From contig NC_014804.1 in assembly GCF_000151105.2 (NCBI RefSeq), positions 1,910,567-1,974,566 of the forward strand: a stretch of 64,000 nucleotides of DNA, read 5' to 3'. Position 1 is the stretch's first letter. The number at the start of each line of letters is the position of its first letter. Under the pieces are notes generated by a model, which was not told the origin of the DNA, made no database searches, and worked only from the letters and a program-made list of their open reading frames with translations. Positions 1 through 64,000 of this stretch are shown here, piece after piece. The stretch is from Thermococcus barophilus MP (GTDB lineage: Archaea > Methanobacteriota_B > Thermococci > Thermococcales > Thermococcaceae). A program made the translations under genes and the position numbers.

Positions 1-1929
1 AGCTTGGTAGTCTATTATTCATTGGCTTTTGCAGTCCTTTATGTAGGTATAATCTACTGGGCATATACAAGGGTAGGGATTTCAAAGAAATACTCTACTA
101 TTTCGCTTGCAGTCTTGTTTGTGTCAAGCTTTTATATTTGGTCATTCATACAAATTCGTCCGCAGCAGTTGGGTATACTTGTTGGACTTTCAATAGTTTC
201 CTTGTTTATGAGCATAAAGCCTAACAAGATGTTCTTCATAATAATGCCTGTATTGTTCACTTTATTGATTTTTACCCATATCTTCTCCTTTTTTCTTTTC
301 TCGATACTTTTGATGGCATACTTTGTTTTAGTTTTCATTAAATCTGAATCATCGGAAGAAGTCTTCAAAAAGTTTCTTGGTATATCTTTTGCTGTGCTCA
401 TAGCATGGCTGGCTTTCTTATCTTTCCCCTATTCAAGCAGAACAATACGCACTTTAGTTTGGTTGTTAAATAGCATGCCCCAATTCGACAATTTTCAGTT
501 GTTACTAAACTATTTCTCTTCTCTTTCTACTTTTGCATATATCATGCTGGTATTTCTCATATATCATGCAGGGAAATTCCTCCATAGTAGATATCTTAAC
601 GACCTCGTGAATCTTTGGGAATCTCTTAGGGGAATACTGATTAAATTCTCATTACAAATAATTTTCTTAGCATTGATATTTTTATCTGTTGGTTTTTACA
701 TTCAATTCAAGCTTGGGGCAAGTACGTATACTAAGATATACAGAGGGTCGGTCTTGACTCTGGTGTTCTTCCAGTTGGGGAATATATTTTTTGGGTTTAT
801 GTTCGTTAGAGGATTTTTAGATAAATTAAAAGATAATACACTTACAGAATTTGATATTATGGCAATTATATGGATATTTATTGGAATTGCAATGCTTTTC
901 ATATCCTTTTTTATGCCGAAAGGTAGTGCAATATGGGGGTTTAGTAACTGGATGGTAAGAGTTGCACAGTACTTTGTAATATTCGCCGCTCCCACTGTTA
1001 CCTATGCGTTATATAAGGACATTAAGGCAATGGGATTGTCCCATTTAAAGCTCGCTATTTCTATATTGATTTCGGTGTTAATAGTAATTAGCATGATAAA
1101 CACTGCCAGACCTCCACAAATATATGACTATGATATTGTTTGGAGTGACGAGATGATTGACGTTGCCAAAGAAGTCAGACTTTCAAATACGTTAATGTTT
1201 AGGTACAACGTTTCACCATATTTGAAGTTTGCTATGGAGAACTTACTGAAGGCTTATGGAAAGCCTGTGGAGATTACACAAGGTTCAAGTATAGTCCTGT
1301 CCTCTGATGCTATATATGTGTATGGTAGCAACTACCATCCTCTTTCATTAGGGTTTTTCTCTAAAAAAAGAGGCCCAGTAATTGTAATTTTGGGAACATC
1401 AAATCCAAAAGTTAAGCAATACTTCACTACTTTATTAAACAAGGAATTTCCAGCATTAATCATAGGTGAGATAGACAATTGTGAAATGTATATTAAGCAG
1501 GGATATCCACTTATTGTCATGGGAGGGAAATTAGCAAACAAATGCACCCAGCTATTAGAAAAAAATAGAGCAATGTTAGTTTATATGGATAAAGATTCCG
1601 TGGTTACTCCCTATTTCACGTACTCAGTTCCATCTCCCAAAAAAGAATGGTGGAATGTTAATGAAGGTCTTTTTGTCATTCAAGCAGTTAAGTACCATGG
1701 AGCTCCAATACTGATAATTGAGGGTACAAATATAGATGCTACTGTTGCTGGAGTTTGGTACTTTGTGAATAAAGTTTCCCAAGACATAGAAAAGTATAAA
1801 AATACCTATTATATTGTCGGTAAATGGATTGAATCGGATAACAAAGTACTTCGCTTCCTTAAGTTTGATCCAAACGACAACAATGGCTTCAGTGAGGGTG
1901 ATACTGTTGAAATTATTGAGATTGGATAA
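1..1929 (+). CDS. Polytopic membrane protein, 5' end outside the window
   Basis: The frame is open to the window edge, so the true start is probably upstream and the TTG at 4 is only the first possible one. About 390 residues form many hydrophobic segments, followed by about 250 mostly soluble residues probably outside the cell. Two stretches in the soluble part (around VMGGKLANK and IEGTNIDATVAG) follow the hydrophobic-strand then small-residue pattern seen in surface-layer proteins; this is a resemblance only. The next gene overlaps its 3' end by about 20 bases, suggesting co-transcription with a putative glycosyltransferase. The sequence is visibly AT-richer than the rest of the window. 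A role in cell-surface polysaccharide or glycoprotein assembly is inferred from context. I do not recognise the family. Confidence 0.75.
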   Translation, partial: SLVVYYSLAFAVLYVGIIYWAYTRVGISKKYSTISLAVLFVSSFYIWSFIQIRPQQLGILVGLSIVSLFMSIKPNKMFFIIMPVLFTLLIFTHIFSFFLFSILLMAYFVLVFIKSESSEEVFKKFLGISFAVLIAWLAFLSFPYSSRTIRTLVWLLNSMPQFDNFQLLLNYFSSLSTFAYIMLVFLIYHAGKFLHSRYLNDLVNLWESLRGILIKFSLQIIFLALIFLSVGFYIQFKLGASTYTKIYRGSVLTLVFFQLGNIFFGFMFVRGFLDKLKDNTLTEFDIMAIIWIFIGIAMLFISFFMPKGSAIWGFSNWMVRVAQYFVIFAAPTVTYALYKDIKAMGLSHLKLAISILISVLIVISMINTARPPQIYDYDIVWSDEMIDVAKEVRLSNTLMFRYNVSPYLKFAMENLLKAYGKPVEITQGSSIVLSSDAIYVYGSNYHPLSLGFFSKKRGPVIVILGTSNPKVKQYFTTLLNKEFPALIIGEIDNCEMYIKQGYPLIVMGGKLANKCTQLLEKNRAMLVYMDKDSVVTPYFTYSVPSPKKEWWNVNEGLFVIQAVKYHGAPILIIEGTNIDATVAGVWYFVNKVSQDIEKYKNTYYIVGKWIESDNKVLRFLKFDPNDNNGFSEGDTVEIIEIG

Positions 1930-3841
1930 CTTGTGGAAACGATCTGAAATTGTTCCAGTTATTATATTCATTGTCGCTTTTTTAATTAGAGTACGAAATC
2001 TTTCGAGACCATTTACGGAGTACTTTAGATATATCAATGCTCAGTATGCAACATATGCTCGGAACTATATTTGGTATGGATATTTGAAAACGAAATTTGG
2101 CTTAGTATCAACGCCATGTTACATCAATAATACTGATAATTTTTCTTATTACTTCCATCATCCTCCTATGATTAGTATTCTTACATCGATATATTTTAGA
2201 CTTTTTGGTATAAGTGAAAGTAGTGTTCGATTGACTGAAATCTCCCTTTCTATGTTAACTTTGCTTATGATATACATTATTTCTAAAACAATATGGAATA
2301 AAAGTGTTGCAATTGTTTCAATGTTTATTTTTGCGTTTTTACCGATTTCTGCTTATTATGATAGGATAATTGCGCCCGACTACTCTATCATGCCTTTTGT
2401 ATTGGCCACGGTCTATTTTTATATTAGGTACCATCAAACTCTAAAAAGCGAAAACTTATACCTAATGGCACTTTTCTTGTATATTGCAACCTGGTTTGAC
2501 TGGCAAGCCTACTTGATAATTCCCGGTGTATTACTACATTCACTCATGAAAGATAAGCTCTCCAAATTCTCTATTCGCATTGGTATCTTTCTAATTGTGG
2601 GCGCATTTCTTGGGTTTATATCTTATTTGCTATTTGTATATTTATTGGGGGGGTCCCATGAAATAATTGAGTTATACCAAGGATTTTTAACCAGATCTGG
2701 CATTAGGATCTATAGAAAATTTGATCGACCAGGAGCAACTTATAAATTTACAATTATTCAATTTATGATGCTGGAGATCAAAAGATCAATAAATCTTTTT
2801 ACGTCTGTGATCTTAGTATTTACATTGATATGGATTACATACTTTGTCTTGACCAAGCTTGAAAATGATGGATATTTAATTCCATTTTGGATTCATGGCA
2901 TTTTAAGTATTTTTCTCTTCAGACAAGGTGCGTGGATTCATGATTTTTGGCTATACCAATTAGTTCCTGCAATAGTGTTCTCCTCTAGCAAGGGCATATT
3001 AGTATTCTTTAGAACTCTGTCTGCCAAGAGGTCTTATCTAACATCACTACCTCTTTCTATTTTAACGGCTAGTGCATGTATACTTGGTACATTATGGAGT
3101 TTATTTTTAGTAGCAGTACTTAAAACGTTCCATAGTAGTAACATTGATGAAATAAGTCTCCTAATTCTTATTATAGCAAGTATAGGAGCATATCTTATGT
3201 TTTGGCTGATAATTTCCCATAATATAACTGTTGAGGATGAGAACAACATAGAAAATAATCTCCGGAAATCATTTCCTGTATTACTACTTTCAGTATTATT
3301 TATATCATACCTCAAAAATATATTATATCCAAGAGTCCCATACTATGGGCTGATTATAATACTATCAGTGCTCGTATTGGGAGTTTTGTGGTATATAACT
3401 GTTGTCAAACAATATGTAAGTGTTGGATTTCTGAAATTTTTTGGAATCTTGATTGTCTTAATGCTCTTTGTATACCAAGCTCTGTATGTTATCCATATTA
3501 GAGATAGCTGGGTATATCCAGCTGAATACAGAAAAGGTTTGATTATAAAGAATATAACAACGCCCAATGATAGAATTTTTGCAATTCCTGAAGCGGGTAT
3601 TCATAGTTATTCCTCAACATTTTATTCAGAAAGATGTGTTGTATTGATATGGACTCTTAGAGATTTAATTAAAAATATTAATGTTACAACTGATGAAACT
3701 GGATATATGTATCTTGTAAGTACAGAAGATTTATTTAAGGACAAAAAGTATCAAACATTAGAGGAACATCTAATGGATAATTATCCTTATCTTAAAATAG
3801 GTGATTTATATATCTTTAACTTATCGACAATAAATAGATAA
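1907..3841 (+). CDS. GT-C type membrane glycosyltransferase (PMT/ArnT-like)
   Basis: The protein has an N-terminal transmembrane helix, then a luminal-type loop with RPFTEY and a HHPPM motif, then repeated membrane helices. That is the layout of the dolichyl-phosphate-mannose/ArnT family (PMT_2, GT-C fold), which transfers sugars from polyprenyl-phosphate donors on the outer membrane face. The acidic residue expected in the first loop may be the E of TEY. A short hydrophilic C-terminus follows the last helix. I chose the TTG at 1907 because GAGGGTGAT lies four bases upstream; ATG 1883 and a TTG at 1814 are in-frame alternatives. It overlaps the preceding membrane gene, so the two probably form one operon. 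The AT-rich composition suggests an accessory glycan locus. Substrate unknown. Confidence 0.7.
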   Translation: MKLLRLDNLWKRSEIVPVIIFIVAFLIRVRNLSRPFTEYFRYINAQYATYARNYIWYGYLKTKFGLVSTPCYINNTDNFSYYFHHPPMISILTSIYFRLFGISESSVRLTEISLSMLTLLMIYIISKTIWNKSVAIVSMFIFAFLPISAYYDRIIAPDYSIMPFVLATVYFYIRYHQTLKSENLYLMALFLYIATWFDWQAYLIIPGVLLHSLMKDKLSKFSIRIGIFLIVGAFLGFISYLLFVYLLGGSHEIIELYQGFLTRSGIRIYRKFDRPGATYKFTIIQFMMLEIKRSINLFTSVILVFTLIWITYFVLTKLENDGYLIPFWIHGILSIFLFRQGAWIHDFWLYQLVPAIVFSSSKGILVFFRTLSAKRSYLTSLPLSILTASACILGTLWSLFLVAVLKTFHSSNIDEISLLILIIASIGAYLMFWLIISHNITVEDENNIENNLRKSFPVLLLSVLFISYLKNILYPRVPYYGLIIILSVLVLGVLWYITVVKQYVSVGFLKFFGILIVLMLFVYQALYVIHIRDSWVYPAEYRKGLIIKNITTPNDRIFAIPEAGIHSYSSTFYSERCVVLIWTLRDLIKNINVTTDETGYMYLVSTEDLFKDKKYQTLEEHLMDNYPYLKIGDLYIFNLSTINR

Positions 3842-3947
3842 CTTTTTTATACACTTAGGCGTAACTGTTATTCAAGAAATGCTTTCTTTCTCAGTTAGTT
3901 GTTGGTTGGAAATATCTAAATTAACAGCAGATCGGGCTAATTCGGCT

Positions 3948-4091
3948 TCATTGTAGGATAGATGGCAAAAGCTGATATTGGGGAGGACATAAAAGTTCGG
4001 TTTTATATGGTTTGTTATTATCACCGAAATTTTTTACATGAACCAAATTATTAGCAAATTCATCAGGATGATCAACTGAAACGATGTGCGA
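3948..4091 (-). pseudogene. Possible short protein-coding remnant
   Basis: On the minus strand, 47 codons run open between an upstream TGA and a TGA at 3948-3950. The reading has balanced amino-acid use with charged residues, unlike random AT-rich DNA, but no start codon with a ribosome-binding site. It may be a piece left from rearrangement at the edge of the AT-rich glycan locus. I cannot assign a family, and chance remains a reasonable explanation. Confidence 0.2.
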
Positions 4092-4106
4092 TCAACTTAC
4101 GAAAAG

Positions 4107-4116
4107 CTTTTATATT
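4107..4116 (+). promoter_or_regulatory. TATA box of the TasA-like gene
   Basis: CTTTTATATT lies about 50 bases upstream of the ATG at 4163. Transcription would begin near 4140, giving a short leader that carries a GAGGGGA ribosome-binding site six bases before the start. Confidence 0.6.
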
Positions 4117-4162
4117 TTATGTTCCTAATATTAATTGTAAACTCTAACAGAGGGGAAGTTGT

Positions 4163-4762
4163 ATGAAAAAGCTCCTGCTGATAGTACTGGTTGCTGGAAT
4201 ACTCATAGGAGCGGCAGGAATCCAGGTGGGAAATGCTTTATTCAGTGACAAAAGCATTTCGAAAGGCAATGAAATATCCACAGGGGAGTTTGATATAGGA
4301 ATAAGCAAAGATGGAAGCAGATTTTATGATGATCTGAAGCTTTTTGAGTTCTCAAATCTAAAGCCCGGTGACTACAGGGAGTTCAGCTTTTACATAAAGA
4401 ACAGAGGGGATGTTGGAGTCTCGAGGATCCTCCTCTCCCTTAACGTTGAGGATTTAGAGGATGGAAAACTTACGGATGCTGAATCTCTTGTTGATAATAC
4501 CACAGACACAGGCGAGCTGAGCAAAAACATTATCATAGCAAAGCTCTCCGTGACAAAGGACAGCCAAACGTACTCACTGGATGACTATGTTGGAAAGACG
4601 CTGAAGGAAATCAGCGGCAAGCAAATACTTCTCCCCAGGGATCTCTTAAAGCCTGGAGAAAATATTAAAGTCACCGTTGGCTTTAAGCTCAAAGATGATG
4701 CCGGAAATGAGTGCCAGACAGATATTGCGAGGATAACCCTGAACATCTATGCCGAGCAGTGA
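4163..4762 (+). CDS. TasA/camelysin-like secreted fibre-type protein
   Basis: This 199-residue protein has a signal sequence (MKKLLLIVLVAGILIGAAG), then the block ALFSDK, the segment STGEFDIGI, and LKPGDYREFSFYIKNRGDVG. This pattern is characteristic of the TasA/camelysin group, whose bacterial members form extracellular biofilm fibres. An archaeal relative builds bundling pili in Pyrobaculum, with subunits joined by donor-strand exchange. The C-terminal half returns to a beta-rich DUF-like pattern ending ITLNIYAEQ, fitting a single jelly-roll domain. It stands alone with its own promoter; no SipW-type signal peptidase lies nearby. The fold assignment rests on motif resemblance, and the fibre function is inferred. 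Confidence 0.65.
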   Translation: MKKLLLIVLVAGILIGAAGIQVGNALFSDKSISKGNEISTGEFDIGISKDGSRFYDDLKLFEFSNLKPGDYREFSFYIKNRGDVGVSRILLSLNVEDLEDGKLTDAESLVDNTTDTGELSKNIIIAKLSVTKDSQTYSLDDYVGKTLKEISGKQILLPRDLLKPGENIKVTVGFKLKDDAGNECQTDIARITLNIYAEQ

Positions 4763-4802
4763 GTTTTTAAACTTCCCCCCCTTTTCTCTTTTGGTGTCCG
4801 CA

Positions 4803-5600
4803 ATGCTTGGTATAATATTCGACATGGATGGGGTAATTTACAGGGGAAACACTCCAATTGAGGGGGCAAAAGAGGTGATTGACTATTTAAAATCGAGAAA
4901 CGTTCCTTTTGTATTTCTCACCAATAACTCAACAAAAAATGCAAAGATGTATAGGGAAAAACTCCTAAATCTGGGGATTGATGTTGAAGAAGATTGGATA
5001 ATAACTTCAGGTTATGCAACCGCCCGCTATCTGCAGAAGCACTTCAGGAAAGGAAAGGTTTTTGTAATCGGGGGAAAAGGCCTTGTTGAAGAAATTAAGA
5101 ACATCGGCTGGGAGATTATGAGTGTTGGGGAAGCTAAGGAAAGATGGAGAGAAATAGAGTATGTCGTTGTGGGACTTGACACGAAACTGACTTACGAGAA
5201 ATTAAAGTATGGGACTTTGGCAATTAGGAACGGTGCAAAGTTCATTGGTACTAACCCAGATACGACTTACCCTGGGGAGGAAGGTATTCTGCCAGGAGCT
5301 GGCTCAATCTTGGCAGCGTTAAAAGCATCAACGGATGTTGAGCCATTAATAATTGGAAAACCCAATGAGCCTGTTTTTGAAGTGGTTAAAGAAAAGCTCA
5401 CCGCAGATGAAATCTGGGTTGTTGGTGACAGACTTGACACGGACATAGCATTTGCAAAAAGAATAGGGGCAAAAGCGATAATGGTCTTAACTGGTGTAAA
5501 CACACTGAAGGACATTGAGAAAAGTAAAATAAAGCCTGATCTGGTTTTGCCCAGCATAAAAGAACTTCTGGAATATTTAAAAGTCCATATCAATGATTAA
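4803..5600 (+). CDS. HAD-superfamily sugar/nucleotide phosphatase (NagD-like, subclass IIA)
   Basis: The protein opens with motif I DMDGV (IIFDMDGVIYRG). Motif II is LTNNST, a lysine (GKP) supplies motif III, and motif IV is WVVGDRLDTDIAFAKRIGAK. This is the HAD class IIA layout of NagD, 4-nitrophenylphosphatase and phosphoglycolate phosphatase, with the large C2 cap between motifs II and III. Length is 265 residues, as usual. I start at ATG 4803 because motif I must lie near the N-terminus; the longer upstream frame adds unrelated residues. It follows the TasA-like gene by about 40 bases with only a weak GGTG signal. Substrate cannot be read from sequence. Confidence 0.85.
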   Translation: MLGIIFDMDGVIYRGNTPIEGAKEVIDYLKSRNVPFVFLTNNSTKNAKMYREKLLNLGIDVEEDWIITSGYATARYLQKHFRKGKVFVIGGKGLVEEIKNIGWEIMSVGEAKERWREIEYVVVGLDTKLTYEKLKYGTLAIRNGAKFIGTNPDTTYPGEEGILPGAGSILAALKASTDVEPLIIGKPNEPVFEVVKEKLTADEIWVVGDRLDTDIAFAKRIGAKAIMVLTGVNTLKDIEKSKIKPDLVLPSIKELLEYLKVHIND

Positions 5601-5645
5601 ATATTTAACCTTGTGTTCCAAATAATATGAGTGAGGGATTTCATC

Positions 5646-6208
5646 ATGGAGAGATTTGAAATTGACAGGGAAGTTGAGGAAAAGGTTGATCAAATCTTAC
5701 AGAAGCTTGTCAAACTTCCTCTCGAGAAAATACTTAGCTACGCATTAAAGGGCGAAGAAGACGCCATACAGCTTTATAAATTTCTATCACAGCACATAGA
5801 GGAACCACATGCGAAAATGAAGTTTGAACAGTTCATTAAAATAGAGTCAGGACATAAGAAGAAAATTCGCAAAGTATTTGAAGAGCTGTTTCCAGGCGTT
5901 GAACCCTCCGAAATACCACTTCCCTCTTGGGTTGAGGTATCATTCCAAGACGTTAGAAAGGATATTAAAACAGCAGAGGACTACCTCAGCATTTTGAAGG
6001 TTGCAATAAGCTCTGAAAAGCTTGCCGAAAAAAGTATCAATTTGTTGCCCAAGCTCTCATCAAAGAGTACGCTGATTTGTTCACTTCACTTGCTAAAGAT
6101 GAAAGGCAGCATTACGATTTTCTTGTTAACCAGTATCTCTTTTATAAGCGTGCCAAAGCTGAAGAGGATATGCATGAGAGAATAAATAAGCTGCTTGGAA
6201 AGGAGTAG
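5646..6208 (+). pseudogene. Rubrerythrin/ferritin-like di-iron protein, frameshifted
   Basis: Reading from ATG 5646 gives a ferritin-like four-helix protein with GEEDAIQLYKFL and the iron-ligand motif IESGHKK. After SEKLAEK the frame shifts at a run of six A residues (6028-6033). Adding one A restores the family sequence: EYADLFTSLAKDERQHYDFL, with the second ExxH iron motif, ending GKE at the TAG 6206-6208. Without correction the protein ends in unrelated residues at 6185 and loses its second iron half-site. The run may be a sequencing error, a real mutation, or a slippery site. It is followed seven bases later by another ferritin-like gene, so both likely serve peroxide or iron handling together. 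Confidence 0.8.
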
Positions 6209-6214
6209 ATACGG

Positions 6215-6655
6215 ATGAAAGTTCAGGAGCTCCTTGAGAAGATCGCCTGGCAGGAGAATGAACTCTACAACCTGTACAAGCTCGGTGAGACCTTTGCAGT
6301 CTATGAAACACCGCGGCTGGCTGAGCATTTCAACTGGTTGGCAAGTGAAGAGCTCAGGCACAGGAATACTGTGCAAACATTCATCAAAGAAAAAACGCTG
6401 GAAAACAGTGCGGTTATTGATCACTTGGATGCATTAAGTCTTGAGCCCTACTTAACCGATGAAAGGGTTGAGCCAGAGGACTTGGAGGATCTCATTCTTG
6501 AAGCCCTCATCAGAGAAAAGCACAGTTATGAGCTCTATCAAAAGCTCAGCGAAATATTGGATGGTTCCCTTTCCCAAATCTTCAGAATGATGAGTCAAGA
6601 GGAGCTTAAGCACGCTTACAGGCTAAAGATAATGTACGAAACTGTTCACAGATAA
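6215..6655 (+). CDS. Ferritin-like/rubrerythrin-type di-iron protein
   Basis: This 146-residue protein is all helical and carries paired iron-ligand motifs: WQENELYNLYKLGE, ASEELRHRN, LIREKHSYELYQKL and SQEELKHAYRL. These are the E...ExxH...E...ExxH pattern of the rubrerythrin/ferritin-like superfamily. No rubredoxin domain is present, so electrons would have to come from a partner. It begins six bases after the stop of the frameshifted rubrerythrin-like gene, with an AAGGAG ribosome-binding site inside that gene's end; the two form an operon. Expected role is peroxide reduction or iron binding in an anaerobe; the precise reaction is inferred. Confidence 0.8.
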   Translation: MKVQELLEKIAWQENELYNLYKLGETFAVYETPRLAEHFNWLASEELRHRNTVQTFIKEKTLENSAVIDHLDALSLEPYLTDERVEPEDLEDLILEALIREKHSYELYQKLSEILDGSLSQIFRMMSQEELKHAYRLKIMYETVHR

Positions 6656-6823
6656 TGGATAAATTATCCGACATATCCCTTTTTCTATCAACTCCTTTTA
6701 CGACAGAGTGCCAGCATAATATTTGTCATCTTGGCGAACCAAACATGGGCAAGGTATATTTACCCCGATTCCCAAATTCATAGCACTGATATTTCTACTA
6801 ATACACATAATAACGCTAAATAA

Positions 6824-9970
<3,147 letters not shown>

Positions 9971-9987
9971 TTTTTTACTTTTATTTT
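9971..9987 (+). terminator. T-rich terminator after nrdJ
   Basis: A T-rich stretch starts directly after the nrdJ TGA, with no hairpin. This is the usual form of archaeal transcription termination signals. Confidence 0.5.
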
Positions 9988-10028
9988 AGGGGTTGTTATG
10001 ATTTTTACAAAAATTTGTAAACGCTGAA

Positions 10029-10036
10029 TTTTTAAA
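10029..10036 (+). promoter_or_regulatory. TATA box of the phosphoribosyltransferase-thpR operon
   Basis: TTTTTAAA lies about 45 bases before the ATG at 10076. The leader contains a full-length AAGGAGGTGG ribosome-binding site at 10062-10071. Confidence 0.6.
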
Positions 10037-10075
10037 TGGCTTGTGCGATTCTACATTTATCAAGGAGGTGGCAAT

Positions 10076-10537
10076 ATGGATAAGGTTTACCTCACATGGT
10101 GGCAGGTTGATAGGGCAATATTCTCACTGGCTGATAAGCTTAGGGAGTACAAGCCTGATGTCATTGTTGGAATAGCGAGAGGAGGTTTAATCCCAGCAGT
10201 GAGGTTGAGCCATATTTTGGGGGATATAGAGCTCAAAGTCATAGACGTGAAGTTCTACACCGATATCAGCGAACATGCAGAGATGCCAAAAGTGGTAATT
10301 CCAATACACGGGGACTTAAAAGGCAAGAGGGTCGTTATTGTGGATGACGTCAGCGACACAGGGAAAACGCTGGAAGTGGTTATAAACGAGGTTAAGAAGC
10401 TGGGGGCAGAGGAAATAAAGGTTGCATGTTTAGCTATGAAGCCTTGGACTTCAGTCGTGCCTGATTTTTACGTGTTTAGGACTGACAAGTGGATAGTCTT
10501 CCCATGGGAAGAGTTCCCGGTGGTGGTGCGGGAATGA
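10076..10537 (+). CDS. Purine-type phosphoribosyltransferase
   Basis: The 153-residue protein has the type I phosphoribosyltransferase fold. The PRPP-binding loop is [14 protein letters not shown], and the pyrophosphate loop is [10 protein letters not shown]. The hood begins with TWWQVDRAI, typical of archaeal xanthine/guanine or hypoxanthine phosphoribosyltransferases. It would salvage a purine base with PRPP to a nucleotide in the cytoplasm. ATG 10076 is chosen because a strong AAGGAGGTGG site precedes it; a longer frame from 10043 lacks one. Its stop overlaps the start of thpR (ATGA), so the two are translated from one message. Base specificity cannot be read with certainty. Confidence 0.88.
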
Positions 10538-11091
10538 GGGCTTTCATAGCCATTGACATAAGCGACAGCGTTAGAGAAAAGCTTGTTCAAGCTCAGGACA
10601 AAATTGCAAGAACAAAGGCTGCCAAGATAAAGTTTGTTGAGCCTGAAAATCTTCACATCACCCTTAAATTTTTGGGGGAAATAACTGGGGAGCAGGCTGA
10701 GGAAATAAAGGAAATTCTCCAGAAAATAGCGGCAAAATACAAGAAGCATGATGTCAGAGTCAAAGGAATTGGTGTGTTCCCAAACCCGAACTACATCAGG
10801 GTAATCTGGGCTGGTGTTGAAGGCGATGAGATCATAAAAAGTATAGCCAGCGACATAGAAAGGGAGCTGAGAAAGCTCGGCTTTAAAAAGGATAAGGACT
10901 TTGTTGCTCATGTGACAATAGGAAGGGTGAAGTTTGTTAAGGACAAGCTTGAGCTTGCCGTTGTTTTAAAGGAGCTGGCAAATGAAGATTTTGGTATTTT
11001 CAGAGTTGATGCAATTGAGCTGAAGAAAAGCACCTTAACTCCAAAAGGTCCAATTTATGAAACATTGGCAAGGTTTGAGCTTAGGGATTAG
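10534..11091 (+). CDS. thpR: RNA 2',3'-cyclic phosphodiesterase (ThpR, 2'-5' RNA ligase family)
   Basis: Two H-x-T-x motifs, HITLKFLGE and HVTIGRVK, mark the 2H phosphoesterase superfamily; the 185-residue length fits ThpR. The family opens 2',3'-cyclic phosphates on RNA ends and can join or cut 2'-5' linkages, so it probably acts in tRNA or RNA end processing. ATG 10534 lies within an ATGA overlap with the upstream phosphoribosyltransferase gene. The gene ends convergently with an ATPase gene, sharing a TTAG. In other Thermococcales a ThpR gene lies next to cca, as far as I recall; here cca follows after the ATPase. Confidence 0.9.
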
Positions 11092-12377
11092 AGCTGGACT
11101 AAGAACAGGGGCACAGGGATTATTGCGAGGTTCCTCTCTTCAATGAAGTCAAGCTTGCCTTTTGACAAAAGGATCTTGTTTTTTATTCCCACCCTTGGGA
11201 AATCGCTTGGCTTAACTTTATTCTGCCATTTCACTTCAACACCAAAATCTTTTGTTACAAAGTCAACTTCCTTTGCATTATGGAAGAAATACGTATCAAA
11301 GTTCCTCTTTATGTGCTCTCCCACAATTCCCTCTACTTTTTTTGCAATTTCAACTTCTATCCCAAATTTCCTTGAAAATGTTTCCAAAATTAATGGATCC
11401 AAAAAGTAGAACTTTCTTTCTTTTTTGAAAAGCGGTGTCATTAAGTTTGGCTTTGTTTGAAAATAGTTCCTCCCAATAAAGAGCTCCTCAAATATTTCCA
11501 AATACTCCCTAACGGTTACATGCGAACCTATTTCCATTTCCTTTGAAAGGGCATTTAGAGAAAACTTCTCTCCATATCTCTTTAAAATACCTAAAATTAT
11601 TGAAAGTGCTATCCTTTCACTTCTCCCAAGTTTTGTAACGTCAAATATTGTCGCATTATAAATCATTTCATATGTGTCTGGGCTTATTTCACCACTCTCA
11701 AGTAGCTCAAATATCGATTTTGGATAACCTCCAGATGATAGGTAAAAATAAAATGCTTCAAAGAGTTCATCCATGTGGGGGTATAACTCTAAGGCATTTT
11801 CATAAAGGATTTTAGGAGAAGTTTCTAATGTTATTTTCTCTAACTCTCTTTTAATCTTTGGATTTAATAACTCAACAACTTTTTTAAAGCTCAATGGCAG
11901 AAATTCCTCAACTTTTATTGGTCTTCCAGGAAAGCTTTCCTTTTTCAAGCCAAGGGATGAGGAGCCAGTTATATAAAGGGTGGTATCCTTCTTTAGAGGA
12001 GAATCAAGGAAAAACTTTATCGCTCTCTCCCAGCCTTCAACAAATGTTACTTCATCAAGGAACACAAACTTCTTTCCTCTCTGCATTCTTGAGAAGAACT
12101 TCAGGATTTCAACTATGTCTCTGTAATCTTTAAGCAAATCACAAGAAAAGTAGAGAATACTCCTTGGGTTGGTTCCTCTTTCAATAAGATCAAGGATTGT
12201 AAGTTTTAAATATGTGGTCTTTCCAACTTGCCTTGGACCAACAATTATCTTGTTCCTATTTTCAAATGTGTATCCTATAGGATTTCTCTTTGATAAGGCC
12301 TCTTTAACCTTTTCATCCTCATAAATAGCTTTTTTATCTCGCCACCATGGGTTTTGAAATCCTATCAGCTCTTCCAT
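11088..12377 (-). CDS. AAA ATPase with DUF4143 / nuclease-like C-terminus
   Basis: The N-terminal AAA domain has Walker [14 protein letters not shown], Walker [11 protein letters not shown] and sensor TGSSS. A middle wHTH-like section ([21 protein letters not shown]) leads to a DUF4143 domain with a PD-(D/E)XK-like pattern, [15 protein letters not shown]. Such archaeal and bacterial ATPases are widespread, accessory and poorly understood. I start at ATG 12377 because GTGAT lies five bases upstream; GTG 12386 is possible. Its promoter is flanked by two near-identical palindromes, suggesting autoregulation. It lies opposite to and between thpR and cca, as if inserted there. Its stop overlaps that of thpR by TTAG. 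Confidence 0.85.
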
Positions 12378-12389
12378 TTTTATCACAAT

Positions 12390-12405
12390 TGATACTGCAG
12401 TATCA
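12390..12405. promoter_or_regulatory. Operator-like palindrome, start-proximal site
   Basis: TGATACT-GC-AGTATCA is a perfect palindrome (18 bases with flanking T and A). It lies between the TATA element and the ATPase start, in position to block transcription. The same arms recur at 12424-12439. Confidence 0.7.
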
Positions 12406-12407
12406 AA

Positions 12408-12420
12408 TAATATATAAATA
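12408..12420 (-). promoter_or_regulatory. TATA box of the AAA ATPase gene
   Basis: An AT-only stretch between the two palindromes reads TATTTATATATTA on the minus strand, 30 to 40 bases before the start codon. It is the only good TATA candidate for the leftward gene. Confidence 0.55.
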
Positions 12421-12423
12421 TTT

Positions 12424-12439
12424 TGATACTAAAGTATCA
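12424..12439. promoter_or_regulatory. Operator-like palindrome, distal site
   Basis: TGATACT-AA-AGTATCA has the same seven-base arms as the site at 12390, centre-to-centre distance 34 bases. The pair brackets the TATA element, an arrangement suited to a dimeric repressor, possibly the ATPase's own wHTH segment. Confidence 0.7.
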
Positions 12440-12521
12440 GGTTTATAGAGGAAGAGACAGCAACTTTAAAGAAAGGTCAGCAAAAACAAGCACATAGTAA
12501 GGGGGTAAGGGTGAAGTGAAA

Positions 12522-13880
12522 ATGAAGGAGCTTTTAAACCAAGTTCTTAAGGAAATCAAGCCAAGTGAGGAAGAAAGGGAACTTGTTGAGAGCATAAAAA
12601 GAGAAGTTGAAGGTATTTCAAAAGAGATAATCGCCGTCTTTGATTATGATGTTGAGCCGTATTTCGTTGGTTCTTTAGCCAAGGATACATACCTATCTGG
12701 AGATCACGATATTGATCTCTTTTTGGCTTTCCCTCTTGAAGTTCCATTGAGTGAGCTGAGAGAGAAAGGTTTAGAGCTTGCAAAGGCTATTGGGGAAAAG
12801 CTTGGGAAATATGAGATCGCCTATGCTGAGCATCCATATGTTAGAGCATTTTACAGGGGATTTAAAGTTGATTTGGTGCCATGTTATAGTGTAAGGAACT
12901 GGAGGGATGTGAGGACAGCAGTTGACCGCTCAATACTCCACACGGAATGGGTTTTAAAGCATCTAAATGGCAGAAATGATGAAGTTAGGCTTTTGAAGAA
13001 GTTCTTCAAGGGTATTAATGTTTATGGCAGCGAGATCTATGTTAAGGGGTTTTCGGGATATCTCACAGAGCTCCTGATAATAAAGTACGGCTCATTTCTT
13101 GATGTTCTTGAGAATCATGAGTTCATGCTCAGGCAAAAGATCATTGACTTGGAAGGCTGGCTGAAGAAAGAGCCGGAAGTAGCAATGAAAACTGTAAAGC
13201 GAGAGGCTGATGCTGATGTCCCGTTGATAATAATTGACCCAGTTGATCCAAGGAGGAACGTTGCTTCAGCTTTAAGCTGGGAAAAGTTTGGAATTTTCTA
13301 CTTCAAAGCCAAGCAGTTTTTAGAGAAACCTTCAAGAGAGTTCTTTTTCCCAAGGCAGAAGCAGAAGAGGGACTACAAAAAGCTTTTGAGAAAAAAAGAA
13401 ACAAAGCTTGTAACTCTGCTCTTTGAGAAGCCGGACTTAATCGATGATCTGCTTTTGCCTCAGCTTGAAAAAAGCGCAAAAGGGTTTATGAAAGCCTTAG
13501 AGCTTCGAGGCTTTAAAGTATTTGAGGCTCACTGGGGCTACAAAAATAAAGCCTTCATAATGCTCGAAGTTGACAGAACTGAAAAGCCAAGAATTGGGAT
13601 TAAACCCGGTCCGGAGTTCTTTACGGAGAGGGGGCTGAGGTTTTACTCAAAGAATCAAAAAGTTTGGATTCGTGGAAAGCGTTTATATTCAGAGAAAGTG
13701 GTAGAGGAGAGTATAGTTGATGCTATCAGAGAGCTCTTAGAGAAGAACCAAGTTTCTCTGGGGAAGCAGATTAAGGAACATATAACGCAGGCAGACATCT
13801 TAATTAACTTCGTTCCTCCAGAGCTAAGCGATGAGGCGTATCTGTTCTTAAGCAGGGAAAAATGGAATTTAAAAGGCTAA
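12522..13880 (+). CDS. cca: Archaeal class I tRNA CCA-adding nucleotidyltransferase
   Basis: The enzyme adds or repairs the 3' CCA of tRNA using CTP and ATP. The catalytic palm shows GSLAKDTYLSGDHDIDLFL, with the DxD pair near residues 63 and 65, and the third carboxylate in FKVDLVPCY. Substrate-recognition and tail domains follow, and total length of 452 residues matches archaeal class I enzymes. ATG 12522 has GGTGA seven bases upstream; GTG 12516 would be too close. A TATA-like CTTTAAAG lies near 12464. The stop interlocks with the convergent GH57 gene through CTAA. The window's single tRNA already encodes CCA, so for it this enzyme would act mainly in repair. Confidence 0.95.
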   Translation: MKELLNQVLKEIKPSEEERELVESIKREVEGISKEIIAVFDYDVEPYFVGSLAKDTYLSGDHDIDLFLAFPLEVPLSELREKGLELAKAIGEKLGKYEIAYAEHPYVRAFYRGFKVDLVPCYSVRNWRDVRTAVDRSILHTEWVLKHLNGRNDEVRLLKKFFKGINVYGSEIYVKGFSGYLTELLIIKYGSFLDVLENHEFMLRQKIIDLEGWLKKEPEVAMKTVKREADADVPLIIIDPVDPRRNVASALSWEKFGIFYFKAKQFLEKPSREFFFPRQKQKRDYKKLLRKKETKLVTLLFEKPDLIDDLLLPQLEKSAKGFMKALELRGFKVFEAHWGYKNKAFIMLEVDRTEKPRIGIKPGPEFFTERGLRFYSKNQKVWIRGKRLYSEKVVEESIVDAIRELLEKNQVSLGKQIKEHITQADILINFVPPELSDEAYLFLSREKWNLKG

Positions 13881-15667
13881 ACACCTCTATGCTCACACCA
13901 TTCTTTGTTCTCCCATCTCCCATGAACCTCCCCCGGAATGTGTCCTGTATCAGCGACTGCCTGTTTTAAGTCGTATAAACTTTCTATTGCACTCCGAATG
14001 TCCCTTGGTAGATCTTCTTTTGCTGCATATAACGCTGCTCTCGTGACGACGTTGTACCTGCTGTTGGGGACTTCACTTTTAAGCGAGGCAAACCATGCTT
14101 CTTCGCTTGTCTCCCAACCTTCCAGTCCCTTCATTCTGAACAGATCATAATCGTAGTAGAGCTGTGGAAATGCCAACAGCTTCATGTATTCAAGCAGTAA
14201 GAAGTTCGCCCTTTCGCTGTTTTCTTCCATGTAAAGCTCTATCAGTTCAATCAGGGCTTTGCTTATGGCTATAACGTTCCCAAAGGTTACCCGTGTGTCT
14301 ATGTTCTCCCAGAATCTTGGGCATGAATGATTTGCCAGGAGCATTATGTAGTAAATCCTTCCAAGCTTCAAGGTGAGGGCAGGATCTGCATCCTTCACTG
14401 GTTCGGTAACATAGTCAACGCTTGTGTCCATGTCGAAGTACTCGTAATGCTCACGGAAAAATATTCTGGCATATCTAACTAAGAACTCCTTTATGCTGTT
14501 GCTATCAGCACGTGAGTACTTTTTAATCAGATCCATAACTCCAAAGCGAACTGCTCTGTTGAGCTCGCGGAAGAGCTTTGTAAATGCAAACTTCCAAAGC
14601 TGGGAGACCTTTTCCCCCTTATACCACCGGTGTATTACTTTGTTATCCTCCCTCCTGACCCCTGTCCACCTCATGTCTCCTGTTCTCCCATCTATGCTCA
14701 GATCATAGTAATCGCTCCAGCTTGAGTAGTCCTTAACATTGATCTTAAACTGCTCACTGCACTCACCGTGGAGGCATCTGTATTCCCCGCTCACCTTTTT
14801 CCTAACGAATTCAACTGCATTAACGGCCTCAACGCCTCTCTCTTCAAGTCCCTTGATCCATTTTAGGAACTTGTCAAGCTGCTGGGGATTGCTGAGCAAA
14901 GCTTCCAGGTCGCTTGAGAGGAACACCAGATAGGGAATGCCGCTGTTTTCTTTGAAGACATCGATTCTTCCCTCAGAAACTGCCCTTATGAGTCCCTCAG
15001 CATCCAGTGTGTTGAACGCAAAAGCATCGCTCAGCTGGTGATCCCTGCCGAACACGAAGGCAGTTTTTCCATCGCATTTGTATGTGTTGCATGAGTATTT
15101 TGCCTGCGGTATATTCAAACCTATGAACTGCCTCTCATCAAGTAGAAATACAACCTTTTTTTCAGTTGCTTCGGTAATGATTCCTGCGGTTTTCCTTGTT
15201 ATGACATTTTCAGGAAGCCAGAATCCGACAATGCTTTTGTCTCTTATAAAAGGTTCATAAAAGTCAAAGGAGACCTTGGCTAAAATCTCCTGCTCAAAAA
15301 TACTCAAATGCGGCATTATCGGGTGAAATGGTACTGTGGGAACAACTTCAACGTGATTCTGTAGAGTTTCTACAATCTGGGAGTAAATCTTTGGCTTGTG
15401 TTCAAGTATCATGTAAAGTGTGAAGGGCTCAAAGTCAACACTTACGCTGTTTTTTCTAAGCAGTAAAAGAGTATCGTCAACATATTCGTAGGCTTTAATG
15501 ACTGCCCTTGTCCAGTTTCTCCCTTTGACCTCTATGTCTCTGATCTCCAGTGAGACAGGGCTTAATCTTTCGGAGTATTTTATCGGATCCCATCCAGAAC
15601 CGTCGTGAATGTAGATTATATCCCCCGGCTGGTATGCGTGAAAGTGATAGCCGAATTTTTGGAACAT
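13877..15667 (-). CDS. Glycoside hydrolase family 57 protein (DUF3536-like)
   Basis: The 596-residue protein begins FGYHFHAYQPGD, the first GH57 motif, and continues with PFHPIMPHLS and GFWLPENV, the third motif carrying the catalytic glutamate. GH57 enzymes in Thermococcales act on alpha-glucans (amylase, branching enzyme, glucanotransferase). The long C-terminal helical part, including HEYFDMDTSVDYV and LANHSCPRFWENI, matches the DUF3536-type branch whose substrate is not settled. ATG 15667 follows GGTGGTATC. It sits about nine bases after a small hypothetical gene and may be co-transcribed with the KaiC-like ATPase. No signal peptide, so it should be cytoplasmic. Confidence 0.8.
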   Translation of the reverse strand: MFQKFGYHFHAYQPGDIIYIHDGSGWDPIKYSERLSPVSLEIRDIEVKGRNWTRAVIKAYEYVDDTLLLLRKNSVSVDFEPFTLYMILEHKPKIYSQIVETLQNHVEVVPTVPFHPIMPHLSIFEQEILAKVSFDFYEPFIRDKSIVGFWLPENVITRKTAGIITEATEKKVVFLLDERQFIGLNIPQAKYSCNTYKCDGKTAFVFGRDHQLSDAFAFNTLDAEGLIRAVSEGRIDVFKENSGIPYLVFLSSDLEALLSNPQQLDKFLKWIKGLEERGVEAVNAVEFVRKKVSGEYRCLHGECSEQFKINVKDYSSWSDYYDLSIDGRTGDMRWTGVRREDNKVIHRWYKGEKVSQLWKFAFTKLFRELNRAVRFGVMDLIKKYSRADSNSIKEFLVRYARIFFREHYEYFDMDTSVDYVTEPVKDADPALTLKLGRIYYIMLLANHSCPRFWENIDTRVTFGNVIAISKALIELIELYMEENSERANFLLLEYMKLLAFPQLYYDYDLFRMKGLEGWETSEEAWFASLKSEVPNSRYNVVTRAALYAAKEDLPRDIRSAIESLYDLKQAVADTGHIPGEVHGRWENKEWCEHRGV

Positions 15668-15676
15668 GATACCACC

Positions 15677-16090
15677 TTATTCTTTTATAAATCTTGGCAA
15701 TTTAAGGAATTTGGGCTTTTTAGTAAGTTCCGTATTTGTTAAAAATTCTGGTTTAGCTGTTATTTTGCTCAGCTTAAGAAAGTGTAAATAATGCTTTTCG
15801 GTTTTTTCTTCTTTCATAAAATCTTCGAGTATAAACTTTATCTCTTCTTGGTCTTCTGGAGGCTCTATTGAAAGACCTTTTTGAAGGAGTTCCTCTCTTT
15901 TTTTTGTCCCATCATCTTTTCCTAAAGCATAGGCTTTTCTCACTTCCTCGTATATCCCAAGAGATTTTGCTGTTGAGTATATCTGCTCCTTCTCTTTGGA
16001 TATCCATCTTACCCATTCAGTATGTCCATAAAATCCTACAAAATATCCCAGCTGGTATGCTTTTTTTAATATCTCTTCTTTTTTTATCAA
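15677..16090 (-). CDS. Small hypothetical protein downstream of a KaiC-like ATPase
   Basis: The 137-residue protein is charged and mostly helical, opening KKEEILKKAYQLGYFVGFYGH and ending in a basic, proline-containing tail (KPKFLKLPRFIKE). It starts with TTG at 16090, supported by GAGGTG six bases upstream, which lies inside the end of the ATPase gene; the gap is three bases. Such tight coupling suggests a dedicated partner of the ATPase. I do not recognise the family, and nothing in the sequence shows catalytic residues. Confidence 0.65.
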   Translation of the reverse strand: MIKKEEILKKAYQLGYFVGFYGHTEWVRWISKEKEQIYSTAKSLGIYEEVRKAYALGKDDGTKKREELLQKGLSIEPPEDQEEIKFILEDFMKEEKTEKHYLHFLKLSKITAKPEFLTNTELTKKPKFLKLPRFIKE

Positions 16091-16093
16091 GAG

Positions 16094-16810
16094 CTACACC
16101 TCTTCTTCAAAGGGAGATTTATTAAAGACTATGATTCCGTTATCCGAGAATATGACTTTTTTCATGTCCATATCATGCTTGGTTCCTCTCATCTTTAGTA
16201 TTTGAATTGCTCTTATCATTCTATTTTTGTGCATGAAGTAGTGCATCATGATAACTCCACTTGTGAGGTAATGCTCTTCGGTATATCTGTCCATATCTGT
16301 CATTTCGCCTATCAAATATGCCGTTATTCCTAAATCTTCAATTGCCCTTATGAACCTGGCAAGCTCGGCTTTTTTTCTTGCTGGGTTTGATACTGAAAAC
16401 TCAATGGCAGTTACGGGATCTATCACAAGTCTATCTATTTTTTCTGTCTCTGATAGCTCTTTGATTCTAAAAAGGACACTGCTCCATGTTGGAACTTTTT
16501 CTGTTTCTCTCCAGAGAACTGGTCCCAAGTCATACAGTATTATTTTCCAAGTTTTTATATATGCAAAAATGGAGGGGTCATATTTTGCTATGTCCTTAAC
16601 AACGTCTTCTGGTTTTTGAATTAATGAAACATAAAGGCCTTTTTCTCCATGTCTGGCACCTTCCAATAAGAAATGAAATGCGAGGGTTGTTTTGCCGCTA
16701 CCAGGGGGTCCAGTAATCAAGTAAACTCTCCCGGGGATTAATCCTCCTTCAATAAGCTCATCAAGACCTTTAACTCCAGTAGAAATCCTTGTTATGTGAG
16801 AGGTATGCAT
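16094..16810 (-). CDS. KaiC/RadA-like RecA-superfamily ATPase
   Basis: The 238-residue single-domain protein has STGVKGLDELIEGGL, Walker A TGPPGSGKTTLAFHFL, Walker B RLVIDPVTAIEF and a conserved late segment IQILKMRGTKHDMD. These define archaeal KaiC-like ATPases, many of which take part in signalling or motility and are not clock proteins. ATG 16810 lies about 20 bases after a minus-strand TATA (CTTATATTAA, near 16826-16835), so the message is almost leaderless. The following 137-residue gene is translationally coupled. Partner and process are unknown. Confidence 0.85.
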   Translation of the reverse strand: MHTSHITRISTGVKGLDELIEGGLIPGRVYLITGPPGSGKTTLAFHFLLEGARHGEKGLYVSLIQKPEDVVKDIAKYDPSIFAYIKTWKIILYDLGPVLWRETEKVPTWSSVLFRIKELSETEKIDRLVIDPVTAIEFSVSNPARKKAELARFIRAIEDLGITAYLIGEMTDMDRYTEEHYLTSGVIMMHYFMHKNRMIRAIQILKMRGTKHDMDMKKVIFSDNGIIVFNKSPFEEEV

Positions 16811-16897
16811 AGTAGTCCCCCCATTTAATATAAGTTAAGCCAACATCATCTTAAAGTTTTAAGAACGAAAGTATTTAAGCTTTTGTGGTGGAATAAA

Positions 16898-17182
16898 ATG
16901 AGTGAACTACTTGAATATTTGGATATGCTCGCATCAAAAATGCGCTATGCTGAAGAGCTTTATGGAATTCCAATTAACTGCGTCCCAATTATAATTGACA
17001 AAGAAATCATCGTGTATGATAGGAGAGATGGATCAATTAAGCGGCTTTCCGACAAAAAGAGGATTAGCAAAAAAGAACTTAAAAAACTTGAAAAGGAGAT
17101 CATCAAGAATATTGAGAGTGGGAAGGTTGACCTGTACTTGACCCTAACTTTTGGAGAGGATGTAGGATTAGGGGAAGGTTAG
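16898..17182 (+). CDS. Small hypothetical protein
   Basis: The 94-residue protein is acidic and basic in blocks, with an alpha-beta pattern: CVPIIIDKEIIVYDRRDGS followed by a lysine-rich helix. ATG 16898 follows GGTGG; a TATA-like TATTTAAGC at 16872-16880 would give a nearly leaderless message. It ends convergently with the MoaD-like gene, sharing TTAG. No family is recognised and no catalytic or metal motif is visible. Confidence 0.6.
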   Translation: MSELLEYLDMLASKMRYAEELYGIPINCVPIIIDKEIIVYDRRDGSIKRLSDKKRISKKELKKLEKEIIKNIESGKVDLYLTLTFGEDVGLGEG

Positions 17183-17400
17183 CCACCATAAACCACCGGT
17201 AAAAGCTTTATGTAGTCATTTTCCTTTAATTTGTGGTCTTTGCTGACTTTTTTCTCATTTACGAGTATATGGTATTCTTGATCGCTTATTTTCAGCTTTT
17301 TAAGCAGATCCCCAACCGTTAAATTTTCTTCGATTTCAACTTCGAATTCTGGAGAGAATTTCAATGCGAGCTCTCCATACAGCCTAATCTTCACCTTCAT
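17179..17400 (-). CDS. MoaD/ThiS-like sulfur carrier or SAMP-type modifier
   Basis: The 73-residue protein has the ubiquitin-like beta-grasp pattern (VKIRLYGELALKF, then NLTVGDLLKKL) and ends in PVVYGG. The C-terminal Gly-Gly is the site that becomes adenylated and thiocarboxylated in MoaD, ThiS and archaeal SAMP proteins. It overlaps the end of a small gene next to a tungsten oxidoreductase. The context points to sulfur donation for tungstopterin synthesis, although a role as protein modifier cannot be excluded. ATG 17400 is the natural start. Confidence 0.85.
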   Translation of the reverse strand: MKVKIRLYGELALKFSPEFEVEIEENLTVGDLLKKLKISDQEYHILVNEKKVSKDHKLKENDYIKLLPVVYGG

Positions 17401-17713
17401 TCCTCAACCCCTGCAAAAACTTCTCAAACTTTTCATAAACCTCTTTGGGCGCTTCTCTTATTGGGGATATCTTAAGCTTTGGCTTTTCAAGTCCTATCAC
17501 AATCCTCTCAAAAAATTCAACTGCATTTCTTAGGGCTTCCTCTTGAGTCATACCCGGAGGGATATCGTTATCAAAATAATACCAAGTATCCGTTGCTTTG
17601 TCATAGAGTGCTAAACTCGGCAGATATTCTCCGCATTCCCCTCCAATTGTAAGCTCAATTAGTATTTCATCGTTTTCAAGGTATCCTCTCTTTTCAAGCT
17701 GCTCTCTCCACAT
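17384..17713 (-). CDS. Small protein linked to the tungsten oxidoreductase cluster
   Basis: The 109-residue protein contains ELTIGGECGEYLPSLALYD, WYYFDNDIPPGMT and a helical C-terminus. ATG 17713 follows GGTGAG at five bases; a TATA-like CTTTTATTC lies near 17747-17755, so it may have its own promoter. It overlaps the MoaD-like gene by 17 bases and is therefore probably co-translated with it. Its only clue to function is position between a tungsten enzyme and a sulfur carrier. No known domain recognised. Confidence 0.7.
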   Translation of the reverse strand: MWREQLEKRGYLENDEILIELTIGGECGEYLPSLALYDKATDTWYYFDNDIPPGMTQEEALRNAVEFFERIVIGLEKPKLKISPIREAPKEVYEKFEKFLQGLRNEGED

Positions 17714-17771
17714 AACTCTCACCACTGAAAGGGAAAAGGGGAGAGAATAAAAGTCTTTTCTAAACCAAAAG

Positions 17772-19646
17772 TTAAAGCCCTAAACGCCTTTTGATTCTTT
17801 TAACTTCTCTCTTAGCCTCTCCTATACCGAGCTCTTCTAAGACTTCCTCCTTCGGAATACCGTTTTCATCGTAGCCAATCTCTTGGTAATACTGCTTGAG
17901 CTTCCCCCTAATGTCATCTTTTGTTGGTGCTTTCCCCTTCACCGGACCGCTTGGCAGGGGTTCATAGAATCTTGGTGGATTGTCATCATCTTTTCTTGGA
18001 TCCCAGTAGACATCTGGCCCTCCAAGCAAGAGGAGGATTCTCTGTAGATGGATTATCCTTAAGCCTGCTTCGTTGAACCACTTCTCTGGAGTTAGATCAA
18101 AGCCAGTAACAGCGTTTCCAAACTCCAAAATACGCTCAAATCCTGGCTTTGTGACGAACATGCATATCACAGCGGAGTCATAGAATGCATTAACTAATTC
18201 GCCTTCATAGCTTCTCGCGGGAAGACCCGCGGTTGCTGTGTGATCCCCACCCTGAACAGATGCGGCGTAACTTATGTCCTTGGTGTAATCCAGATCGCTT
18301 CTTATTCCATGTGCTCCCACACCGATTCCCTTCACGTGGACTGCATATCTGAGGGCATCAGAACCCTTCATTTCGCTTATCTTTAATGCTGCTCTATAAG
18401 TCCCCTCGGCGAGAATCTTTCCTATTCCCTCTTTGTTTACGATCATCTCAAGAAGTCTCGCAAACGCTTTCTCGTCTCCCCACTTAAGCTCAAAGCCTAA
18501 ATCCTCTTTTGTTAGTATTCCCCTCTGATATAGCTCAGCGGCAAATCCTAAAACGTTACCGGCATTTATACCATCAAGGCCGTATTCGTCAACCAGATAA
18601 GATAGATACACGATCTTTTCCGGCTCAAAGATTCCCAAATTGGTTCCCATGTATGCCATGAGTTCATAGTCGGGGGCATCTGTGATTGAGCCTTTATAGG
18701 GACCATATCTCAAATAGGATATCTTCATGCAGTTAACTGGGCAGCCGTAGTCTGCCCAGTACTTCTTTATCCATGCTTTAAGTTCAAAATTAACAACACT
18801 GATTTCTTCGTTGTCGTGATACTCCTCTTGCCAGTTCTTTACCGGCTGGCTTGAGCGATCCTTTCCAACACTGTAACCGCCAGCCCCAGTCCCCCACTGT
18901 CTGAACGTTGTAAGCGTTAAAAGCTCCTTTTGAAATTCCCTCAGCATGGTTTTGAACTTCTCTCTATCATAAACCTGAGGTAAAGCCTTGCTTCCCTTGA
19001 CCACAACTGCTTTGAGCATTTTGCTTCCCATAACAGCCCCAAAACCACCATATCCGGCAGCATGCATCAGCTTAGCCATTATGGCAGCAAAGCGGACTTT
19101 GTTTTCTCCTCCTCTGCCTATATACATAATTGCTGGCTCTTTTGGAACACCCTTGAGCTTTTCCTTCTTCTTCAGCTCTTCATGAACATCTTTTGTTAAT
19201 GTCTTAACGACTTCAACACCGTTCATTCCCCAGTATTTGCTTGCATCTCTGATTTCGATTGTATCATCATTGACGAAAAGATAAACCGGCTCTTTCGCTT
19301 TTCCTCTGATTATTATTCCGTCGTATCCAGAAGCTTTGAGCTCGATTCCCACCTCACTGCTTAGAACACTTCCAACAACACCATTGCTTTCTGGGGACTT
19401 AGATACCACGGCAGTTTTTATTCCGGGGTAATAACCCGTTAAAGGTCCCGTCAAAATGAGCAGAAGGTTTTCCTCACCAAGAGGGTCAACATATTCCCAT
19501 CTTTCTCCAAGCTCTTTCCAGAGGATGTAAGTGCCTAATCCTCTTCCACCATAGAACTTTCTCAGTATCCCTTCATCAATTTCTACAACCTCTATTTTTT
19601 CCCTGCTTAAATCAACATCAATGAGCTTTCCAGTATAGCCGTACAT
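17772..19646 (-). CDS. wor5: Tungsten-dependent aldehyde:ferredoxin oxidoreductase family (WOR5-like)
   Basis: The family oxidises aldehydes to acids with tungstobispterin and passes electrons to ferredoxin. The N-terminal domain (YGYTGKLIDVDLS, FYGGRGLGTY, LTGPLTGYYPG) and pterin-binding segments (DGINAGNVLGFAAELYQRG, HVKGIGVGAHG) are clear over 624 residues. The Fe-S motif reads D-Y-G-C-P-V-N-C with a later Cys in VICMF, so the first of the usual four cysteines is Asp. The adjacent four-cluster Fe-S protein is the arrangement of P. furiosus WOR5, which prefers aromatic or aliphatic aldehydes. ATG 19646 follows GAGGTGA. The name wor5 rests on context and is tentative. Confidence 0.88.
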   Translation of the reverse strand: MYGYTGKLIDVDLSREKIEVVEIDEGILRKFYGGRGLGTYILWKELGERWEYVDPLGEENLLLILTGPLTGYYPGIKTAVVSKSPESNGVVGSVLSSEVGIELKASGYDGIIIRGKAKEPVYLFVNDDTIEIRDASKYWGMNGVEVVKTLTKDVHEELKKKEKLKGVPKEPAIMYIGRGGENKVRFAAIMAKLMHAAGYGGFGAVMGSKMLKAVVVKGSKALPQVYDREKFKTMLREFQKELLTLTTFRQWGTGAGGYSVGKDRSSQPVKNWQEEYHDNEEISVVNFELKAWIKKYWADYGCPVNCMKISYLRYGPYKGSITDAPDYELMAYMGTNLGIFEPEKIVYLSYLVDEYGLDGINAGNVLGFAAELYQRGILTKEDLGFELKWGDEKAFARLLEMIVNKEGIGKILAEGTYRAALKISEMKGSDALRYAVHVKGIGVGAHGIRSDLDYTKDISYAASVQGGDHTATAGLPARSYEGELVNAFYDSAVICMFVTKPGFERILEFGNAVTGFDLTPEKWFNEAGLRIIHLQRILLLLGGPDVYWDPRKDDDNPPRFYEPLPSGPVKGKAPTKDDIRGKLKQYYQEIGYDENGIPKEEVLEELGIGEAKREVKRIKRRLGL

Positions 19647-19651
19647 TCTAT

Positions 19652-20185
19652 TCACCTCACAAACTCTTCTCCATACATTTTTCTCGCTAAATCCATGCTC
19701 TTTTCAACTGGTTCTTTTGCGAATGTCCTGTATATTGAGCGGTAGTTGCCTCTAACAAGCGTTAGAGCGTCGTGACCAGCTTCATGACAGACTTCAACAC
19801 ACTTTGGATTCCCGCCGCATAGATCGCAGATAACGACGCTGCCCTTTCCTGCCGGAATTCTTGGAACTTTCCCTGGGCATGCCAAAACACAGGCTCCGCA
19901 CTCTGTGCACTTCTCCTCGTTAACAAGAACTGCCCCTGTGTTTTCGTCAACAGTCAGTGCACCGAAGTTGCAGGCATTGACGCAGGGATAATCGGGGCAT
20001 TGAACACATGTGTGAGGGACGTTCACACCAGGTAAGAGCTCGTAGATCCTTATGCGAGAAGCCTCGGGCCATATTATGCCCTCATGCTCAAGAGAACATG
20101 CAACCTCACACAGCCTACAGCCGCTGCATTTATCGGGGGTTATGAGTATCCATATCCTTTCTTCACTTTTTGCTTCTTCGCTCAT
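19652..20185 (-). CDS. Polyferredoxin-type electron-transfer subunit (4 x [4Fe-4S])
   Basis: The 177-residue protein carries four cysteine clusters: CSGCRLCEVAC, CVQCPDYPCVNAC, CTECGACVLAC and CDLCGGNPKCVEVC. This is the DMSO-reductase-type Fe-S subunit pattern and should bind four [4Fe-4S] centres. It precedes the tungsten oxidoreductase by five bases, with the oxidoreductase ribosome-binding site inside its end, so it is the electron acceptor subunit, as in WOR5 of Pyrococcus. ATG 20185 follows AGGTG at six bases. A divergent TATA (GGAATATATACCC, 20217-20230 on the minus strand) drives the operon. Confidence 0.9.
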   Translation of the reverse strand: MSEEAKSEERIWILITPDKCSGCRLCEVACSLEHEGIIWPEASRIRIYELLPGVNVPHTCVQCPDYPCVNACNFGALTVDENTGAVLVNEEKCTECGACVLACPGKVPRIPAGKGSVVICDLCGGNPKCVEVCHEAGHDALTLVRGNYRSIYRTFAKEPVEKSMDLARKMYGEEFVR

Positions 20186-20216
20186 TGGCAACACCTGAAA
20201 ATGTTTTTATGCGGAT

Positions 20217-20230
20217 TGGGTATATATTCC
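20217..20230 (-). promoter_or_regulatory. TATA box of the tungsten oxidoreductase operon
   Basis: GGAATATATACCCA on the minus strand is about 32 bases upstream of ATG 20185. It lies back-to-back with the EamA promoter. Confidence 0.5.
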
Positions 20231-20270
20231 TTACGTAAATCAGAGCGTTTAAACTGAAATCTAAAGAATA

Positions 20271-20281
20271 CCTTTATATAA
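20271..20281 (+). promoter_or_regulatory. TATA box of the EamA transporter gene
   Basis: CCTTTATATAA lies about 25 bases before ATG 20302, giving a leader of very few bases; GGAGG at 20289-20293 is nonetheless present. Confidence 0.6.
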
Positions 20282-20301
20282 GATGCCCGGAGGCTGCTTT
20301 G

Positions 20302-21135
20302 ATGAAAAAGGCAGAACTTGTACTTTTGGGAATAACTGCAATATGGGGGTTTACATTTCCAGCAATGAAAGTCAGTCTTGACTATGTCTCCCCGATTCTC
20401 TTTTTAGCATATCGTTTTGGTATTGCCTCTCTTCTGATGCTTCTGATATTCAGAAATAGGGTTTTGCAGACTGACACAATTAAAGAGGGCTTCATTTTGG
20501 GCATAACGCTGTTTTTTGGACATGGATTTCAAATTATTGGCTTAAAATATACAACTGCATCTAACTCAGCTTTTATAACATCCCTCTATGTCGTTTTTAC
20601 CCCCTTCATTGCTTACTTTATTCTTAAAGATAGACTTGAGCTTAGAGATTTTGTTTCGTTAATTTTTGCAGTTATGGGGCTCTATTTAATCTCTGGGGCA
20701 AGTGTAAGGTTCAACAAAGGAGATCTGCTAACAGTTCTATGTGCACTTTCTTTTGCGTTTCAGATAGTTTTAGTTCAGAAATTCAAGGAGAGAGATTACC
20801 TAAGTTTAGCCTTCTGGCAGATATTCTGGAACTTTATGTTCTCGTTGGTATATTCTGTCATCTTTGAGGGCATAAGGTATCCTTCTGGATATCTCCCCTG
20901 GCTGGGCATTCTCTATACATCGGTATTTGCCACGGTAATTGCCTTCACCCTTCAAATCAAGTATCAGAAAGAAACTAAGGCTCACAGAGCGGCATTGATT
21001 TATTCAGCGGAGCCGATATTTGGACATATATCTGCATTCCTGACAATGGGGGAAATTCTGAGTTTAAAGGGTTATGTGGGTGCTGCCCTTATACTTGGAG
21101 CAATATGGAACGAGATAAGAAATGAAAGAGGTTAG
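20302..21135 (+). CDS. EamA/DMT-family membrane transporter
   Basis: The 277-residue protein has ten predicted helices made of two EamA repeats (AIWGFTFPAMKVSLDYVSP in the first; the second begins near LLTVLCALSFAFQIV and ends SAEPIFGHISAFL). The family exports or imports small metabolites such as amino acids or nucleotide sugars; substrate is not predictable. ATG 20302 has GGAGG eight bases upstream. It diverges from the tungsten oxidoreductase operon and shares a TTAG stop overlap with the convergent DUF116 gene. Confidence 0.88.
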   Translation: MKKAELVLLGITAIWGFTFPAMKVSLDYVSPILFLAYRFGIASLLMLLIFRNRVLQTDTIKEGFILGITLFFGHGFQIIGLKYTTASNSAFITSLYVVFTPFIAYFILKDRLELRDFVSLIFAVMGLYLISGASVRFNKGDLLTVLCALSFAFQIVLVQKFKERDYLSLAFWQIFWNFMFSLVYSVIFEGIRYPSGYLPWLGILYTSVFATVIAFTLQIKYQKETKAHRAALIYSAEPIFGHISAFLTMGEILSLKGYVGAALILGAIWNEIRNERG

Positions 21136-21749
21136 CTTACAGCAGGTTTTCGCACCATGCTTGCAGAAAGTTCTGCTTTTTCTCTGCCATCTGCTATGCC
21201 TATCCTGAGAACATCCTTAACCCTCTCAATATCAACAATAGTGTTTATGCACCCAGCCTTCAGCAGAGGAACCGCTTGAAGGGGGATCTTTAGAGGTGCC
21301 AACTTTTCTGCAGCTTCTGCCAGCTCAGGCCAGCACGCTATTCCAATGGCAGCTTTTATTTCTCCCTTTGGAACTTTCTCTTTGAGGATCTTCTTAACCA
21401 GACTTCCCCCGGGGGTTATGTAGAACTGTCTGTAGCCAAGCTTTTCTCCGTATTCTATGATGTCTCCAATTACGCACTTACCGCATTTGGTGCATTTCCA
21501 TCCATAGCTATCAAATTCTGCAGGACATTCTTTGATATTTCTTAGACATTGAGGTATGAAAACAGCTCTTTTTTCAGCAGGTATCTTTGCAAAATCTTCT
21601 TTGTACGCCTTATTCTTAAGCTCAACGTAGATTTGATCCGTGAGCTCTTCGTCTTCACTTATGAGAGAAAGCGCCATTCTCACTGCATTTCTTGTGCTTA
21701 AATCTGCCCCAAGAGCGAAGAGTTTGGCTATGGTGTTCTCTAAGCTCAT
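21132..21749 (-). CDS. DUF116 family protein
   Basis: The protein contains the DUF116 cysteine pattern CLRNIKECPAEFDSYGWKC followed by CGKCVIGDI, and a later IACWPELAEA plus LKAGCINT. Seven conserved cysteines suggest metal or Fe-S binding. DUF116 proteins are common in anaerobic archaea and of unknown function. I start at ATG 21749 because GGTGAT lies four bases upstream and the family N-terminus fits. An in-frame GTG at 21815 behind GGAGGTG would add 22 residues. A minus-strand TATA (GTTTATATGC, 21788-21797) lies in between and favours the shorter form. Its stop interlocks with the EamA gene. Confidence 0.8.
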   Translation of the reverse strand: MSLENTIAKLFALGADLSTRNAVRMALSLISEDEELTDQIYVELKNKAYKEDFAKIPAEKRAVFIPQCLRNIKECPAEFDSYGWKCTKCGKCVIGDIIEYGEKLGYRQFYITPGGSLVKKILKEKVPKGEIKAAIGIACWPELAEAAEKLAPLKIPLQAVPLLKAGCINTIVDIERVKDVLRIGIADGREKAELSASMVRKPAVS

Positions 21750-21801
21750 CGCCATCACCATGTGAAAAGCCTTAAATTTCTCCATGCATATAAACTTTTG
21801 G

Positions 21802-21853
21802 CCCTCCCCACTCACACCTCCGGGATAAATGACCGGGGGTCGGTCGGGGAGGG
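21802..21853 (-). repeat. GC-rich inverted repeat between DUF835 and DUF116 genes
   Basis: CCCTCCCC (minus-strand 5' arm, 21846-21853) can pair with GGGGAGGG (21802-21809). Inside are a perfect GACCG/CGGTC hairpin and a GGAGGTG sequence. The element lies upstream of the DUF116 TATA and within or after the DUF835 3' region. It could be a terminator-like structure, a leader controlling an alternative DUF116 start, or a small RNA. Confidence 0.45.
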
Positions 21854-21857
21854 TACA

Positions 21858-22940
21858 CTAACTCAAAAGCCTCTTCAGCAGTGCCCACTCCTTTTCTGAC
21901 CATACTGATGGATTTGTCACAAGTACCAAGGTTCCACCATACATCAAAACGAAATCTCTCAACAAACTGAGGAACTTGACAATTGATTCAAAGCTGTTGT
22001 ACATTATGAGGTATTCAAGGCAGTCAATGACTATTATTCCTCTCTGTTCGGTCTCTGCCATACTGCGAAGATATCTGTTTACAAGCTCCACCATTTTTGC
22101 TAAATTTGTGGGGGATATCGTTTTGAAGTCTTTTCCTGTGATGTGAGTTATGAAATACACTTCCCACCTTCCCGGGACATTTGATAAATCTCTTAGGAAA
22201 GCAAGAACTTTAGTATTCTGGAGTGTTTCTCTTATCTCCCTGTATTTTTCTTCGCCTATAATTAAGACCCCGGTTTCTATCTCTCCTTCAGACTTTTCAT
22301 ATTTTCTTCTCCTTGGGAATTCTTGAAATCTCTCGGTTCTCACAAACTGGATTACGGAATAGGACACCATAAACGTAAAGATGGCACCTAATAAGAACCC
22401 TATGGGAGCAAACCATGAAACCGGTCTCAGAATGGGATAATCCATCTCATGTGCTCCATATAAAATAAGGGAAATAGCAAGAAACGTTGCCTTTTTGCGG
22501 TATACCCTCGAGAAAGGGAGTATAAGAACTCCAGAGAGGAGTATGTAGAATCCAGAGAGTCCGTAGGGAACTCCAATGGTCATCATCCATTCAGATCTCT
22601 CCCCAAAATGCATGATCCCAATCAGATAGAGGGTTATTATAAAGGGCACTGAGGCCACGTAATAAAAGCCTGGAGTGAAAAAGTAAAATGCCTCTTCGTT
22701 TATGATCATAAGCACCCCACAAAAAAGCAGCGATGCAAAGAGTGCTTCAAAGAGCGAGTTTAGATAGTTAACTCCAGCAATGTCAAACAAAATTGAGAGT
22801 GCTGCAGAGAGCCATGCTAATCCCCAGATTAAAGCAGATTTTCTGTCCCTGGTTCTTGCAATATAAAGCAGATACAACGCTGCGATAAGCTTTATTACCA
22901 GACTAAGCCCTCTTCCCATATTGAGAAACATTTTATCCAT
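21858..22940 (-). CDS. Membrane-anchored DUF835 protein
   Basis: Six to seven transmembrane helices occupy the first 210 residues. They are followed by a soluble C-terminal domain with GVLIIGEEKYREIRETL, RGIIVIDCLEYLIMYNSFE and GTLVLVTNPSVWS. The soluble part is the DUF835 domain, common in Thermococcales and reminiscent of a nucleotide-binding-like alpha/beta fold without a P-loop. It is often linked to signalling. ATG 22940 is preferred over an upstream GTG. A box C/D sRNA lies just upstream, between this gene and the permease. Role unknown. Confidence 0.75.
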   Translation of the reverse strand: MDKMFLNMGRGLSLVIKLIAALYLLYIARTRDRKSALIWGLAWLSAALSILFDIAGVNYLNSLFEALFASLLFCGVLMIINEEAFYFFTPGFYYVASVPFIITLYLIGIMHFGERSEWMMTIGVPYGLSGFYILLSGVLILPFSRVYRKKATFLAISLILYGAHEMDYPILRPVSWFAPIGFLLGAIFTFMVSYSVIQFVRTERFQEFPRRRKYEKSEGEIETGVLIIGEEKYREIRETLQNTKVLAFLRDLSNVPGRWEVYFITHITGKDFKTISPTNLAKMVELVNRYLRSMAETEQRGIIVIDCLEYLIMYNSFESIVKFLSLLRDFVLMYGGTLVLVTNPSVWSEKEWALLKRLLS

Positions 22941-22988
22941 ACTACCACTCACAATGACTTATTACGACTTTAGGATATTAAACAATTT

Positions 22989-23048
22989 CGGCTCATTAGG
23001 GCTGGACTTCATCACCCCTCAGGTTTTCCGGAGTTAAATCATCGCCCC
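22989..23048 (-). ncRNA. Box C/D guide sRNA overlapping the DUF401 stop codon
   Basis: Reading the minus strand: a GGGGC/GCC terminal stem, box C-like ATGATTT, a 13-base guide (AACTCCGGAAAAC), box D' CTGA, three bases, a perfect box C' GTGATGA, a 12-base guide (AGTCCAGCCCTA) and a D-like ATGA. Spacing equals that of the sRNA at 40800, which strengthens the call. Box C falls on the TGA of the permease gene, so the RNA may be cut from its 3' end. Such RNAs guide 2'-O-methylation of rRNA or tRNA with L7Ae, Nop5 and fibrillarin. Weak points are the imperfect C and D boxes. Confidence 0.6.
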
Positions 23049-24232
23049 AGGAGGAGGGTGTACAATACTCCCACTGTAAAAAGAATTGTCCCGGGAACTA
23101 AAAGCTTTCTGTATACATTTCTCAGCTCTGCCTTATAGTATTCGGCTGAGAAAACTAAACAGAGATGGACAGGGCTGAACAGCATTCCCATATAACCACT
23201 GAGATATGCAAGGGCTATCTTATCAAACCCCGTAAAGAAGGGGAGCAGGAGTGGAAATGCCATTCCTACATAAGCAAAGCTTATTCCTGTCATTAAACCC
23301 ACAATGAAGGGTGTTAATATTATAACGAAGACCACTGGCAGGTTAAGCTCGAGAATGGCTTTAGGTAGAGCCTCAACTGCATTGGTGATTTGTAAAAGGT
23401 ATTTGAAGTACATGACAGCCAAAAGGAGAAAGATTATCTTTGGCTGAAATGCATGTTTTATAATTTCTTTTTTGTTGAGCTTATTGAAGTGTGGCATCAA
23501 TGCTGACATAAGGCCTATAAAAGCACCATAGACCATGTCGTAGCCCAGTACAATAGAAATCAAAATTATCACCAAAATAGGATAGGTCGTCTTCAGCAGG
23601 AGCTTTGCTCCTTCATTCTTCTTACCCTCTTTGGTGCTTTCATCTTTAATTGGACGTAAGATCAAGAAGTACCCGATGAGAATCATGAGAATCGTCAGCG
23701 GAAACATCTTGGTGCTGAACTCTCTAACAGTTATTCCCAAGATTGCCGATGCGATTATTATTGCCTGATACATTGGCCAAGAAAACTCCCACACATGCCT
23801 AAACCAGTAGTTTACGAGAGTTTTTTCCTCTGGCTTTAAGCTGAGCTTATTTGCGACTTCCTCGATCATTGGAGCTGAAACCAAAGCACCTGCTGGCATT
23901 GGCATTAAGCCTATCAGAGCGGGGAGCATTGCAAGGGAGTACTTTGCTTTAGGAAAAAGCTCTTTGATAGCTTTCTCCATGTCTTTGAGGTATCCAATCT
24001 GAGAAAAGACGTTTGTCATTGCCATTATGAATACGATAATTAAAATTAACCTTACTGTGCTCCAGGAAGTTGAAGAGTGGTAAAAAGCTTTAGTGAATTC
24101 CAATGGCGTCAAACCAAAAAGAATTCCCAGTAAAATTGAGCCAGCAAATATTGAGACTCCTACATGGATCTTTAAGCGAATAAGAGCTATTACGAAGGCG
24201 AATGTTATGAGCAGTTTAAGTACTTCGATCAT
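23039..24232 (-). CDS. DUF401 family integral membrane permease
   Basis: The 397-residue protein has about eleven helices and two conserved polar re-entrant regions: GLMPMPAGALVSAPMIEE and VGLMTGISFAYVGMAFPLL. This arrangement resembles GntP/ion-transporter-type permeases and matches the DUF401 family of archaea. ATG 24232 has GGTGAG five bases upstream. It diverges from the small gene at 24364 across a region with a shared TTATAA core and an inverted repeat. Substrate unknown; small organic acids are a guess from the fold. Confidence 0.8.
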   Translation of the reverse strand: MIEVLKLLITFAFVIALIRLKIHVGVSIFAGSILLGILFGLTPLEFTKAFYHSSTSWSTVRLILIIVFIMAMTNVFSQIGYLKDMEKAIKELFPKAKYSLAMLPALIGLMPMPAGALVSAPMIEEVANKLSLKPEEKTLVNYWFRHVWEFSWPMYQAIIIASAILGITVREFSTKMFPLTILMILIGYFLILRPIKDESTKEGKKNEGAKLLLKTTYPILVIILISIVLGYDMVYGAFIGLMSALMPHFNKLNKKEIIKHAFQPKIIFLLLAVMYFKYLLQITNAVEALPKAILELNLPVVFVIILTPFIVGLMTGISFAYVGMAFPLLLPFFTGFDKIALAYLSGYMGMLFSPVHLCLVFSAEYYKAELRNVYRKLLVPGTILFTVGVLYTLLLGR

Positions 24233-24256
24233 GCATTCTCACCAGTGTATTAATGT

Positions 24257-24272
24257 TTAGATGCAAATCTAA
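24257..24272. promoter_or_regulatory. Inverted repeat in divergent promoter region
   Basis: TTAGAT-GCAA-ATCTAA is a perfect palindrome with a four-base spacer, 25 bases upstream of the DUF401 start. A partial copy (CATTTAGATC) lies near 24329-24338, and a palindromic TTATAAGCTTAT promoter core sits between. It may bind a regulator shared by the two divergent genes. Confidence 0.4.
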
Positions 24273-24363
24273 GATATCCCTTATAAGCTTATCTGAAATC
24301 AAATTTTTAACAACAAAAAGTTAATAAACATTTAGATCGAAGTTTGAGGAGGAGGTGATAAAA

Positions 24364-24741
24364 ATGGTGCATCAGTATATTAAGGAAAAAACTAAAGAGT
24401 TTACAAAAGAGGAAAAGGAAAGGAGGTACAAATACTTAGGAAAAGAAGTCATTGACTACGGTGATCCGGGGCTGGACAGCATACCTGAGTTCTATGGTAT
24501 AGCTAACGCAATTTGGAGAGACTGGAAAGAAGGGGAGATAAGCACAAAAACGGCTTTAGGAAGGTTAGCATTGCTCAAGCTTCTCACTTACAAGACAAAA
24601 AATAAGAAAATTCAAGACATACCAGATGAAGAGCTTGAAGAAGTTAGAAAGTTCATTGACTATGTAATTCAGGTTATTAAGAACGAAAGCCGGAGGAAGG
24701 GAGAGCCAGAAGAAGAAAGGCAGATTGAGGAGAAGGCTTAG
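24364..24741 (+). CDS. Small hypothetical helical protein
   Basis: The 125-residue protein is highly charged: it opens VHQYIKEKTKEFTKEEKERR, has a central tryptophan-containing segment (AIWRDWKEGEIS) and a lysine-glutamate-rich tail. ATG 24364 follows an excellent GGAGGAGGTGAT site. It is conserved-looking but I cannot assign a family. Its divergent promoter shared with the permease is the only functional clue. Confidence 0.65.
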   Translation: MVHQYIKEKTKEFTKEEKERRYKYLGKEVIDYGDPGLDSIPEFYGIANAIWRDWKEGEISTKTALGRLALLKLLTYKTKNKKIQDIPDEELEEVRKFIDYVIQVIKNESRRKGEPEEERQIEEKA

Positions 24742-24851
24742 TTATAACATCCCAATTCCTTCTTTTATCACTGTTTTATGGAACGAAAAGTTCTTTTTGC
24801 TTCAAGTTCTTCCTTTTTTCAACAATTGCATTTCGTGCTAACTCTTTAACC

Positions 24852-25042
24852 ATGAGGAGAAATCCTCCGTTCTGGTTAGCCGTAGCTTTTGTCTTGAAGT
24901 TCGTAAGCCCCGTTACGGCTAACCTTCCAGCCTCCTATCTTCATCGGCTGGCTTTCGGGGGGAACGGAAACTCCCCACATCTTCCGTTTTCCGTCTCCAT
25001 TCGGGCTTACAAACCCCACATATCGGAGACTGTCATGACACC
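24852..25042 (-). ncRNA. Candidate structured RNA (multi-hairpin GC-rich island)
   Basis: At least five stems are visible: GAGGA/TCCTC (24854-24867, GAAA loop on the plus strand), GGTTAGCCGTA/TACGGCTAACC (24874-24924, 11 perfect pairs), CCAGCC/GGCTGG (24927-24951), GGGG/CCCC (24959-24976), and GTCTCC/GGAGAC enclosing GGG/CCC (24993-25030). A ten-base palindrome TGTCATGACA follows (25031-25040). On the minus strand a TATA-like TTTATTTTAA at 25046-25055 would place the start near 25025, so minus is preferred, though the GAAA loop argues for plus. It may be an independent ncRNA or the RNA end (omega RNA) left by an IS200/IS605-type element whose TnpB gene is gone. Confidence 0.5.
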
Positions 25043-25196
25043 TTAAAATAAACTCCAAAAACTATTTAAAAATTACGGAAAACAAAAATGCCGAATTTTA
25101 CACTTTTAACTATCTACAGAACAGTCCCCACCAAAAATATTTTGGCATGCAAGTTAATTAAATTTGTTTTGGGATCAACACTCAACTTTCCAAAAA

Positions 25197-25207
25197 ACTT
25201 ATAAGTA
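25197..25207 (+). promoter_or_regulatory. TATA box of ileS
   Basis: ACTTATAAGTA would start transcription near 25230, leaving a leader of about 105 bases that contains GAGG/CCTC and GCCC/GGGC hairpins before the AGGAGG site. Confidence 0.5.
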
Positions 25208-25335
25208 AAGTTCCACAAAAATGGTGCGATGCCCATGAGGGGGGATTTATTTATCCTCAGCTTTGCATTTCGCCCATGATAACTTGGGCTGTTCTGTTAG
25301 CTTAGTTTGTTCTATAAACTTTAGGAGGTTTTACC

Positions 25336-28300
25336 ATGATAAAGGAACCAGAATTTAGAGAATACAACGCCCAGCTATTGGAAGAAAAGATGGAGAAGTT
25401 TTGGGCTGAAAACAACATATACGAAAAGGTAAAGCAGAGCAGAGCTGATGGGCCAAAATACTACTTTTTAGATGGACCGCCATACGTCAGCGGTGCCATA
25501 CACCTTGGTACAGCTTGGAACAAGATAATCAAGGACATGATAATAAGATTTAGGACAATGCAGGGTTACAACGTGAGGAGACAGCCAGGTTTTGACATGC
25601 ATGGTCTTCCAATTGAGGTTAAAGTAGAGCAGGCTTTGGGACTGAAGATAAAGAAAGATATAGAGGAGAAAATTGGCGTTGATAACTTCATAAAGAAGTG
25701 TAGGGAATTTGCACTCAGAAACCTCAAGATAATGACCGAGCAGTTTAAGATGCTCGGCGTTTGGATGGACTGGGACAATCCATACATGACAATAAAGAAT
25801 GAGTACATTGAATCAGCTTGGTTCACCCTTAAGAAAGCCTGGGAGAAGGGCTTGCTTGAGAAAGACATGAGGGTTCTTCACTGGTGTCCAAGATGTGAGA
25901 CAGCTTTGGCAGAGCATGAGGTCAGGGGAGAGTATAAGATAAGGGAAGACCCAAGCATATATGTCAAGTTCCCGCTTGAAGGTAAGGAGAATGAGTATCT
26001 CCTAATCTGGACAACTACACCATGGACTCTGCCAGCTAATCTCGCAGTTGCGGCACATCCGGAATATGATTACGCTAAAGTTAAGGTCGAACTTGATGGC
26101 AAAGAGGAGTACTGGTATCTTGCAAAAGCCCTTGTGGATAAAGTCCTTGGGGAGATAGGGGTTGAAGGAGAGATTGTTGAAGAGTTTAAAGGAAAGGACC
26201 TTGAGGGACTTAGATATGTCCACATATTCCTTGAGGAGTATCCAAGGCAAAAGGAGTTTAGGGAAAAATACGAGTGGGCTCACCGCGTAATTCTTGGTGA
26301 TTTTGTAACACTCGGAGAAGGTACGGGATTAGTTCACTCTGCTCCAGGCCATGGTGAGGAAGACTTTGAGGTTGGAAGAAAATATGGACTGCCAGTCTAC
26401 TCCCCATTGGATGATGAAGGAAGATACGTTGAGGGCAAGTGGAAAGGCGTTTACGTCAAGGATGCAGACCCAGAGATAATAGAGTACCTTAAAGAGAAAG
26501 GGCTTCTCGTGAAAGCAAGTACAATAAAGCACAAGTATCCCCACTGCTGGAGATGTAAGACTCCTCTCATATTCAGAGCAACAGAGCAGTGGTTCCTTAA
26601 GGTCAGTAAAGTGAAGGAGCAGATAATCAAAGAAAATGATGAGAAAGTTACATGGTATCCGGATTGGGTTAAGATAAGATTTGACAACGGTGTCAGAGAC
26701 AGCGGAGACTGGGTCATCAGCCGTCAAAGATATTGGGGAATTCCGCTGCCAATATGGCAGAGTGAGGATGGGGAGATATACATTGTGGGCAGCTTTAGAG
26801 AGCTTGTCGAATTAGCAGTTGCCCTTGAAGTGAACGGTGAAAGGATTGAGCTCCCAGAGAGCTATGAAGAAAAGCTCAAAGTCATAGAAGAGAAACTTGG
26901 CCCAGAAGACTTGCACAGACCTTACGTTGATGCCTTCATAATAAAGGTGAACGGCAAAGAAATGAAACGCATAAAAGATGTCCTTGACGTGTGGTTTGAC
27001 AGCGGAATAGCCTCGTGGGCTTCTCTCGGCTATCCAAGGGAAAAAGAGCTGTTTGAGAAGCTCTGGCCTGCGGACTTCATAGTTGAGGGCGAAGATCAAG
27101 TTACAAAATGGTTCTACTCCCAGCAAGCTGCTTCCGTAATTGCCTTCGACACCGTTCCCTACAGACACGTTGCAATGCACGGTTATGTTCTTGATGAAAA
27201 AGGAGACAAGATGAGCAAGAGCCTTGGAAACATCATAAGGCCAGAAGAAGTTGTGCAGAAAGAGGGAAGAGATGCCTTCCGCTTTTACATGCTCTGGGCA
27301 ACAACTCCTTGGGAGAACCTGAGGTTCAGCTGGAAGGGATTGGCTCAGGTTAAGCGTATGTTGAACATACTCTGGAACGTCTATATACTTGCAGCAACTT
27401 ACATGAGCCTTGACAAGTTTGAGCCAGGGAAGGTCAATCCAGAAGAGTTGCCTTTCAGGGAAGAGGACAAGTGGGTTCTAAGCAGGGTGAACAGCTTAGT
27501 TGAAACTGTTACAAACGGAATAGAGACATTCTACCTCACAAGAGCGACAAGGGGAATCTACGACTTCGTCGTTGAAGACTTGAGCAGATGGTATGTAAGG
27601 TTGATAAGAAAGAGGCTCTGGGTTGAGGGAGACGATCCAGATAAATTGGCTGCATACTGGACTCTCTGGAAGGTCTTTGATGTGCTGTTAAGGCTTATGG
27701 CACCGTTTACACCATACATAGCTGAGGCTATTTACCAGAACATGATTGCCAGAAAGGAAAGCGTTCATATGGAGGATTGGCCTGTTAAAGAATTCACGGA
27801 TGAAGAGCTTGAGAAGGAAATGGCAATAGTCAGAAAGATAGTCGAGGCAGGAGCTGCAGCGAGGCAAAAAGCAAGGATAAAGCTCAGATATCCAGTCAGG
27901 CAAATACTCATAGAGACAGAGGATGAGCTTACAAAGAAAGCTGTGGAAAGGTTGAACAGAATCTTAAGAGACCAGCTCAACGCTAAGGAGGTTAAAGTTG
28001 CAAAGGTAGAAAGGGAAATAAAAGTCAAACCAAACTTCGCAAAGCTCGGTCCGCACTTCAAGGGAGATGCAAAGCTCATAGCCAAGTGGATTGACGAGCA
28101 GAACGACAGAGAGCTTTATGAAAAGCTCATGAAGGGCAAGCTCAAGGTTGAAATTGAGGGCAAAGAATTTACTCTCGAAAGAGACCACATAGTTGTTGAA
28201 GAGCAACTCCCGGACTTTCTCGTTGGTGAAGAGTTCGATTACGGAAAGGTCTTCGTTGACAAGACGCTTACAAGGGAGCTCATGATGGAAGGGCTTGCGA

Positions 28301-28533
28301 GGGAATTTGTCAGAAGAATACAGGAGATGAGAAAGAGGCTTGACTTAGATGTCAATGACAGAATAAAGGTTTACATTGAAACCACAGAAGAGAACAAAGC
28401 TCTTCTCAAGGATATGCTTGACTACATAAAGAGAGAAACGAGGGCTGTTGAAGTGCTCTTCGAGAAGCCAAAAGGCTACGTCGTTGATTGGGAGGACGTG
28501 AGTGCGAAGATTGGAGTTGAGAAGGTTGAGTGA
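25336..28533 (+). CDS. ileS: Isoleucyl-tRNA synthetase
   Basis: This class I synthetase charges tRNA-Ile. The HIGH-type motif is HLGT (residues 56-59, within GPPYVSGAIHLGTAWNK) and the KMSKS loop is at 625-629. The editing CP1 domain contains TTTPWTLPANLAVAAHPEYDY and GTGLVHSAPGHGEEDF. A zinc-like CPRCETALAEH and CWRCKTPLIFR pair is present, and the C-terminal anticodon-binding helical region follows. Length 1065 fits archaeal/eukaryal-type IleS. ATG 25336 follows AGGAGG. It is expressed alone, with a longer leader than is usual in this genome. Confidence 0.97.
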   Translation: MIKEPEFREYNAQLLEEKMEKFWAENNIYEKVKQSRADGPKYYFLDGPPYVSGAIHLGTAWNKIIKDMIIRFRTMQGYNVRRQPGFDMHGLPIEVKVEQALGLKIKKDIEEKIGVDNFIKKCREFALRNLKIMTEQFKMLGVWMDWDNPYMTIKNEYIESAWFTLKKAWEKGLLEKDMRVLHWCPRCETALAEHEVRGEYKIREDPSIYVKFPLEGKENEYLLIWTTTPWTLPANLAVAAHPEYDYAKVKVELDGKEEYWYLAKALVDKVLGEIGVEGEIVEEFKGKDLEGLRYVHIFLEEYPRQKEFREKYEWAHRVILGDFVTLGEGTGLVHSAPGHGEEDFEVGRKYGLPVYSPLDDEGRYVEGKWKGVYVKDADPEIIEYLKEKGLLVKASTIKHKYPHCWRCKTPLIFRATEQWFLKVSKVKEQIIKENDEKVTWYPDWVKIRFDNGVRDSGDWVISRQRYWGIPLPIWQSEDGEIYIVGSFRELVELAVALEVNGERIELPESYEEKLKVIEEKLGPEDLHRPYVDAFIIKVNGKEMKRIKDVLDVWFDSGIASWASLGYPREKELFEKLWPADFIVEGEDQVTKWFYSQQAASVIAFDTVPYRHVAMHGYVLDEKGDKMSKSLGNIIRPEEVVQKEGRDAFRFYMLWATTPWENLRFSWKGLAQVKRMLNILWNVYILAATYMSLDKFEPGKVNPEELPFREEDKWVLSRVNSLVETVTNGIETFYLTRATRGIYDFVVEDLSRWYVRLIRKRLWVEGDDPDKLAAYWTLWKVFDVLLRLMAPFTPYIAEAIYQNMIARKESVHMEDWPVKEFTDEELEKEMAIVRKIVEAGAAARQKARIKLRYPVRQILIETEDELTKKAVERLNRILRDQLNAKEVKVAKVEREIKVKPNFAKLGPHFKGDAKLIAKWIDEQNDRELYEKLMKGKLKVEIEGKEFTLERDHIVVEEQLPDFLVGEEFDYGKVFVDKTLTRELMMEGLAREFVRRIQEMRKRLDLDVNDRIKVYIETTEENKALLKDMLDYIKRETRAVEVLFEKPKGYVVDWEDVSAKIGVEKVE

Positions 28534-28577
28534 GCTTTTGTTTTCTTTTCTCACATTTGTTTATCTAAGACTGTCTT

Positions 28578-28598
28578 CCTCTGCCCTAAAGGGCGAGG
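28578..28598 (+). repeat. Hairpin downstream of ileS
   Basis: CCTC-T-GCCC-TAAA-GGGC-GAGG forms a tight stem-loop about 45 bases after the ileS stop, followed by an A-rich and not T-rich stretch. It could stabilise the ileS 3' end or be a mobile-element remnant. The preceding TTTTGTTTTCTTTTC tract just after the stop is the more likely terminator. Confidence 0.4.
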
Positions 28599-28627
28599 CT
28601 TGAAAAAGAAAAAAGTGCACCAAAACC

Positions 28628-28635
28628 CTTATAAC
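28628..28635 (+). promoter_or_regulatory. TATA box of the ATPase gene at 28669
   Basis: CTTATAAC lies about 35 bases before the GTG start and abuts the first of two operator-like repeats. Confidence 0.5.
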
Positions 28636-28670
28636 TTATGCCCCCGTAAGTTACTTATGGTGGCGTAAGT
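28634..28670. promoter_or_regulatory. Tandem operator-like imperfect palindromes over the ATPase start
   Basis: Two 18-base sites, ACTTATG-CCCC-CGTAAGT (28634-28651) and ACTTATG-GTGG-CGTAAGT (28653-28670), lie 19 bases apart. They cover the transcription start and the start codon, where a bound protein would block expression. The first, with flanking bases, recurs just after the gene (29719-29747). Confidence 0.65.
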
Positions 28671-29721
28671 GCTGTTTGATCTGAGGCCAAAAAGCAGGAG
28701 AGAGGATATCTTTGATAGGGAGAAAGAATTTGAAGAGCTTGAAGAAAGCATTAAAACATATCCTCTAACTCTGCTTTTAGGAATAAGACGCGTAGGCAAG
28801 AGCTCAATTTTGAGAGCCTATCTCAATGAGAAGCCTGGAGTTCTTATAGACTGCAGGGAGCTTTACGGAGAAAGAGGGCATATAACCAGAGAGGACTTGA
28901 TCAGAGAGCTTCAAACCGGCGGATCATTGTTCTCTAAAGCTCTCGCAAAATTTAGAATTAGTGTTGACTTAAAGTTCCTAAAGCTTGAGCCAAAGGAACT
29001 TTCACTACGTGAGATTTTCAGGGAATTAAATGAATTGGGAGAAAAAACCGGAGGGTTCATTTTGGCTTTTGATGAAGCCCAATATCTGAGGTTTTATGGT
29101 TCCAGAGGTGGAAAGGATTTGCTCGCACTCTTCGCTTACGCCTATGATAATCTCCCCAGTTTGAAAATTGTTCTAACAGGTTCAGAAGTAGGCTTACTCC
29201 ATGACTTTTTGGACATTGGAAACTATGAAAGCCCCTTGTATGGGAGAATAGCGGGAGAAGTTTACGTGAAGCCTTTTGATAAGAATACTTCCATTAAGTT
29301 TCTGAAAAAGGGCTTTAATGAAGTTGGCATTGACATTTTGGAGGACGACCTTGAAAGAGCTGTTAAGATCCTTGACGGCATACCAGGATGGCTTGTGACA
29401 TTTGGAATTGAGTACACTAAGGAACGGAATCTCGAAAAAGCTATAGCGAGAACCCTTGAAATTGCCAAGGGGTTGATATTTGGAGAGCTGAAAGAATTGG
29501 AGCGCAGAAGTCCGAGGTATATGATAATTCTCCAAGCTATAGCACTTGGCTACAACAGATGGAGCCTTATAAGGGATTATTTAGCTGTTAAAGGATATAA
29601 AACACCAGAACCAAGGCTTCACGAGCTTTTGAAGAATCTAAAAAAGATGAGCTGGATTGAAGAAAAAGATGAGACTTACCATCTCACTGACCCTGTTGTC
29701 TCAATAATTCTCAAAGGTTAA
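28669..29721 (+). CDS. Archaeal AAA ATPase with C-terminal winged helix
   Basis: The 350-residue protein belongs to the archaeal ATPase/STAND-like group. It shows FDREKEFEELEESI, Walker A LLGIRRVGKSSILRAYL, Walker B GFILAFDEAQYLR, and VLTGSEVGLL as sensor. The C-terminus is a winged helix (AIALGYNRWSLIRDYL, HELLKNLKKMSWIEEK). Unlike the gene at 11088 it lacks a nuclease-like extension. GTG 28669 is the only start in frame near the N-terminus and follows GGTGG. Tandem palindromes over the start, and a copy after the stop, suggest autoregulation or a cassette bounded by direct repeats. Function of the family is unsettled; genome-defence-like roles have been suggested. Confidence 0.82.
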   Translation: MLFDLRPKSRREDIFDREKEFEELEESIKTYPLTLLLGIRRVGKSSILRAYLNEKPGVLIDCRELYGERGHITREDLIRELQTGGSLFSKALAKFRISVDLKFLKLEPKELSLREIFRELNELGEKTGGFILAFDEAQYLRFYGSRGGKDLLALFAYAYDNLPSLKIVLTGSEVGLLHDFLDIGNYESPLYGRIAGEVYVKPFDKNTSIKFLKKGFNEVGIDILEDDLERAVKILDGIPGWLVTFGIEYTKERNLEKAIARTLEIAKGLIFGELKELERRSPRYMIILQAIALGYNRWSLIRDYLAVKGYKTPEPRLHELLKNLKKMSWIEEKDETYHLTDPVVSIILKG

Positions 29722-29747
29722 CTTATGCCCCCGTAAGTCACTTACGG
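29719..29747. repeat. Second copy of the ATPase operator repeat
   Basis: A 29-base segment overlapping the ATPase stop codon matches 28632-28660 with two differences. It has one complete palindrome (ACTTATGCCCCCGTAAGT, 29721-29738) and half of a second. The gene is thus bracketed by direct repeats about 1.09 kb apart. Confidence 0.75.
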
Positions 29748-29775
29748 TATCAGCTTTGTATAATAACGAACCAGA

Positions 29776-30407
29776 TTATTCAATTATGTCCTCTAAGCTA
29801 AATGCCAGCTCAAATCTCTCCTTTTCTTCTATGCTTTTTGCTATAATACCATACCTGAACTCACCGTTGAAGCGAACGTTCTTTGCTTTTTCTTTCAGCA
29901 GTGATAAAATCCTTCTCCCATCTTTCTCGCTCAAGTCCTTCCATTTCACCTCGATGAGATAGGCTGTATTCTCATCAACAGCAATTATATCTATCTCCTC
30001 TCCCTTCCACCACCATCTTCCAATCTGGGAGAACTCAAAAGGCTTCTTTAGGATTAAAAACTCTCGTGCAAGTTCTTCAAATCTAATCGAGAACACTTTA
30101 TATGCATTCTCGAGCGTTGCAATCCCAAGGCTTATCCTGTCCACTTGAGGATAAACGAGTGTGAACCATGTTAGAAGCATTGGATCGCTTATCTGGTATA
30201 AGCTAACTTTTCTGCCTCCAAAAAGTGGTTTCTCTCTCCTCACAAGACCGAGCCTCAGAAGGTTCTCCAAGTATGGGTAAGCGCTTCTTGCTGGCAGTCC
30301 AAGAAAGTTTGCTATTTCCTCAAGGCGTGTGTTGCCTTCAGCAATTGCTCTGAGAGTTCCTCTCTGAGGATTACAGATCCTCTGTATAAATATGTTTCGA
30401 TAAAATA
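29776..30407 (-). pseudogene. C-terminal remnant of an archaeal ATPase (DUF234-type)
   Basis: Continuous reading on the minus strand from about 30407 gives KLIFYRNIFIQ, then a winged helix (GNTRLEEIANFLGLPARSAYPYLENLLRLGLV), then a DUF234 nuclease-like end with EEIDIIAVDENTAYLIEVKW. The N-terminal P-loop domain is missing: upstream the frame hits TGA inside the end of the radical SAM gene. A TTG at 30270 or nearby could start a short product, but no ribosome-binding site is clear. This is most simply a decapitated ATPase gene, left at the end of the RqcH-radical SAM operon. Confidence 0.75.
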
Positions 30408-31490
30408 TCAGTTTATCGGCGTCCTTTCAACTTCAATCCTATCCCACGTTGGATATTCCTCCACGATGTAAAACTTGACGTCCCCTTCTATTGCATCAGC
30501 CAGCTCGAGGGCAACTTCAATCGGCATTTCAATCCTTCCTTTTTCCCTGTTTAGATAGAGCCACTCCTCTGGAATTTCAGCTTCTTCAACTAGAAGATGA
30601 TAGAGCTCATCTAAATCTTCATATTCCGCTACTGCAAACTTCAGCGTTCCATCCTCAGTTATCTCCATGTAAGGCTTTGCAACGTTCCTTGCCATCCTTT
30701 TCAGCCTGTTCTTGAGCTGCACAGCGTCCTTCAGCTTTGCGGTGCAGAGATGATATCTAAGTGAGGTGTTTTCTTCTCCCCATCTGAGGATTTCAAGTCC
30801 CAGCTCTAAGCTCCCTTTAATTGCCGAACTTTCATCACTTATCGGTTGATACCCCCTGTTAATGAGAGCTCTTAGGTTCGTCTCGCTGAACTCAAGCTCA
30901 TTTATATTTAAAAATTTAGCTCCAAGCTTGTCCAAAAGTTCGGCAAACCACTTTATCTTTTCTCCATGTCCAGGAACAGCGGGGACTTCCCCACCAACAT
31001 CCCAGTCAAAATCAAAAGCATTTTTCATGTTCTCAATTTCAACTTTGAAAAGCTTCGAGTTCGGATTGAACAAGTCTGGATGAAAGCGAATCTCATCTAA
31101 ACCAGCATCATAAAGCTTCTCCAGATTTTCTTTTGTTGCCAAAGCTCCTGTGGTGTAGAGATGGATGTGGAACTTTTCGCCAAAATTTTCTTTTAAGACT
31201 TTGATGTATTCTACTGTTCTATCCAGCCTCGCCAAAGGATCCCCACCTGTAACTCCAGCTCCCAAAGCTTCTTGAATTTTGGCTTCCTCAATTATGTCAT
31301 CTATGCTTTTTATGGGTCTTTCATTTGCATAAGCTACATCCTCTCTGCGCCAGGGGCTAAGAGGACAGTAGAAGCAGTCTCTTGGACATACACCTGTAGT
31401 AAAAAGCACTAACTTGGCTCCTTTAACGCAGAGCTTGCATCCTTCGGGCAGCTCGCCAACGACATATGAGTAATATCCGCTCTCTCTCAT
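30408..31490 (-). CDS. Radical SAM protein (COG2108-like)
   Basis: The 360-residue protein has the radical SAM cluster motif CPRDCFYC near residue 34, preceded by CKLCVKGAKLVLFTTG with two more cysteines, and SAM-binding GAGVTGGDPL (GGE-type motif with Asp). The pattern matches archaeal activase-like proteins of COG2108, whose substrate is not known. ATG 31490 follows GGTGG. It lies ten bases after a small conserved gene and is the last intact gene of the RqcH operon. The protein is cytoplasmic and would need reduced ferredoxin. Confidence 0.85.
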   Translation of the reverse strand: MRESGYYSYVVGELPEGCKLCVKGAKLVLFTTGVCPRDCFYCPLSPWRREDVAYANERPIKSIDDIIEEAKIQEALGAGVTGGDPLARLDRTVEYIKVLKENFGEKFHIHLYTTGALATKENLEKLYDAGLDEIRFHPDLFNPNSKLFKVEIENMKNAFDFDWDVGGEVPAVPGHGEKIKWFAELLDKLGAKFLNINELEFSETNLRALINRGYQPISDESSAIKGSLELGLEILRWGEENTSLRYHLCTAKLKDAVQLKNRLKRMARNVAKPYMEITEDGTLKFAVAEYEDLDELYHLLVEEAEIPEEWLYLNREKGRIEMPIEVALELADAIEGDVKFYIVEEYPTWDRIEVERTPIN

Positions 31491-31499
31491 TTTACCACC

Positions 31500-31943
31500 T
31501 TATGCCACATCAACCTGCTCATAGTGGGGCAGATTCTTCTTGTGCCTTATTAGCATTTCGTAAAAAAACTCCTTCATATCTGGGCTCATGTTGTCATCCA
31601 TCAGCAAATCAGCTTTTCCTTTGTATCCGCTCTTCTCAGCCTCTTGTATCAAATTGTTTAGAACTGGTATAAGTTGCTGGATTAAAGCTCTCACAAGCTC
31701 TGGATATGCATCTTCATCAATCTCCTCATCGCTCTCAAGGCCGAGGTAAATTATGTATCCTTTCATCTGCAAAGCCAGAACAAATTCGGTCTCCGTTATC
31801 TCGACAAATGAAAAGTTGTAGCTTTTTGAATCGGTTCTTGCAATCATAACCCCCTTGATTGAGAGGGTAACAATTTCATCGTCAATCTCGAAGATCAAAT
31901 CTTTAGCTAAATCTCTCTGAACAATTGCATAGAGGTTTATCAT
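31500..31943 (-). CDS. Conserved small protein downstream of RqcH
   Basis: The 147-residue acidic protein has a beta-rich first half (LIFEIDDEIVTLSIKGVM, ETEFVLALQMKGYIIYLG) and a helical second half. Its ATG overlaps the RqcH stop (ATGA at 31940-31943), and GGAGGTGG inside the RqcH end provides the ribosome-binding site. Translational coupling to RqcH suggests a role with ribosome quality control or the neighbouring radical SAM enzyme. I do not recognise the family. Confidence 0.75.
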   Translation of the reverse strand: MINLYAIVQRDLAKDLIFEIDDEIVTLSIKGVMIARTDSKSYNFSFVEITETEFVLALQMKGYIIYLGLESDEEIDEDAYPELVRALIQQLIPVLNNLIQEAEKSGYKGKADLLMDDNMSPDMKEFFYEMLIRHKKNLPHYEQVDVA

Positions 31944-33892
31944 TCCACCACCTCCACTATCTCTCCCTCCCCCGGAGGCAGAATCGCCATTATGTCTTCT
32001 TCAGCCACCTTATATCCCCACCTCTCAAAGATCTTCTTGATCTTCTTCACAAGCTCGCTCTTTTTCAAGTCACCAGGTCTTATTACAATGTATCTCTTCG
32101 TGTGAGCTTTAAGTGCATCAACTGGGCCGCACATCACTAAATCTTCTCCCTCGTAGTTTATTATCCCAACTGCCAGCTTGAGGGGAATTCCGTGATACCA
32201 GTTTCTCTTTCCATAAACCATGAATGCACCCTTACCAAGATACTCTCCGCTTGGAGCTTTTTTAGTAACTTGATTTGGATATGCCCAGTAGGCATCTGCT
32301 GAGTAAACACCTTCGCTCCATGCTTTTGACATTGAAACGGCAAACTGACATGCCTCGAATATGGTCTTTTCACCCGCTTTCTGTCCGTCTTTGATTACAA
32401 CGTGAGGTGCTCCGTGAACATCAGCGTGGCAGTATAGATCATTGTCCCCCATGTGCCTCTTAACCACCATCTCGTTGGTTGTTGCATCCTTTCCCCCTAT
32501 AACGAGAAATCCTTCGCTGCTTATAAACCATCTAAACTTTTCAAACCACTTCTTCTTTCTTTTCTCTAACTTTTTGACTTTGAGTTCCTTTTTCATCTCT
32601 TCCTCAATCAGCTTTTCAATTTCTTGAAGTTTCTTCTTGGTGTCTTCATAAGCCCTCTTCGCCCCTTCTAACTTGTGCTTGGCTTTTTTGGCTTTCTCAT
32701 AATAAATCTCAGCATTTTCACCGATGCTTTTGTTGAGGTACAGCTTAATTTTCCTGCCCTCAATCTCGATTGTGACAGCCTTTTCTTTGGGGTCTATTGA
32801 TTTAACCATCAGGGCTATCTTATTTCCAGCTTTCTTGCCTTCCTCTATGCGTTTTTTGAATTCTTCCCAGCCCAGCTTTTCAACCGCTTTTGAAAACTCT
32901 CTTAAAAGATTATCAATGAAGGTGAAATTCGCATATATCAAATCGCCAAGCTCCTGATTCTTCTTCATCTCAGCTTCAAAGCCTTTCATCTGCTCTTCCT
33001 GCCTTCTAAGCGTTGCTAATATCTGCCTCTTCTTCTCCTCTAAGCGCTTAGTTCTCTCAATTTTCGCTTTTTCCACGGTTATCTTTCCAAAGTATTCATC
33101 CAAAGCTTCGCTGAACGTTTCAAAGTATTTCTTCTCATAATTTTCATACCATTTGAGCTCAATTGGAACCACATCAATCATTGTTCCGTCTTTATATATG
33201 ATGTTTGGCTTCTTCGGAGCGTTGAATACCTCCTTCATCTTCTCAAAAATCAGCCTAAGATCATCTTCGCTCAGCTCATTTGCTTTCTTTTTCTTGTCAA
33301 TTTCAGCCCTCAGAAGAATTTCCTCTGCGTAGAGACCTCCCATATTCAGCTTTCTTGCAAGTGCCCTTACAATCTCGACATTTTCGCTTTTAATTAATTC
33401 AAGGAATCTCTCCCAGCTCACTTCTATGGGACTTTCCCTTGCAGGGGGGAGTTTATACTCATGCTTTGGCTTTATTGCTCTGTCTTTAAATTCCTCATAC
33501 CTCAAGGCGCCAATGATAATATTGTTTTCATCAACCAAGATTATGTTCCCCTTCCTAAAGAGCTCGGCTATGAGAGTGTAGTTACCAATCCTAATCTTTA
33601 CAATTCTGTCAAAATCGTGCTGCTCAATATTATCAAAAAAGCCGCCGCTTAAGTGTTTGCGGAGAAGCATCGTGAAAGATGAAGGCATCTTTGGAGCCTC
33701 TCTTATGTAGCTCGTCAAGTGAATTCTTTTGCCTGCCTCAATGATTAAATCTTTCCTTCCCTCGCCTGCTTTATGAAGCTTAATCCTAATCTCACTCCCG
33801 TCATGATAAATCTTGTCAATCCTCGCACCTTTAAGAGACTTAAGCTCTTCAACTATGTATTTTATGTCAACGCTGCTCATTTCTTCTTTCAT
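31940..33892 (-). CDS. rqcH: Ribosome quality control factor RqcH (NEMF/Rqc2 homologue)
   Basis: RqcH binds stalled large ribosomal subunits and recruits tRNA to extend the nascent chain with C-terminal tails. The NFACT-N domain (VDIKYIVEELKSLKGARIDKIY, LLRKHLSGG), a helix-hairpin-helix region, a long charged coiled coil (residues about 290-450) and the NFACT-R domain with HMGDNDLYCHADVHGAPHVV are all present in 650 residues. ATG 33892 follows AGGTGAG at about five bases. The gene heads an operon with a small protein and a radical SAM enzyme. It is the standard archaeal form, with nothing missing. Confidence 0.92.
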   Translation of the reverse strand: MKEEMSSVDIKYIVEELKSLKGARIDKIYHDGSEIRIKLHKAGEGRKDLIIEAGKRIHLTSYIREAPKMPSSFTMLLRKHLSGGFFDNIEQHDFDRIVKIRIGNYTLIAELFRKGNIILVDENNIIIGALRYEEFKDRAIKPKHEYKLPPARESPIEVSWERFLELIKSENVEIVRALARKLNMGGLYAEEILLRAEIDKKKKANELSEDDLRLIFEKMKEVFNAPKKPNIIYKDGTMIDVVPIELKWYENYEKKYFETFSEALDEYFGKITVEKAKIERTKRLEEKKRQILATLRRQEEQMKGFEAEMKKNQELGDLIYANFTFIDNLLREFSKAVEKLGWEEFKKRIEEGKKAGNKIALMVKSIDPKEKAVTIEIEGRKIKLYLNKSIGENAEIYYEKAKKAKHKLEGAKRAYEDTKKKLQEIEKLIEEEMKKELKVKKLEKRKKKWFEKFRWFISSEGFLVIGGKDATTNEMVVKRHMGDNDLYCHADVHGAPHVVIKDGQKAGEKTIFEACQFAVSMSKAWSEGVYSADAYWAYPNQVTKKAPSGEYLGKGAFMVYGKRNWYHGIPLKLAVGIINYEGEDLVMCGPVDALKAHTKRYIVIRPGDLKKSELVKKIKKIFERWGYKVAEEDIMAILPPGEGEIVEVVE

Positions 33893-34039
33893 TAGTCTCA
33901 CCTAAGGACGTTTATCTCGATAGTTTTTAAACTATATCTTCTATTTCAGGGTCTATCTAGGAGAGTTGTTATACTACAAGTATTAAAAAATCGAAAAGTT
34001 TAAGCACTCTATGAAAAATTCACATCTAAAGTGGTGAAA

Positions 34040-35497
34040 ATGAGAAAAAAGCTCCTCATTTTATGCTTTTTTATGCTCCTCTTTACTCACTTAGCTTATT
34101 CTTTGGCCATTAATAACGCTCTAATCGGAAACCCAACAATTTTTAACATTACAAATGCATCAACTCAGCTTTTAGTGGTTTATTTTCCTTCAGAGGATAG
34201 ATTTGAGCTATTGAACTTGACGTCATTTCCATGCAAAACCAACGTTTGCTCCAACTTTACTATGATTCCGATTCACTGCTCTTCTCAAGGATGTCTCTTT
34301 TATGGATGTGAAGGATGCAATAGGCCCTTACCTGGTAGGGTGTATGATCACTATGGCTACCTTTATCCTAATGGAGAATTTAGGGAATTGCTCAGCTTTC
34401 GGAATGATGGAGCAGTGAGTATTTTCTGGAATCGAGATTACTACCTTGTACTCCATCCCTTCTACTGCTTCTCTATGTGGTGCAATTTGGAGCATTTTGA
34501 TTCCCTTCTCTGGCTGTCCACTATCAAAAATGGGCAAGCAGTGGTGAAGAAGTTCGGATATTTAACAGGAGACTTCAGAAATGCATCTTTACCTTTACTG
34601 GCTCAAAAAGGCTATCTGTATTTTGTTCGCAACCTCAAGAATGGCGCCTTAGGGATTTTTAATCAAAACTTTACCAAGGCTGTAATCCTCATAGATGCTA
34701 TTCCCGTGCTAAAAGTAACGTCGCAGTTTCCTCTTAACAATTCCCAGCTAATTTATGACTCTGAAAGAGTTTACCTACTCCGCAACAAAACCCTTTATAT
34801 GGTAAAACCTTCGAAGGGCGATTATCACTTTCCAGAAGATTTCAGAAAGGTTGCAAGCTTTTCGGACAACCTCACCCTCATAGGAGCATATAAGGGAAGG
34901 CTCTTTTTGGTGAGCAACAATGGAACATACATCTATGATGTGGAAAATGCAAGCCTTAAGATGATTGTGAATTCTAAAGCCCAAATGTCAGAGTTTCACA
35001 ATGGGAAGGCTTTGCTTTTTGCCAATAGCACGCTCTATGATGTCTCAGATAACATTGTTCGAGTTGGGAAAATAAATCTCAAAACCTTCAATGCATCTGA
35101 ATTTCACAAGCTCTTTTACATAACACTTGACTGCCGTAAGGGGCACTTTGAGGAGGGTACCAACATTTTCTGGAGTCCCAAGGGCTGGTTGATTTATAAT
35201 GGTTATTCACTTTACTTCTTTAACGGAACTCTTAGAAAAGTTTTGGATGATGCTTCTGGGATAAAATGGATTGGATGGGATGGAGAAGGGTTTATTCTGG
35301 CTGGTAATGAAACTGTCTTAGAATTTGACGGACAAAAAATTAAAAACCTAACCCCAAAGCTTAGGGAATTTCTGGGAGCTACTTCCCCACCTTCAAGTTC
35401 AGCACAAGATAGTGTCTCTTTAATCCTAATTGTTCTACTATTCACCTTAATGGGAGCTTATCTCCTTAGAAAAAGAGAAAGAAAGGATGAAGATTAA
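34040..35497 (+). CDS. Cell-surface protein with signal peptide and C-terminal membrane anchor
   Basis: The 485-residue protein opens with a signal peptide (KKLLILCFFMLLFTHLAYSLA). It is rich in Asn-x-Ser/Thr sites and beta-propeller-like repeats (for example DNLTLIGAYKGRLFLVSNNGTYIYD), then has a Ser/Pro linker and a final helix (LILIVLLFTLMGAYLL) followed by basic residues. It therefore faces outward, anchored at the C-terminus. The cysteine-rich N-terminal section (CKTNVCSNF, CSSQGCLFYGCEGC) may hold disulfides. ATG 34040 follows GGTGA; a TATA-like AGTTTAAGC lies near 33997-34005. Function unknown. Confidence 0.75.
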   Translation: MRKKLLILCFFMLLFTHLAYSLAINNALIGNPTIFNITNASTQLLVVYFPSEDRFELLNLTSFPCKTNVCSNFTMIPIHCSSQGCLFYGCEGCNRPLPGRVYDHYGYLYPNGEFRELLSFRNDGAVSIFWNRDYYLVLHPFYCFSMWCNLEHFDSLLWLSTIKNGQAVVKKFGYLTGDFRNASLPLLAQKGYLYFVRNLKNGALGIFNQNFTKAVILIDAIPVLKVTSQFPLNNSQLIYDSERVYLLRNKTLYMVKPSKGDYHFPEDFRKVASFSDNLTLIGAYKGRLFLVSNNGTYIYDVENASLKMIVNSKAQMSEFHNGKALLFANSTLYDVSDNIVRVGKINLKTFNASEFHKLFYITLDCRKGHFEEGTNIFWSPKGWLIYNGYSLYFFNGTLRKVLDDASGIKWIGWDGEGFILAGNETVLEFDGQKIKNLTPKLREFLGATSPPSSSAQDSVSLILIVLLFTLMGAYLLRKRERKDED

Positions 35498-35619
35498 GTG
35501 AGAAGTATTTCACCATCATAAACCATTTTTAAGTTATAAAAAACATCTCCATTCCGAAATTGTTAAATACTCAAAAATAATTAATGATCAGTGGAATTTA
35601 AGCTTGGAGGTGGTATTTT

Positions 35620-37620
35620 ATGGCTAAAGGATATTTTACGTTTGTATTACACACCCACATCCCTTATGTGAGAAAGCACGGCAAATGGCCATTTGGTGAA
35701 GAGTGGATATTCGAGGCAATAGCAGAGAGCTATATCCCTCTTTTAATGGAATTTGAGCGCTTAAAAAAGAAAGGCGTTAAGTTTCAGCTTGTAATTGGAA
35801 TAACACCGATTTTAGCGGAACAACTTGCTGATGATTATATAAAAGCTGAGTTTGAGAAATATATGGAGAGAAAGCTCAACGCTATGCGTGAGGATTTGAA
35901 GAAGTTTGAAAATGACGAGAAGCTGAGAAAAGCAGTCGAATACATGCTCAATTATTTTGAAGAAGTCTTTGAGTATTGGAAAAAAATCAATGGTGACATA
36001 ATCGGGAAATTTAAGCAGTTCCAAGATGGGGGATACATTGAAATCATAACTTCGGCAGCAACTCACGGCTATCTGCCTCTCTTGGGGAGAGATGAGGCAA
36101 TTGAGGGACAGCTCGTAAATGGGATATTAACATATGAGAAGCACTTTGGAAGGAAACCCAATGGCATATGGCTTCCAGAATGTGCCTATCGTCCAGAAGG
36201 TTTTTGGCAGAGTCCAAGCAGCGGGGAAATCCTGTGGAGAAAAGGTTTGGAGAAGTTCTTGGAGAAGTACAACCTTAAGTTCTTCTTTGTTGAAAGTCAC
36301 CTCATTGATGAAGGGCCCGCAAGCTTTGGCTATGGAAAAATCCTTCCGGCCAAGGCTCCGAAGTCAACGCTGAGACCATACTTCATAAAAGGCACAAACA
36401 TAGCGGTCTTTGCAAGGAACAGAGAGACTGGGTTGCAGGTTTGGAGTGCTGATATTGGATATCCTGGCGATTTCTGGTACAGAGAATTTCACAAGAAAGC
36501 AGAGAAGAGCGGAGGTCAGTACTGGCGTGTTACTGGAAAGCACATTGATTTAGGAGATAAAGAGCCATATGTCCCAGAAAAGGCTTTAGAAAGAACTGAA
36601 GAACATGCAAAGCACTTCGTCAGTTTGGTGAGAGGGTTGCTCGAAAATTATGAGAGAGAGACGGGAGAGAAGGGCATAGTGGTTGCTCCATATGACACTG
36701 AGCTCTTTGGTCATTGGTGGTTTGAAGGTGTCAAGTGGCTTGGCCGTGTATTGGAGTTAATGAGCGAGGAGGGAATAGAGACAACTGCGATTTCAAGATT
36801 CCTTGAGAGTTATAGAGGAGAGAGGTATGAAATAGAACTCCCGGAGGGTTCATGGGGGATGTATGGGACTCATTACACATGGTGGAATCCTGAAGTTGAG
36901 TGGATGTGGGAGCACATACACAAAGCTGAGGACAGAATGGTTGCTTTGGTGAGTAAATACCTCCATGAACATGAGTTTGGAGATAGAGTTTTGGAACAGC
37001 TTGGAAGGGAGCTTTTGCTGATTGAGAGCAGTGATTGGCCGTTCCTCATAACAACTGGTCAAGCTAAGGAGTATGGAAAGAGACGCCTTTTGGAGCATGC
37101 AAATGTCTTCCACCGCTTGGCAAATGCCTTGGAGGAGTACTTCAAGAGTGGTGAATTCAGAGAGGTTGAATTCTTAGAGGAGATTGAGAAGAAAGACAAT
37201 CCATTCCACCCCATAAATATAGAAGTCTACGTGAGTGAAGAACCTCCAAGTGTCCCTGAATATGTGGAACCACCTGAGATTCCAAAAGAAAAAGAAAGCT
37301 CTGAAGAAAAAACTAAAGTTGCCAATGAGGTTGTTTATTCATACACAGTAATACAGAGAGCTTATGCGATGGAAAAAATAAAAAGAAAAAGGATTCCCAA
37401 AGAACTTCCTAAACTAAAGAGAAGAAAAAGTAAGAAGAAAAGAAATATCCAAAGCGAACTTTTAAAAATAAAAGGAATAGGTTCAAAAACTCTCAAGAAG
37501 CTCGAAAAAGCTGGCATAAGAACGCTCAACGATCTAAAGAGTGCTGATTTAGAAGATCTTGCAAGGAGGACAAAGATTTCAGTTAAAAGGTTGAAAAAAT
37601 TTGTGAGCCAGATCCCTTGA
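35620..37620 (+). CDS. 1,4-alpha-glucan branching enzyme, GH57
   Basis: The enzyme makes alpha-1,6 branches in glycogen. It starts FTFVLHTHIPYVRKHG (motif 1). The nucleophile Glu lies in GIWLPECAYRPEG (E187) and the acid/base Asp in PYDTELFGHWW (D359). The long helical C-domain continues to about residue 560. A basic linker follows, then two helix-hairpin-helix repeats (IKGIGSKTLKKLEKAGI and the C-terminus), as in the T. kodakarensis branching enzyme TK1436. These HhH repeats are odd for a glycan enzyme, but typical of this orthologue. ATG 35620 follows GGAGGTGG. The gene stands alone. Confidence 0.92.
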   Translation: MAKGYFTFVLHTHIPYVRKHGKWPFGEEWIFEAIAESYIPLLMEFERLKKKGVKFQLVIGITPILAEQLADDYIKAEFEKYMERKLNAMREDLKKFENDEKLRKAVEYMLNYFEEVFEYWKKINGDIIGKFKQFQDGGYIEIITSAATHGYLPLLGRDEAIEGQLVNGILTYEKHFGRKPNGIWLPECAYRPEGFWQSPSSGEILWRKGLEKFLEKYNLKFFFVESHLIDEGPASFGYGKILPAKAPKSTLRPYFIKGTNIAVFARNRETGLQVWSADIGYPGDFWYREFHKKAEKSGGQYWRVTGKHIDLGDKEPYVPEKALERTEEHAKHFVSLVRGLLENYERETGEKGIVVAPYDTELFGHWWFEGVKWLGRVLELMSEEGIETTAISRFLESYRGERYEIELPEGSWGMYGTHYTWWNPEVEWMWEHIHKAEDRMVALVSKYLHEHEFGDRVLEQLGRELLLIESSDWPFLITTGQAKEYGKRRLLEHANVFHRLANALEEYFKSGEFREVEFLEEIEKKDNPFHPINIEVYVSEEPPSVPEYVEPPEIPKEKESSEEKTKVANEVVYSYTVIQRAYAMEKIKRKRIPKELPKLKRRKSKKKRNIQSELLKIKGIGSKTLKKLEKAGIRTLNDLKSADLEDLARRTKISVKRLKKFVSQIP

Positions 37621-37697
37621 CCTTCATTTTTATCTTTAAATTTATCCCAATTTTGACAAGTCAATCTTTGAAAAATAGAAACTTTTATCTTTCTTAA

Positions 37698-38764
<1,067 letters not shown>

Positions 38765-38804
38765 AAAATACACCTCCCAAATTTAAAAAGAAAAAGAAGA
38801 GGCT

Positions 38805-38915
38805 TTAAGCCTTTTGTTGTTGCTCAGCCTTAAGCAACTTGGTAATGCTCCAGTACATCATGAAAAAGATTGAGCCCCATGCAAAAATCAGGAAAGCTAA
38901 GGCGCTGGCTTTCAT
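38805..38915 (-). CDS. MetS-like small subunit of an NSS amino-acid transporter
   Basis: A 36-residue single-helix protein reads MKASALAFLIFAWGSIFF, then MMYWSITKLLKAEQQQ, then a stop. It begins with ATG 38915 preceded by GGTGGTGAAA and starts eleven bases after the transporter's stop. Small one-helix subunits with a similar AxxFxxxxWGxIxxM pattern (MetS/MetI type) are needed by bacterial NSS-family methionine/alanine importers. The neighbouring sodium-dependent transporter makes this identification likely. It is too short for automatic calling. Confidence 0.8.
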   Translation of the reverse strand: MKASALAFLIFAWGSIFFMMYWSITKLLKAEQQQKA

Positions 38916-38925
38916 TTTCACCACC

Positions 38926-40512
38926 TCACACCTTGATGATGACCTCGTTCTTTTCAAGCTCTTCTCCGTACTTCTTCTTGATTGCTAAGTATGCTTCGAT
39001 GGCACCAATGATCAGGATTATGAGGATCACTATTCTTGCCCTGAGCACCAGTGGTACAGCGTCTGGATATGATCCTCCAAGGACGTTCTCAACATAGGCT
39101 TTTGAAACGTGGAATCTCAGTGCTCCCATGCTGTAGTAGTCTTTTGTGTTTCCAATTAGGAGTACTGCCATGAACAGTGGAGCAATGTACATTATAATTG
39201 GCTTGAACCACTCTGGAACGTTGATAAATGCACCCTTGTGGAGCTCCTCCCAGAAGTTGTCTGGCTTGAAGAGCCACACGCCCACTATGACGTCGAAGAA
39301 TCCAAGCAGTACAAGGAAGTATGATCCGACCCACATGTCAAGCTCGCTCAAGTAAACTAAGCTGCTGTCCAATGCAACTGGCAGTCCGAGGAGGAACAGG
39401 AATACGAACACTACCCATGTGCCGACCTTTCTGTCGATCTTGAGGTCTTCCTCAAGCATTGCTACCAGATAGTTGTATGTTGCGATAGCTGATGTGAATC
39501 CTGCGAACCATAGCAAGAGGAACCACATTGCACCGAATATTCTTCCTCCAGGCATGTGCATGAAAACGTTTGGCAGTGCCATATATGCTAATCCAACACC
39601 ACCTTTAATTGCCTGCTCTGGTCCCAAGTATGCAAATGCAATTGGGATAGCCAATGAACCACCAAGTATGACCTCAGCGAATTCATTAAGTGAAACCGTT
39701 GCTAAACCTGAAAGCGCAACATCATCCTCTGGTCCAAGATAGCTGGCATAGTTGTGAATAATACCCATACCCAAACTTAACGTGAAGAATATCTGTCCTG
39801 CGGCAGCTAAGCTTATCTTGAAGAAGTTTTGCTTTAATGCTGTAAAGTTAGGTGTCCAGATGTATTCCAGACCTTTAATTGAGCTCCACTCTGGCTTAAC
39901 TGGTGAGCCAAGGGTTAGGGCTCTGATAACCAGTAAGATAGCGAACACATATAATAGTGGCATCATTACCTTGACCCATCTCTCGATACCCTTGCTGACA
40001 CCCTGTCCTACCGCAATGCCAAGGAGAACCATTGTTATGCCCCAGAAGAATATAACTGCCTTAAGATTTGCTACATAGTTCAGGAAGAACTTCACGGTAT
40101 CTTGTCCGAAGTATGCACCGGTAAGGCTGTAGTATGTGTATGCAGCTGACCATCCGATAACTTGGTAGTAGTATGAGCTCAGCAATGATGAAACTGAAAA
40201 TGCCAGCATGCCACCTATTACACCGAAAATTAATGCGGTCTTTGGTTTAACACTTTCTCTTGCCATCAAATAGAACATTGGTCCCAGTGTACCATGACCA
40301 TATTTTCCACCGTATCTTCCCGTTGTCCACTCAATCCACATCACTGGAATGCCCAAGAAGAACAGTGCAATGAAATATGGTATCATGAACGCACCGCCAC
40401 CATTGCTGGCAAGCTGGTATGGGAATCTCCAGAAGTTTCCAAGACCGATGGCATTACCTGCCATAGCTAAAATCAAACCAAGTTTGGTTGCCCATCTATC
40501 TCTTTGTTCCAT
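38926..40512 (-). CDS. Sodium-dependent amino-acid transporter (NSS/SNF family)
   Basis: The 528-residue protein has twelve helices in the LeuT-fold. The sodium and substrate site motif GNAIGLGNFWRFPYQLASNGGGAF (shown in part) opens it, with RYGGKYGHG before helix 3 and the unwound helix segments NYASYLGPEDD and WFAGFTSAIATYNY. It imports amino acids with sodium. ATG 40512 has GGGGTGA six bases upstream and a minus-strand TATA (GATATATTG) near 40531-40539. A predicted 36-residue subunit is encoded immediately after it. With GDH nearby, it probably supplies amino acids for fermentation. Confidence 0.9.
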   Translation of the reverse strand: MEQRDRWATKLGLILAMAGNAIGLGNFWRFPYQLASNGGGAFMIPYFIALFFLGIPVMWIEWTTGRYGGKYGHGTLGPMFYLMARESVKPKTALIFGVIGGMLAFSVSSLLSSYYYQVIGWSAAYTYYSLTGAYFGQDTVKFFLNYVANLKAVIFFWGITMVLLGIAVGQGVSKGIERWVKVMMPLLYVFAILLVIRALTLGSPVKPEWSSIKGLEYIWTPNFTALKQNFFKISLAAAGQIFFTLSLGMGIIHNYASYLGPEDDVALSGLATVSLNEFAEVILGGSLAIPIAFAYLGPEQAIKGGVGLAYMALPNVFMHMPGGRIFGAMWFLLLWFAGFTSAIATYNYLVAMLEEDLKIDRKVGTWVVFVFLFLLGLPVALDSSLVYLSELDMWVGSYFLVLLGFFDVIVGVWLFKPDNFWEELHKGAFINVPEWFKPIIMYIAPLFMAVLLIGNTKDYYSMGALRFHVSKAYVENVLGGSYPDAVPLVLRARIVILIILIIGAIEAYLAIKKKYGEELEKNEVIIKV

Positions 40513-40768
40513 AGTGCTTCACCCCAACCTTCAATATATCAAACACTGCAGCAATGCTCAAATATTTTGCAATTATACTCTACCTCGTCACTCATTAATA
40601 AAGCTTTCTCTTTTTTTATTTCGGCAAAAGACGATTTACTTGAGCTTAAAAGTAAGCAAACAGCATTTTTGTCATTTTTTCAATACTCTGGTAGAAAGTA
40701 AAAGATTTTTTGTCTTTCCGGTAATTTTTCTAATATATTTAGACTTTACTTGGGATGTTTTCATAAAG

Positions 40769-40778
40769 GCTTTTAAGC
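40769..40778 (+). promoter_or_regulatory. TATA box of the C/D sRNA
   Basis: GCTTTTAAGC is centred about 26 bases before the sRNA terminal stem. Confidence 0.55.
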
Positions 40779-40799
40779 ATGAGGTGTTAAGTTTGTATC

Positions 40800-40857
40800 G
40801 CCCGATGATTGCAACGAGAGTGAGCTGAGCAGTGATGACCGACTTCTCGCTGAGGGC
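40800..40857 (+). ncRNA. Box C/D guide sRNA
   Basis: All elements are present in order: terminal stem GCCC (40800-40803) with GGGC (40854-40857), box C-like ATGATTG, a 13-base guide (CAACGAGAGTGAG), box D' CTGA, three bases, perfect box C' GTGATGA, an 11-base guide (CCGACTTCTCG) and box D CTGA. The 58-base size and internal symmetry are those of archaeal C/D sRNAs. A TATA precedes it at the right distance and a TTTTT follows. It should guide 2'-O-methylation by fibrillarin; the modified base is the one pairing with the fifth guide position before D or D'. Confidence 0.82.
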
Positions 40858-40868
40858 CTTTTTGTCAA

Positions 40869-41000
40869 AAAATTTCATATGTCCGAAATTTTGGAACATT
40901 GATATTCTTTTGTGTACACTGATGTATGTAAAGTTAAAGTTCTGTGGGCTTTTCTAAGCCGAAAAGTTTTGGAAATTTTCTTATTCTGGCTGAAATTTCC
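40869..41000. repeat. Two AAATTT-type inverted repeats upstream of gdh
   Basis: AAAATTTC/GAAATTTT (40869-40892, eight-base arms) and GGAAATTT/AAATTTCC (40971-41000, eight-base arms) share the core GAAATTT. They lie 115 to 245 bases before gdh, with a perfect GTGTACAC at 40913-40920 between them. They may be regulator sites. Confidence 0.4.
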
Positions 41001-41052
41001 ATATATAACCTTTCGTTTAGAAATAAGAGTTTTCCAAGCTTTTTCGGCGAAA

Positions 41053-41063
41053 GGTTTATATAG
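41053..41063 (+). promoter_or_regulatory. TATA box of gdh
   Basis: GGTTTATATAG is a strong archaeal TATA element about 55 bases before ATG 41113. It suits a highly expressed gene. Confidence 0.7.
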
Positions 41064-41112
41064 GTAATTGCCCAAAAGTGTATCGCCAATCACCTAAATT
41101 GGAGGGATGAAC

Positions 41113-42375
41113 ATGGTTGAGCAAGACCCATTTGAAATTGCTGTTAAGCAGCTTGAAAGAGCTGCCCAGTATATGGATATAAGTGAAGAGGCTTTGGAGT
41201 TTTTAAAGAGACCCCAAAGAATTCTTGAGGTAACAATACCTGTTGAGATGGATGACGGTTCTGTAAAAGTCTTCACTGGTTTTAGAGTCCAGTACAACTG
41301 GGCTCGCGGTCCAACAAAGGGTGGAATTAGGTGGCACCCTGAAGAGACACTCAGCACCGTTAAAGCTTTGGCTGCTTGGATGACCTGGAAGACTGCTGTT
41401 ATGGACCTCCCATACGGTGGAGGTAAGGGTGGTATCATCTGTAATCCAAAGGAGCTCTCCGATAGAGAAAAGGAGAGGCTTGCAAGAGGGTATATAAGAG
41501 CCATTTATGACATCATAAGCCCATACACAGACATTCCAGCTCCAGACGTTTACACCAACCCACAGATTATGGCTTGGATGATGGATGAGTATGAGATGAT
41601 TTCAAGAAGAAAGACCCCAGCCTTCGGTATCATCACAGGTAAGCCACCAAGCGTTGGTGGTATAATAGCGAGAATGGATGCAACAGCAAGAGGTGGAGCT
41701 TTCACAGTCAGAGAGGCAGCCAAGGCACTTGGCTGGGACACCCTCAAGGGCAAGACCATTGCAATCCAGGGTTACGGTAACGCCGGTTACTACATGGCCA
41801 AGATCATGAGCGAGGAGTACGGAATGAAAGTTGTTGCCGTCAGTGACAGCAAGGGTGGTATCTACAACCCAGATGGACTCAATGCTGATGAAGTCCTTAA
41901 GTGGAAGAAGGAGCACGGCTCAGTTAAGGACTTCCCAGGAGCAACAAACATCACAAACGAAGAGCTCTTAGAGCTTGAAGTTGACGTTCTTGCACCAGCT
42001 GCAATTGAGGAAGTCATCACCAAGAAGAACGCCGACAACATCAAGGCTAAGATCATAGCGGAGCTTGCAAACGGCCCAACCACACCAGAGGCAGATGAGA
42101 TACTCTATGAGAAAGGCATCCTTATCATTCCAGACTTCCTCTGTAACGCCGGTGGTGTTACAGTCAGCTACTTCGAGTGGGTGCAGAACATAACCGGTGA
42201 CTACTGGACAGTCGAAGAGACAAGGGCAAAGCTTGACAAGAAGATGACCAAGGCATTCTGGGACGTCTACAACACCCACAAGGAGAAGAACATCAACATG
42301 CGTGATGCTGCTTACGTCGTTGCCGTCAGCAGAGTCTACCAGGCAATGCTCGACAGAGGATGGGTCAAGAAGTGA
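41113..42375 (+). CDS. gdhA: Glutamate dehydrogenase (hyperthermophilic archaeal type)
   Basis: The hexameric enzyme interconverts glutamate and 2-oxoglutarate plus ammonia, with NADP(H) preference in Thermococcales. The N-terminus [20 protein letters not shown] is nearly the known Pyrococcus/Thermococcus sequence. Catalytic segments are [22 protein letters not shown] and [11 protein letters not shown], and the nucleotide fold has [15 protein letters not shown] 41113 has GGAGGG six bases upstream; ATG 41107 is too close. Length 420 is normal. Codon use is GC-richer in the second half, as expected of a highly expressed gene. A T-rich terminator follows. Confidence 0.97.
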
Positions 42376-42406
42376 TCTTCTTCCTCTTTTCTTATTGTTC
42401 TTTTCT
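42376..42406 (+). terminator. T-rich terminator after gdhA
   Basis: A pyrimidine-rich tract with several T runs follows the stop directly. Archaeal termination needs only such tracts, in part with aCPSF1, encoded 2 kb downstream. Confidence 0.55.
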
Positions 42407-42453
42407 GTGAAAATTAGCTTTTCTGAAGATTAATTAAAAAATCAAAAAAGAAA

Positions 42454-43617
42454 TTAAGCTTTAGCCCAGTATTCCTTTTCTTCAATCATTGCGCTAATCA
42501 TCTCATCTTCATTCTTGAACATGGTTCTCCTTGATGGATTCTGCATACCGTAGAACTCCATGAATGGGCTGGGTCTCCTCTTAAATGGATAGTACAGATA
42601 GATTGCTGCCAGTGTTCTGTATGCTTCAGCCATCTCGCTTATAACTCCGGCTGAGATGCCTTCGGCATAATGATAGACGGCTATTGCCTTGCTGACGTCA
42701 ACAAGGTTAAAGTCCCTCTCCACCAACTGTCTTCTTAGAATGTCCGTTGCCTGCTCAATGTCTTCTCTTTCAAGCTCCTCGACTTCTTCTCCATCAAAGA
42801 TGTTTTTAATCCTAATCTTCTTTATCCCTGGATTTTTTTCGACTTGATTATCGTACTCTGCAACGATCCACCAGTCATCTAAGGCACCAGGGTCAAGAAC
42901 AGTAAAGTATTTGCTGAGCTTTTCGTAGAATCCTCTAACTCTGTGGTAGTATTCTTCTTCATGCCCGGTCATTGGGTAGCTGAGATAAACGAGAGGCTTT
43001 TCTTTCTCGTGGAATATTAAATCTATGAACGTTTGATATGGGTGTCTTATTCCAAACTGGAGGATATAGCGGACTTCTATGCCTTCTTTTTTCAGCTCAT
43101 GGATTAGCGTTTTAACATGGTTTATAGCATCTTCTCGCCACATAACTAAGGTGGTAAGCTTTATGTTGTCTTTCTCCTTTCCAAATCGCTCGAACCACTC
43201 TGGGTCATTTATAATCCTTCTTCTGACGCTTAGAATATCGTCAAGCATTATTATGACTCTATCGGGTTTAAGCAGCTTTAAATTGCTTAGGGTGAATCCC
43301 AAAACGCTCCCACTTCCCCATCTAAAGAGGGAAGGTGTTGAAACCAGATGGAACTTCTTGTCGCTGTTGTCTATATGCATTCTTATTTTTTCAAAAGCTT
43401 CATCTCTAATGTCGTTCATTAAATCTGGGTGGCTTATTGCAAAGTCAAGAACATTTTTTCTCGTGATTTTGACCCCCCTTTCCTTTCCCACCTCTTTTAG
43501 GTATTCAAAGACATGATAGTAGGCGTAGCTTTCTTTTTCTGCAAGCTTTAGAGCTTCCTCAATGTATTCATCCCTTCCGTTAAGCGGAGGGCCAGTTAGG
43601 AGAATTACCTCTTTCAT
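42454..43617 (-). CDS. Adenylate-kinase-like protein with deoxyribosyltransferase-like C-domain
   Basis: The 387-residue protein starts ILLTGPPLNGRDEYIEEAL. This resembles a P-loop, but the essential GK[ST] is replaced by GRD. The middle (RVIIMLDDILSVRRRII) resembles a nucleotide-kinase core. The second half has PLVYLSYPMTGHEEEYY and DPGALDDWW, reminiscent of the nucleoside 2-deoxyribosyltransferase-like/DUF4406 fold. It is conserved in Thermococcales as far as I recall, without known function. ATG 43617 has GGTG at six bases. It diverges from the proteasome gene. Nucleotide binding without classical hydrolysis is plausible. Confidence 0.65.
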   Translation of the reverse strand: MKEVILLTGPPLNGRDEYIEEALKLAEKESYAYYHVFEYLKEVGKERGVKITRKNVLDFAISHPDLMNDIRDEAFEKIRMHIDNSDKKFHLVSTPSLFRWGSGSVLGFTLSNLKLLKPDRVIIMLDDILSVRRRIINDPEWFERFGKEKDNIKLTTLVMWREDAINHVKTLIHELKKEGIEVRYILQFGIRHPYQTFIDLIFHEKEKPLVYLSYPMTGHEEEYYHRVRGFYEKLSKYFTVLDPGALDDWWIVAEYDNQVEKNPGIKKIRIKNIFDGEEVEELEREDIEQATDILRRQLVERDFNLVDVSKAIAVYHYAEGISAGVISEMAEAYRTLAAIYLYYPFKRRPSPFMEFYGMQNPSRRTMFKNEDEMISAMIEEKEYWAKA

Positions 43618-43693
43618 TTTTGCCACCTTTTAATTTTGCTCAAAGCTGTTAGATTTTCATCAAAGAAGTTTATAAATCAACCTCCCAAATGCG

Positions 43694-43708
43694 AAAACTT
43701 TAAATAGT
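43694..43708 (+). promoter_or_regulatory. TATA box of psmB-aCPSF1
   Basis: AAACTTTAAATAGTA lies about 50 bases before ATG 43751. The divergent kinase-like gene has its own GATTTATAAACTT on the minus strand at 43667-43679. Confidence 0.5.
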
Positions 43709-43750
43709 ATTCAGGATTAGGGGGTTTTGTAGAGTTCTATCTGTTCTATC

Positions 43751-44386
43751 ATGGCTAAAGGGGTGTTGCACTTGAGTAAATTTAAAGGGACAACAACAGT
43801 AGGCATTGTTTGTAATGACGGAGTGGTGTTGGCAGCGGATATGAGAGCAACAATTGGCAACATGGTTATGTCAAAGAATGTCACAAAGATATTTCAGATA
43901 GACGAGCACTTAGCGTTGGCAGGTGCAGGCAATGTGGGGGATATCTTAAGTCTTGTCAGGATGCTCAGGGCAGAGACCAAGCTTTATAGAGCAAGGGTTG
44001 GCAGGGAGATGAGTGTTAAGGCTTTGGCAACATTAACAGCAAACATTCTCAATGGGACAAAATATTTCCCATATTTTGGCTGGTTCTTAATTGGGGGTTA
44101 TGATGAAAAGCCAAATCTTTATTCTGTTGATATGGCTGGAGGAATGACTGAGGATAAATATGTTTCAGCAGGTTCTGGTATGGAGTTCGCATATGCTGTT
44201 TTAGAAAATGAATACAAAGAGGACATGAGTGTTGATGAAGGCGTTAAATTAGCAGTTAAAGCAATAAACACTGCTATTAAGAGGGACGTTTTCACGGGAG
44301 ATGGAATACTGGTTGTTAAAATTACAAAAGAAGGATACAGAGAACTCGACAAAAAGGAAGTTGATAAGATTCTCAAAACTCTTTAA
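43751..44386 (+). CDS. psmB: Proteasome beta subunit
   Basis: The protein is a 20S proteasome catalytic subunit, processed at Gly-Thr in FKG/TTTVG to expose the nucleophile Thr14 (numbered from ATG 43751). Other active-site residues are Asp in [10 protein letters not shown] and Lys in [22 protein letters not shown] is also typical. The start is uncertain. ATG 43751 lacks a ribosome-binding site, while TTG 43772 follows GGGGTG at six bases and would give a six-residue propeptide (MSKFKG). The gene is joined to aCPSF1 with eight bases between, a conserved pairing of protein and RNA turnover. Confidence 0.95.
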
Positions 44387-44403
44387 GTTCAGAGGTGAGT
44401 AAA

Positions 44404-46350
44404 GTGATAAAGAGGGAGAGCTTTGTAGATGACATTTTAAAGGAAATGAGGGAGATTATAAATCAAATGGTTCCAAGAGAAGCGAAAATAACAGATATTG
44501 AGTTTGAAGGCCCTGAGCTCGTTATTTATGTTAAAAATCCCGAGGCAATAATGCAAGATGGAGATTTAATTAAAAACCTTGCTAAGGTTCTCAAAAAAAG
44601 AATTAGTGTCAGACCTGATCCAGATGTTCTTCTTCCTCCCGAGAGAGCTGAAGGCTTGATTAAGGAGATAGTACCTTCTGAAGCTGAAATCACGAACATA
44701 AGCTTTGACCCTTCTGTTGGTGAGGTCATTATTGAGGCTAAAAAGCCGGGACTGGTTATTGGAAAGAACGGCGAGACATTGAGGAAAATAACACAGAAGG
44801 TTCACTGGGCGCCGAGAGTTGTTAGGACCCCACCTTTGCAGTCTCAAACAATATATTCGATTAGACAAATTCTCCAAACAGAGAGCAAAGACAGAAGGAA
44901 GTTTCTCAGGAATGTGGGGAGAAACATTTACAGAAAGCCGGAGCTTAAAAGTGAGTGGATCAGAATAACAGGTCTTGGGGGTTTTAGAGAGGTTGGAAGA
45001 AGTGCCCTACTTGTTCAAACAAATGAAAGCTTCGTTTTGGTTGATTTCGGAATAAATGTTGCAGCGCTAAACGATCCAAAAAAAGCATTTCCACATTTTG
45101 ACGCCCCTGAGTTTAGATATGTCTTGAATGAAGGGTTGCTGGACGCTATAATCATCACCCATGCCCATTTGGACCACAGCGGACTGTTGCCATATCTCTT
45201 CCGCTACAACCTCTTTGATGGGCCAATTTACACAACACCTCCAACAAGGGACTTAATGGTTCTTCTTCAGAAGGACTTCATAGAAATACAGCAGAGCAAC
45301 GGTGCAGAACCGCTTTATAAGCCAAAAGACATAAAAGAAGTTGTAAAGCATACGATAACCCTTGATTATGGGGAAGTAAGGGACATATCTCCAGACATGA
45401 GGCTTACCCTTCACAACGCTGGACACATTTTGGGTTCTGCCATAGTTCACCTCCACATTGGAAATGGGCTCCATAATGTGGCAGTTACGGGAGACTTCAA
45501 GTTCATTCCAACAAGACTGTTTGAACCTGCCAATGCAAGGTTTCCAAGGCTTGAAACGCTGATCATGGAATCAACATATGGAGGAAGCAATGACTATCAG
45601 ATGCCAAGAGAAGATGCAGAGAAAAAGCTCATTGAGGTTATCCATCAAACGATAAAGAGAAAAGGGAAAGTGCTTATCCCAGCAATGGCCGTTGGTAGGG
45701 CTCAGGAGATCATGATGGTTCTTGAGGAGTACGCAAGAGTGGGTGGCATTGAAGTGCCGATATATCTTGATGGAATGATCTGGGAGGCAACAGCAATTCA
45801 CACTGCCTATCCTGAATACCTAAGCAAGCACTTGAGGGATCAGATATTCCATGAGGGATACAACCCATTTTTAAATGAAATATTCAAGCCGGTTGCAAAT
45901 TCTAAGGAGAGGCAAGACATAATTGACAGTGAAGAGCCTGCAATCATAATAGCATCTTCGGGCATGCTCGTTGGTGGGCCGAGTGTTGAGTACTTCAAAC
46001 AACTGGCACCGGATCCAAGGAATTCCATAATTTTCGTCAGCTATCAGGCAGAAGGAACACTTGGAAGGCAAGTGCAGAGGGGTCTCAAGGAAATACCAAC
46101 AATTGGGGAAGGCGGCAGGACAGAAGTGATAAGGGTAAACATGGAGGTTCATACAATCGATGGATTCTCAGGTCATGCTGATAGGAGAGAGCTGATGAGC
46201 TACGTTGCAAAAGTAAGGCCAAGACCCGAGAGGGTAATCACGGTTCACGGTGAACCACAAAAGTGTCTTGATTTAGCTTCAAGTCTGCATAAAAGATTCA
46301 GCATCTCAACAAGAGCACCCAACAATCTGGATGCAATAAGGTTAAAGTGA
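44404..46350 (+). CDS. Archaeal CPSF1-type beta-CASP ribonuclease / termination factor (aCPSF1, FttA)
   Basis: Two N-terminal KH domains (the second with PGLVIGKNGETLRKI, residues about 1-145) precede a metallo-beta-lactamase fold with the metal motif THAHLDHSG. The beta-CASP insert contains MESTYGG, and GHADRRELMSYV closes the catalytic motifs. The enzyme cuts nascent RNA at U-rich sites and drives transcription termination in archaea. I choose GTG 44404 because GAGGTGA lies five bases upstream; the earlier GTG is within that site. Length 648 is normal. The T-rich signals seen after genes in this window are its expected sites. Confidence 0.95.
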   Translation: MIKRESFVDDILKEMREIINQMVPREAKITDIEFEGPELVIYVKNPEAIMQDGDLIKNLAKVLKKRISVRPDPDVLLPPERAEGLIKEIVPSEAEITNISFDPSVGEVIIEAKKPGLVIGKNGETLRKITQKVHWAPRVVRTPPLQSQTIYSIRQILQTESKDRRKFLRNVGRNIYRKPELKSEWIRITGLGGFREVGRSALLVQTNESFVLVDFGINVAALNDPKKAFPHFDAPEFRYVLNEGLLDAIIITHAHLDHSGLLPYLFRYNLFDGPIYTTPPTRDLMVLLQKDFIEIQQSNGAEPLYKPKDIKEVVKHTITLDYGEVRDISPDMRLTLHNAGHILGSAIVHLHIGNGLHNVAVTGDFKFIPTRLFEPANARFPRLETLIMESTYGGSNDYQMPREDAEKKLIEVIHQTIKRKGKVLIPAMAVGRAQEIMMVLEEYARVGGIEVPIYLDGMIWEATAIHTAYPEYLSKHLRDQIFHEGYNPFLNEIFKPVANSKERQDIIDSEEPAIIIASSGMLVGGPSVEYFKQLAPDPRNSIIFVSYQAEGTLGRQVQRGLKEIPTIGEGGRTEVIRVNMEVHTIDGFSGHADRRELMSYVAKVRPRPERVITVHGEPQKCLDLASSLHKRFSISTRAPNNLDAIRLK

Positions 46351-46380
46351 TCTTTTTACTATCTATCTTTTGGTGATAGC

Positions 46381-47709
46381 ATGAGATGTCCAAGATGTGG
46401 GAGAGAGTATTCCTCTTTTATTCCTCCGCGGTGCTTATGTGGTGAACTGCTTGAGATAACATATGACTACTCCAATGTTGATCCTGGAAAATGGAAAAGC
46501 CGTGAGAAAGGAGTTTGGCGCTATAAAGAACTTTTACCTGAAGTTGACGAAATCGTGACTCTCAAGGAAGGGGGAACTCCCTTAGTGAAAGCTAAAATTG
46601 GTGAAGAGCTAAATCTTAATGTCTACATAAAAGATGAGACTCGAAATCCTACAGGCTCCTTTAGAGACAGACTTGTAACTGTTGGCGTCTCTTACGGTCT
46701 TCCCTATTCTGATAATGGTTTTATAGTTGCAAGCGATGGAAATGCTGCTGCTTCTTTAGCTGCTTATGCTGCGAGAGCTAACAGAGAGGCTTTTGTTGTA
46801 GTGCCGAGAAGGGTTGATAAGGGAAAGCTCATCCAGATGATAGCTTTTGGTGCAAAGATAATCCGCTATGGGGACAGTGTTGATGAGTGTGTAGATTACG
46901 CTAAAGAGCTTGCAAAGCTCAATGGCTTATACGATATAACCCCAGAGAACAACATAATTGGATTAGAGGGACAGAAAACTGTAGCTTTTGAGCTTTGGGA
47001 AGAGATAAATCCAACACATGTTGTTATTCCAACGGGAAGCGGGAGCAACCTCTACAGCATTTATAAGGGCTTTAAGGAGCTTTTGGAGATTGGGGCAATT
47101 GAGGAATTGCCAAAGCTAATAGCTGTTCAAACAGATAAGTGCAACCCAATAGCGAGTGAAATTTTGGGGATAAAACAAAAGAGAGAATTCACAAAAGCTT
47201 TGGGGCTTTATGTTAAAGACCCAGTAAATCGAGAAAGAGCAGTTAAAGCTGTAAAAGAAAGTGGTGGAACAGCTGTTGTAGTTAGGGAAGATGAACTTGA
47301 CTTGGGAGAAAAGCTATTGGCTAAAGAGGGTGTTTTTGTTGAATATGCATCAGCTGTTGTAGTTCCGGCTCTCATCAAGCTTAGCAATGAGGGATATTTT
47401 GAAAAAGACGATAGGATTGTTCTCATTGTCACCGGTTCCGGGCTCAAGAGCTATTATATAGATGAGCGGGAGAAATTCTCCATTGGTGGAACTAAGCTCA
47501 AAATTCTCAAACTGCTGAAAGAAAAGCCTATGTACGGCTATGAAATATGGGAGAACTTAGAAAAGCCAATGAAATATCAGGCTGTTTACCAGCACATTAA
47601 AGAGCTTGAGAGCTTAGGGCTCATAGAGGAAGCATGCAAGAAAGGGAGAAAGATTTACTACAAATTGACTGAAAAGGGACAGCGTTTGTTGGAGAACTTT
47701 GAAGAATAG
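46381..47709 (+). CDS. Threonine-synthase-like PLP-fold protein fused to a PadR-type winged helix, with Lys-to-Arg at the PLP site
   Basis: An N-terminal zinc ribbon-like CPRCGREYSSFIPPRCLC precedes a fold-type II PLP domain (residues about 50-360), with VASDGNAAASLAAYAARA and TGSGSNLYSIY as phosphate-binding loops. The invariant lysine of (S/G)FKDR is Arg here (NPTGSFRDRL), so a Schiff base cannot form in the usual way. Residues 370-442 form a winged helix of PadR type (KILKLLKEKPMYGYEIWENL, VYQHIKELESLGLIEE, YYKLTEKGQRLL). The fusion suggests a transcription regulator sensing an amino acid or cofactor, and not a threonine synthase. Start ATG 46381 follows GGTGAT. Possible operon with the DUF5379-like gene and rpiA. 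Confidence 0.85.
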   Translation: MRCPRCGREYSSFIPPRCLCGELLEITYDYSNVDPGKWKSREKGVWRYKELLPEVDEIVTLKEGGTPLVKAKIGEELNLNVYIKDETRNPTGSFRDRLVTVGVSYGLPYSDNGFIVASDGNAAASLAAYAARANREAFVVVPRRVDKGKLIQMIAFGAKIIRYGDSVDECVDYAKELAKLNGLYDITPENNIIGLEGQKTVAFELWEEINPTHVVIPTGSGSNLYSIYKGFKELLEIGAIEELPKLIAVQTDKCNPIASEILGIKQKREFTKALGLYVKDPVNRERAVKAVKESGGTAVVVREDELDLGEKLLAKEGVFVEYASAVVVPALIKLSNEGYFEKDDRIVLIVTGSGLKSYYIDEREKFSIGGTKLKILKLLKEKPMYGYEIWENLEKPMKYQAVYQHIKELESLGLIEEACKKGRKIYYKLTEKGQRLLENFEE

Positions 47710-47756
47710 AAAGAATTTTAAAGACCTTTAAATACTAAGCCTTTTAGGTGGGAAAC

Positions 47757-48080
47757 GTGAGAGTTGAGAGCAAAGTGTCACTTGTCATCTATGCAATGGG
47801 GGCTTTGGGTGGGATAATCAGCGGTGTACTTTCTGCTAACGCTAATCTTGGCTACATTGCTGGTCTGCTCTTGTATCTGCTAACTCCTAAGGTAATTAAA
47901 GCCACTATTAAGGATCTGCCTGGAGAGCTGCAAGACGACAATGTTCTCCTTAGAAAATCATTTTGGGGCTTTCTGTTGTTCTGGTTTTACTTCACGATAC
48001 TCGTTTACAACATAGTGCTCCCACAGCAGCCTGTGTTCTATTCAAATCAGAGCTTACTGTATAACGCAACAAAGGGATGA
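47757..48080 (+). CDS. Small membrane protein (DUF5379-like)
   Basis: The 107-residue protein has three to four hydrophobic segments (SLVIYAMGALGGIISGVL, YIAGLLLYLLT, FWGFLLFWFYFTILVYNIV). GTG 47757 follows AGGTGG at six bases. It ends three bases before the rpiA start and starts about 47 bases after the threonine-synthase-like gene, so all three may be one operon. The family is small and archaeal; role unknown. Confidence 0.7.
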   Translation: MRVESKVSLVIYAMGALGGIISGVLSANANLGYIAGLLLYLLTPKVIKATIKDLPGELQDDNVLLRKSFWGFLLFWFYFTILVYNIVLPQQPVFYSNQSLLYNATKG

Positions 48081-48083
48081 ATT

Positions 48084-48773
48084 ATGAACACTGAAGAGAT
48101 GAAAAAGCTGGTCGCAAAGGAGGCTTTGAAGTATATTGAGGATGATATGATAGTTGGGTTAGGCACTGGTTCGACAACCGCTTACTTTATCAAAATGCTG
48201 GGCAAGATGATTATGAACGAGGAGCTTTTTGATGTTTATGGACTGCCAACTTCATATCAAGCGAGAATTCTGGCTTTGGAGAGTGGAGTTCCGGTTGTTA
48301 GTTTAGATGAAGTTGATGCAATAGACATAGCCGTTGACGGGGCAGATGAGGTTGATCCGCATTTAAATCTAATTAAAGGCAGGGGAGCAGCTTTAACTAT
48401 GGAGAAAATTATCGAGTACAGAGCTGGAACTTTTCTCGTTCTCGTTGATGGGTCCAAGCTTGTGGAATATCTCGGACAAAAAATGCCTGTTCCAATTGAA
48501 GTAATTCCAGCAGCCTGGAGGGTCATAAAAGAAGAACTTGAAGTTTTCAATGCCACAGCTGAGCTCAGAATGGGCGTTAAGAAAGATGGCCCTGTGGTTA
48601 CGGACAACGGAAACTTCATACTTGATGCCAAGTTTGAAAGGATTGAAGACCCTCTGGATTTAGAGATTGAGCTTAACAACATTCCCGGCGTCGTGGAGAA
48701 TGGAATCTTTGCTGATATAGCTGATATTGTCTTAGTTGGCACTAAAGAGGGCGTTAAGAAGTTGGAACGCTGA
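48084..48773 (+). CDS. rpiA: Ribose-5-phosphate isomerase A
   Basis: The enzyme interconverts ribose-5-phosphate and ribulose-5-phosphate, linking nucleotide and sugar metabolism. Clear motifs are GLGTGSTTAYFIK (phosphate loop), PTSYQARILA, DVAIDGADEV-type VDGADEVDPHLNLIKGRGAA with catalytic Glu in ALTMEKI, and a VDGSKLVEYLG segment. Length 229 is normal. ATG 48084 overlaps the leader of the preceding small gene and has GGGATGA before it. In Thermococcales ribose phosphate is made mainly through the ribulose monophosphate route, which needs this isomerase. Confidence 0.95.
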   Translation: MNTEEMKKLVAKEALKYIEDDMIVGLGTGSTTAYFIKMLGKMIMNEELFDVYGLPTSYQARILALESGVPVVSLDEVDAIDIAVDGADEVDPHLNLIKGRGAALTMEKIIEYRAGTFLVLVDGSKLVEYLGQKMPVPIEVIPAAWRVIKEELEVFNATAELRMGVKKDGPVVTDNGNFILDAKFERIEDPLDLEIELNNIPGVVENGIFADIADIVLVGTKEGVKKLER

Positions 48774-48834
48774 ACATTCATTTAAAACTTGACCATAAGG
48801 TTTTTAAAACTGCACTGTTGTATAGAGTGATGGA

Positions 48835-48922
48835 GCGGGGGTTGCCGAGCCTGGTCAAAGGCGGTGGACTCAAGATCCACTCCCGTAGGGGTTCCGGGGT
48901 TCAAATCCCCGCCCCCGCACCA
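48835..48922 (+). tRNA. tRNA-Leu (CAA)
   Basis: The 88-base gene has acceptor arms GCGGGGG and CCCCCGC, a D arm CGAGCCTGGTCAAAGGCG, anticodon loop CTCAAGA (CAA) in a TGGA/TCCA stem, a long variable arm as in all leucine tRNAs, and T arm CGGGGTTCAAATCCCCG. A73 and the terminal CCA (48920-48922) are encoded. A TATA-like GTTTTTAAAAC lies at 48800-48810. No intron. Confidence 0.95.
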
Positions 48923-48931
48923 GAAACTTTT

Positions 48932-50332
48932 CTAAGTTGTTGATCCAGATCTTCTAATATCTTCCTCAATAATTCTCTTCATCCAAGAGCCTTTGAGGAA
49001 CCACAGTAATCCTACCCCAGAGGCTATAAAGTTGCTCAATCCCATGCCTAAGAAAACTCCTTTTGATGACATGAAGATATGGTATCCCAAAATATAGCTC
49101 AAAGGAATTCTAAGCCCCCAGAGCCTCAAAATCCCCAACACCATGCTCTTCTTTGTATGTCCCGAACTCCTGAAGACATTGTCAACGACCATGAAAATGC
49201 CGTTGAAAAAAGGTACAGAAATGAGGAAATACTTCAGCACTATTGCACTCTCCGCTATTACTGCGGGATCATTTAAAAATACTCTAAAAACCTGAACTCT
49301 AAAAATTCCAATTAAAAGGATCGCAATGCTTGCAATAGTGAAGTTAACCATCATTGTTCTTTCAGCGATTTTCTTTGCTCTCTCATACTTTTCTGCTCCG
49401 ATATTTTGGGCAATCATTGTTCCCATTGCCATTGAAATTCCTCTTGAAATGCTTGTCAGAAAATTCACCAACCGGGTTGTTATGGTGTAAGCAGCGTAAG
49501 TAATGTCTCCAAATCCGAAAATAATCCTTGTTAGGATTACAAATCCAAAGCTGTTCGCTGATGAGCCTATACTTGAGGGTAATCCTACTTTAAATATTCT
49601 TGCATAAAATCTTAGGTCCGGTTTTAGGTCTTCCTTTGTTAAGTGAATACCAACTTTTCCAGCCAACAGAAGGTACATTCCAATTATTGAACCGGTTGTG
49701 TTTGATATTATTGTAGCCAATGCAGCTCCAGCTACACCAAGCTTTGGAAATCCGAATAAACCGAAAATTAAGATGGGATCAAGGATTATGTTTAAACCCA
49801 CTGTGAAAAAGCTTATCTTAACTGGAGTTTTTGTGTCTCCAGTTGCCCTCATAAGGAAGCTGAATGCCATGAAGCTGAAAGCAAAGGGTATCCCGATGAA
49901 GATTATTCTCGTGTAGCTTAGTGAATGGGGATATACATTTTCAGTAACCTTCATGAATCTAAGAGCGTAGGGAACTATTAGATAACCGACAACAGCTACA
50001 ATAGAGGCAAAGATGAACATCAATGAATAAACTGCTCCGGCAGCTCTTTCGGCTTTCTTATATTCCTCCGCCCCAATATATTGTCCCACAAATGCAAATC
50101 CCGCTGTTGCAAAGCCCATTCCGAGGCTCATGAGTGTTCCAATTAGGGGCCATGCAACACCAGGTGCAGATAAAGCCTCCCTCCCAAGTCTGCCAAGCCA
50201 AAAAGTGTCTGTTATATTGTAGAGCACTTGAATTATGTTGTTTACTATTAAAGGCCAAGCTAGCCTGAAAAGGGTCTTTTCTATATTGCCTTCAACGATT
50301 TCTTGTCTCATCTCGTGTATTTTCGGTGTCAT
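48932..50332 (-). CDS. MATE family multidrug/metabolite exporter
   Basis: The 466-residue protein has twelve helices in two halves related by sequence. Conserved MATE residues include LAWPLIVNNIIQVLYNITDTFWLGRLG, APGVAWPL, and IANFFS-like LTRIIFGFGDITYAAYTITTRLV. Such antiporters expel drugs or metabolites using sodium or protons. ATG 50332 has no ribosome-binding site, but a minus-strand TATA (AAGTTTTTATCTT) near 50357-50369 predicts a leaderless message. The gene ends a few bases from tRNA-Leu. Substrate unknown. Confidence 0.9.
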   Translation of the reverse strand: MTPKIHEMRQEIVEGNIEKTLFRLAWPLIVNNIIQVLYNITDTFWLGRLGREALSAPGVAWPLIGTLMSLGMGFATAGFAFVGQYIGAEEYKKAERAAGAVYSLMFIFASIVAVVGYLIVPYALRFMKVTENVYPHSLSYTRIIFIGIPFAFSFMAFSFLMRATGDTKTPVKISFFTVGLNIILDPILIFGLFGFPKLGVAGAALATIISNTTGSIIGMYLLLAGKVGIHLTKEDLKPDLRFYARIFKVGLPSSIGSSANSFGFVILTRIIFGFGDITYAAYTITTRLVNFLTSISRGISMAMGTMIAQNIGAEKYERAKKIAERTMMVNFTIASIAILLIGIFRVQVFRVFLNDPAVIAESAIVLKYFLISVPFFNGIFMVVDNVFRSSGHTKKSMVLGILRLWGLRIPLSYILGYHIFMSSKGVFLGMGLSNFIASGVGLLWFLKGSWMKRIIEEDIRRSGSTT

Positions 50333-50438
50333 TATAGATCAAATGAATATCGAAATGTTAAGATAAAAACTTTGTGCAATATTATCCAGAACTAGAGAAT
50401 AAACTGCAGAGAGAAATTGAAATTAAGAAGAAAGGAAA

Positions 50439-52805
50439 TCAGAAGAGATCTTCTTCGTCCTTAAAGATTTGCTTTCTTGCAGCTTCGAGCATTATCTTGC
50501 GCTCTTCTTGTGCAACGACCTTTCTGATTAATTCGACGGCATCTGGGTTGGCTGAGATGCTGTCAATTCCGAGTCTGACAAGGATTCTTGCCATCTTTGG
50601 ATCACTTCCTGCCTGTCCACAGATGCTTGTCTCGACGCCGTACTTCTTACAGACCTTGATAACGTGCTTGATGAGCTTAAGCACAGCTGGGTGTGTCTCG
50701 TCGTAGAGCTTTGCGACTCTCTCGTTGTCTCTGTCAAGGGCGAGTGTATACTGGGTGAGGTCGTTTGTACCGAAGCTGACGAAGTCAATTCCTTCTTTGA
50801 TGAGGTCTTCGATTATCAGAGCTGCTGCTGGAACCTCAATCATGACACCAAAGGCGACGTCCTTGTGTGGCTCAAGGCCGACTTCCCTTGCAATCCTCTT
50901 TGCTTCCCGGATCTGGTATGGGTGGCTGACGAGTGGGAGCATTACACCGACGTTGTTGTAGCCTTCCTCAACGACCTTCTTGATTGCAGTGAACTCTGCC
51001 TTAAGGAGCTCTGGCTGGTCGAGGCTTCTTCTGATTCCTCTCCATCCGAGCATTGGGTTTCTCTCGTCTGGCTCGTCTTCTCCACCTGGCATCTCCTTGA
51101 ACTCGTTTGTTGGGGCGTCTAATGTTCTGTACCAGACTGGTCTTGGATAGAATGCGGCTGCAACTGTTCTGATACCATCAGCGAGCCTCTCGACAAGCTC
51201 GTCAAACTTTCCTTCCTTGATGAACTTGATTGGGTGCTGTCCGATTGTAAGGATCATGTGCTCTGCTCTAAGCAGTCCAACGCCGTCTGCACCTGTTGCA
51301 GCGGCTCTCTCAGCGACCTCTGGCATTGAAACGTTGACCTTAACCATTGTTCCTGTGACAAGCGGAGCGCCTGCAACGACGACTTTTCCTTCTGCCTTCT
51401 CCTCTTTCTCCTTCTTGACGAGGCTCTTGACGATTCCCTTGTAGACGACACCTCTGGTTCCATCGACGGTGACGTAGTCGCCGGTCTTAAGCTTCTTGGT
51501 TGCCTCCTTTGTACCGACAACACATGGGATTCCAAGCTCTCTTGAGACGATTGCTGCGTGGCTTGTTCTTCCACCTTCATCTGTGACAATTGCAGCAGCT
51601 CTCTTCATTGCTGGAACCATGTCTGGGTTTGTCATTGTTGTGACAAGGATGTCTCCTTCCTTAACCTTGTCGATCTCGCTTGCGTCGAAGATGACAACTA
51701 CTCTACCTGCACCAATTCCTGGTGAGGCACCAAGACCCTTAAGGATGACCTCTGCCTCTTCTGCTTCCTCAACTTCCTCTCCTGTCACTTCTTCTTTGAG
51801 AGTTGTAATTGGTCTGGACTGGACAATGTAGAGCTTTCCATCATCCTTGTCGTATGCCCACTCAATGTCCTGTGGCCAGCCGTAGTGCTCCTCAATCTTT
51901 GCACCAATCTTAGCGACCTCAATAATTTGCTCGTCTGTGAGAACCTGCTTCTCAACCCACTCTGGGCCGAGATAATCGGCGACCTTAACATAAACGGTTC
52001 CCTTACCAGTCTCGGGGTTCCTGACGACCATGACTTCCTTCTTTGCGATGAACTTCTCCTTTATCTTCCAGGTTCCCTTCTCGACGATGTACTCGTCTGG
52101 TGTAACTGAACCGCTAACTACAGCTTCACCAAGTCCCCATGAAGCGTTAATCATGATCTCGTTTCTGTTGTTTGTAACTGGGTTAGCTGTGAACATAACA
52201 CCGCTCTTCTCGCTGTTGACCATTTTCTGAACAACTGCGCTCAAATAGACCTTCATGTGATCGAATCCTTGCTTCTCTCTGTAGAAGGTAGCTCTTGCAG
52301 TCCAGAGTGAAGCCCAGCACTTTTGCACGTGCTTTATCACATCTTCGGCACCAATAACGTCCAAGTATGTCTCCTGTTGACCTGCAAAGCTTGCATCTGG
52401 CAGATCTTCGGCAGTGGCTGATGATCTAACGGCGACATAAACCTCATCTTTACCAAATCTCTGACTGAGCTCTTTGTATGCCTGTTTTATTTCCTCTGCA
52501 ATTTCCTCTGGCATTGGAAGTGAGATAATCTTCTCCCTGATCTTGGCGGTGTTCTCTTGGAGCTGCTTGCTGTCGTCAACGTTGGTCTTGCTTATGACAT
52601 CCATAATCCACTCTTGGAGTGTCCTTCCATCTTCAACTTTAACATTCTCGACGAAGTACTTGTATGCTTCGGCTGTAACACAGAATCCCGGTGGAACTGG
52701 AATGCCAGCCCTTGTCATTTCTCCAAGGTTTGCACCCTTTCCACCAACAAGTGCCACATCTTCTTTGCTCAGTTCTTCAAACCACTTTATGAATTTGTAC
52801 GCCAT
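50439..52805 (-). CDS. ppsA: Phosphoenolpyruvate synthase
   Basis: PpsA converts pyruvate and ATP to phosphoenolpyruvate, AMP and phosphate, a main entry to gluconeogenesis in Thermococcales. The N-terminal ATP-grasp shows GGKGANLGEM and VRSSATAEDLPDASFAGQQ. The phosphohistidine is H416 in GGRTSHAAIVSRELG. The PEP barrel has GTNDLTQYTLALDRDN and TSICGQAGSDP. Length 788 is normal, without inteins. ATG 52805 follows GGAGGGAT. Codon use is GC-rich and even, fitting very high expression. A TATA-like TTTTAAATAG lies on the minus strand near 52853-52862. Confidence 0.96.
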   Translation of the reverse strand: MAYKFIKWFEELSKEDVALVGGKGANLGEMTRAGIPVPPGFCVTAEAYKYFVENVKVEDGRTLQEWIMDVISKTNVDDSKQLQENTAKIREKIISLPMPEEIAEEIKQAYKELSQRFGKDEVYVAVRSSATAEDLPDASFAGQQETYLDVIGAEDVIKHVQKCWASLWTARATFYREKQGFDHMKVYLSAVVQKMVNSEKSGVMFTANPVTNNRNEIMINASWGLGEAVVSGSVTPDEYIVEKGTWKIKEKFIAKKEVMVVRNPETGKGTVYVKVADYLGPEWVEKQVLTDEQIIEVAKIGAKIEEHYGWPQDIEWAYDKDDGKLYIVQSRPITTLKEEVTGEEVEEAEEAEVILKGLGASPGIGAGRVVVIFDASEIDKVKEGDILVTTMTNPDMVPAMKRAAAIVTDEGGRTSHAAIVSRELGIPCVVGTKEATKKLKTGDYVTVDGTRGVVYKGIVKSLVKKEKEEKAEGKVVVAGAPLVTGTMVKVNVSMPEVAERAAATGADGVGLLRAEHMILTIGQHPIKFIKEGKFDELVERLADGIRTVAAAFYPRPVWYRTLDAPTNEFKEMPGGEDEPDERNPMLGWRGIRRSLDQPELLKAEFTAIKKVVEEGYNNVGVMLPLVSHPYQIREAKRIAREVGLEPHKDVAFGVMIEVPAAALIIEDLIKEGIDFVSFGTNDLTQYTLALDRDNERVAKLYDETHPAVLKLIKHVIKVCKKYGVETSICGQAGSDPKMARILVRLGIDSISANPDAVELIRKVVAQEERKIMLEAARKQIFKDEEDLF

Positions 52806-52953
52806 TTCAATCCCTCCTTTTTTAGAATAACCGATGGTGATATAGGGGGGAGGCTATTTAAAATTAACTGTTCAGATGTGGCTTTTAAGTTTATAAAACA
52901 GCCGAGTAAGTTTCCTTTTGCAAAAACAAAATCAAAAAATTTTGGTTAAAGGG

Positions 52954-55395
52954 TTAAAAAGGATGAAGCTCTAAAATGTTCTCAAGTATATCCAATGCAC
53001 GTTCGAGCCCATAAGTGTACTCCAATGCTCTTAATATATCAAGGGTTGCTTGTAAAGGCCTTGGCTCTTTTTGCAGATCATAAGTTTCCTCAATTATTCT
53101 GAGCATCTGCTCCTCTTTATCCTTCATGCCAGCAACGTGATATATGAAGAGAACATTTGCATAGGTGGCTCTTGAGTATCCATATCCAACTTCGCCTTTG
53201 AATCTTCCGTTTTCTTCTTGCTGTTCTGAAATCCACTCGGCAGCTTTTTTAATTGCAGGTAAAACCCTTTCATCTTTGCTGAGCTGGTAGTATCTCGCTA
53301 ATCCAAAGGCTGTAACAATAGTTCCACCTAAGCTCTTCTTCCAGCTTCCATCTTTTCTCTGCTCTTTGAGGATCTTTTCGACTAAGTTATCTGTTGTGGT
53401 CTCATTTAGGACTCTAAGTTCGTAGAGGATTGGCAGCATCTGTGCTTCAGCGAATAAGTCTCCTTTTTTGTCCTTTGGTGTTGTCATTATGTAGTCGCCC
53501 TTTACTCTGTTTCTTAGATAGATGAGGGCTTTGTCTTTTCCTTCAAAGGGTAAGTCTTTGAGTGGCTCCATTGTGAATGCGGTGTATAATGTGAAGTCAT
53601 TTGGCGGGATTCCTTCGGGAAAGCCTCCGTTATCCAACTGTCTGTATGCCAACCATTTAAGCAGCCATTGGTATCTCTCTTTAAACTTCTCATTGCCAGT
53701 TTTTTGATAAAGGTATGCGTATAGCTGGGCAATTCTTGCATTAAGGAAAAAGTCAGCCTTGTAACCGTCATCAAAATCTGCATAATTAAAGCCAGTCCAG
53801 AACTTTTCCAAGAAGTTAACAACTGCCGAGTATTTTCCAGTATAGCTGAGTGGGTTTAAGTCGTAGGGCTTTAGTGGTGGGTTTGGGATGAACTTGTAGA
53901 TTTCGGAGTTTCCATTTACAAATAGCGTTTTGAAGTGAGTATCATAAGCTATATATTCCATTAATCCATATTTAATCAGACCCAGGCTCCTCATTCTCCT
54001 ATCCGAATAAACATAGGTCACATTATACTTTTCCATGAGTTTATATGTTCTTTCTCTTTGCGTTGTTCCAAACATTGTTACAACGTCATTATACGCTTGT
54101 ATTGCTTCTCTGGGATTGGGAGCTTTTTCAAAAAATCCCTGATATACTTTTTTCCACATGACTATGTCTTTTCTGTGGGTGTTTCCAATTAGGAGATAAC
54201 CAACATCCCACCACGTAAGGAAGACTGCATCTGGGGGAGTGTTCTCTCTAATCCACTCAAAAGCTTCTCTGTCTTTTACTGTTGGGGGGATTATGTATTT
54301 ATATGAGGAATAAGCTCCTTGGACAATTGGGATTATAATTAGAACGGCTATAATTACTGCTCTTGTTTTCTTGCTCAGAACGATCCTCTTAAACAGCTCA
54401 GAGCCTTTTCCGCTTGTATCCTTGATCACAGTATTCAGCCAAGTGTTCAGGCTTGGGAGGAAATCATCGTAGAAAAATTCAGCAGCCATAATTGAAAGTG
54501 GCAACGAAGCATATGGATCTCTGAATCTGAATGCTATTGCACCGGCGATCATGAAAGTCCATGCCCACAATGCAATTCCCTGTCTTATGGGGTCGCTTTT
54601 AATGTATTTCTTAGTTGCAAGGATTCCAAAGATTAATTGAACAACACCAATCCATTTAAGGTATCCCAAAGCTGTGACTTCTTCTTTTGGCATTCTCAAA
54701 AGAAGGCTGGCAATAAAGCGATGTATTGGGGGGATAAAGTATAATATGAGAGCTATCAGCACAGCCAAAGCAAAATAGTGTAGGTTTTTCTTTATCCAGG
54801 GAATTAGATAGACAAAGAGCATTATTACAGCAACAGCAACGAAGAAAACCCAACCTCTGTGGGTTAGCATGTAAATTGGCAATAAAACCAATAATCCTAT
54901 TATATATTTATAGTTCCAGCTTTTAAGAAACTTCACAAGAAGTATCATTCCAGTTATGAAAAGAACAAGTCCAAGGTTTTCTGGAATATATAGACTTGTC
55001 CTATATACAAAATTTGGAGCAAAGGCAAGAAAAGTCGTGGCTAATATTGCTTTTTTGTTATCCCTAAAAATTTCCTTTGAGAGTAGATAGAAAAGCCCTA
55101 CGCTTATCGTGCCGTAAACCGCTGGGAGAATAAAGAAGGTATACTCGGTTGAAAAGAGCCTATACACAAGAGCTCCAACTATGTGGAAGAGGGGGGGATA
55201 GCTGTATGCTTTAAGCCCGAGGAGTGAGCCAATGTCCTTTGAAATCACGCCTATCCCTTCATTGACGATTCTCAGGGTTATGTCCCTGTGCAGGTATTCA
55301 TCATACACCGCCAGCAATAGGGTTCTGTGAGGTATGAGTCTTAATATGAATGATGTTATGAGCAACAAAATGAGGTATATTTTTTCCTTCTTCAC
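52954..55395 (-). CDS. STT3/AglB-like oligosaccharyltransferase fused to a terpene-cyclase-like toroid
   Basis: The N-terminal half has about eleven helices. The first loop has VYDEYLHRD, fitting the DxD/E metal site of GT-C enzymes. The soluble part has TWWDVGYLL, a close variant of the WWDYG acceptor motif, followed by VVTMFGTTQRERTYKLM as in AglB proteins. From about residue 545 the protein changes to repeated alpha-hairpins with GGFPEG, KDGSWKKSLGGT and EENGRFKGEVGYGY, the pattern of an alpha/alpha toroid. GTG 55395 follows GGGGTG at six bases. It should act in glycan transfer at the membrane. The toroid is unusual for the family. Confidence 0.78.
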   Translation of the reverse strand: MKKEKIYLILLLITSFILRLIPHRTLLLAVYDEYLHRDITLRIVNEGIGVISKDIGSLLGLKAYSYPPLFHIVGALVYRLFSTEYTFFILPAVYGTISVGLFYLLSKEIFRDNKKAILATTFLAFAPNFVYRTSLYIPENLGLVLFITGMILLVKFLKSWNYKYIIGLLVLLPIYMLTHRGWVFFVAVAVIMLFVYLIPWIKKNLHYFALAVLIALILYFIPPIHRFIASLLLRMPKEEVTALGYLKWIGVVQLIFGILATKKYIKSDPIRQGIALWAWTFMIAGAIAFRFRDPYASLPLSIMAAEFFYDDFLPSLNTWLNTVIKDTSGKGSELFKRIVLSKKTRAVIIAVLIIIPIVQGAYSSYKYIIPPTVKDREAFEWIRENTPPDAVFLTWWDVGYLLIGNTHRKDIVMWKKVYQGFFEKAPNPREAIQAYNDVVTMFGTTQRERTYKLMEKYNVTYVYSDRRMRSLGLIKYGLMEYIAYDTHFKTLFVNGNSEIYKFIPNPPLKPYDLNPLSYTGKYSAVVNFLEKFWTGFNYADFDDGYKADFFLNARIAQLYAYLYQKTGNEKFKERYQWLLKWLAYRQLDNGGFPEGIPPNDFTLYTAFTMEPLKDLPFEGKDKALIYLRNRVKGDYIMTTPKDKKGDLFAEAQMLPILYELRVLNETTTDNLVEKILKEQRKDGSWKKSLGGTIVTAFGLARYYQLSKDERVLPAIKKAAEWISEQQEENGRFKGEVGYGYSRATYANVLFIYHVAGMKDKEEQMLRIIEETYDLQKEPRPLQATLDILRALEYTYGLERALDILENILELHPF

Positions 55396-55451
55396 TTCTT
55401 ACACCCCTAACTCTTTTAACATGAACTTTGCCTTATTAAATTGGTGGTGAA

Positions 55452-56477
55452 ATGAAATCCTTAAAACTCTTTAGCTTAGCGTTCTTTTCCTATCTCCTTC
55501 TCATGCTCTGTTCTCATTTAGTTCTTAAAGAATACTCTGCTTCTCGAAGCATGCTTCCGCTGTCTCTTGCAGTAATACTCATCTTTTACGCCTGTTTTGT
55601 GGTTGGATACTTCAGACCCCCATACCTACCAAGTGAAGCTGTGTGGATTGTGATATTTTTGCTGGCAGTCTATTTTGCTCAATACGTTGTGTTAGCACCA
55701 GTTGGTGTGGTGTTCTTGTATCTCCTTCTTAAATATGAACCTGAGTTTTTCAGGAAATTCTCTTGGTTCGTCTTTTTGTTGGGTGTTGGTGTGATTGCTT
55801 CCATTTATCTTTACGCTGGAATTCCCTTCTTTGAGTATCAGATTCGGTTCAGATTAACAGAGGTACTCACGTTATCTGCATATCTGCTTTTAACGGCAAT
55901 AGCGTTTGAACAAAAGGAGAGACTTAGGTTCTTATACTTCTTTGTCTCTTCTATCTTGCTGTTTATGTCGACTTTTCGTTCTCTTCTTGTCCTTATGTTT
56001 TTAGCCTATGTAATCCCGTATTATCTCTCTGGAAGAATTAAGATGCGGGAGATACTTTTGGGGATTCTTGTTGGGATGGCTGTTTTAATCTTAAGCGGTA
56101 ATCTTGAGAGGTTTTTGGTAAGAGTCGGCTTTACTTTTCTTATTTTTGAGAACCTTGTTAAAATTTCACTACCCTTTGGATTTTACCATGGTTCCCTGCT
56201 TCTCAGCTACTCTCCTGGTAGGAAAATAGCGTTTATGTTCACCCTAAATAGGAACATATATTCGTCTTTCATTTTTGGACAGGCTGTTGCTGATTTTGGA
56301 ATATTTGGAGTGATTGAGGCATATCTTTTAGGAGCGATACTTAAGTACTCTGAGAGAGATATAAGCTCTCTGACAGTTGTTCTCTCTCTTTTAATTTATC
56401 TTATTGAAGTGGGAATTGACGCTTTTGTTTTGGCTATTTTGCTGTTCTTTGGCATTAATTTATGTCCAGAAAACTAA
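55452..56477 (+). CDS. Polytopic membrane protein, first of a tandem pair
   Basis: The 341-residue protein has about ten helices and no soluble domain. It begins KSLKLFSLAFFSYL, carries FRSLLVLMFLAYVIPYY and VRVGFTFLIFENLVKISLPFGFYHG, and ends near FGIFGVIEAYLLGAILKYSER. The pattern and Arg-rich periplasmic loops resemble O-antigen polymerase-type (Wzy-like) proteins, but this is weak. ATG 55452 follows GGTGGTGA. It diverges from the STT3-like gene by 56 bases, so a shared glycan pathway is plausible. It is clearly paralogous to the next gene. Confidence 0.7.
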   Translation: MKSLKLFSLAFFSYLLLMLCSHLVLKEYSASRSMLPLSLAVILIFYACFVVGYFRPPYLPSEAVWIVIFLLAVYFAQYVVLAPVGVVFLYLLLKYEPEFFRKFSWFVFLLGVGVIASIYLYAGIPFFEYQIRFRLTEVLTLSAYLLLTAIAFEQKERLRFLYFFVSSILLFMSTFRSLLVLMFLAYVIPYYLSGRIKMREILLGILVGMAVLILSGNLERFLVRVGFTFLIFENLVKISLPFGFYHGSLLLSYSPGRKIAFMFTLNRNIYSSFIFGQAVADFGIFGVIEAYLLGAILKYSERDISSLTVVLSLLIYLIEVGIDAFVLAILLFFGINLCPEN

Positions 56478-56542
56478 AACCAAGATAAAATGAACACCAA
56501 TCCTTTTTAAATTGTGGGTTTAATTTAGTAACTGGTGATAGC

Positions 56543-57583
56543 GTGAAATCTCTAAAGCTCTTTAGCCTGGCATTTTTTACCTATCTCGTACTCACCCTCT
56601 ATACCAATGTATTTCTTAAGGATAAGTTATATGGTGCTGAGCTTGACATGTCCAGAATATGGGTTGCATTATTGGTTGTGATTCTATTCTTTGTTTTCCT
56701 CGTAGCTGGATATTTAAAGCCCGCTGAGCTTCCTGCTTGGGCATACTGGTTAATGCTTTTTGTGTTCTCTTTTGCTCTCCCCCTTTATGGTGTCATTGCA
56801 GTGGCATTTATTTTCCTATTTTCAATGAAATACAATCCATTTGAAAAGCATGCTCATATCTGGTTGATTCTCTCGATAATCCTATTGGGCTTTATTTATC
56901 TTTTAAGAGGGATTCCACTTTTCAATTGGGGCTTGAGGTTTGGATTGAGCAAGATCCTTGTGTTTTTAGCTTTTCTAAGTGGTGTTTCACTGGTTTACGT
57001 GAATTGGAGTATCAAATTTAAAACTCTGGTTTTTTTGATTCTTGAAATGCTGTTTTTCCTTGGAACCTTTAGATCACTTATGCTCCTTATATTCCTGATG
57101 TACATCTTGCCTCTTTACTTTGAGGAAAGACTTACCTTGGATAAAATCTGTCTCGCCATTCCGGTGTTTTTACTGATTCTTTATCTCAGTGGAAGCTTGG
57201 AGGGGTTATTAGTTAGGATTGGATTTACTTTCTTAATTTTTCATAATTTGGTACATATATCAATGCCCTTTGGAATCTTTCATGGGAAACTTTTGCTCCA
57301 CAGCGATCCAAGATGGAGAATTGCATTCATGTTTACTCTTAAAAATAGGTACACCTACTTTCTTTTTGGACAAGCTGTTGCAGATTTTGGGATATTTGGA
57401 GTGATCGAGGCTTATTTCATTGGAACTTTGCTTAAGTTATCTGAAAGGAATCTCAAGACAGCAACAATTGTTCTCTCAACCATAATCTACGCCATTGAAA
57501 GTGGAATCGATGCATTTCTGCTTTCAGTTTTAATTCTCTTTGGTGCACTCTACTCTAAGACAAATATCAAAACACTAAAATAA
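56543..57583 (+). CDS. Polytopic membrane protein, second of a tandem pair
   Basis: The 346-residue protein matches the previous one along its length (KSLKLFSLAFFTYL; GTFRSLMLLIFLMYILP; VRIGFTFLIFHNLVHISMPFGIFHG; FGIFGVIEAYFIGTLLKLSER). The two arose by tandem duplication. GTG 56543 follows GGTGAT. Strong conservation of the Arg, His and Gly residues in the loops suggests both retain function. A role in polymerising or flipping surface glycans is suggested only by the neighbouring STT3-like gene. Confidence 0.7.
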   Translation: MKSLKLFSLAFFTYLVLTLYTNVFLKDKLYGAELDMSRIWVALLVVILFFVFLVAGYLKPAELPAWAYWLMLFVFSFALPLYGVIAVAFIFLFSMKYNPFEKHAHIWLILSIILLGFIYLLRGIPLFNWGLRFGLSKILVFLAFLSGVSLVYVNWSIKFKTLVFLILEMLFFLGTFRSLMLLIFLMYILPLYFEERLTLDKICLAIPVFLLILYLSGSLEGLLVRIGFTFLIFHNLVHISMPFGIFHGKLLLHSDPRWRIAFMFTLKNRYTYFLFGQAVADFGIFGVIEAYFIGTLLKLSERNLKTATIVLSTIIYAIESGIDAFLLSVLILFGALYSKTNIKTLK

Positions 57584-57615
57584 CTATCTTGTCAAATTAT
57601 TTCCGGTGGTTTAAG

Positions 57616-58773
57616 ATGAATCCCGTTGAAGAGGCTTTGAAAATAAAAGATCAGATCATAACATGGCGCAGAGATTTCCATATGTACCCAGAGCTCAAAT
57701 ATGAAGAGGAAAGAACCTCCAAGATCGTGGAAGAACACCTGAGAGAGTGGGGTTATAAAATTAAGCGTGTTGGAACAGGAATAATAGCTGATATCGGAGA
57801 GGGTGATAAAAGAATAGCCCTTAGAGCGGATATGGATGCTTTGCCTGTTCAGGAGGAGAATGATGTTTCATACAAGTCGAGAGTTCCGGGCAAAATGCAT
57901 GCTTGTGGTCACGACGCTCACACCGCCATGCTCCTAGGAGCAGCAAAGATCATGGCCGAATATGAGGATAAGCTCCAGAATGGTGTTAGATTGATATTCC
58001 AGCCGGCTGAAGAAGGGGGCAATGGAGCGCTAAAGATGATTGAAGCCGGTGCTCTGGAAGGGGTTGATGCGATCTTTGGAATACATGTATGGATGGATTT
58101 GCCGAGCGGAGTTTTTGGAATTAGGGAGGGACCGCTCTTAGCGGGGGCTGGGACATTCAGCATTAAGATAAGGGGCAAAGGAGGCCATGGGGCTGCACCG
58201 CACGAAACTGTTGATCCAATACCACTTGCCGCTCACGCAATTTTGGCATTCCAGACGATTGTGAGCAGAAATCTCAATCCAATTGAGACAGGAGTTGTGA
58301 GTGTGTGTGCAGTCCAAGGGGGCACTGCTTTTAACGTTATTCCAGAGGAAGTTGAAATGAAAGGCACTCATCGCTTTTTCAGTGAGGAGGTTAGGAAGCT
58401 GATAGAGAAAAGAATGGATGAAATTTTGAGAGGTCTCACTTCAGCTCATGGGGCAACATATGAGCTTGATATCAAGGAGCTTGTTCCACCGACGATAAAT
58501 CATCCAAGAATGGCAGAGTTTGTGAGGAGGGTTGCTTTAAAATATGGCATGAGTGTTGGAGAGGTTGCCAAATCTATGGGTGCAGAAGATTTCGCTTATT
58601 ACCTACAAAAAGTTCCAGGGATGTTTATACCTTTGGGAATTAGAAACGAAAAGAAGGGCATAGTCTATCCTCATCATCACCCAAGATTTGATGTTGATGA
58701 GGATGTCCTTTATTTGGGTTCTGCTTTGGAGGTGGCGTTGGCATTTGAGTTTTTAAATTTGTTGGAGGAGTAG
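57616..58773 (+). CDS. M20 family amidohydrolase/carboxypeptidase
   Basis: The 385-residue zinc enzyme shows RRDFHMYPELKYEE, ALRADMDALPV, the metal motif MHACGHDAHTAMLLGAA and FQPAEEGGNGALKMIEAGAL, then the dimerisation domain with GKGGHGAAPHETVDPI. These define the M20D subfamily (aminoacylase, hippurate hydrolase and thermostable carboxypeptidase). It would release amino acids from acylated or peptide substrates in the cytoplasm. ATG 57616 follows GGTGGT; the longer frame adds residues without support. It starts about 33 bases after the membrane pair and may have independent function in peptide use. Confidence 0.92.
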   Translation: MNPVEEALKIKDQIITWRRDFHMYPELKYEEERTSKIVEEHLREWGYKIKRVGTGIIADIGEGDKRIALRADMDALPVQEENDVSYKSRVPGKMHACGHDAHTAMLLGAAKIMAEYEDKLQNGVRLIFQPAEEGGNGALKMIEAGALEGVDAIFGIHVWMDLPSGVFGIREGPLLAGAGTFSIKIRGKGGHGAAPHETVDPIPLAAHAILAFQTIVSRNLNPIETGVVSVCAVQGGTAFNVIPEEVEMKGTHRFFSEEVRKLIEKRMDEILRGLTSAHGATYELDIKELVPPTINHPRMAEFVRRVALKYGMSVGEVAKSMGAEDFAYYLQKVPGMFIPLGIRNEKKGIVYPHHHPRFDVDEDVLYLGSALEVALAFEFLNLLEE

Positions 58774-58953
58774 GAATGCATTTGGACATTTTCTGTTTAT
58801 TCTGATTACTTATTTGTTTAGTTTTTAATGATATCGGCTGTCTAATTTGATGCTTTTACAACTGAATATTGATTACTTTACAAAGTTTGATAAATATACA
58901 TGAATGGCTTACATTGATATTTAAAGATCAAAATGAAACTTTACTCATAGAAA

Positions 58954-58963
58954 TGTTTATATT
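58954..58963 (+). promoter_or_regulatory. TATA box of the subtilase gene
   Basis: TGTTTATATT lies about 55 bases before ATG 59013. The leader has a GGAGGTG site at 59001-59007. The 58774-58950 stretch before it is AT-rich and otherwise empty. Confidence 0.6.
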
Positions 58964-59012
58964 TTTGACTGGGTTAGTATATCATTGAACAATTGTAGTC
59001 GGAGGTGTACGA

Positions 59013-62000
59013 ATGAATAAAAGGACAGTGAGTCTTCTAATTGTATTGTTGATGATCCTTTCAGCAATTCCAGTAGCTTTGCCAGTAACGTTGGTGAGTG
59101 CCGAGAATACTCCACAGGTCACTCACACGATAACAAAGGTGAACGCTGTTGCAAAAGAACCAGAGAAAACAGCACCACCGATAACTAAAATAGAACCAGA
59201 GTTGCTTAAAATTCTTGAAGGGAAAGTCACTGTTAATGTTCCAGAGGTCAATGGAGAAAAACTGTTGCCTATTCATATAGTAGCATTATCAAGTATAGAC
59301 TCTAAATTAAAGGGAATCCAAATTGTTGGCAAAAGAGAAATAGCAGGGATGGTAGTGTATCTTGCTTTGGTTCCAATAAAAGAGGAATACAAAAAAGTTC
59401 TCCTCAAAATAGCATCATTACCTGAGGTTGAAGCAGTTACCAGGACAAACCCGTTTGAGCCGGTGGGTACATTTGAAGAACCAGACGCTAAGAATAGCAT
59501 AACAACCAAAACGATACAGATCAGAATTCCGGAAATTAGGAGAAAGATAGATCTATCAAAATTAGAGAAGTTCTCGGTTAAAAAGCTCAAACTTCCAGAG
59601 ATTATGAAGCTGAGAGAGAAAAGCCCCTTGAGAAGAGGAGAATTAAAGATCACAGAAAGGGAAAGCCTAAATATTGAAAACCCAATAAAACCAGCAGACT
59701 ACTTTGCAATCTATCACCATGGTTCCTGGAATACATGGCTTAACTTGGGGATTACTGGAGCTGGAGTTAACGTTGCTGTTATAGACAGCGGCGTTGACTT
59801 TGGAAATCCAGATCTACAAGACGCCTATGCCGTGGAGACTAATCCATCCTCTCCATACTATGGCTGGCCAATAGCGTTTAGCGGGCACTCAATGATATGG
59901 TACTTGCTCTTCAACTACACGTTCCCAACATATATCTATTCGTGGTATGCTGATACCTCTATAGAGCTTCCATACTTCTTGGTATATGGAAATGTCAGCA
60001 TCGGCTACAAGGGCAACTTTACCACAGTATTCACGTCAATGAGCTTGGCCAATATTGAAAATGATGCAGAAAGAGCGGCATTCATTAATGAAACTCTGGC
60101 ATGGATGGGAGTTACAAACTCCAGCAAAATCTTGCTTGTTGACGATGATGGTGGATGGACCCTTGATGAGTTTTATACAGCAGCTCTTGACATCTTGGGA
60201 TTAAACTACACAGTATATGAAGTCCCTTATGGTAGCAGCGGTCCAAATGCAACCGTTTTAAGTCAATATGACGCCGTTATATGGTTCACTGGGGATACCT
60301 ATCAATATACACTGACCCAAAACGATACAGCAAACTTAATGGCATACTTGAACAATGGGGGTAAGCTTTGGCTTATAAGCCAAGACTTGCTTGAGGAGCT
60401 TCCGTTAAATGACACCTTTGTAACAGATTATCTCCACGTTGCTGGTGTTGACCCGGATTATCCGGTTCCAACAATAATAAAGATGGCAAATAATACCTAC
60501 AAAGCTAAGTCAATATACTATGGGTTCTACGGAAGCCTTACAGATGCATTTGCTGATTTTGTATTTCCAGATAACGAATCACAAGTTCTTGCAGTGGGAT
60601 ATGAAGCAATCGTCGGTATTCAGTGGATTGATCCAGACACAGGAAATGTGACCCAAATAACTTACATGAAGTTCCCAATGAATGAAACCCTTGGAGTCCC
60701 GACAAAGAGTGGAATATTCCACTTTGGATTCCACCCGGACATTGCTCTCTGGGTTGACTGGAATGGGGGCTATATCATTGTAGCGGATCCAGAGAACGCT
60801 ACAAAATATGATACAGTTTATGCTGACATAACACCTATGCTCGTAGATGCAGGAAGCATAACCTTGGAGTATCTTGACTTCAATGAGGATTCTGGTCATA
60901 CTAAGGATAATCCTGTTATACAGGTTGACTTCTGGGACACATTTAATGACAGGTTTGGCCAGGATGGATATGCTGATCTTTCAGGCGGACTAATATACTT
61001 CATAGCTGATGGAGTTAATCCAATCCCATATGAAGATGTTGTTTCATCAAACTGGGGACTTCCAATGCCAATTCCAGAGAACGGTGACTTGGTAGCATTC
61101 ATGATAGGCAATGTCTATGTTGCCGGTGGAGATCATGGAACATTATGTGCTGCTGCTGTAGGGGCAAGAGGTAGAACATTCTATGGTCTAACATTTGGTA
61201 ATGCCATTGGTGCAAAGATAATTGCAGAAGGTTCACTCTACCAGGGAGGAAGCTGGATTGATTATGTGTTCTTTGCTGTTGAGGGCTATGATGGAATTCC
61301 AGGAACAGGAGATGAGGCATTAGTAGTTAGCAACAGCTATGGTGCTTCATCAGTTATTGCCAAAGGATACACATGGGATGACAGATTCCTCTACTGGATA
61401 ACACACTTCTATGCTCCGCAGGTAAGCTTCTTCTTCGCTGCAGGAAACGGTGGTCCGGGTTACGGAACAGTTACAAGTGAGGGAGCTTCGCCAGGAGTTA
61501 TAACAGTAGGAGCAGCAGTTGAATTTGGTTATAGAGCACTCTTTGGATATGACGATGGACCTTGGGGATACGAGCTTGCTAACTATGGAGACGTCGTATG
61601 GTTCTCAAACAGAGGTCCAAATGCCCTTGGACAGGTAGATCCAGATGTCTTAGCTGTCGGTGCCTATGCTCTCGGAAGCCTTCCACTAAATGAAGTTGGA
61701 GATGGTTTCTGGGCCAGCGATCTCTGGGCAGGAACGAGCTTAGCAACGCCTATGGCTGCAGGTATTGCTGCTTTGGTGTATGAAGCATATTATTCAGCTC
61801 ATGGAACATGGCCAACAGCAGAGGAGGTTAAAGAGATACTCATGAGCACTACCAAGAACGTCAATCATGATGTCTTCAGTCAGGGTGCAGGATTTCTGGA
61901 TGCCTACAGAGCTGTGCAGGCGGCATTAAACTTGGATGGAATAATTGTGTCACCATCAATGTGGCAAGCAGGAGAAACAGAGTATCCGGCATTTGCAAAT

Positions 62001-64000
62001 GTCATTTATCCAGGAGATAGTGCTTCACATGTCTTTGAAGTTAGAAACATGAACGTATCAGCATCAAAGGACGTTGAAGTTTCTGCAGAGGTGTTCCAGA
62101 AGATTGGAGAAGTTGAGTTCAATGTGACCGGAAATTCCTGGTACATGTACAGGATTGATCCGTTTATACCAAACGGAACAGACCTCATGAAGATTACCCT
62201 TTACTTTGACTATGACTACTTCGATACTGAGAGGGACTATTCAGCAGATGCATTCCCATGGTTCAGAGTTTGGGATGTCACATATGTCTATGATCCAGAG
62301 TCAAATACAACAGTTCCTACATTTAACCTGCTTACACAGTCACTTAATGAAGGAACATCAATCTCTGCAACATTAGGAAATCCATTACAGAAGTTCCACG
62401 ACGGTTTATATGTCCAGATCAGAGATGTTCTCAGGTACTATGGCAAGACAGACACTTATCCCGCCAAGCTCAAACTGGAGTTCTACAAGAGGGTGCCATG
62501 GGATTGGGTTGCCATTAATACAACAACTCTCACGGTACCTGCTAATGGAACTGCAACATTTATGGCTACAGTGACTGTTCCTCTCAATGCTTCATACGGA
62601 GTCTATGAAGGCGCAATCTACCTCAAGTACGATAGATATGAAACGACAATTCCAGTGAGCGTTGTTGTTGCATCACCGACACCGAACTTTGAGTTCGGAG
62701 GAAATACAAATGCGAGTGGTCTCTACGATAACAGCAATGTCTACGGACAGTTTGACTGGAGCTGGAGATACGAAAGCGGTGATTGGAGGTTGTTCTACTT
62801 TAACGTCTCAAATGCTCACAACATGACAAATGCTTACTTAATAGCAGATGTTTCATGGGATGGCATTCCAACCGACATAAACCTTCACCTCCTTGGCCCC
62901 GCAGAGGATGGCTCCTTGCTACCGTTCAGTGCCATATGGCCAGGAATATTTGGACCATACACACTGGCTGAAATTGGAAGAAGCATAGATGGCTATGTGG
63001 GTGCTGGAATGTTCAAGCTCTTCACGACAAGCGGTACAAGTAGGGAAGTTATCGCAGCACCAGCATCACCTGGGCTCCATGCATTGTGGCTTCACAATGT
63101 GCTCTTCGATGGCAAGCAGAGCTACAGGACATTCAGCGGAAAGATTGGCATGGCATCAGTTACTCCCGGCACATGGATGGAGAGCATTAACTCAACTGAA
63201 GGTAAGAAATCATTTATAGTCCATCTACCTTCGTCATTTGGAATGCTGAAGGCTACTGCAGCCGGATTAACAGCACCGATAATCTATAAAGACAAACTCG
63301 CGCCACCAACTGGATCTGCTGACTACTACACAGTTACAGTTAAGGATGCCACAAAGCTTAGTATAACGCTTACAAGCCTGTGGGACGACTTGGCTGGTGT
63401 TGACCTTGACCTTTACGTCTACTACAATGGACAGCTTGTGGGTGCATCCTATACATCAACAGCGGATGAAGGAGTCATTATTCAACTCCCAGCATCGGGT
63501 ACATACACAATCGAGGTGTACTCATGGAACAACCCGACAACAAATGCAACCTATGACCTCAAGATTCTTGCAATTGAACAGGGAGATCTACAGGTCGAGA
63601 GCATCAAGGAGATAGCAGATGGTGTTTACAACGTTACAGTCAGCTACACTATGAGCAGTGACAAGTTTGAAAACGCAAATACATTCTACGGAACGATATA
63701 CTTCGGCTATGATGCAGCCCCAATGCTTATAGAGGTTCCAGTTACCCTCTACAAGACAACCCCAGAGATTATTGAAGAATTTGGAACTGTTGTGATAATG
63801 CAACCATATGACCTGTCATTGAACTTGGTACCAAATGAGGAAATCGCTGAGATAGGTACAACATATACACTTACAACATTCGTATCTAACTATGGCCCAT
63901 ACGACGCAACAGAGGCTGTGGTAAATCTTTACAAAGATGGAGAGCTTATTGATCAAGTAAAGCTCCCAGAATTTGCTAAAGGAGAAGTGTATAAAGTTGA
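59013..64000 (+). CDS. Giant secreted subtilisin-like serine protease, 3' end outside the window
   Basis: The frame stays open for 1,662 codons to the window edge. A signal peptide (LLIVLLMILSAIPVALPVTLVSA) is followed by a propeptide of about 200 residues. Catalytic residues are Asp258 (AVIDSGVD), His708 (GGDHGTLCAAA), Asn812 (AAGNGGPG) and Ser909 (AGTSLATPMAAG). Between Asp and His lie 449 residues, far more than the 30 to 50 usual. Within them about residues 366-470 (SSKILLVDDDGGW to LWLISQDLLEELP) resemble a glutamine-amidotransferase-like fold. After the protease come beta-rich domains, one like a pre-peptidase C-terminal domain (YYTVTVKDATKLSITLTS) and a CARDB-like end. Comparable to pyrolysin. 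SD and ATG are clear. Confidence 0.92.
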   Translation, partial: MNKRTVSLLIVLLMILSAIPVALPVTLVSAENTPQVTHTITKVNAVAKEPEKTAPPITKIEPELLKILEGKVTVNVPEVNGEKLLPIHIVALSSIDSKLKGIQIVGKREIAGMVVYLALVPIKEEYKKVLLKIASLPEVEAVTRTNPFEPVGTFEEPDAKNSITTKTIQIRIPEIRRKIDLSKLEKFSVKKLKLPEIMKLREKSPLRRGELKITERESLNIENPIKPADYFAIYHHGSWNTWLNLGITGAGVNVAVIDSGVDFGNPDLQDAYAVETNPSSPYYGWPIAFSGHSMIWYLLFNYTFPTYIYSWYADTSIELPYFLVYGNVSIGYKGNFTTVFTSMSLANIENDAERAAFINETLAWMGVTNSSKILLVDDDGGWTLDEFYTAALDILGLNYTVYEVPYGSSGPNATVLSQYDAVIWFTGDTYQYTLTQNDTANLMAYLNNGGKLWLISQDLLEELPLNDTFVTDYLHVAGVDPDYPVPTIIKMANNTYKAKSIYYGFYGSLTDAFADFVFPDNESQVLAVGYEAIVGIQWIDPDTGNVTQITYMKFPMNETLGVPTKSGIFHFGFHPDIALWVDWNGGYIIVADPENATKYDTVYADITPMLVDAGSITLEYLDFNEDSGHTKDNPVIQVDFWDTFNDRFGQDGYADLSGGLIYFIADGVNPIPYEDVVSSNWGLPMPIPENGDLVAFMIGNVYVAGGDHGTLCAAAVGARGRTFYGLTFGNAIGAKIIAEGSLYQGGSWIDYVFFAVEGYDGIPGTGDEALVVSNSYGASSVIAKGYTWDDRFLYWITHFYAPQVSFFFAAGNGGPGYGTVTSEGASPGVITVGAAVEFGYRALFGYDDGPWGYELANYGDVVWFSNRGPNALGQVDPDVLAVGAYALGSLPLNEVGDGFWASDLWAGTSLATPMAAGIAALVYEAYYSAHGTWPTAEEVKEILMSTTKNVNHDVFSQGAGFLDAYRAVQAALNLDGIIVSPSMWQAGETEYPAFANVIYPGDSASHVFEVRNMNVSASKDVEVSAEVFQKIGEVEFNVTGNSWYMYRIDPFIPNGTDLMKITLYFDYDYFDTERDYSADAFPWFRVWDVTYVYDPESNTTVPTFNLLTQSLNEGTSISATLGNPLQKFHDGLYVQIRDVLRYYGKTDTYPAKLKLEFYKRVPWDWVAINTTTLTVPANGTATFMATVTVPLNASYGVYEGAIYLKYDRYETTIPVSVVVASPTPNFEFGGNTNASGLYDNSNVYGQFDWSWRYESGDWRLFYFNVSNAHNMTNAYLIADVSWDGIPTDINLHLLGPAEDGSLLPFSAIWPGIFGPYTLAEIGRSIDGYVGAGMFKLFTTSGTSREVIAAPASPGLHALWLHNVLFDGKQSYRTFSGKIGMASVTPGTWMESINSTEGKKSFIVHLPSSFGMLKATAAGLTAPIIYKDKLAPPTGSADYYTVTVKDATKLSITLTSLWDDLAGVDLDLYVYYNGQLVGASYTSTADEGVIIQLPASGTYTIEVYSWNNPTTNATYDLKILAIEQGDLQVESIKEIADGVYNVTVSYTMSSDKFENANTFYGTIYFGYDAAPMLIEVPVTLYKTTPEIIEEFGTVVIMQPYDLSLNLVPNEEIAEIGTTYTLTTFVSNYGPYDATEAVVNLYKDGELIDQVKLPEFAKGEVYKV

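Follow-up and report, generated by a model that had tools for sequence, protein, structure and literature searches.

A threonine-synthase-like protein with a PadR winged helix, and arginine at the catalytic lysine position, as a predicted vitamin B6 regulator in Archaea

The window, by which we mean the whole 64,000-nucleotide stretch of Thermococcus barophilus MP DNA that was analysed (genome G000), holds a gene whose product joins the domains listed in Table 1. In its cofactor loop the protein reads NPTGSFRDR, where threonine synthase (ThrC) has NPTGSFKDR. The coordinates, frame and AGA codon given by a sequence-only reading of this DNA are borne out, as are the two domains that it named, a threonine-synthase fold and a PadR winged helix: besides the PALP match there is a PadR match (PF03551) over residues 375-438, at 40 bits against a cut-off of 27. 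The AlphaFold model (mean pLDDT 84.4, pTM 0.80) has its best PDB matches in the ThrC of B. subtilis, M. tuberculosis and T. thermophilus. PF03551 is matched by every fusion member scanned, with 33-42 bits in four distant members. The protein is also a member of NF004170 (PRK05638), a curated NCBIfam equivalog that covers the whole lysine-less fusion architecture under the name "threonine synthase". For the members met in this analysis that functional name is probably wrong, and its correction would reach far, the name being applied to many archaeal proteins.

Table 1. Features of the fusion gene and of related loci (positions are those of the window unless another reference is named).
Feature	Position	Strand	Basis or remark
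Fusion gene: threonine-synthase-like PLP-fold domain and PadR-type winged helix, predicted vitamin B6 regulator, 442 aa	46381..47709	+	NCBIfam NF004170, 800 bits (cut-off 421)
N-terminal zinc-ribbon-like Cys motif (C3, C6, C18, C20)	46387..46440	+	invariant across aligned fusion proteins
PALP domain (fold-type II PLP fold), residues 59-352	46555..47436	+	Pfam match, 229.5 bits; AlphaFold model nearest to solved threonine synthases
AGA = Arg95, where ThrC has its catalytic, PLP-binding lysine (Lys61 in T. thermophilus)	46663..46665	+	codon and alignment
C-terminal winged helix (PadR family), residues ~371-441, conserved stretch KYQAVYQH	47491..47703	+	
orf110 between fusion gene and rpiA: 110 aa, Pfam-less, probably a membrane protein	47748-48080		kept in most Thermococcaceae
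Palindrome in G000	L363:1367-1382 = ~1327939-1327954 of G000:C1		28 bases before the S-component start codon
ECF S-component gene in G000, 200 aa	L363:1411-2013; start ~G000:C1:1327983		
Second-subfamily loci, e.g. L169, L319, L323-L327, L332, L334, L338, L342, L348, L354, L355			operator type CCTATATATAGG

The gene order psmB-aCPSF1-fusion gene-orf110-rpiA is conserved in the Thermococcaceae, and the sequence-only reading had offered the rpiA operon as a target. In Palaeococcus, as in other phyla, the fusion gene has a different location, which makes rpiA just a neighbour. We reject both rpiA and aCPSF1 as targets, since no copy of the operator described below with fewer than three mismatches is found near the fusion gene; matches within the window are near chance.

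Is the arginine real, and how widespread is the loss of the lysine? Of the 65 Thermococcaceae orthologues whose motif is readable, 64 have Arg at the position, and it is written with six different codons (AGG, AGA, CGC, CGA, CGT, CGG), so that we reject a sequencing error as the origin of Arg95. The sole Lys (codon AAA) belongs to a Palaeococcus-like genome, G002, in which the Lys-type fusion gene (L028/L086) comes after pdaD-speD-speE-like polyamine genes; a polyamine link based on this context was rejected, being absent from other clades. Two genomes have the fusion gene broken into two frames (L067 in G078; L068/L182 in G049). Sister-family orthologues (n = 4, 44-46% identical) likewise have Arg and the winged helix, and a scan of named genomes shows that further archaeal lineages have this architecture, there with Arg, Ile or Val in place of the lysine. 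A search of 228 genomes of one distant phylum, probably the Asgard archaea (judged in part from a neighbouring gene for a Rab/Ras-like GTPase), adds about 80 further full-length fusions.

At the lysine position the 75 distant-lineage fusions have K (24), I (19), L (16) and R (12), with S, N, T and V once each, and all 91 aligned fusions have R (27), K (25), I (19) and L (16) besides S, N, T and V; by comparison, Lys is kept in 72/72 aligned ThrC-like proteins that have no winged helix. In the tree the 50 fusions included form a single clade (support 100/97) apart from true ThrC, a clade that by its sequences spans several archaeal phyla. Just two changes within it account for Lys versus non-Lys, one at a clade of Lys forms and one at the Palaeococcus-like sequence. 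Both are nested among Arg forms, and by parsimony their lysines are secondary. The residues K, R, I, L, V, S, N and T would make a natural series for the passage from a PLP enzyme to a sensor that holds its cofactor non-covalently.

We turn to the DNA that such a protein might bind. A palindrome, TCAAGTTwwAACTTGA, lies next to the TATA box of pdxS (PLP synthase) promoters and of ECF transporter S-component (ECF-S) promoters in fusion-bearing Thermococcaceae, in the interval that separates the box from the expected transcription start. It is present at the pdxS promoter in 18/18 genomes with the fusion versus 0/11 without it (p = 3e-8), and at the ECF-S promoter in 25/26 versus 0/4 (p = 2e-4), tests that are not fully independent because the fusion-less genomes all come from one genus. 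The single weak ECF-S site belongs to G049, a genome with a frame-split fusion gene, and its operator is degraded; G053, an incomplete genome that has the palindrome but yielded no fusion, is excluded from these counts. In a pattern search of 94 genomes, 7/7 exact sites among the matches listed stand before pdxS or ECF-S. For sites with one mismatch the corresponding figures, again among the matches listed, are 28/56 in fusion-bearing and 0/11 in fusion-less genomes, and the other half in the fusion-bearing genomes may be chance or further targets.

An ECF-S orthologue, one per genome, is found by profile search in 80/94 Thermococcaceae genomes, and pdxS in 72/94. Among nearly complete genomes ECF-S accompanies the fusion in 52/52, versus 13/23 where the fusion is missing (p = 1e-6), and within the genus that holds the losses the figures are 27/27 versus 13/23 (p = 1e-4). 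The association of the fusion with pdxS in the Thermococcaceae is suggestive and not significant (p = 0.16). No pdxS was found in the window genome, which is therefore predicted to require external vitamin B6, taken up by means of the ECF S component.

In the distant lineages the candidate targets mostly lie beside the fusion gene itself. Of 64 distant loci with wider context, 44 carry an ECF transporter S component of family PF07155 within two genes of the fusion, and 8 carry pdxS-pdxT there; the fusion is mostly divergent from them. A pdxS gene was found in 0/44 genomes with an S-component-linked fusion, versus 5/8 genomes in which the fusion adjoins GINS/MCM genes (Fisher p = 2e-5). Transporter and biosynthetic genes replace each other beside the regulator, which points to a shared product, PLP. 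In G121 the S-component gene immediately precedes pdxS, and tandem sites resembling AAGTTNNAACTT stand upstream. GINS/MCM genes adjoin 8 Arg-type distant loci, and Arg-type fusions beside the GINS and MCM replication genes are seen both in the sister family and in the distant phylum (L296-L300, L304, L305, L309, L074, L075). Such a link, confined to the sister family and one clade, was rejected as absent from other clades.

Palindromes also stand at these distant promoters. Within 728 kb around distant fusions there are five copies of CAAGTTNNAACTTG, which has the core of the Thermococcaceae palindrome, and each stands between pdxS and the fusion gene. With one mismatch allowed, 9/9 sites lie at pdxS or ECF-S promoters; the reversed-pattern control gives none exact and 1 with one mismatch. 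A second subfamily has another palindrome, CCTATATATAGG, with 14/14 sites at fusion or ECF-S promoters; the promoters that it overlaps belong to loci with I, L or V in place of the lysine. At the unlinked pdxS promoters of four genomes with GINS-linked fusions (G192, G193, G194, G198) no clear operator copy was found.

The next question is what the enzyme-like domain may hold. With 91 fusions aligned to 72 ThrC-like proteins (T. thermophilus ThrC numbering), the residues around PLP are kept in the fusions (N87 in 87/91, T317 in 90/91, G187 in 91/91, and Lys116 as well), those for the ring N1, the O3' and the phosphate loop among them. Thr88, Asn154, Ser155 and Arg160, which we take to be the contacts of the phosphate of the substrate O-phosphohomoserine, are found in 0, 0, 5 and 0 of the 91 fusions versus 58, 59, 60 and 65 of the 72 ThrC. 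The pocket would look like this in a cofactor-binding, non-catalytic domain. Of the sequence-only reading's statement that the phosphate-binding and substrate loops were intact, the first part holds for PLP and the second fails. Its broader idea, that an enzyme fold has become a sensing regulator, finds strong support in the lost lysine, the kept PLP pocket, the lost substrate pocket, the fused winged helix and the co-occurring operator.

That reading had named an amino acid or PLP as the ligand. An amino-acid sensor, with threonine, serine, homoserine or an adduct of PLP and an amino acid as its ligand and with amino-acid genes under its control, has in its favour the fold of threonine synthase, a pocket that remains polar and an external aldimine of PLP and amino acid that could form without the lysine. 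We nevertheless consider it improbable: the substrate-phosphate residues are lost, the predicted operators stand at pdxS and ECF-S, the neighbours are B6 genes, and the fusion occurs in many genomes without canonical thrC/thrB while missing from some that have them. This mismatch in distribution also removes threonine metabolism, the other target that had been suggested, and together with the placement of the operators leads us to reject the threonine operon. PLP is the one of the two named ligands that we would retain. The window genome has a separate, Lys-bearing ThrC in a lysC-thrB-thrC-asd cluster, and the other fusion-bearing genomes checked also carry one. Further ThrC-like paralogues besides the canonical ThrC occur in Thermococcaceae (for example NPTWSFKDR, 386 aa; L002, L085, L078).

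It is less probable still that the S component, and with it the regulator, serves riboflavin or another vitamin in place of B6. The predicted target belongs to PF07155 (homologues by Pfam, Thermococcaceae orthologues by profile), which Pfam names an ECF riboflavin S component, and riboflavin is among its NCBIfam matches, all of them weak. PF07155 is, however, also the family of PdxU and PdxU2/HmpT, known or proposed ECF S components for B6 (PMC9997740). The 8 loci with pdxS-pdxT in place of the S component, the lack of pdxS in the S-linked genomes, the adjoining S-component and pdxS genes of G121 and the palindrome shared by pdxS and ECF-S promoters in Thermococcaceae argue for B6 as well. Least credible of all is that the protein still works, or moonlights, as an enzyme, relying on Arg, on a different lysine or on an unusual reaction, and that its winged helix is an accessory; the annotation (NF004170) and the Lys of one clade (24/75 distant loci) and of the Palaeococcus-like genome speak for it, and the I, L, V, S, N and T tolerated at the lysine position, the O-phosphohomoserine contacts missing from nearly all fusions and the separate K-type ThrC speak against it.

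The fusion is, in our judgement, very probably a repressor that senses PLP, controls the synthesis and uptake of vitamin B6 and would need no Schiff-base lysine. Its threonine-synthase-fold domain would bind PLP, or a close B6 form, and thereby gauge the free cofactor; with the lysine gone, the PLP would be held without a Schiff base. The winged helix is predicted to bind the palindrome (predicted site TCAAGTTTTAACTTGA) at pdxS and at the PF07155 gene for putative B6 uptake, the latter being the predicted target in the window genome, which is without pdxS. When PLP is plentiful the protein would occupy the operator and transcription would be blocked; when it is scarce the protein would leave. 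The position of the palindrome, past the TATA box and ahead of the expected start, is one at which bound protein would block initiation, and it is most simply read as the site of a PLP-bound repressor.

If this is true, a regulator, its operator, two targets and a probable importer of B6 are named at once, and they can be tested together because the organisms are cultivable; B6 transporters are largely unidentified (PMC9997740). We found no archaeal B6 regulator and no threonine-synthase-PadR fusion of this kind in searches of an open-access library. With good probability, we have here a family of transcription factors that sense PLP, spread across the Archaea and derived from a fold-type II PLP enzyme without the Schiff-base lysine, the first archaeal B6 regulator described, and an operator core common to the Thermococci and a distant phylum, probably Asgard.

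Compared with known systems, the fusion shares with threonine synthase, a fold-type II PLP enzyme, the fold and the PLP pocket residues, and differs from it in the replaced catalytic lysine, the lost substrate-phosphate residues, the added winged helix and a clade of its own. With PadR-family regulators it has PF03551 in common, the winged helix being here the tail of an enzyme-fold sensor. In the ThiR and RbkR regulators of Archaea an enzyme-like domain is fused to a DNA-binding domain and the genes of one vitamin are regulated; the logic is the same, while the vitamins and the folds are others. The ThiR and RbkR regulons are mentioned in PMC10746257. PdxR, of the bacterial MocR-GabR group, is like the fusion in combining a winged helix with a PLP-enzyme fold, and the fusion is predicted to control PLP synthesis and uptake, often from beside its targets. 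MocR proteins, which are reported to be absent from Archaea (PMC5320631), have an N-terminal GntR winged helix and a fold-type I aminotransferase domain, whereas the fusion has fold type II, a C-terminal PadR winged helix and no Schiff-base lysine. Judged by its sequence, the fusion would work like bacterial PdxR, with control of the PLP genes as the prediction, yet is no MocR.
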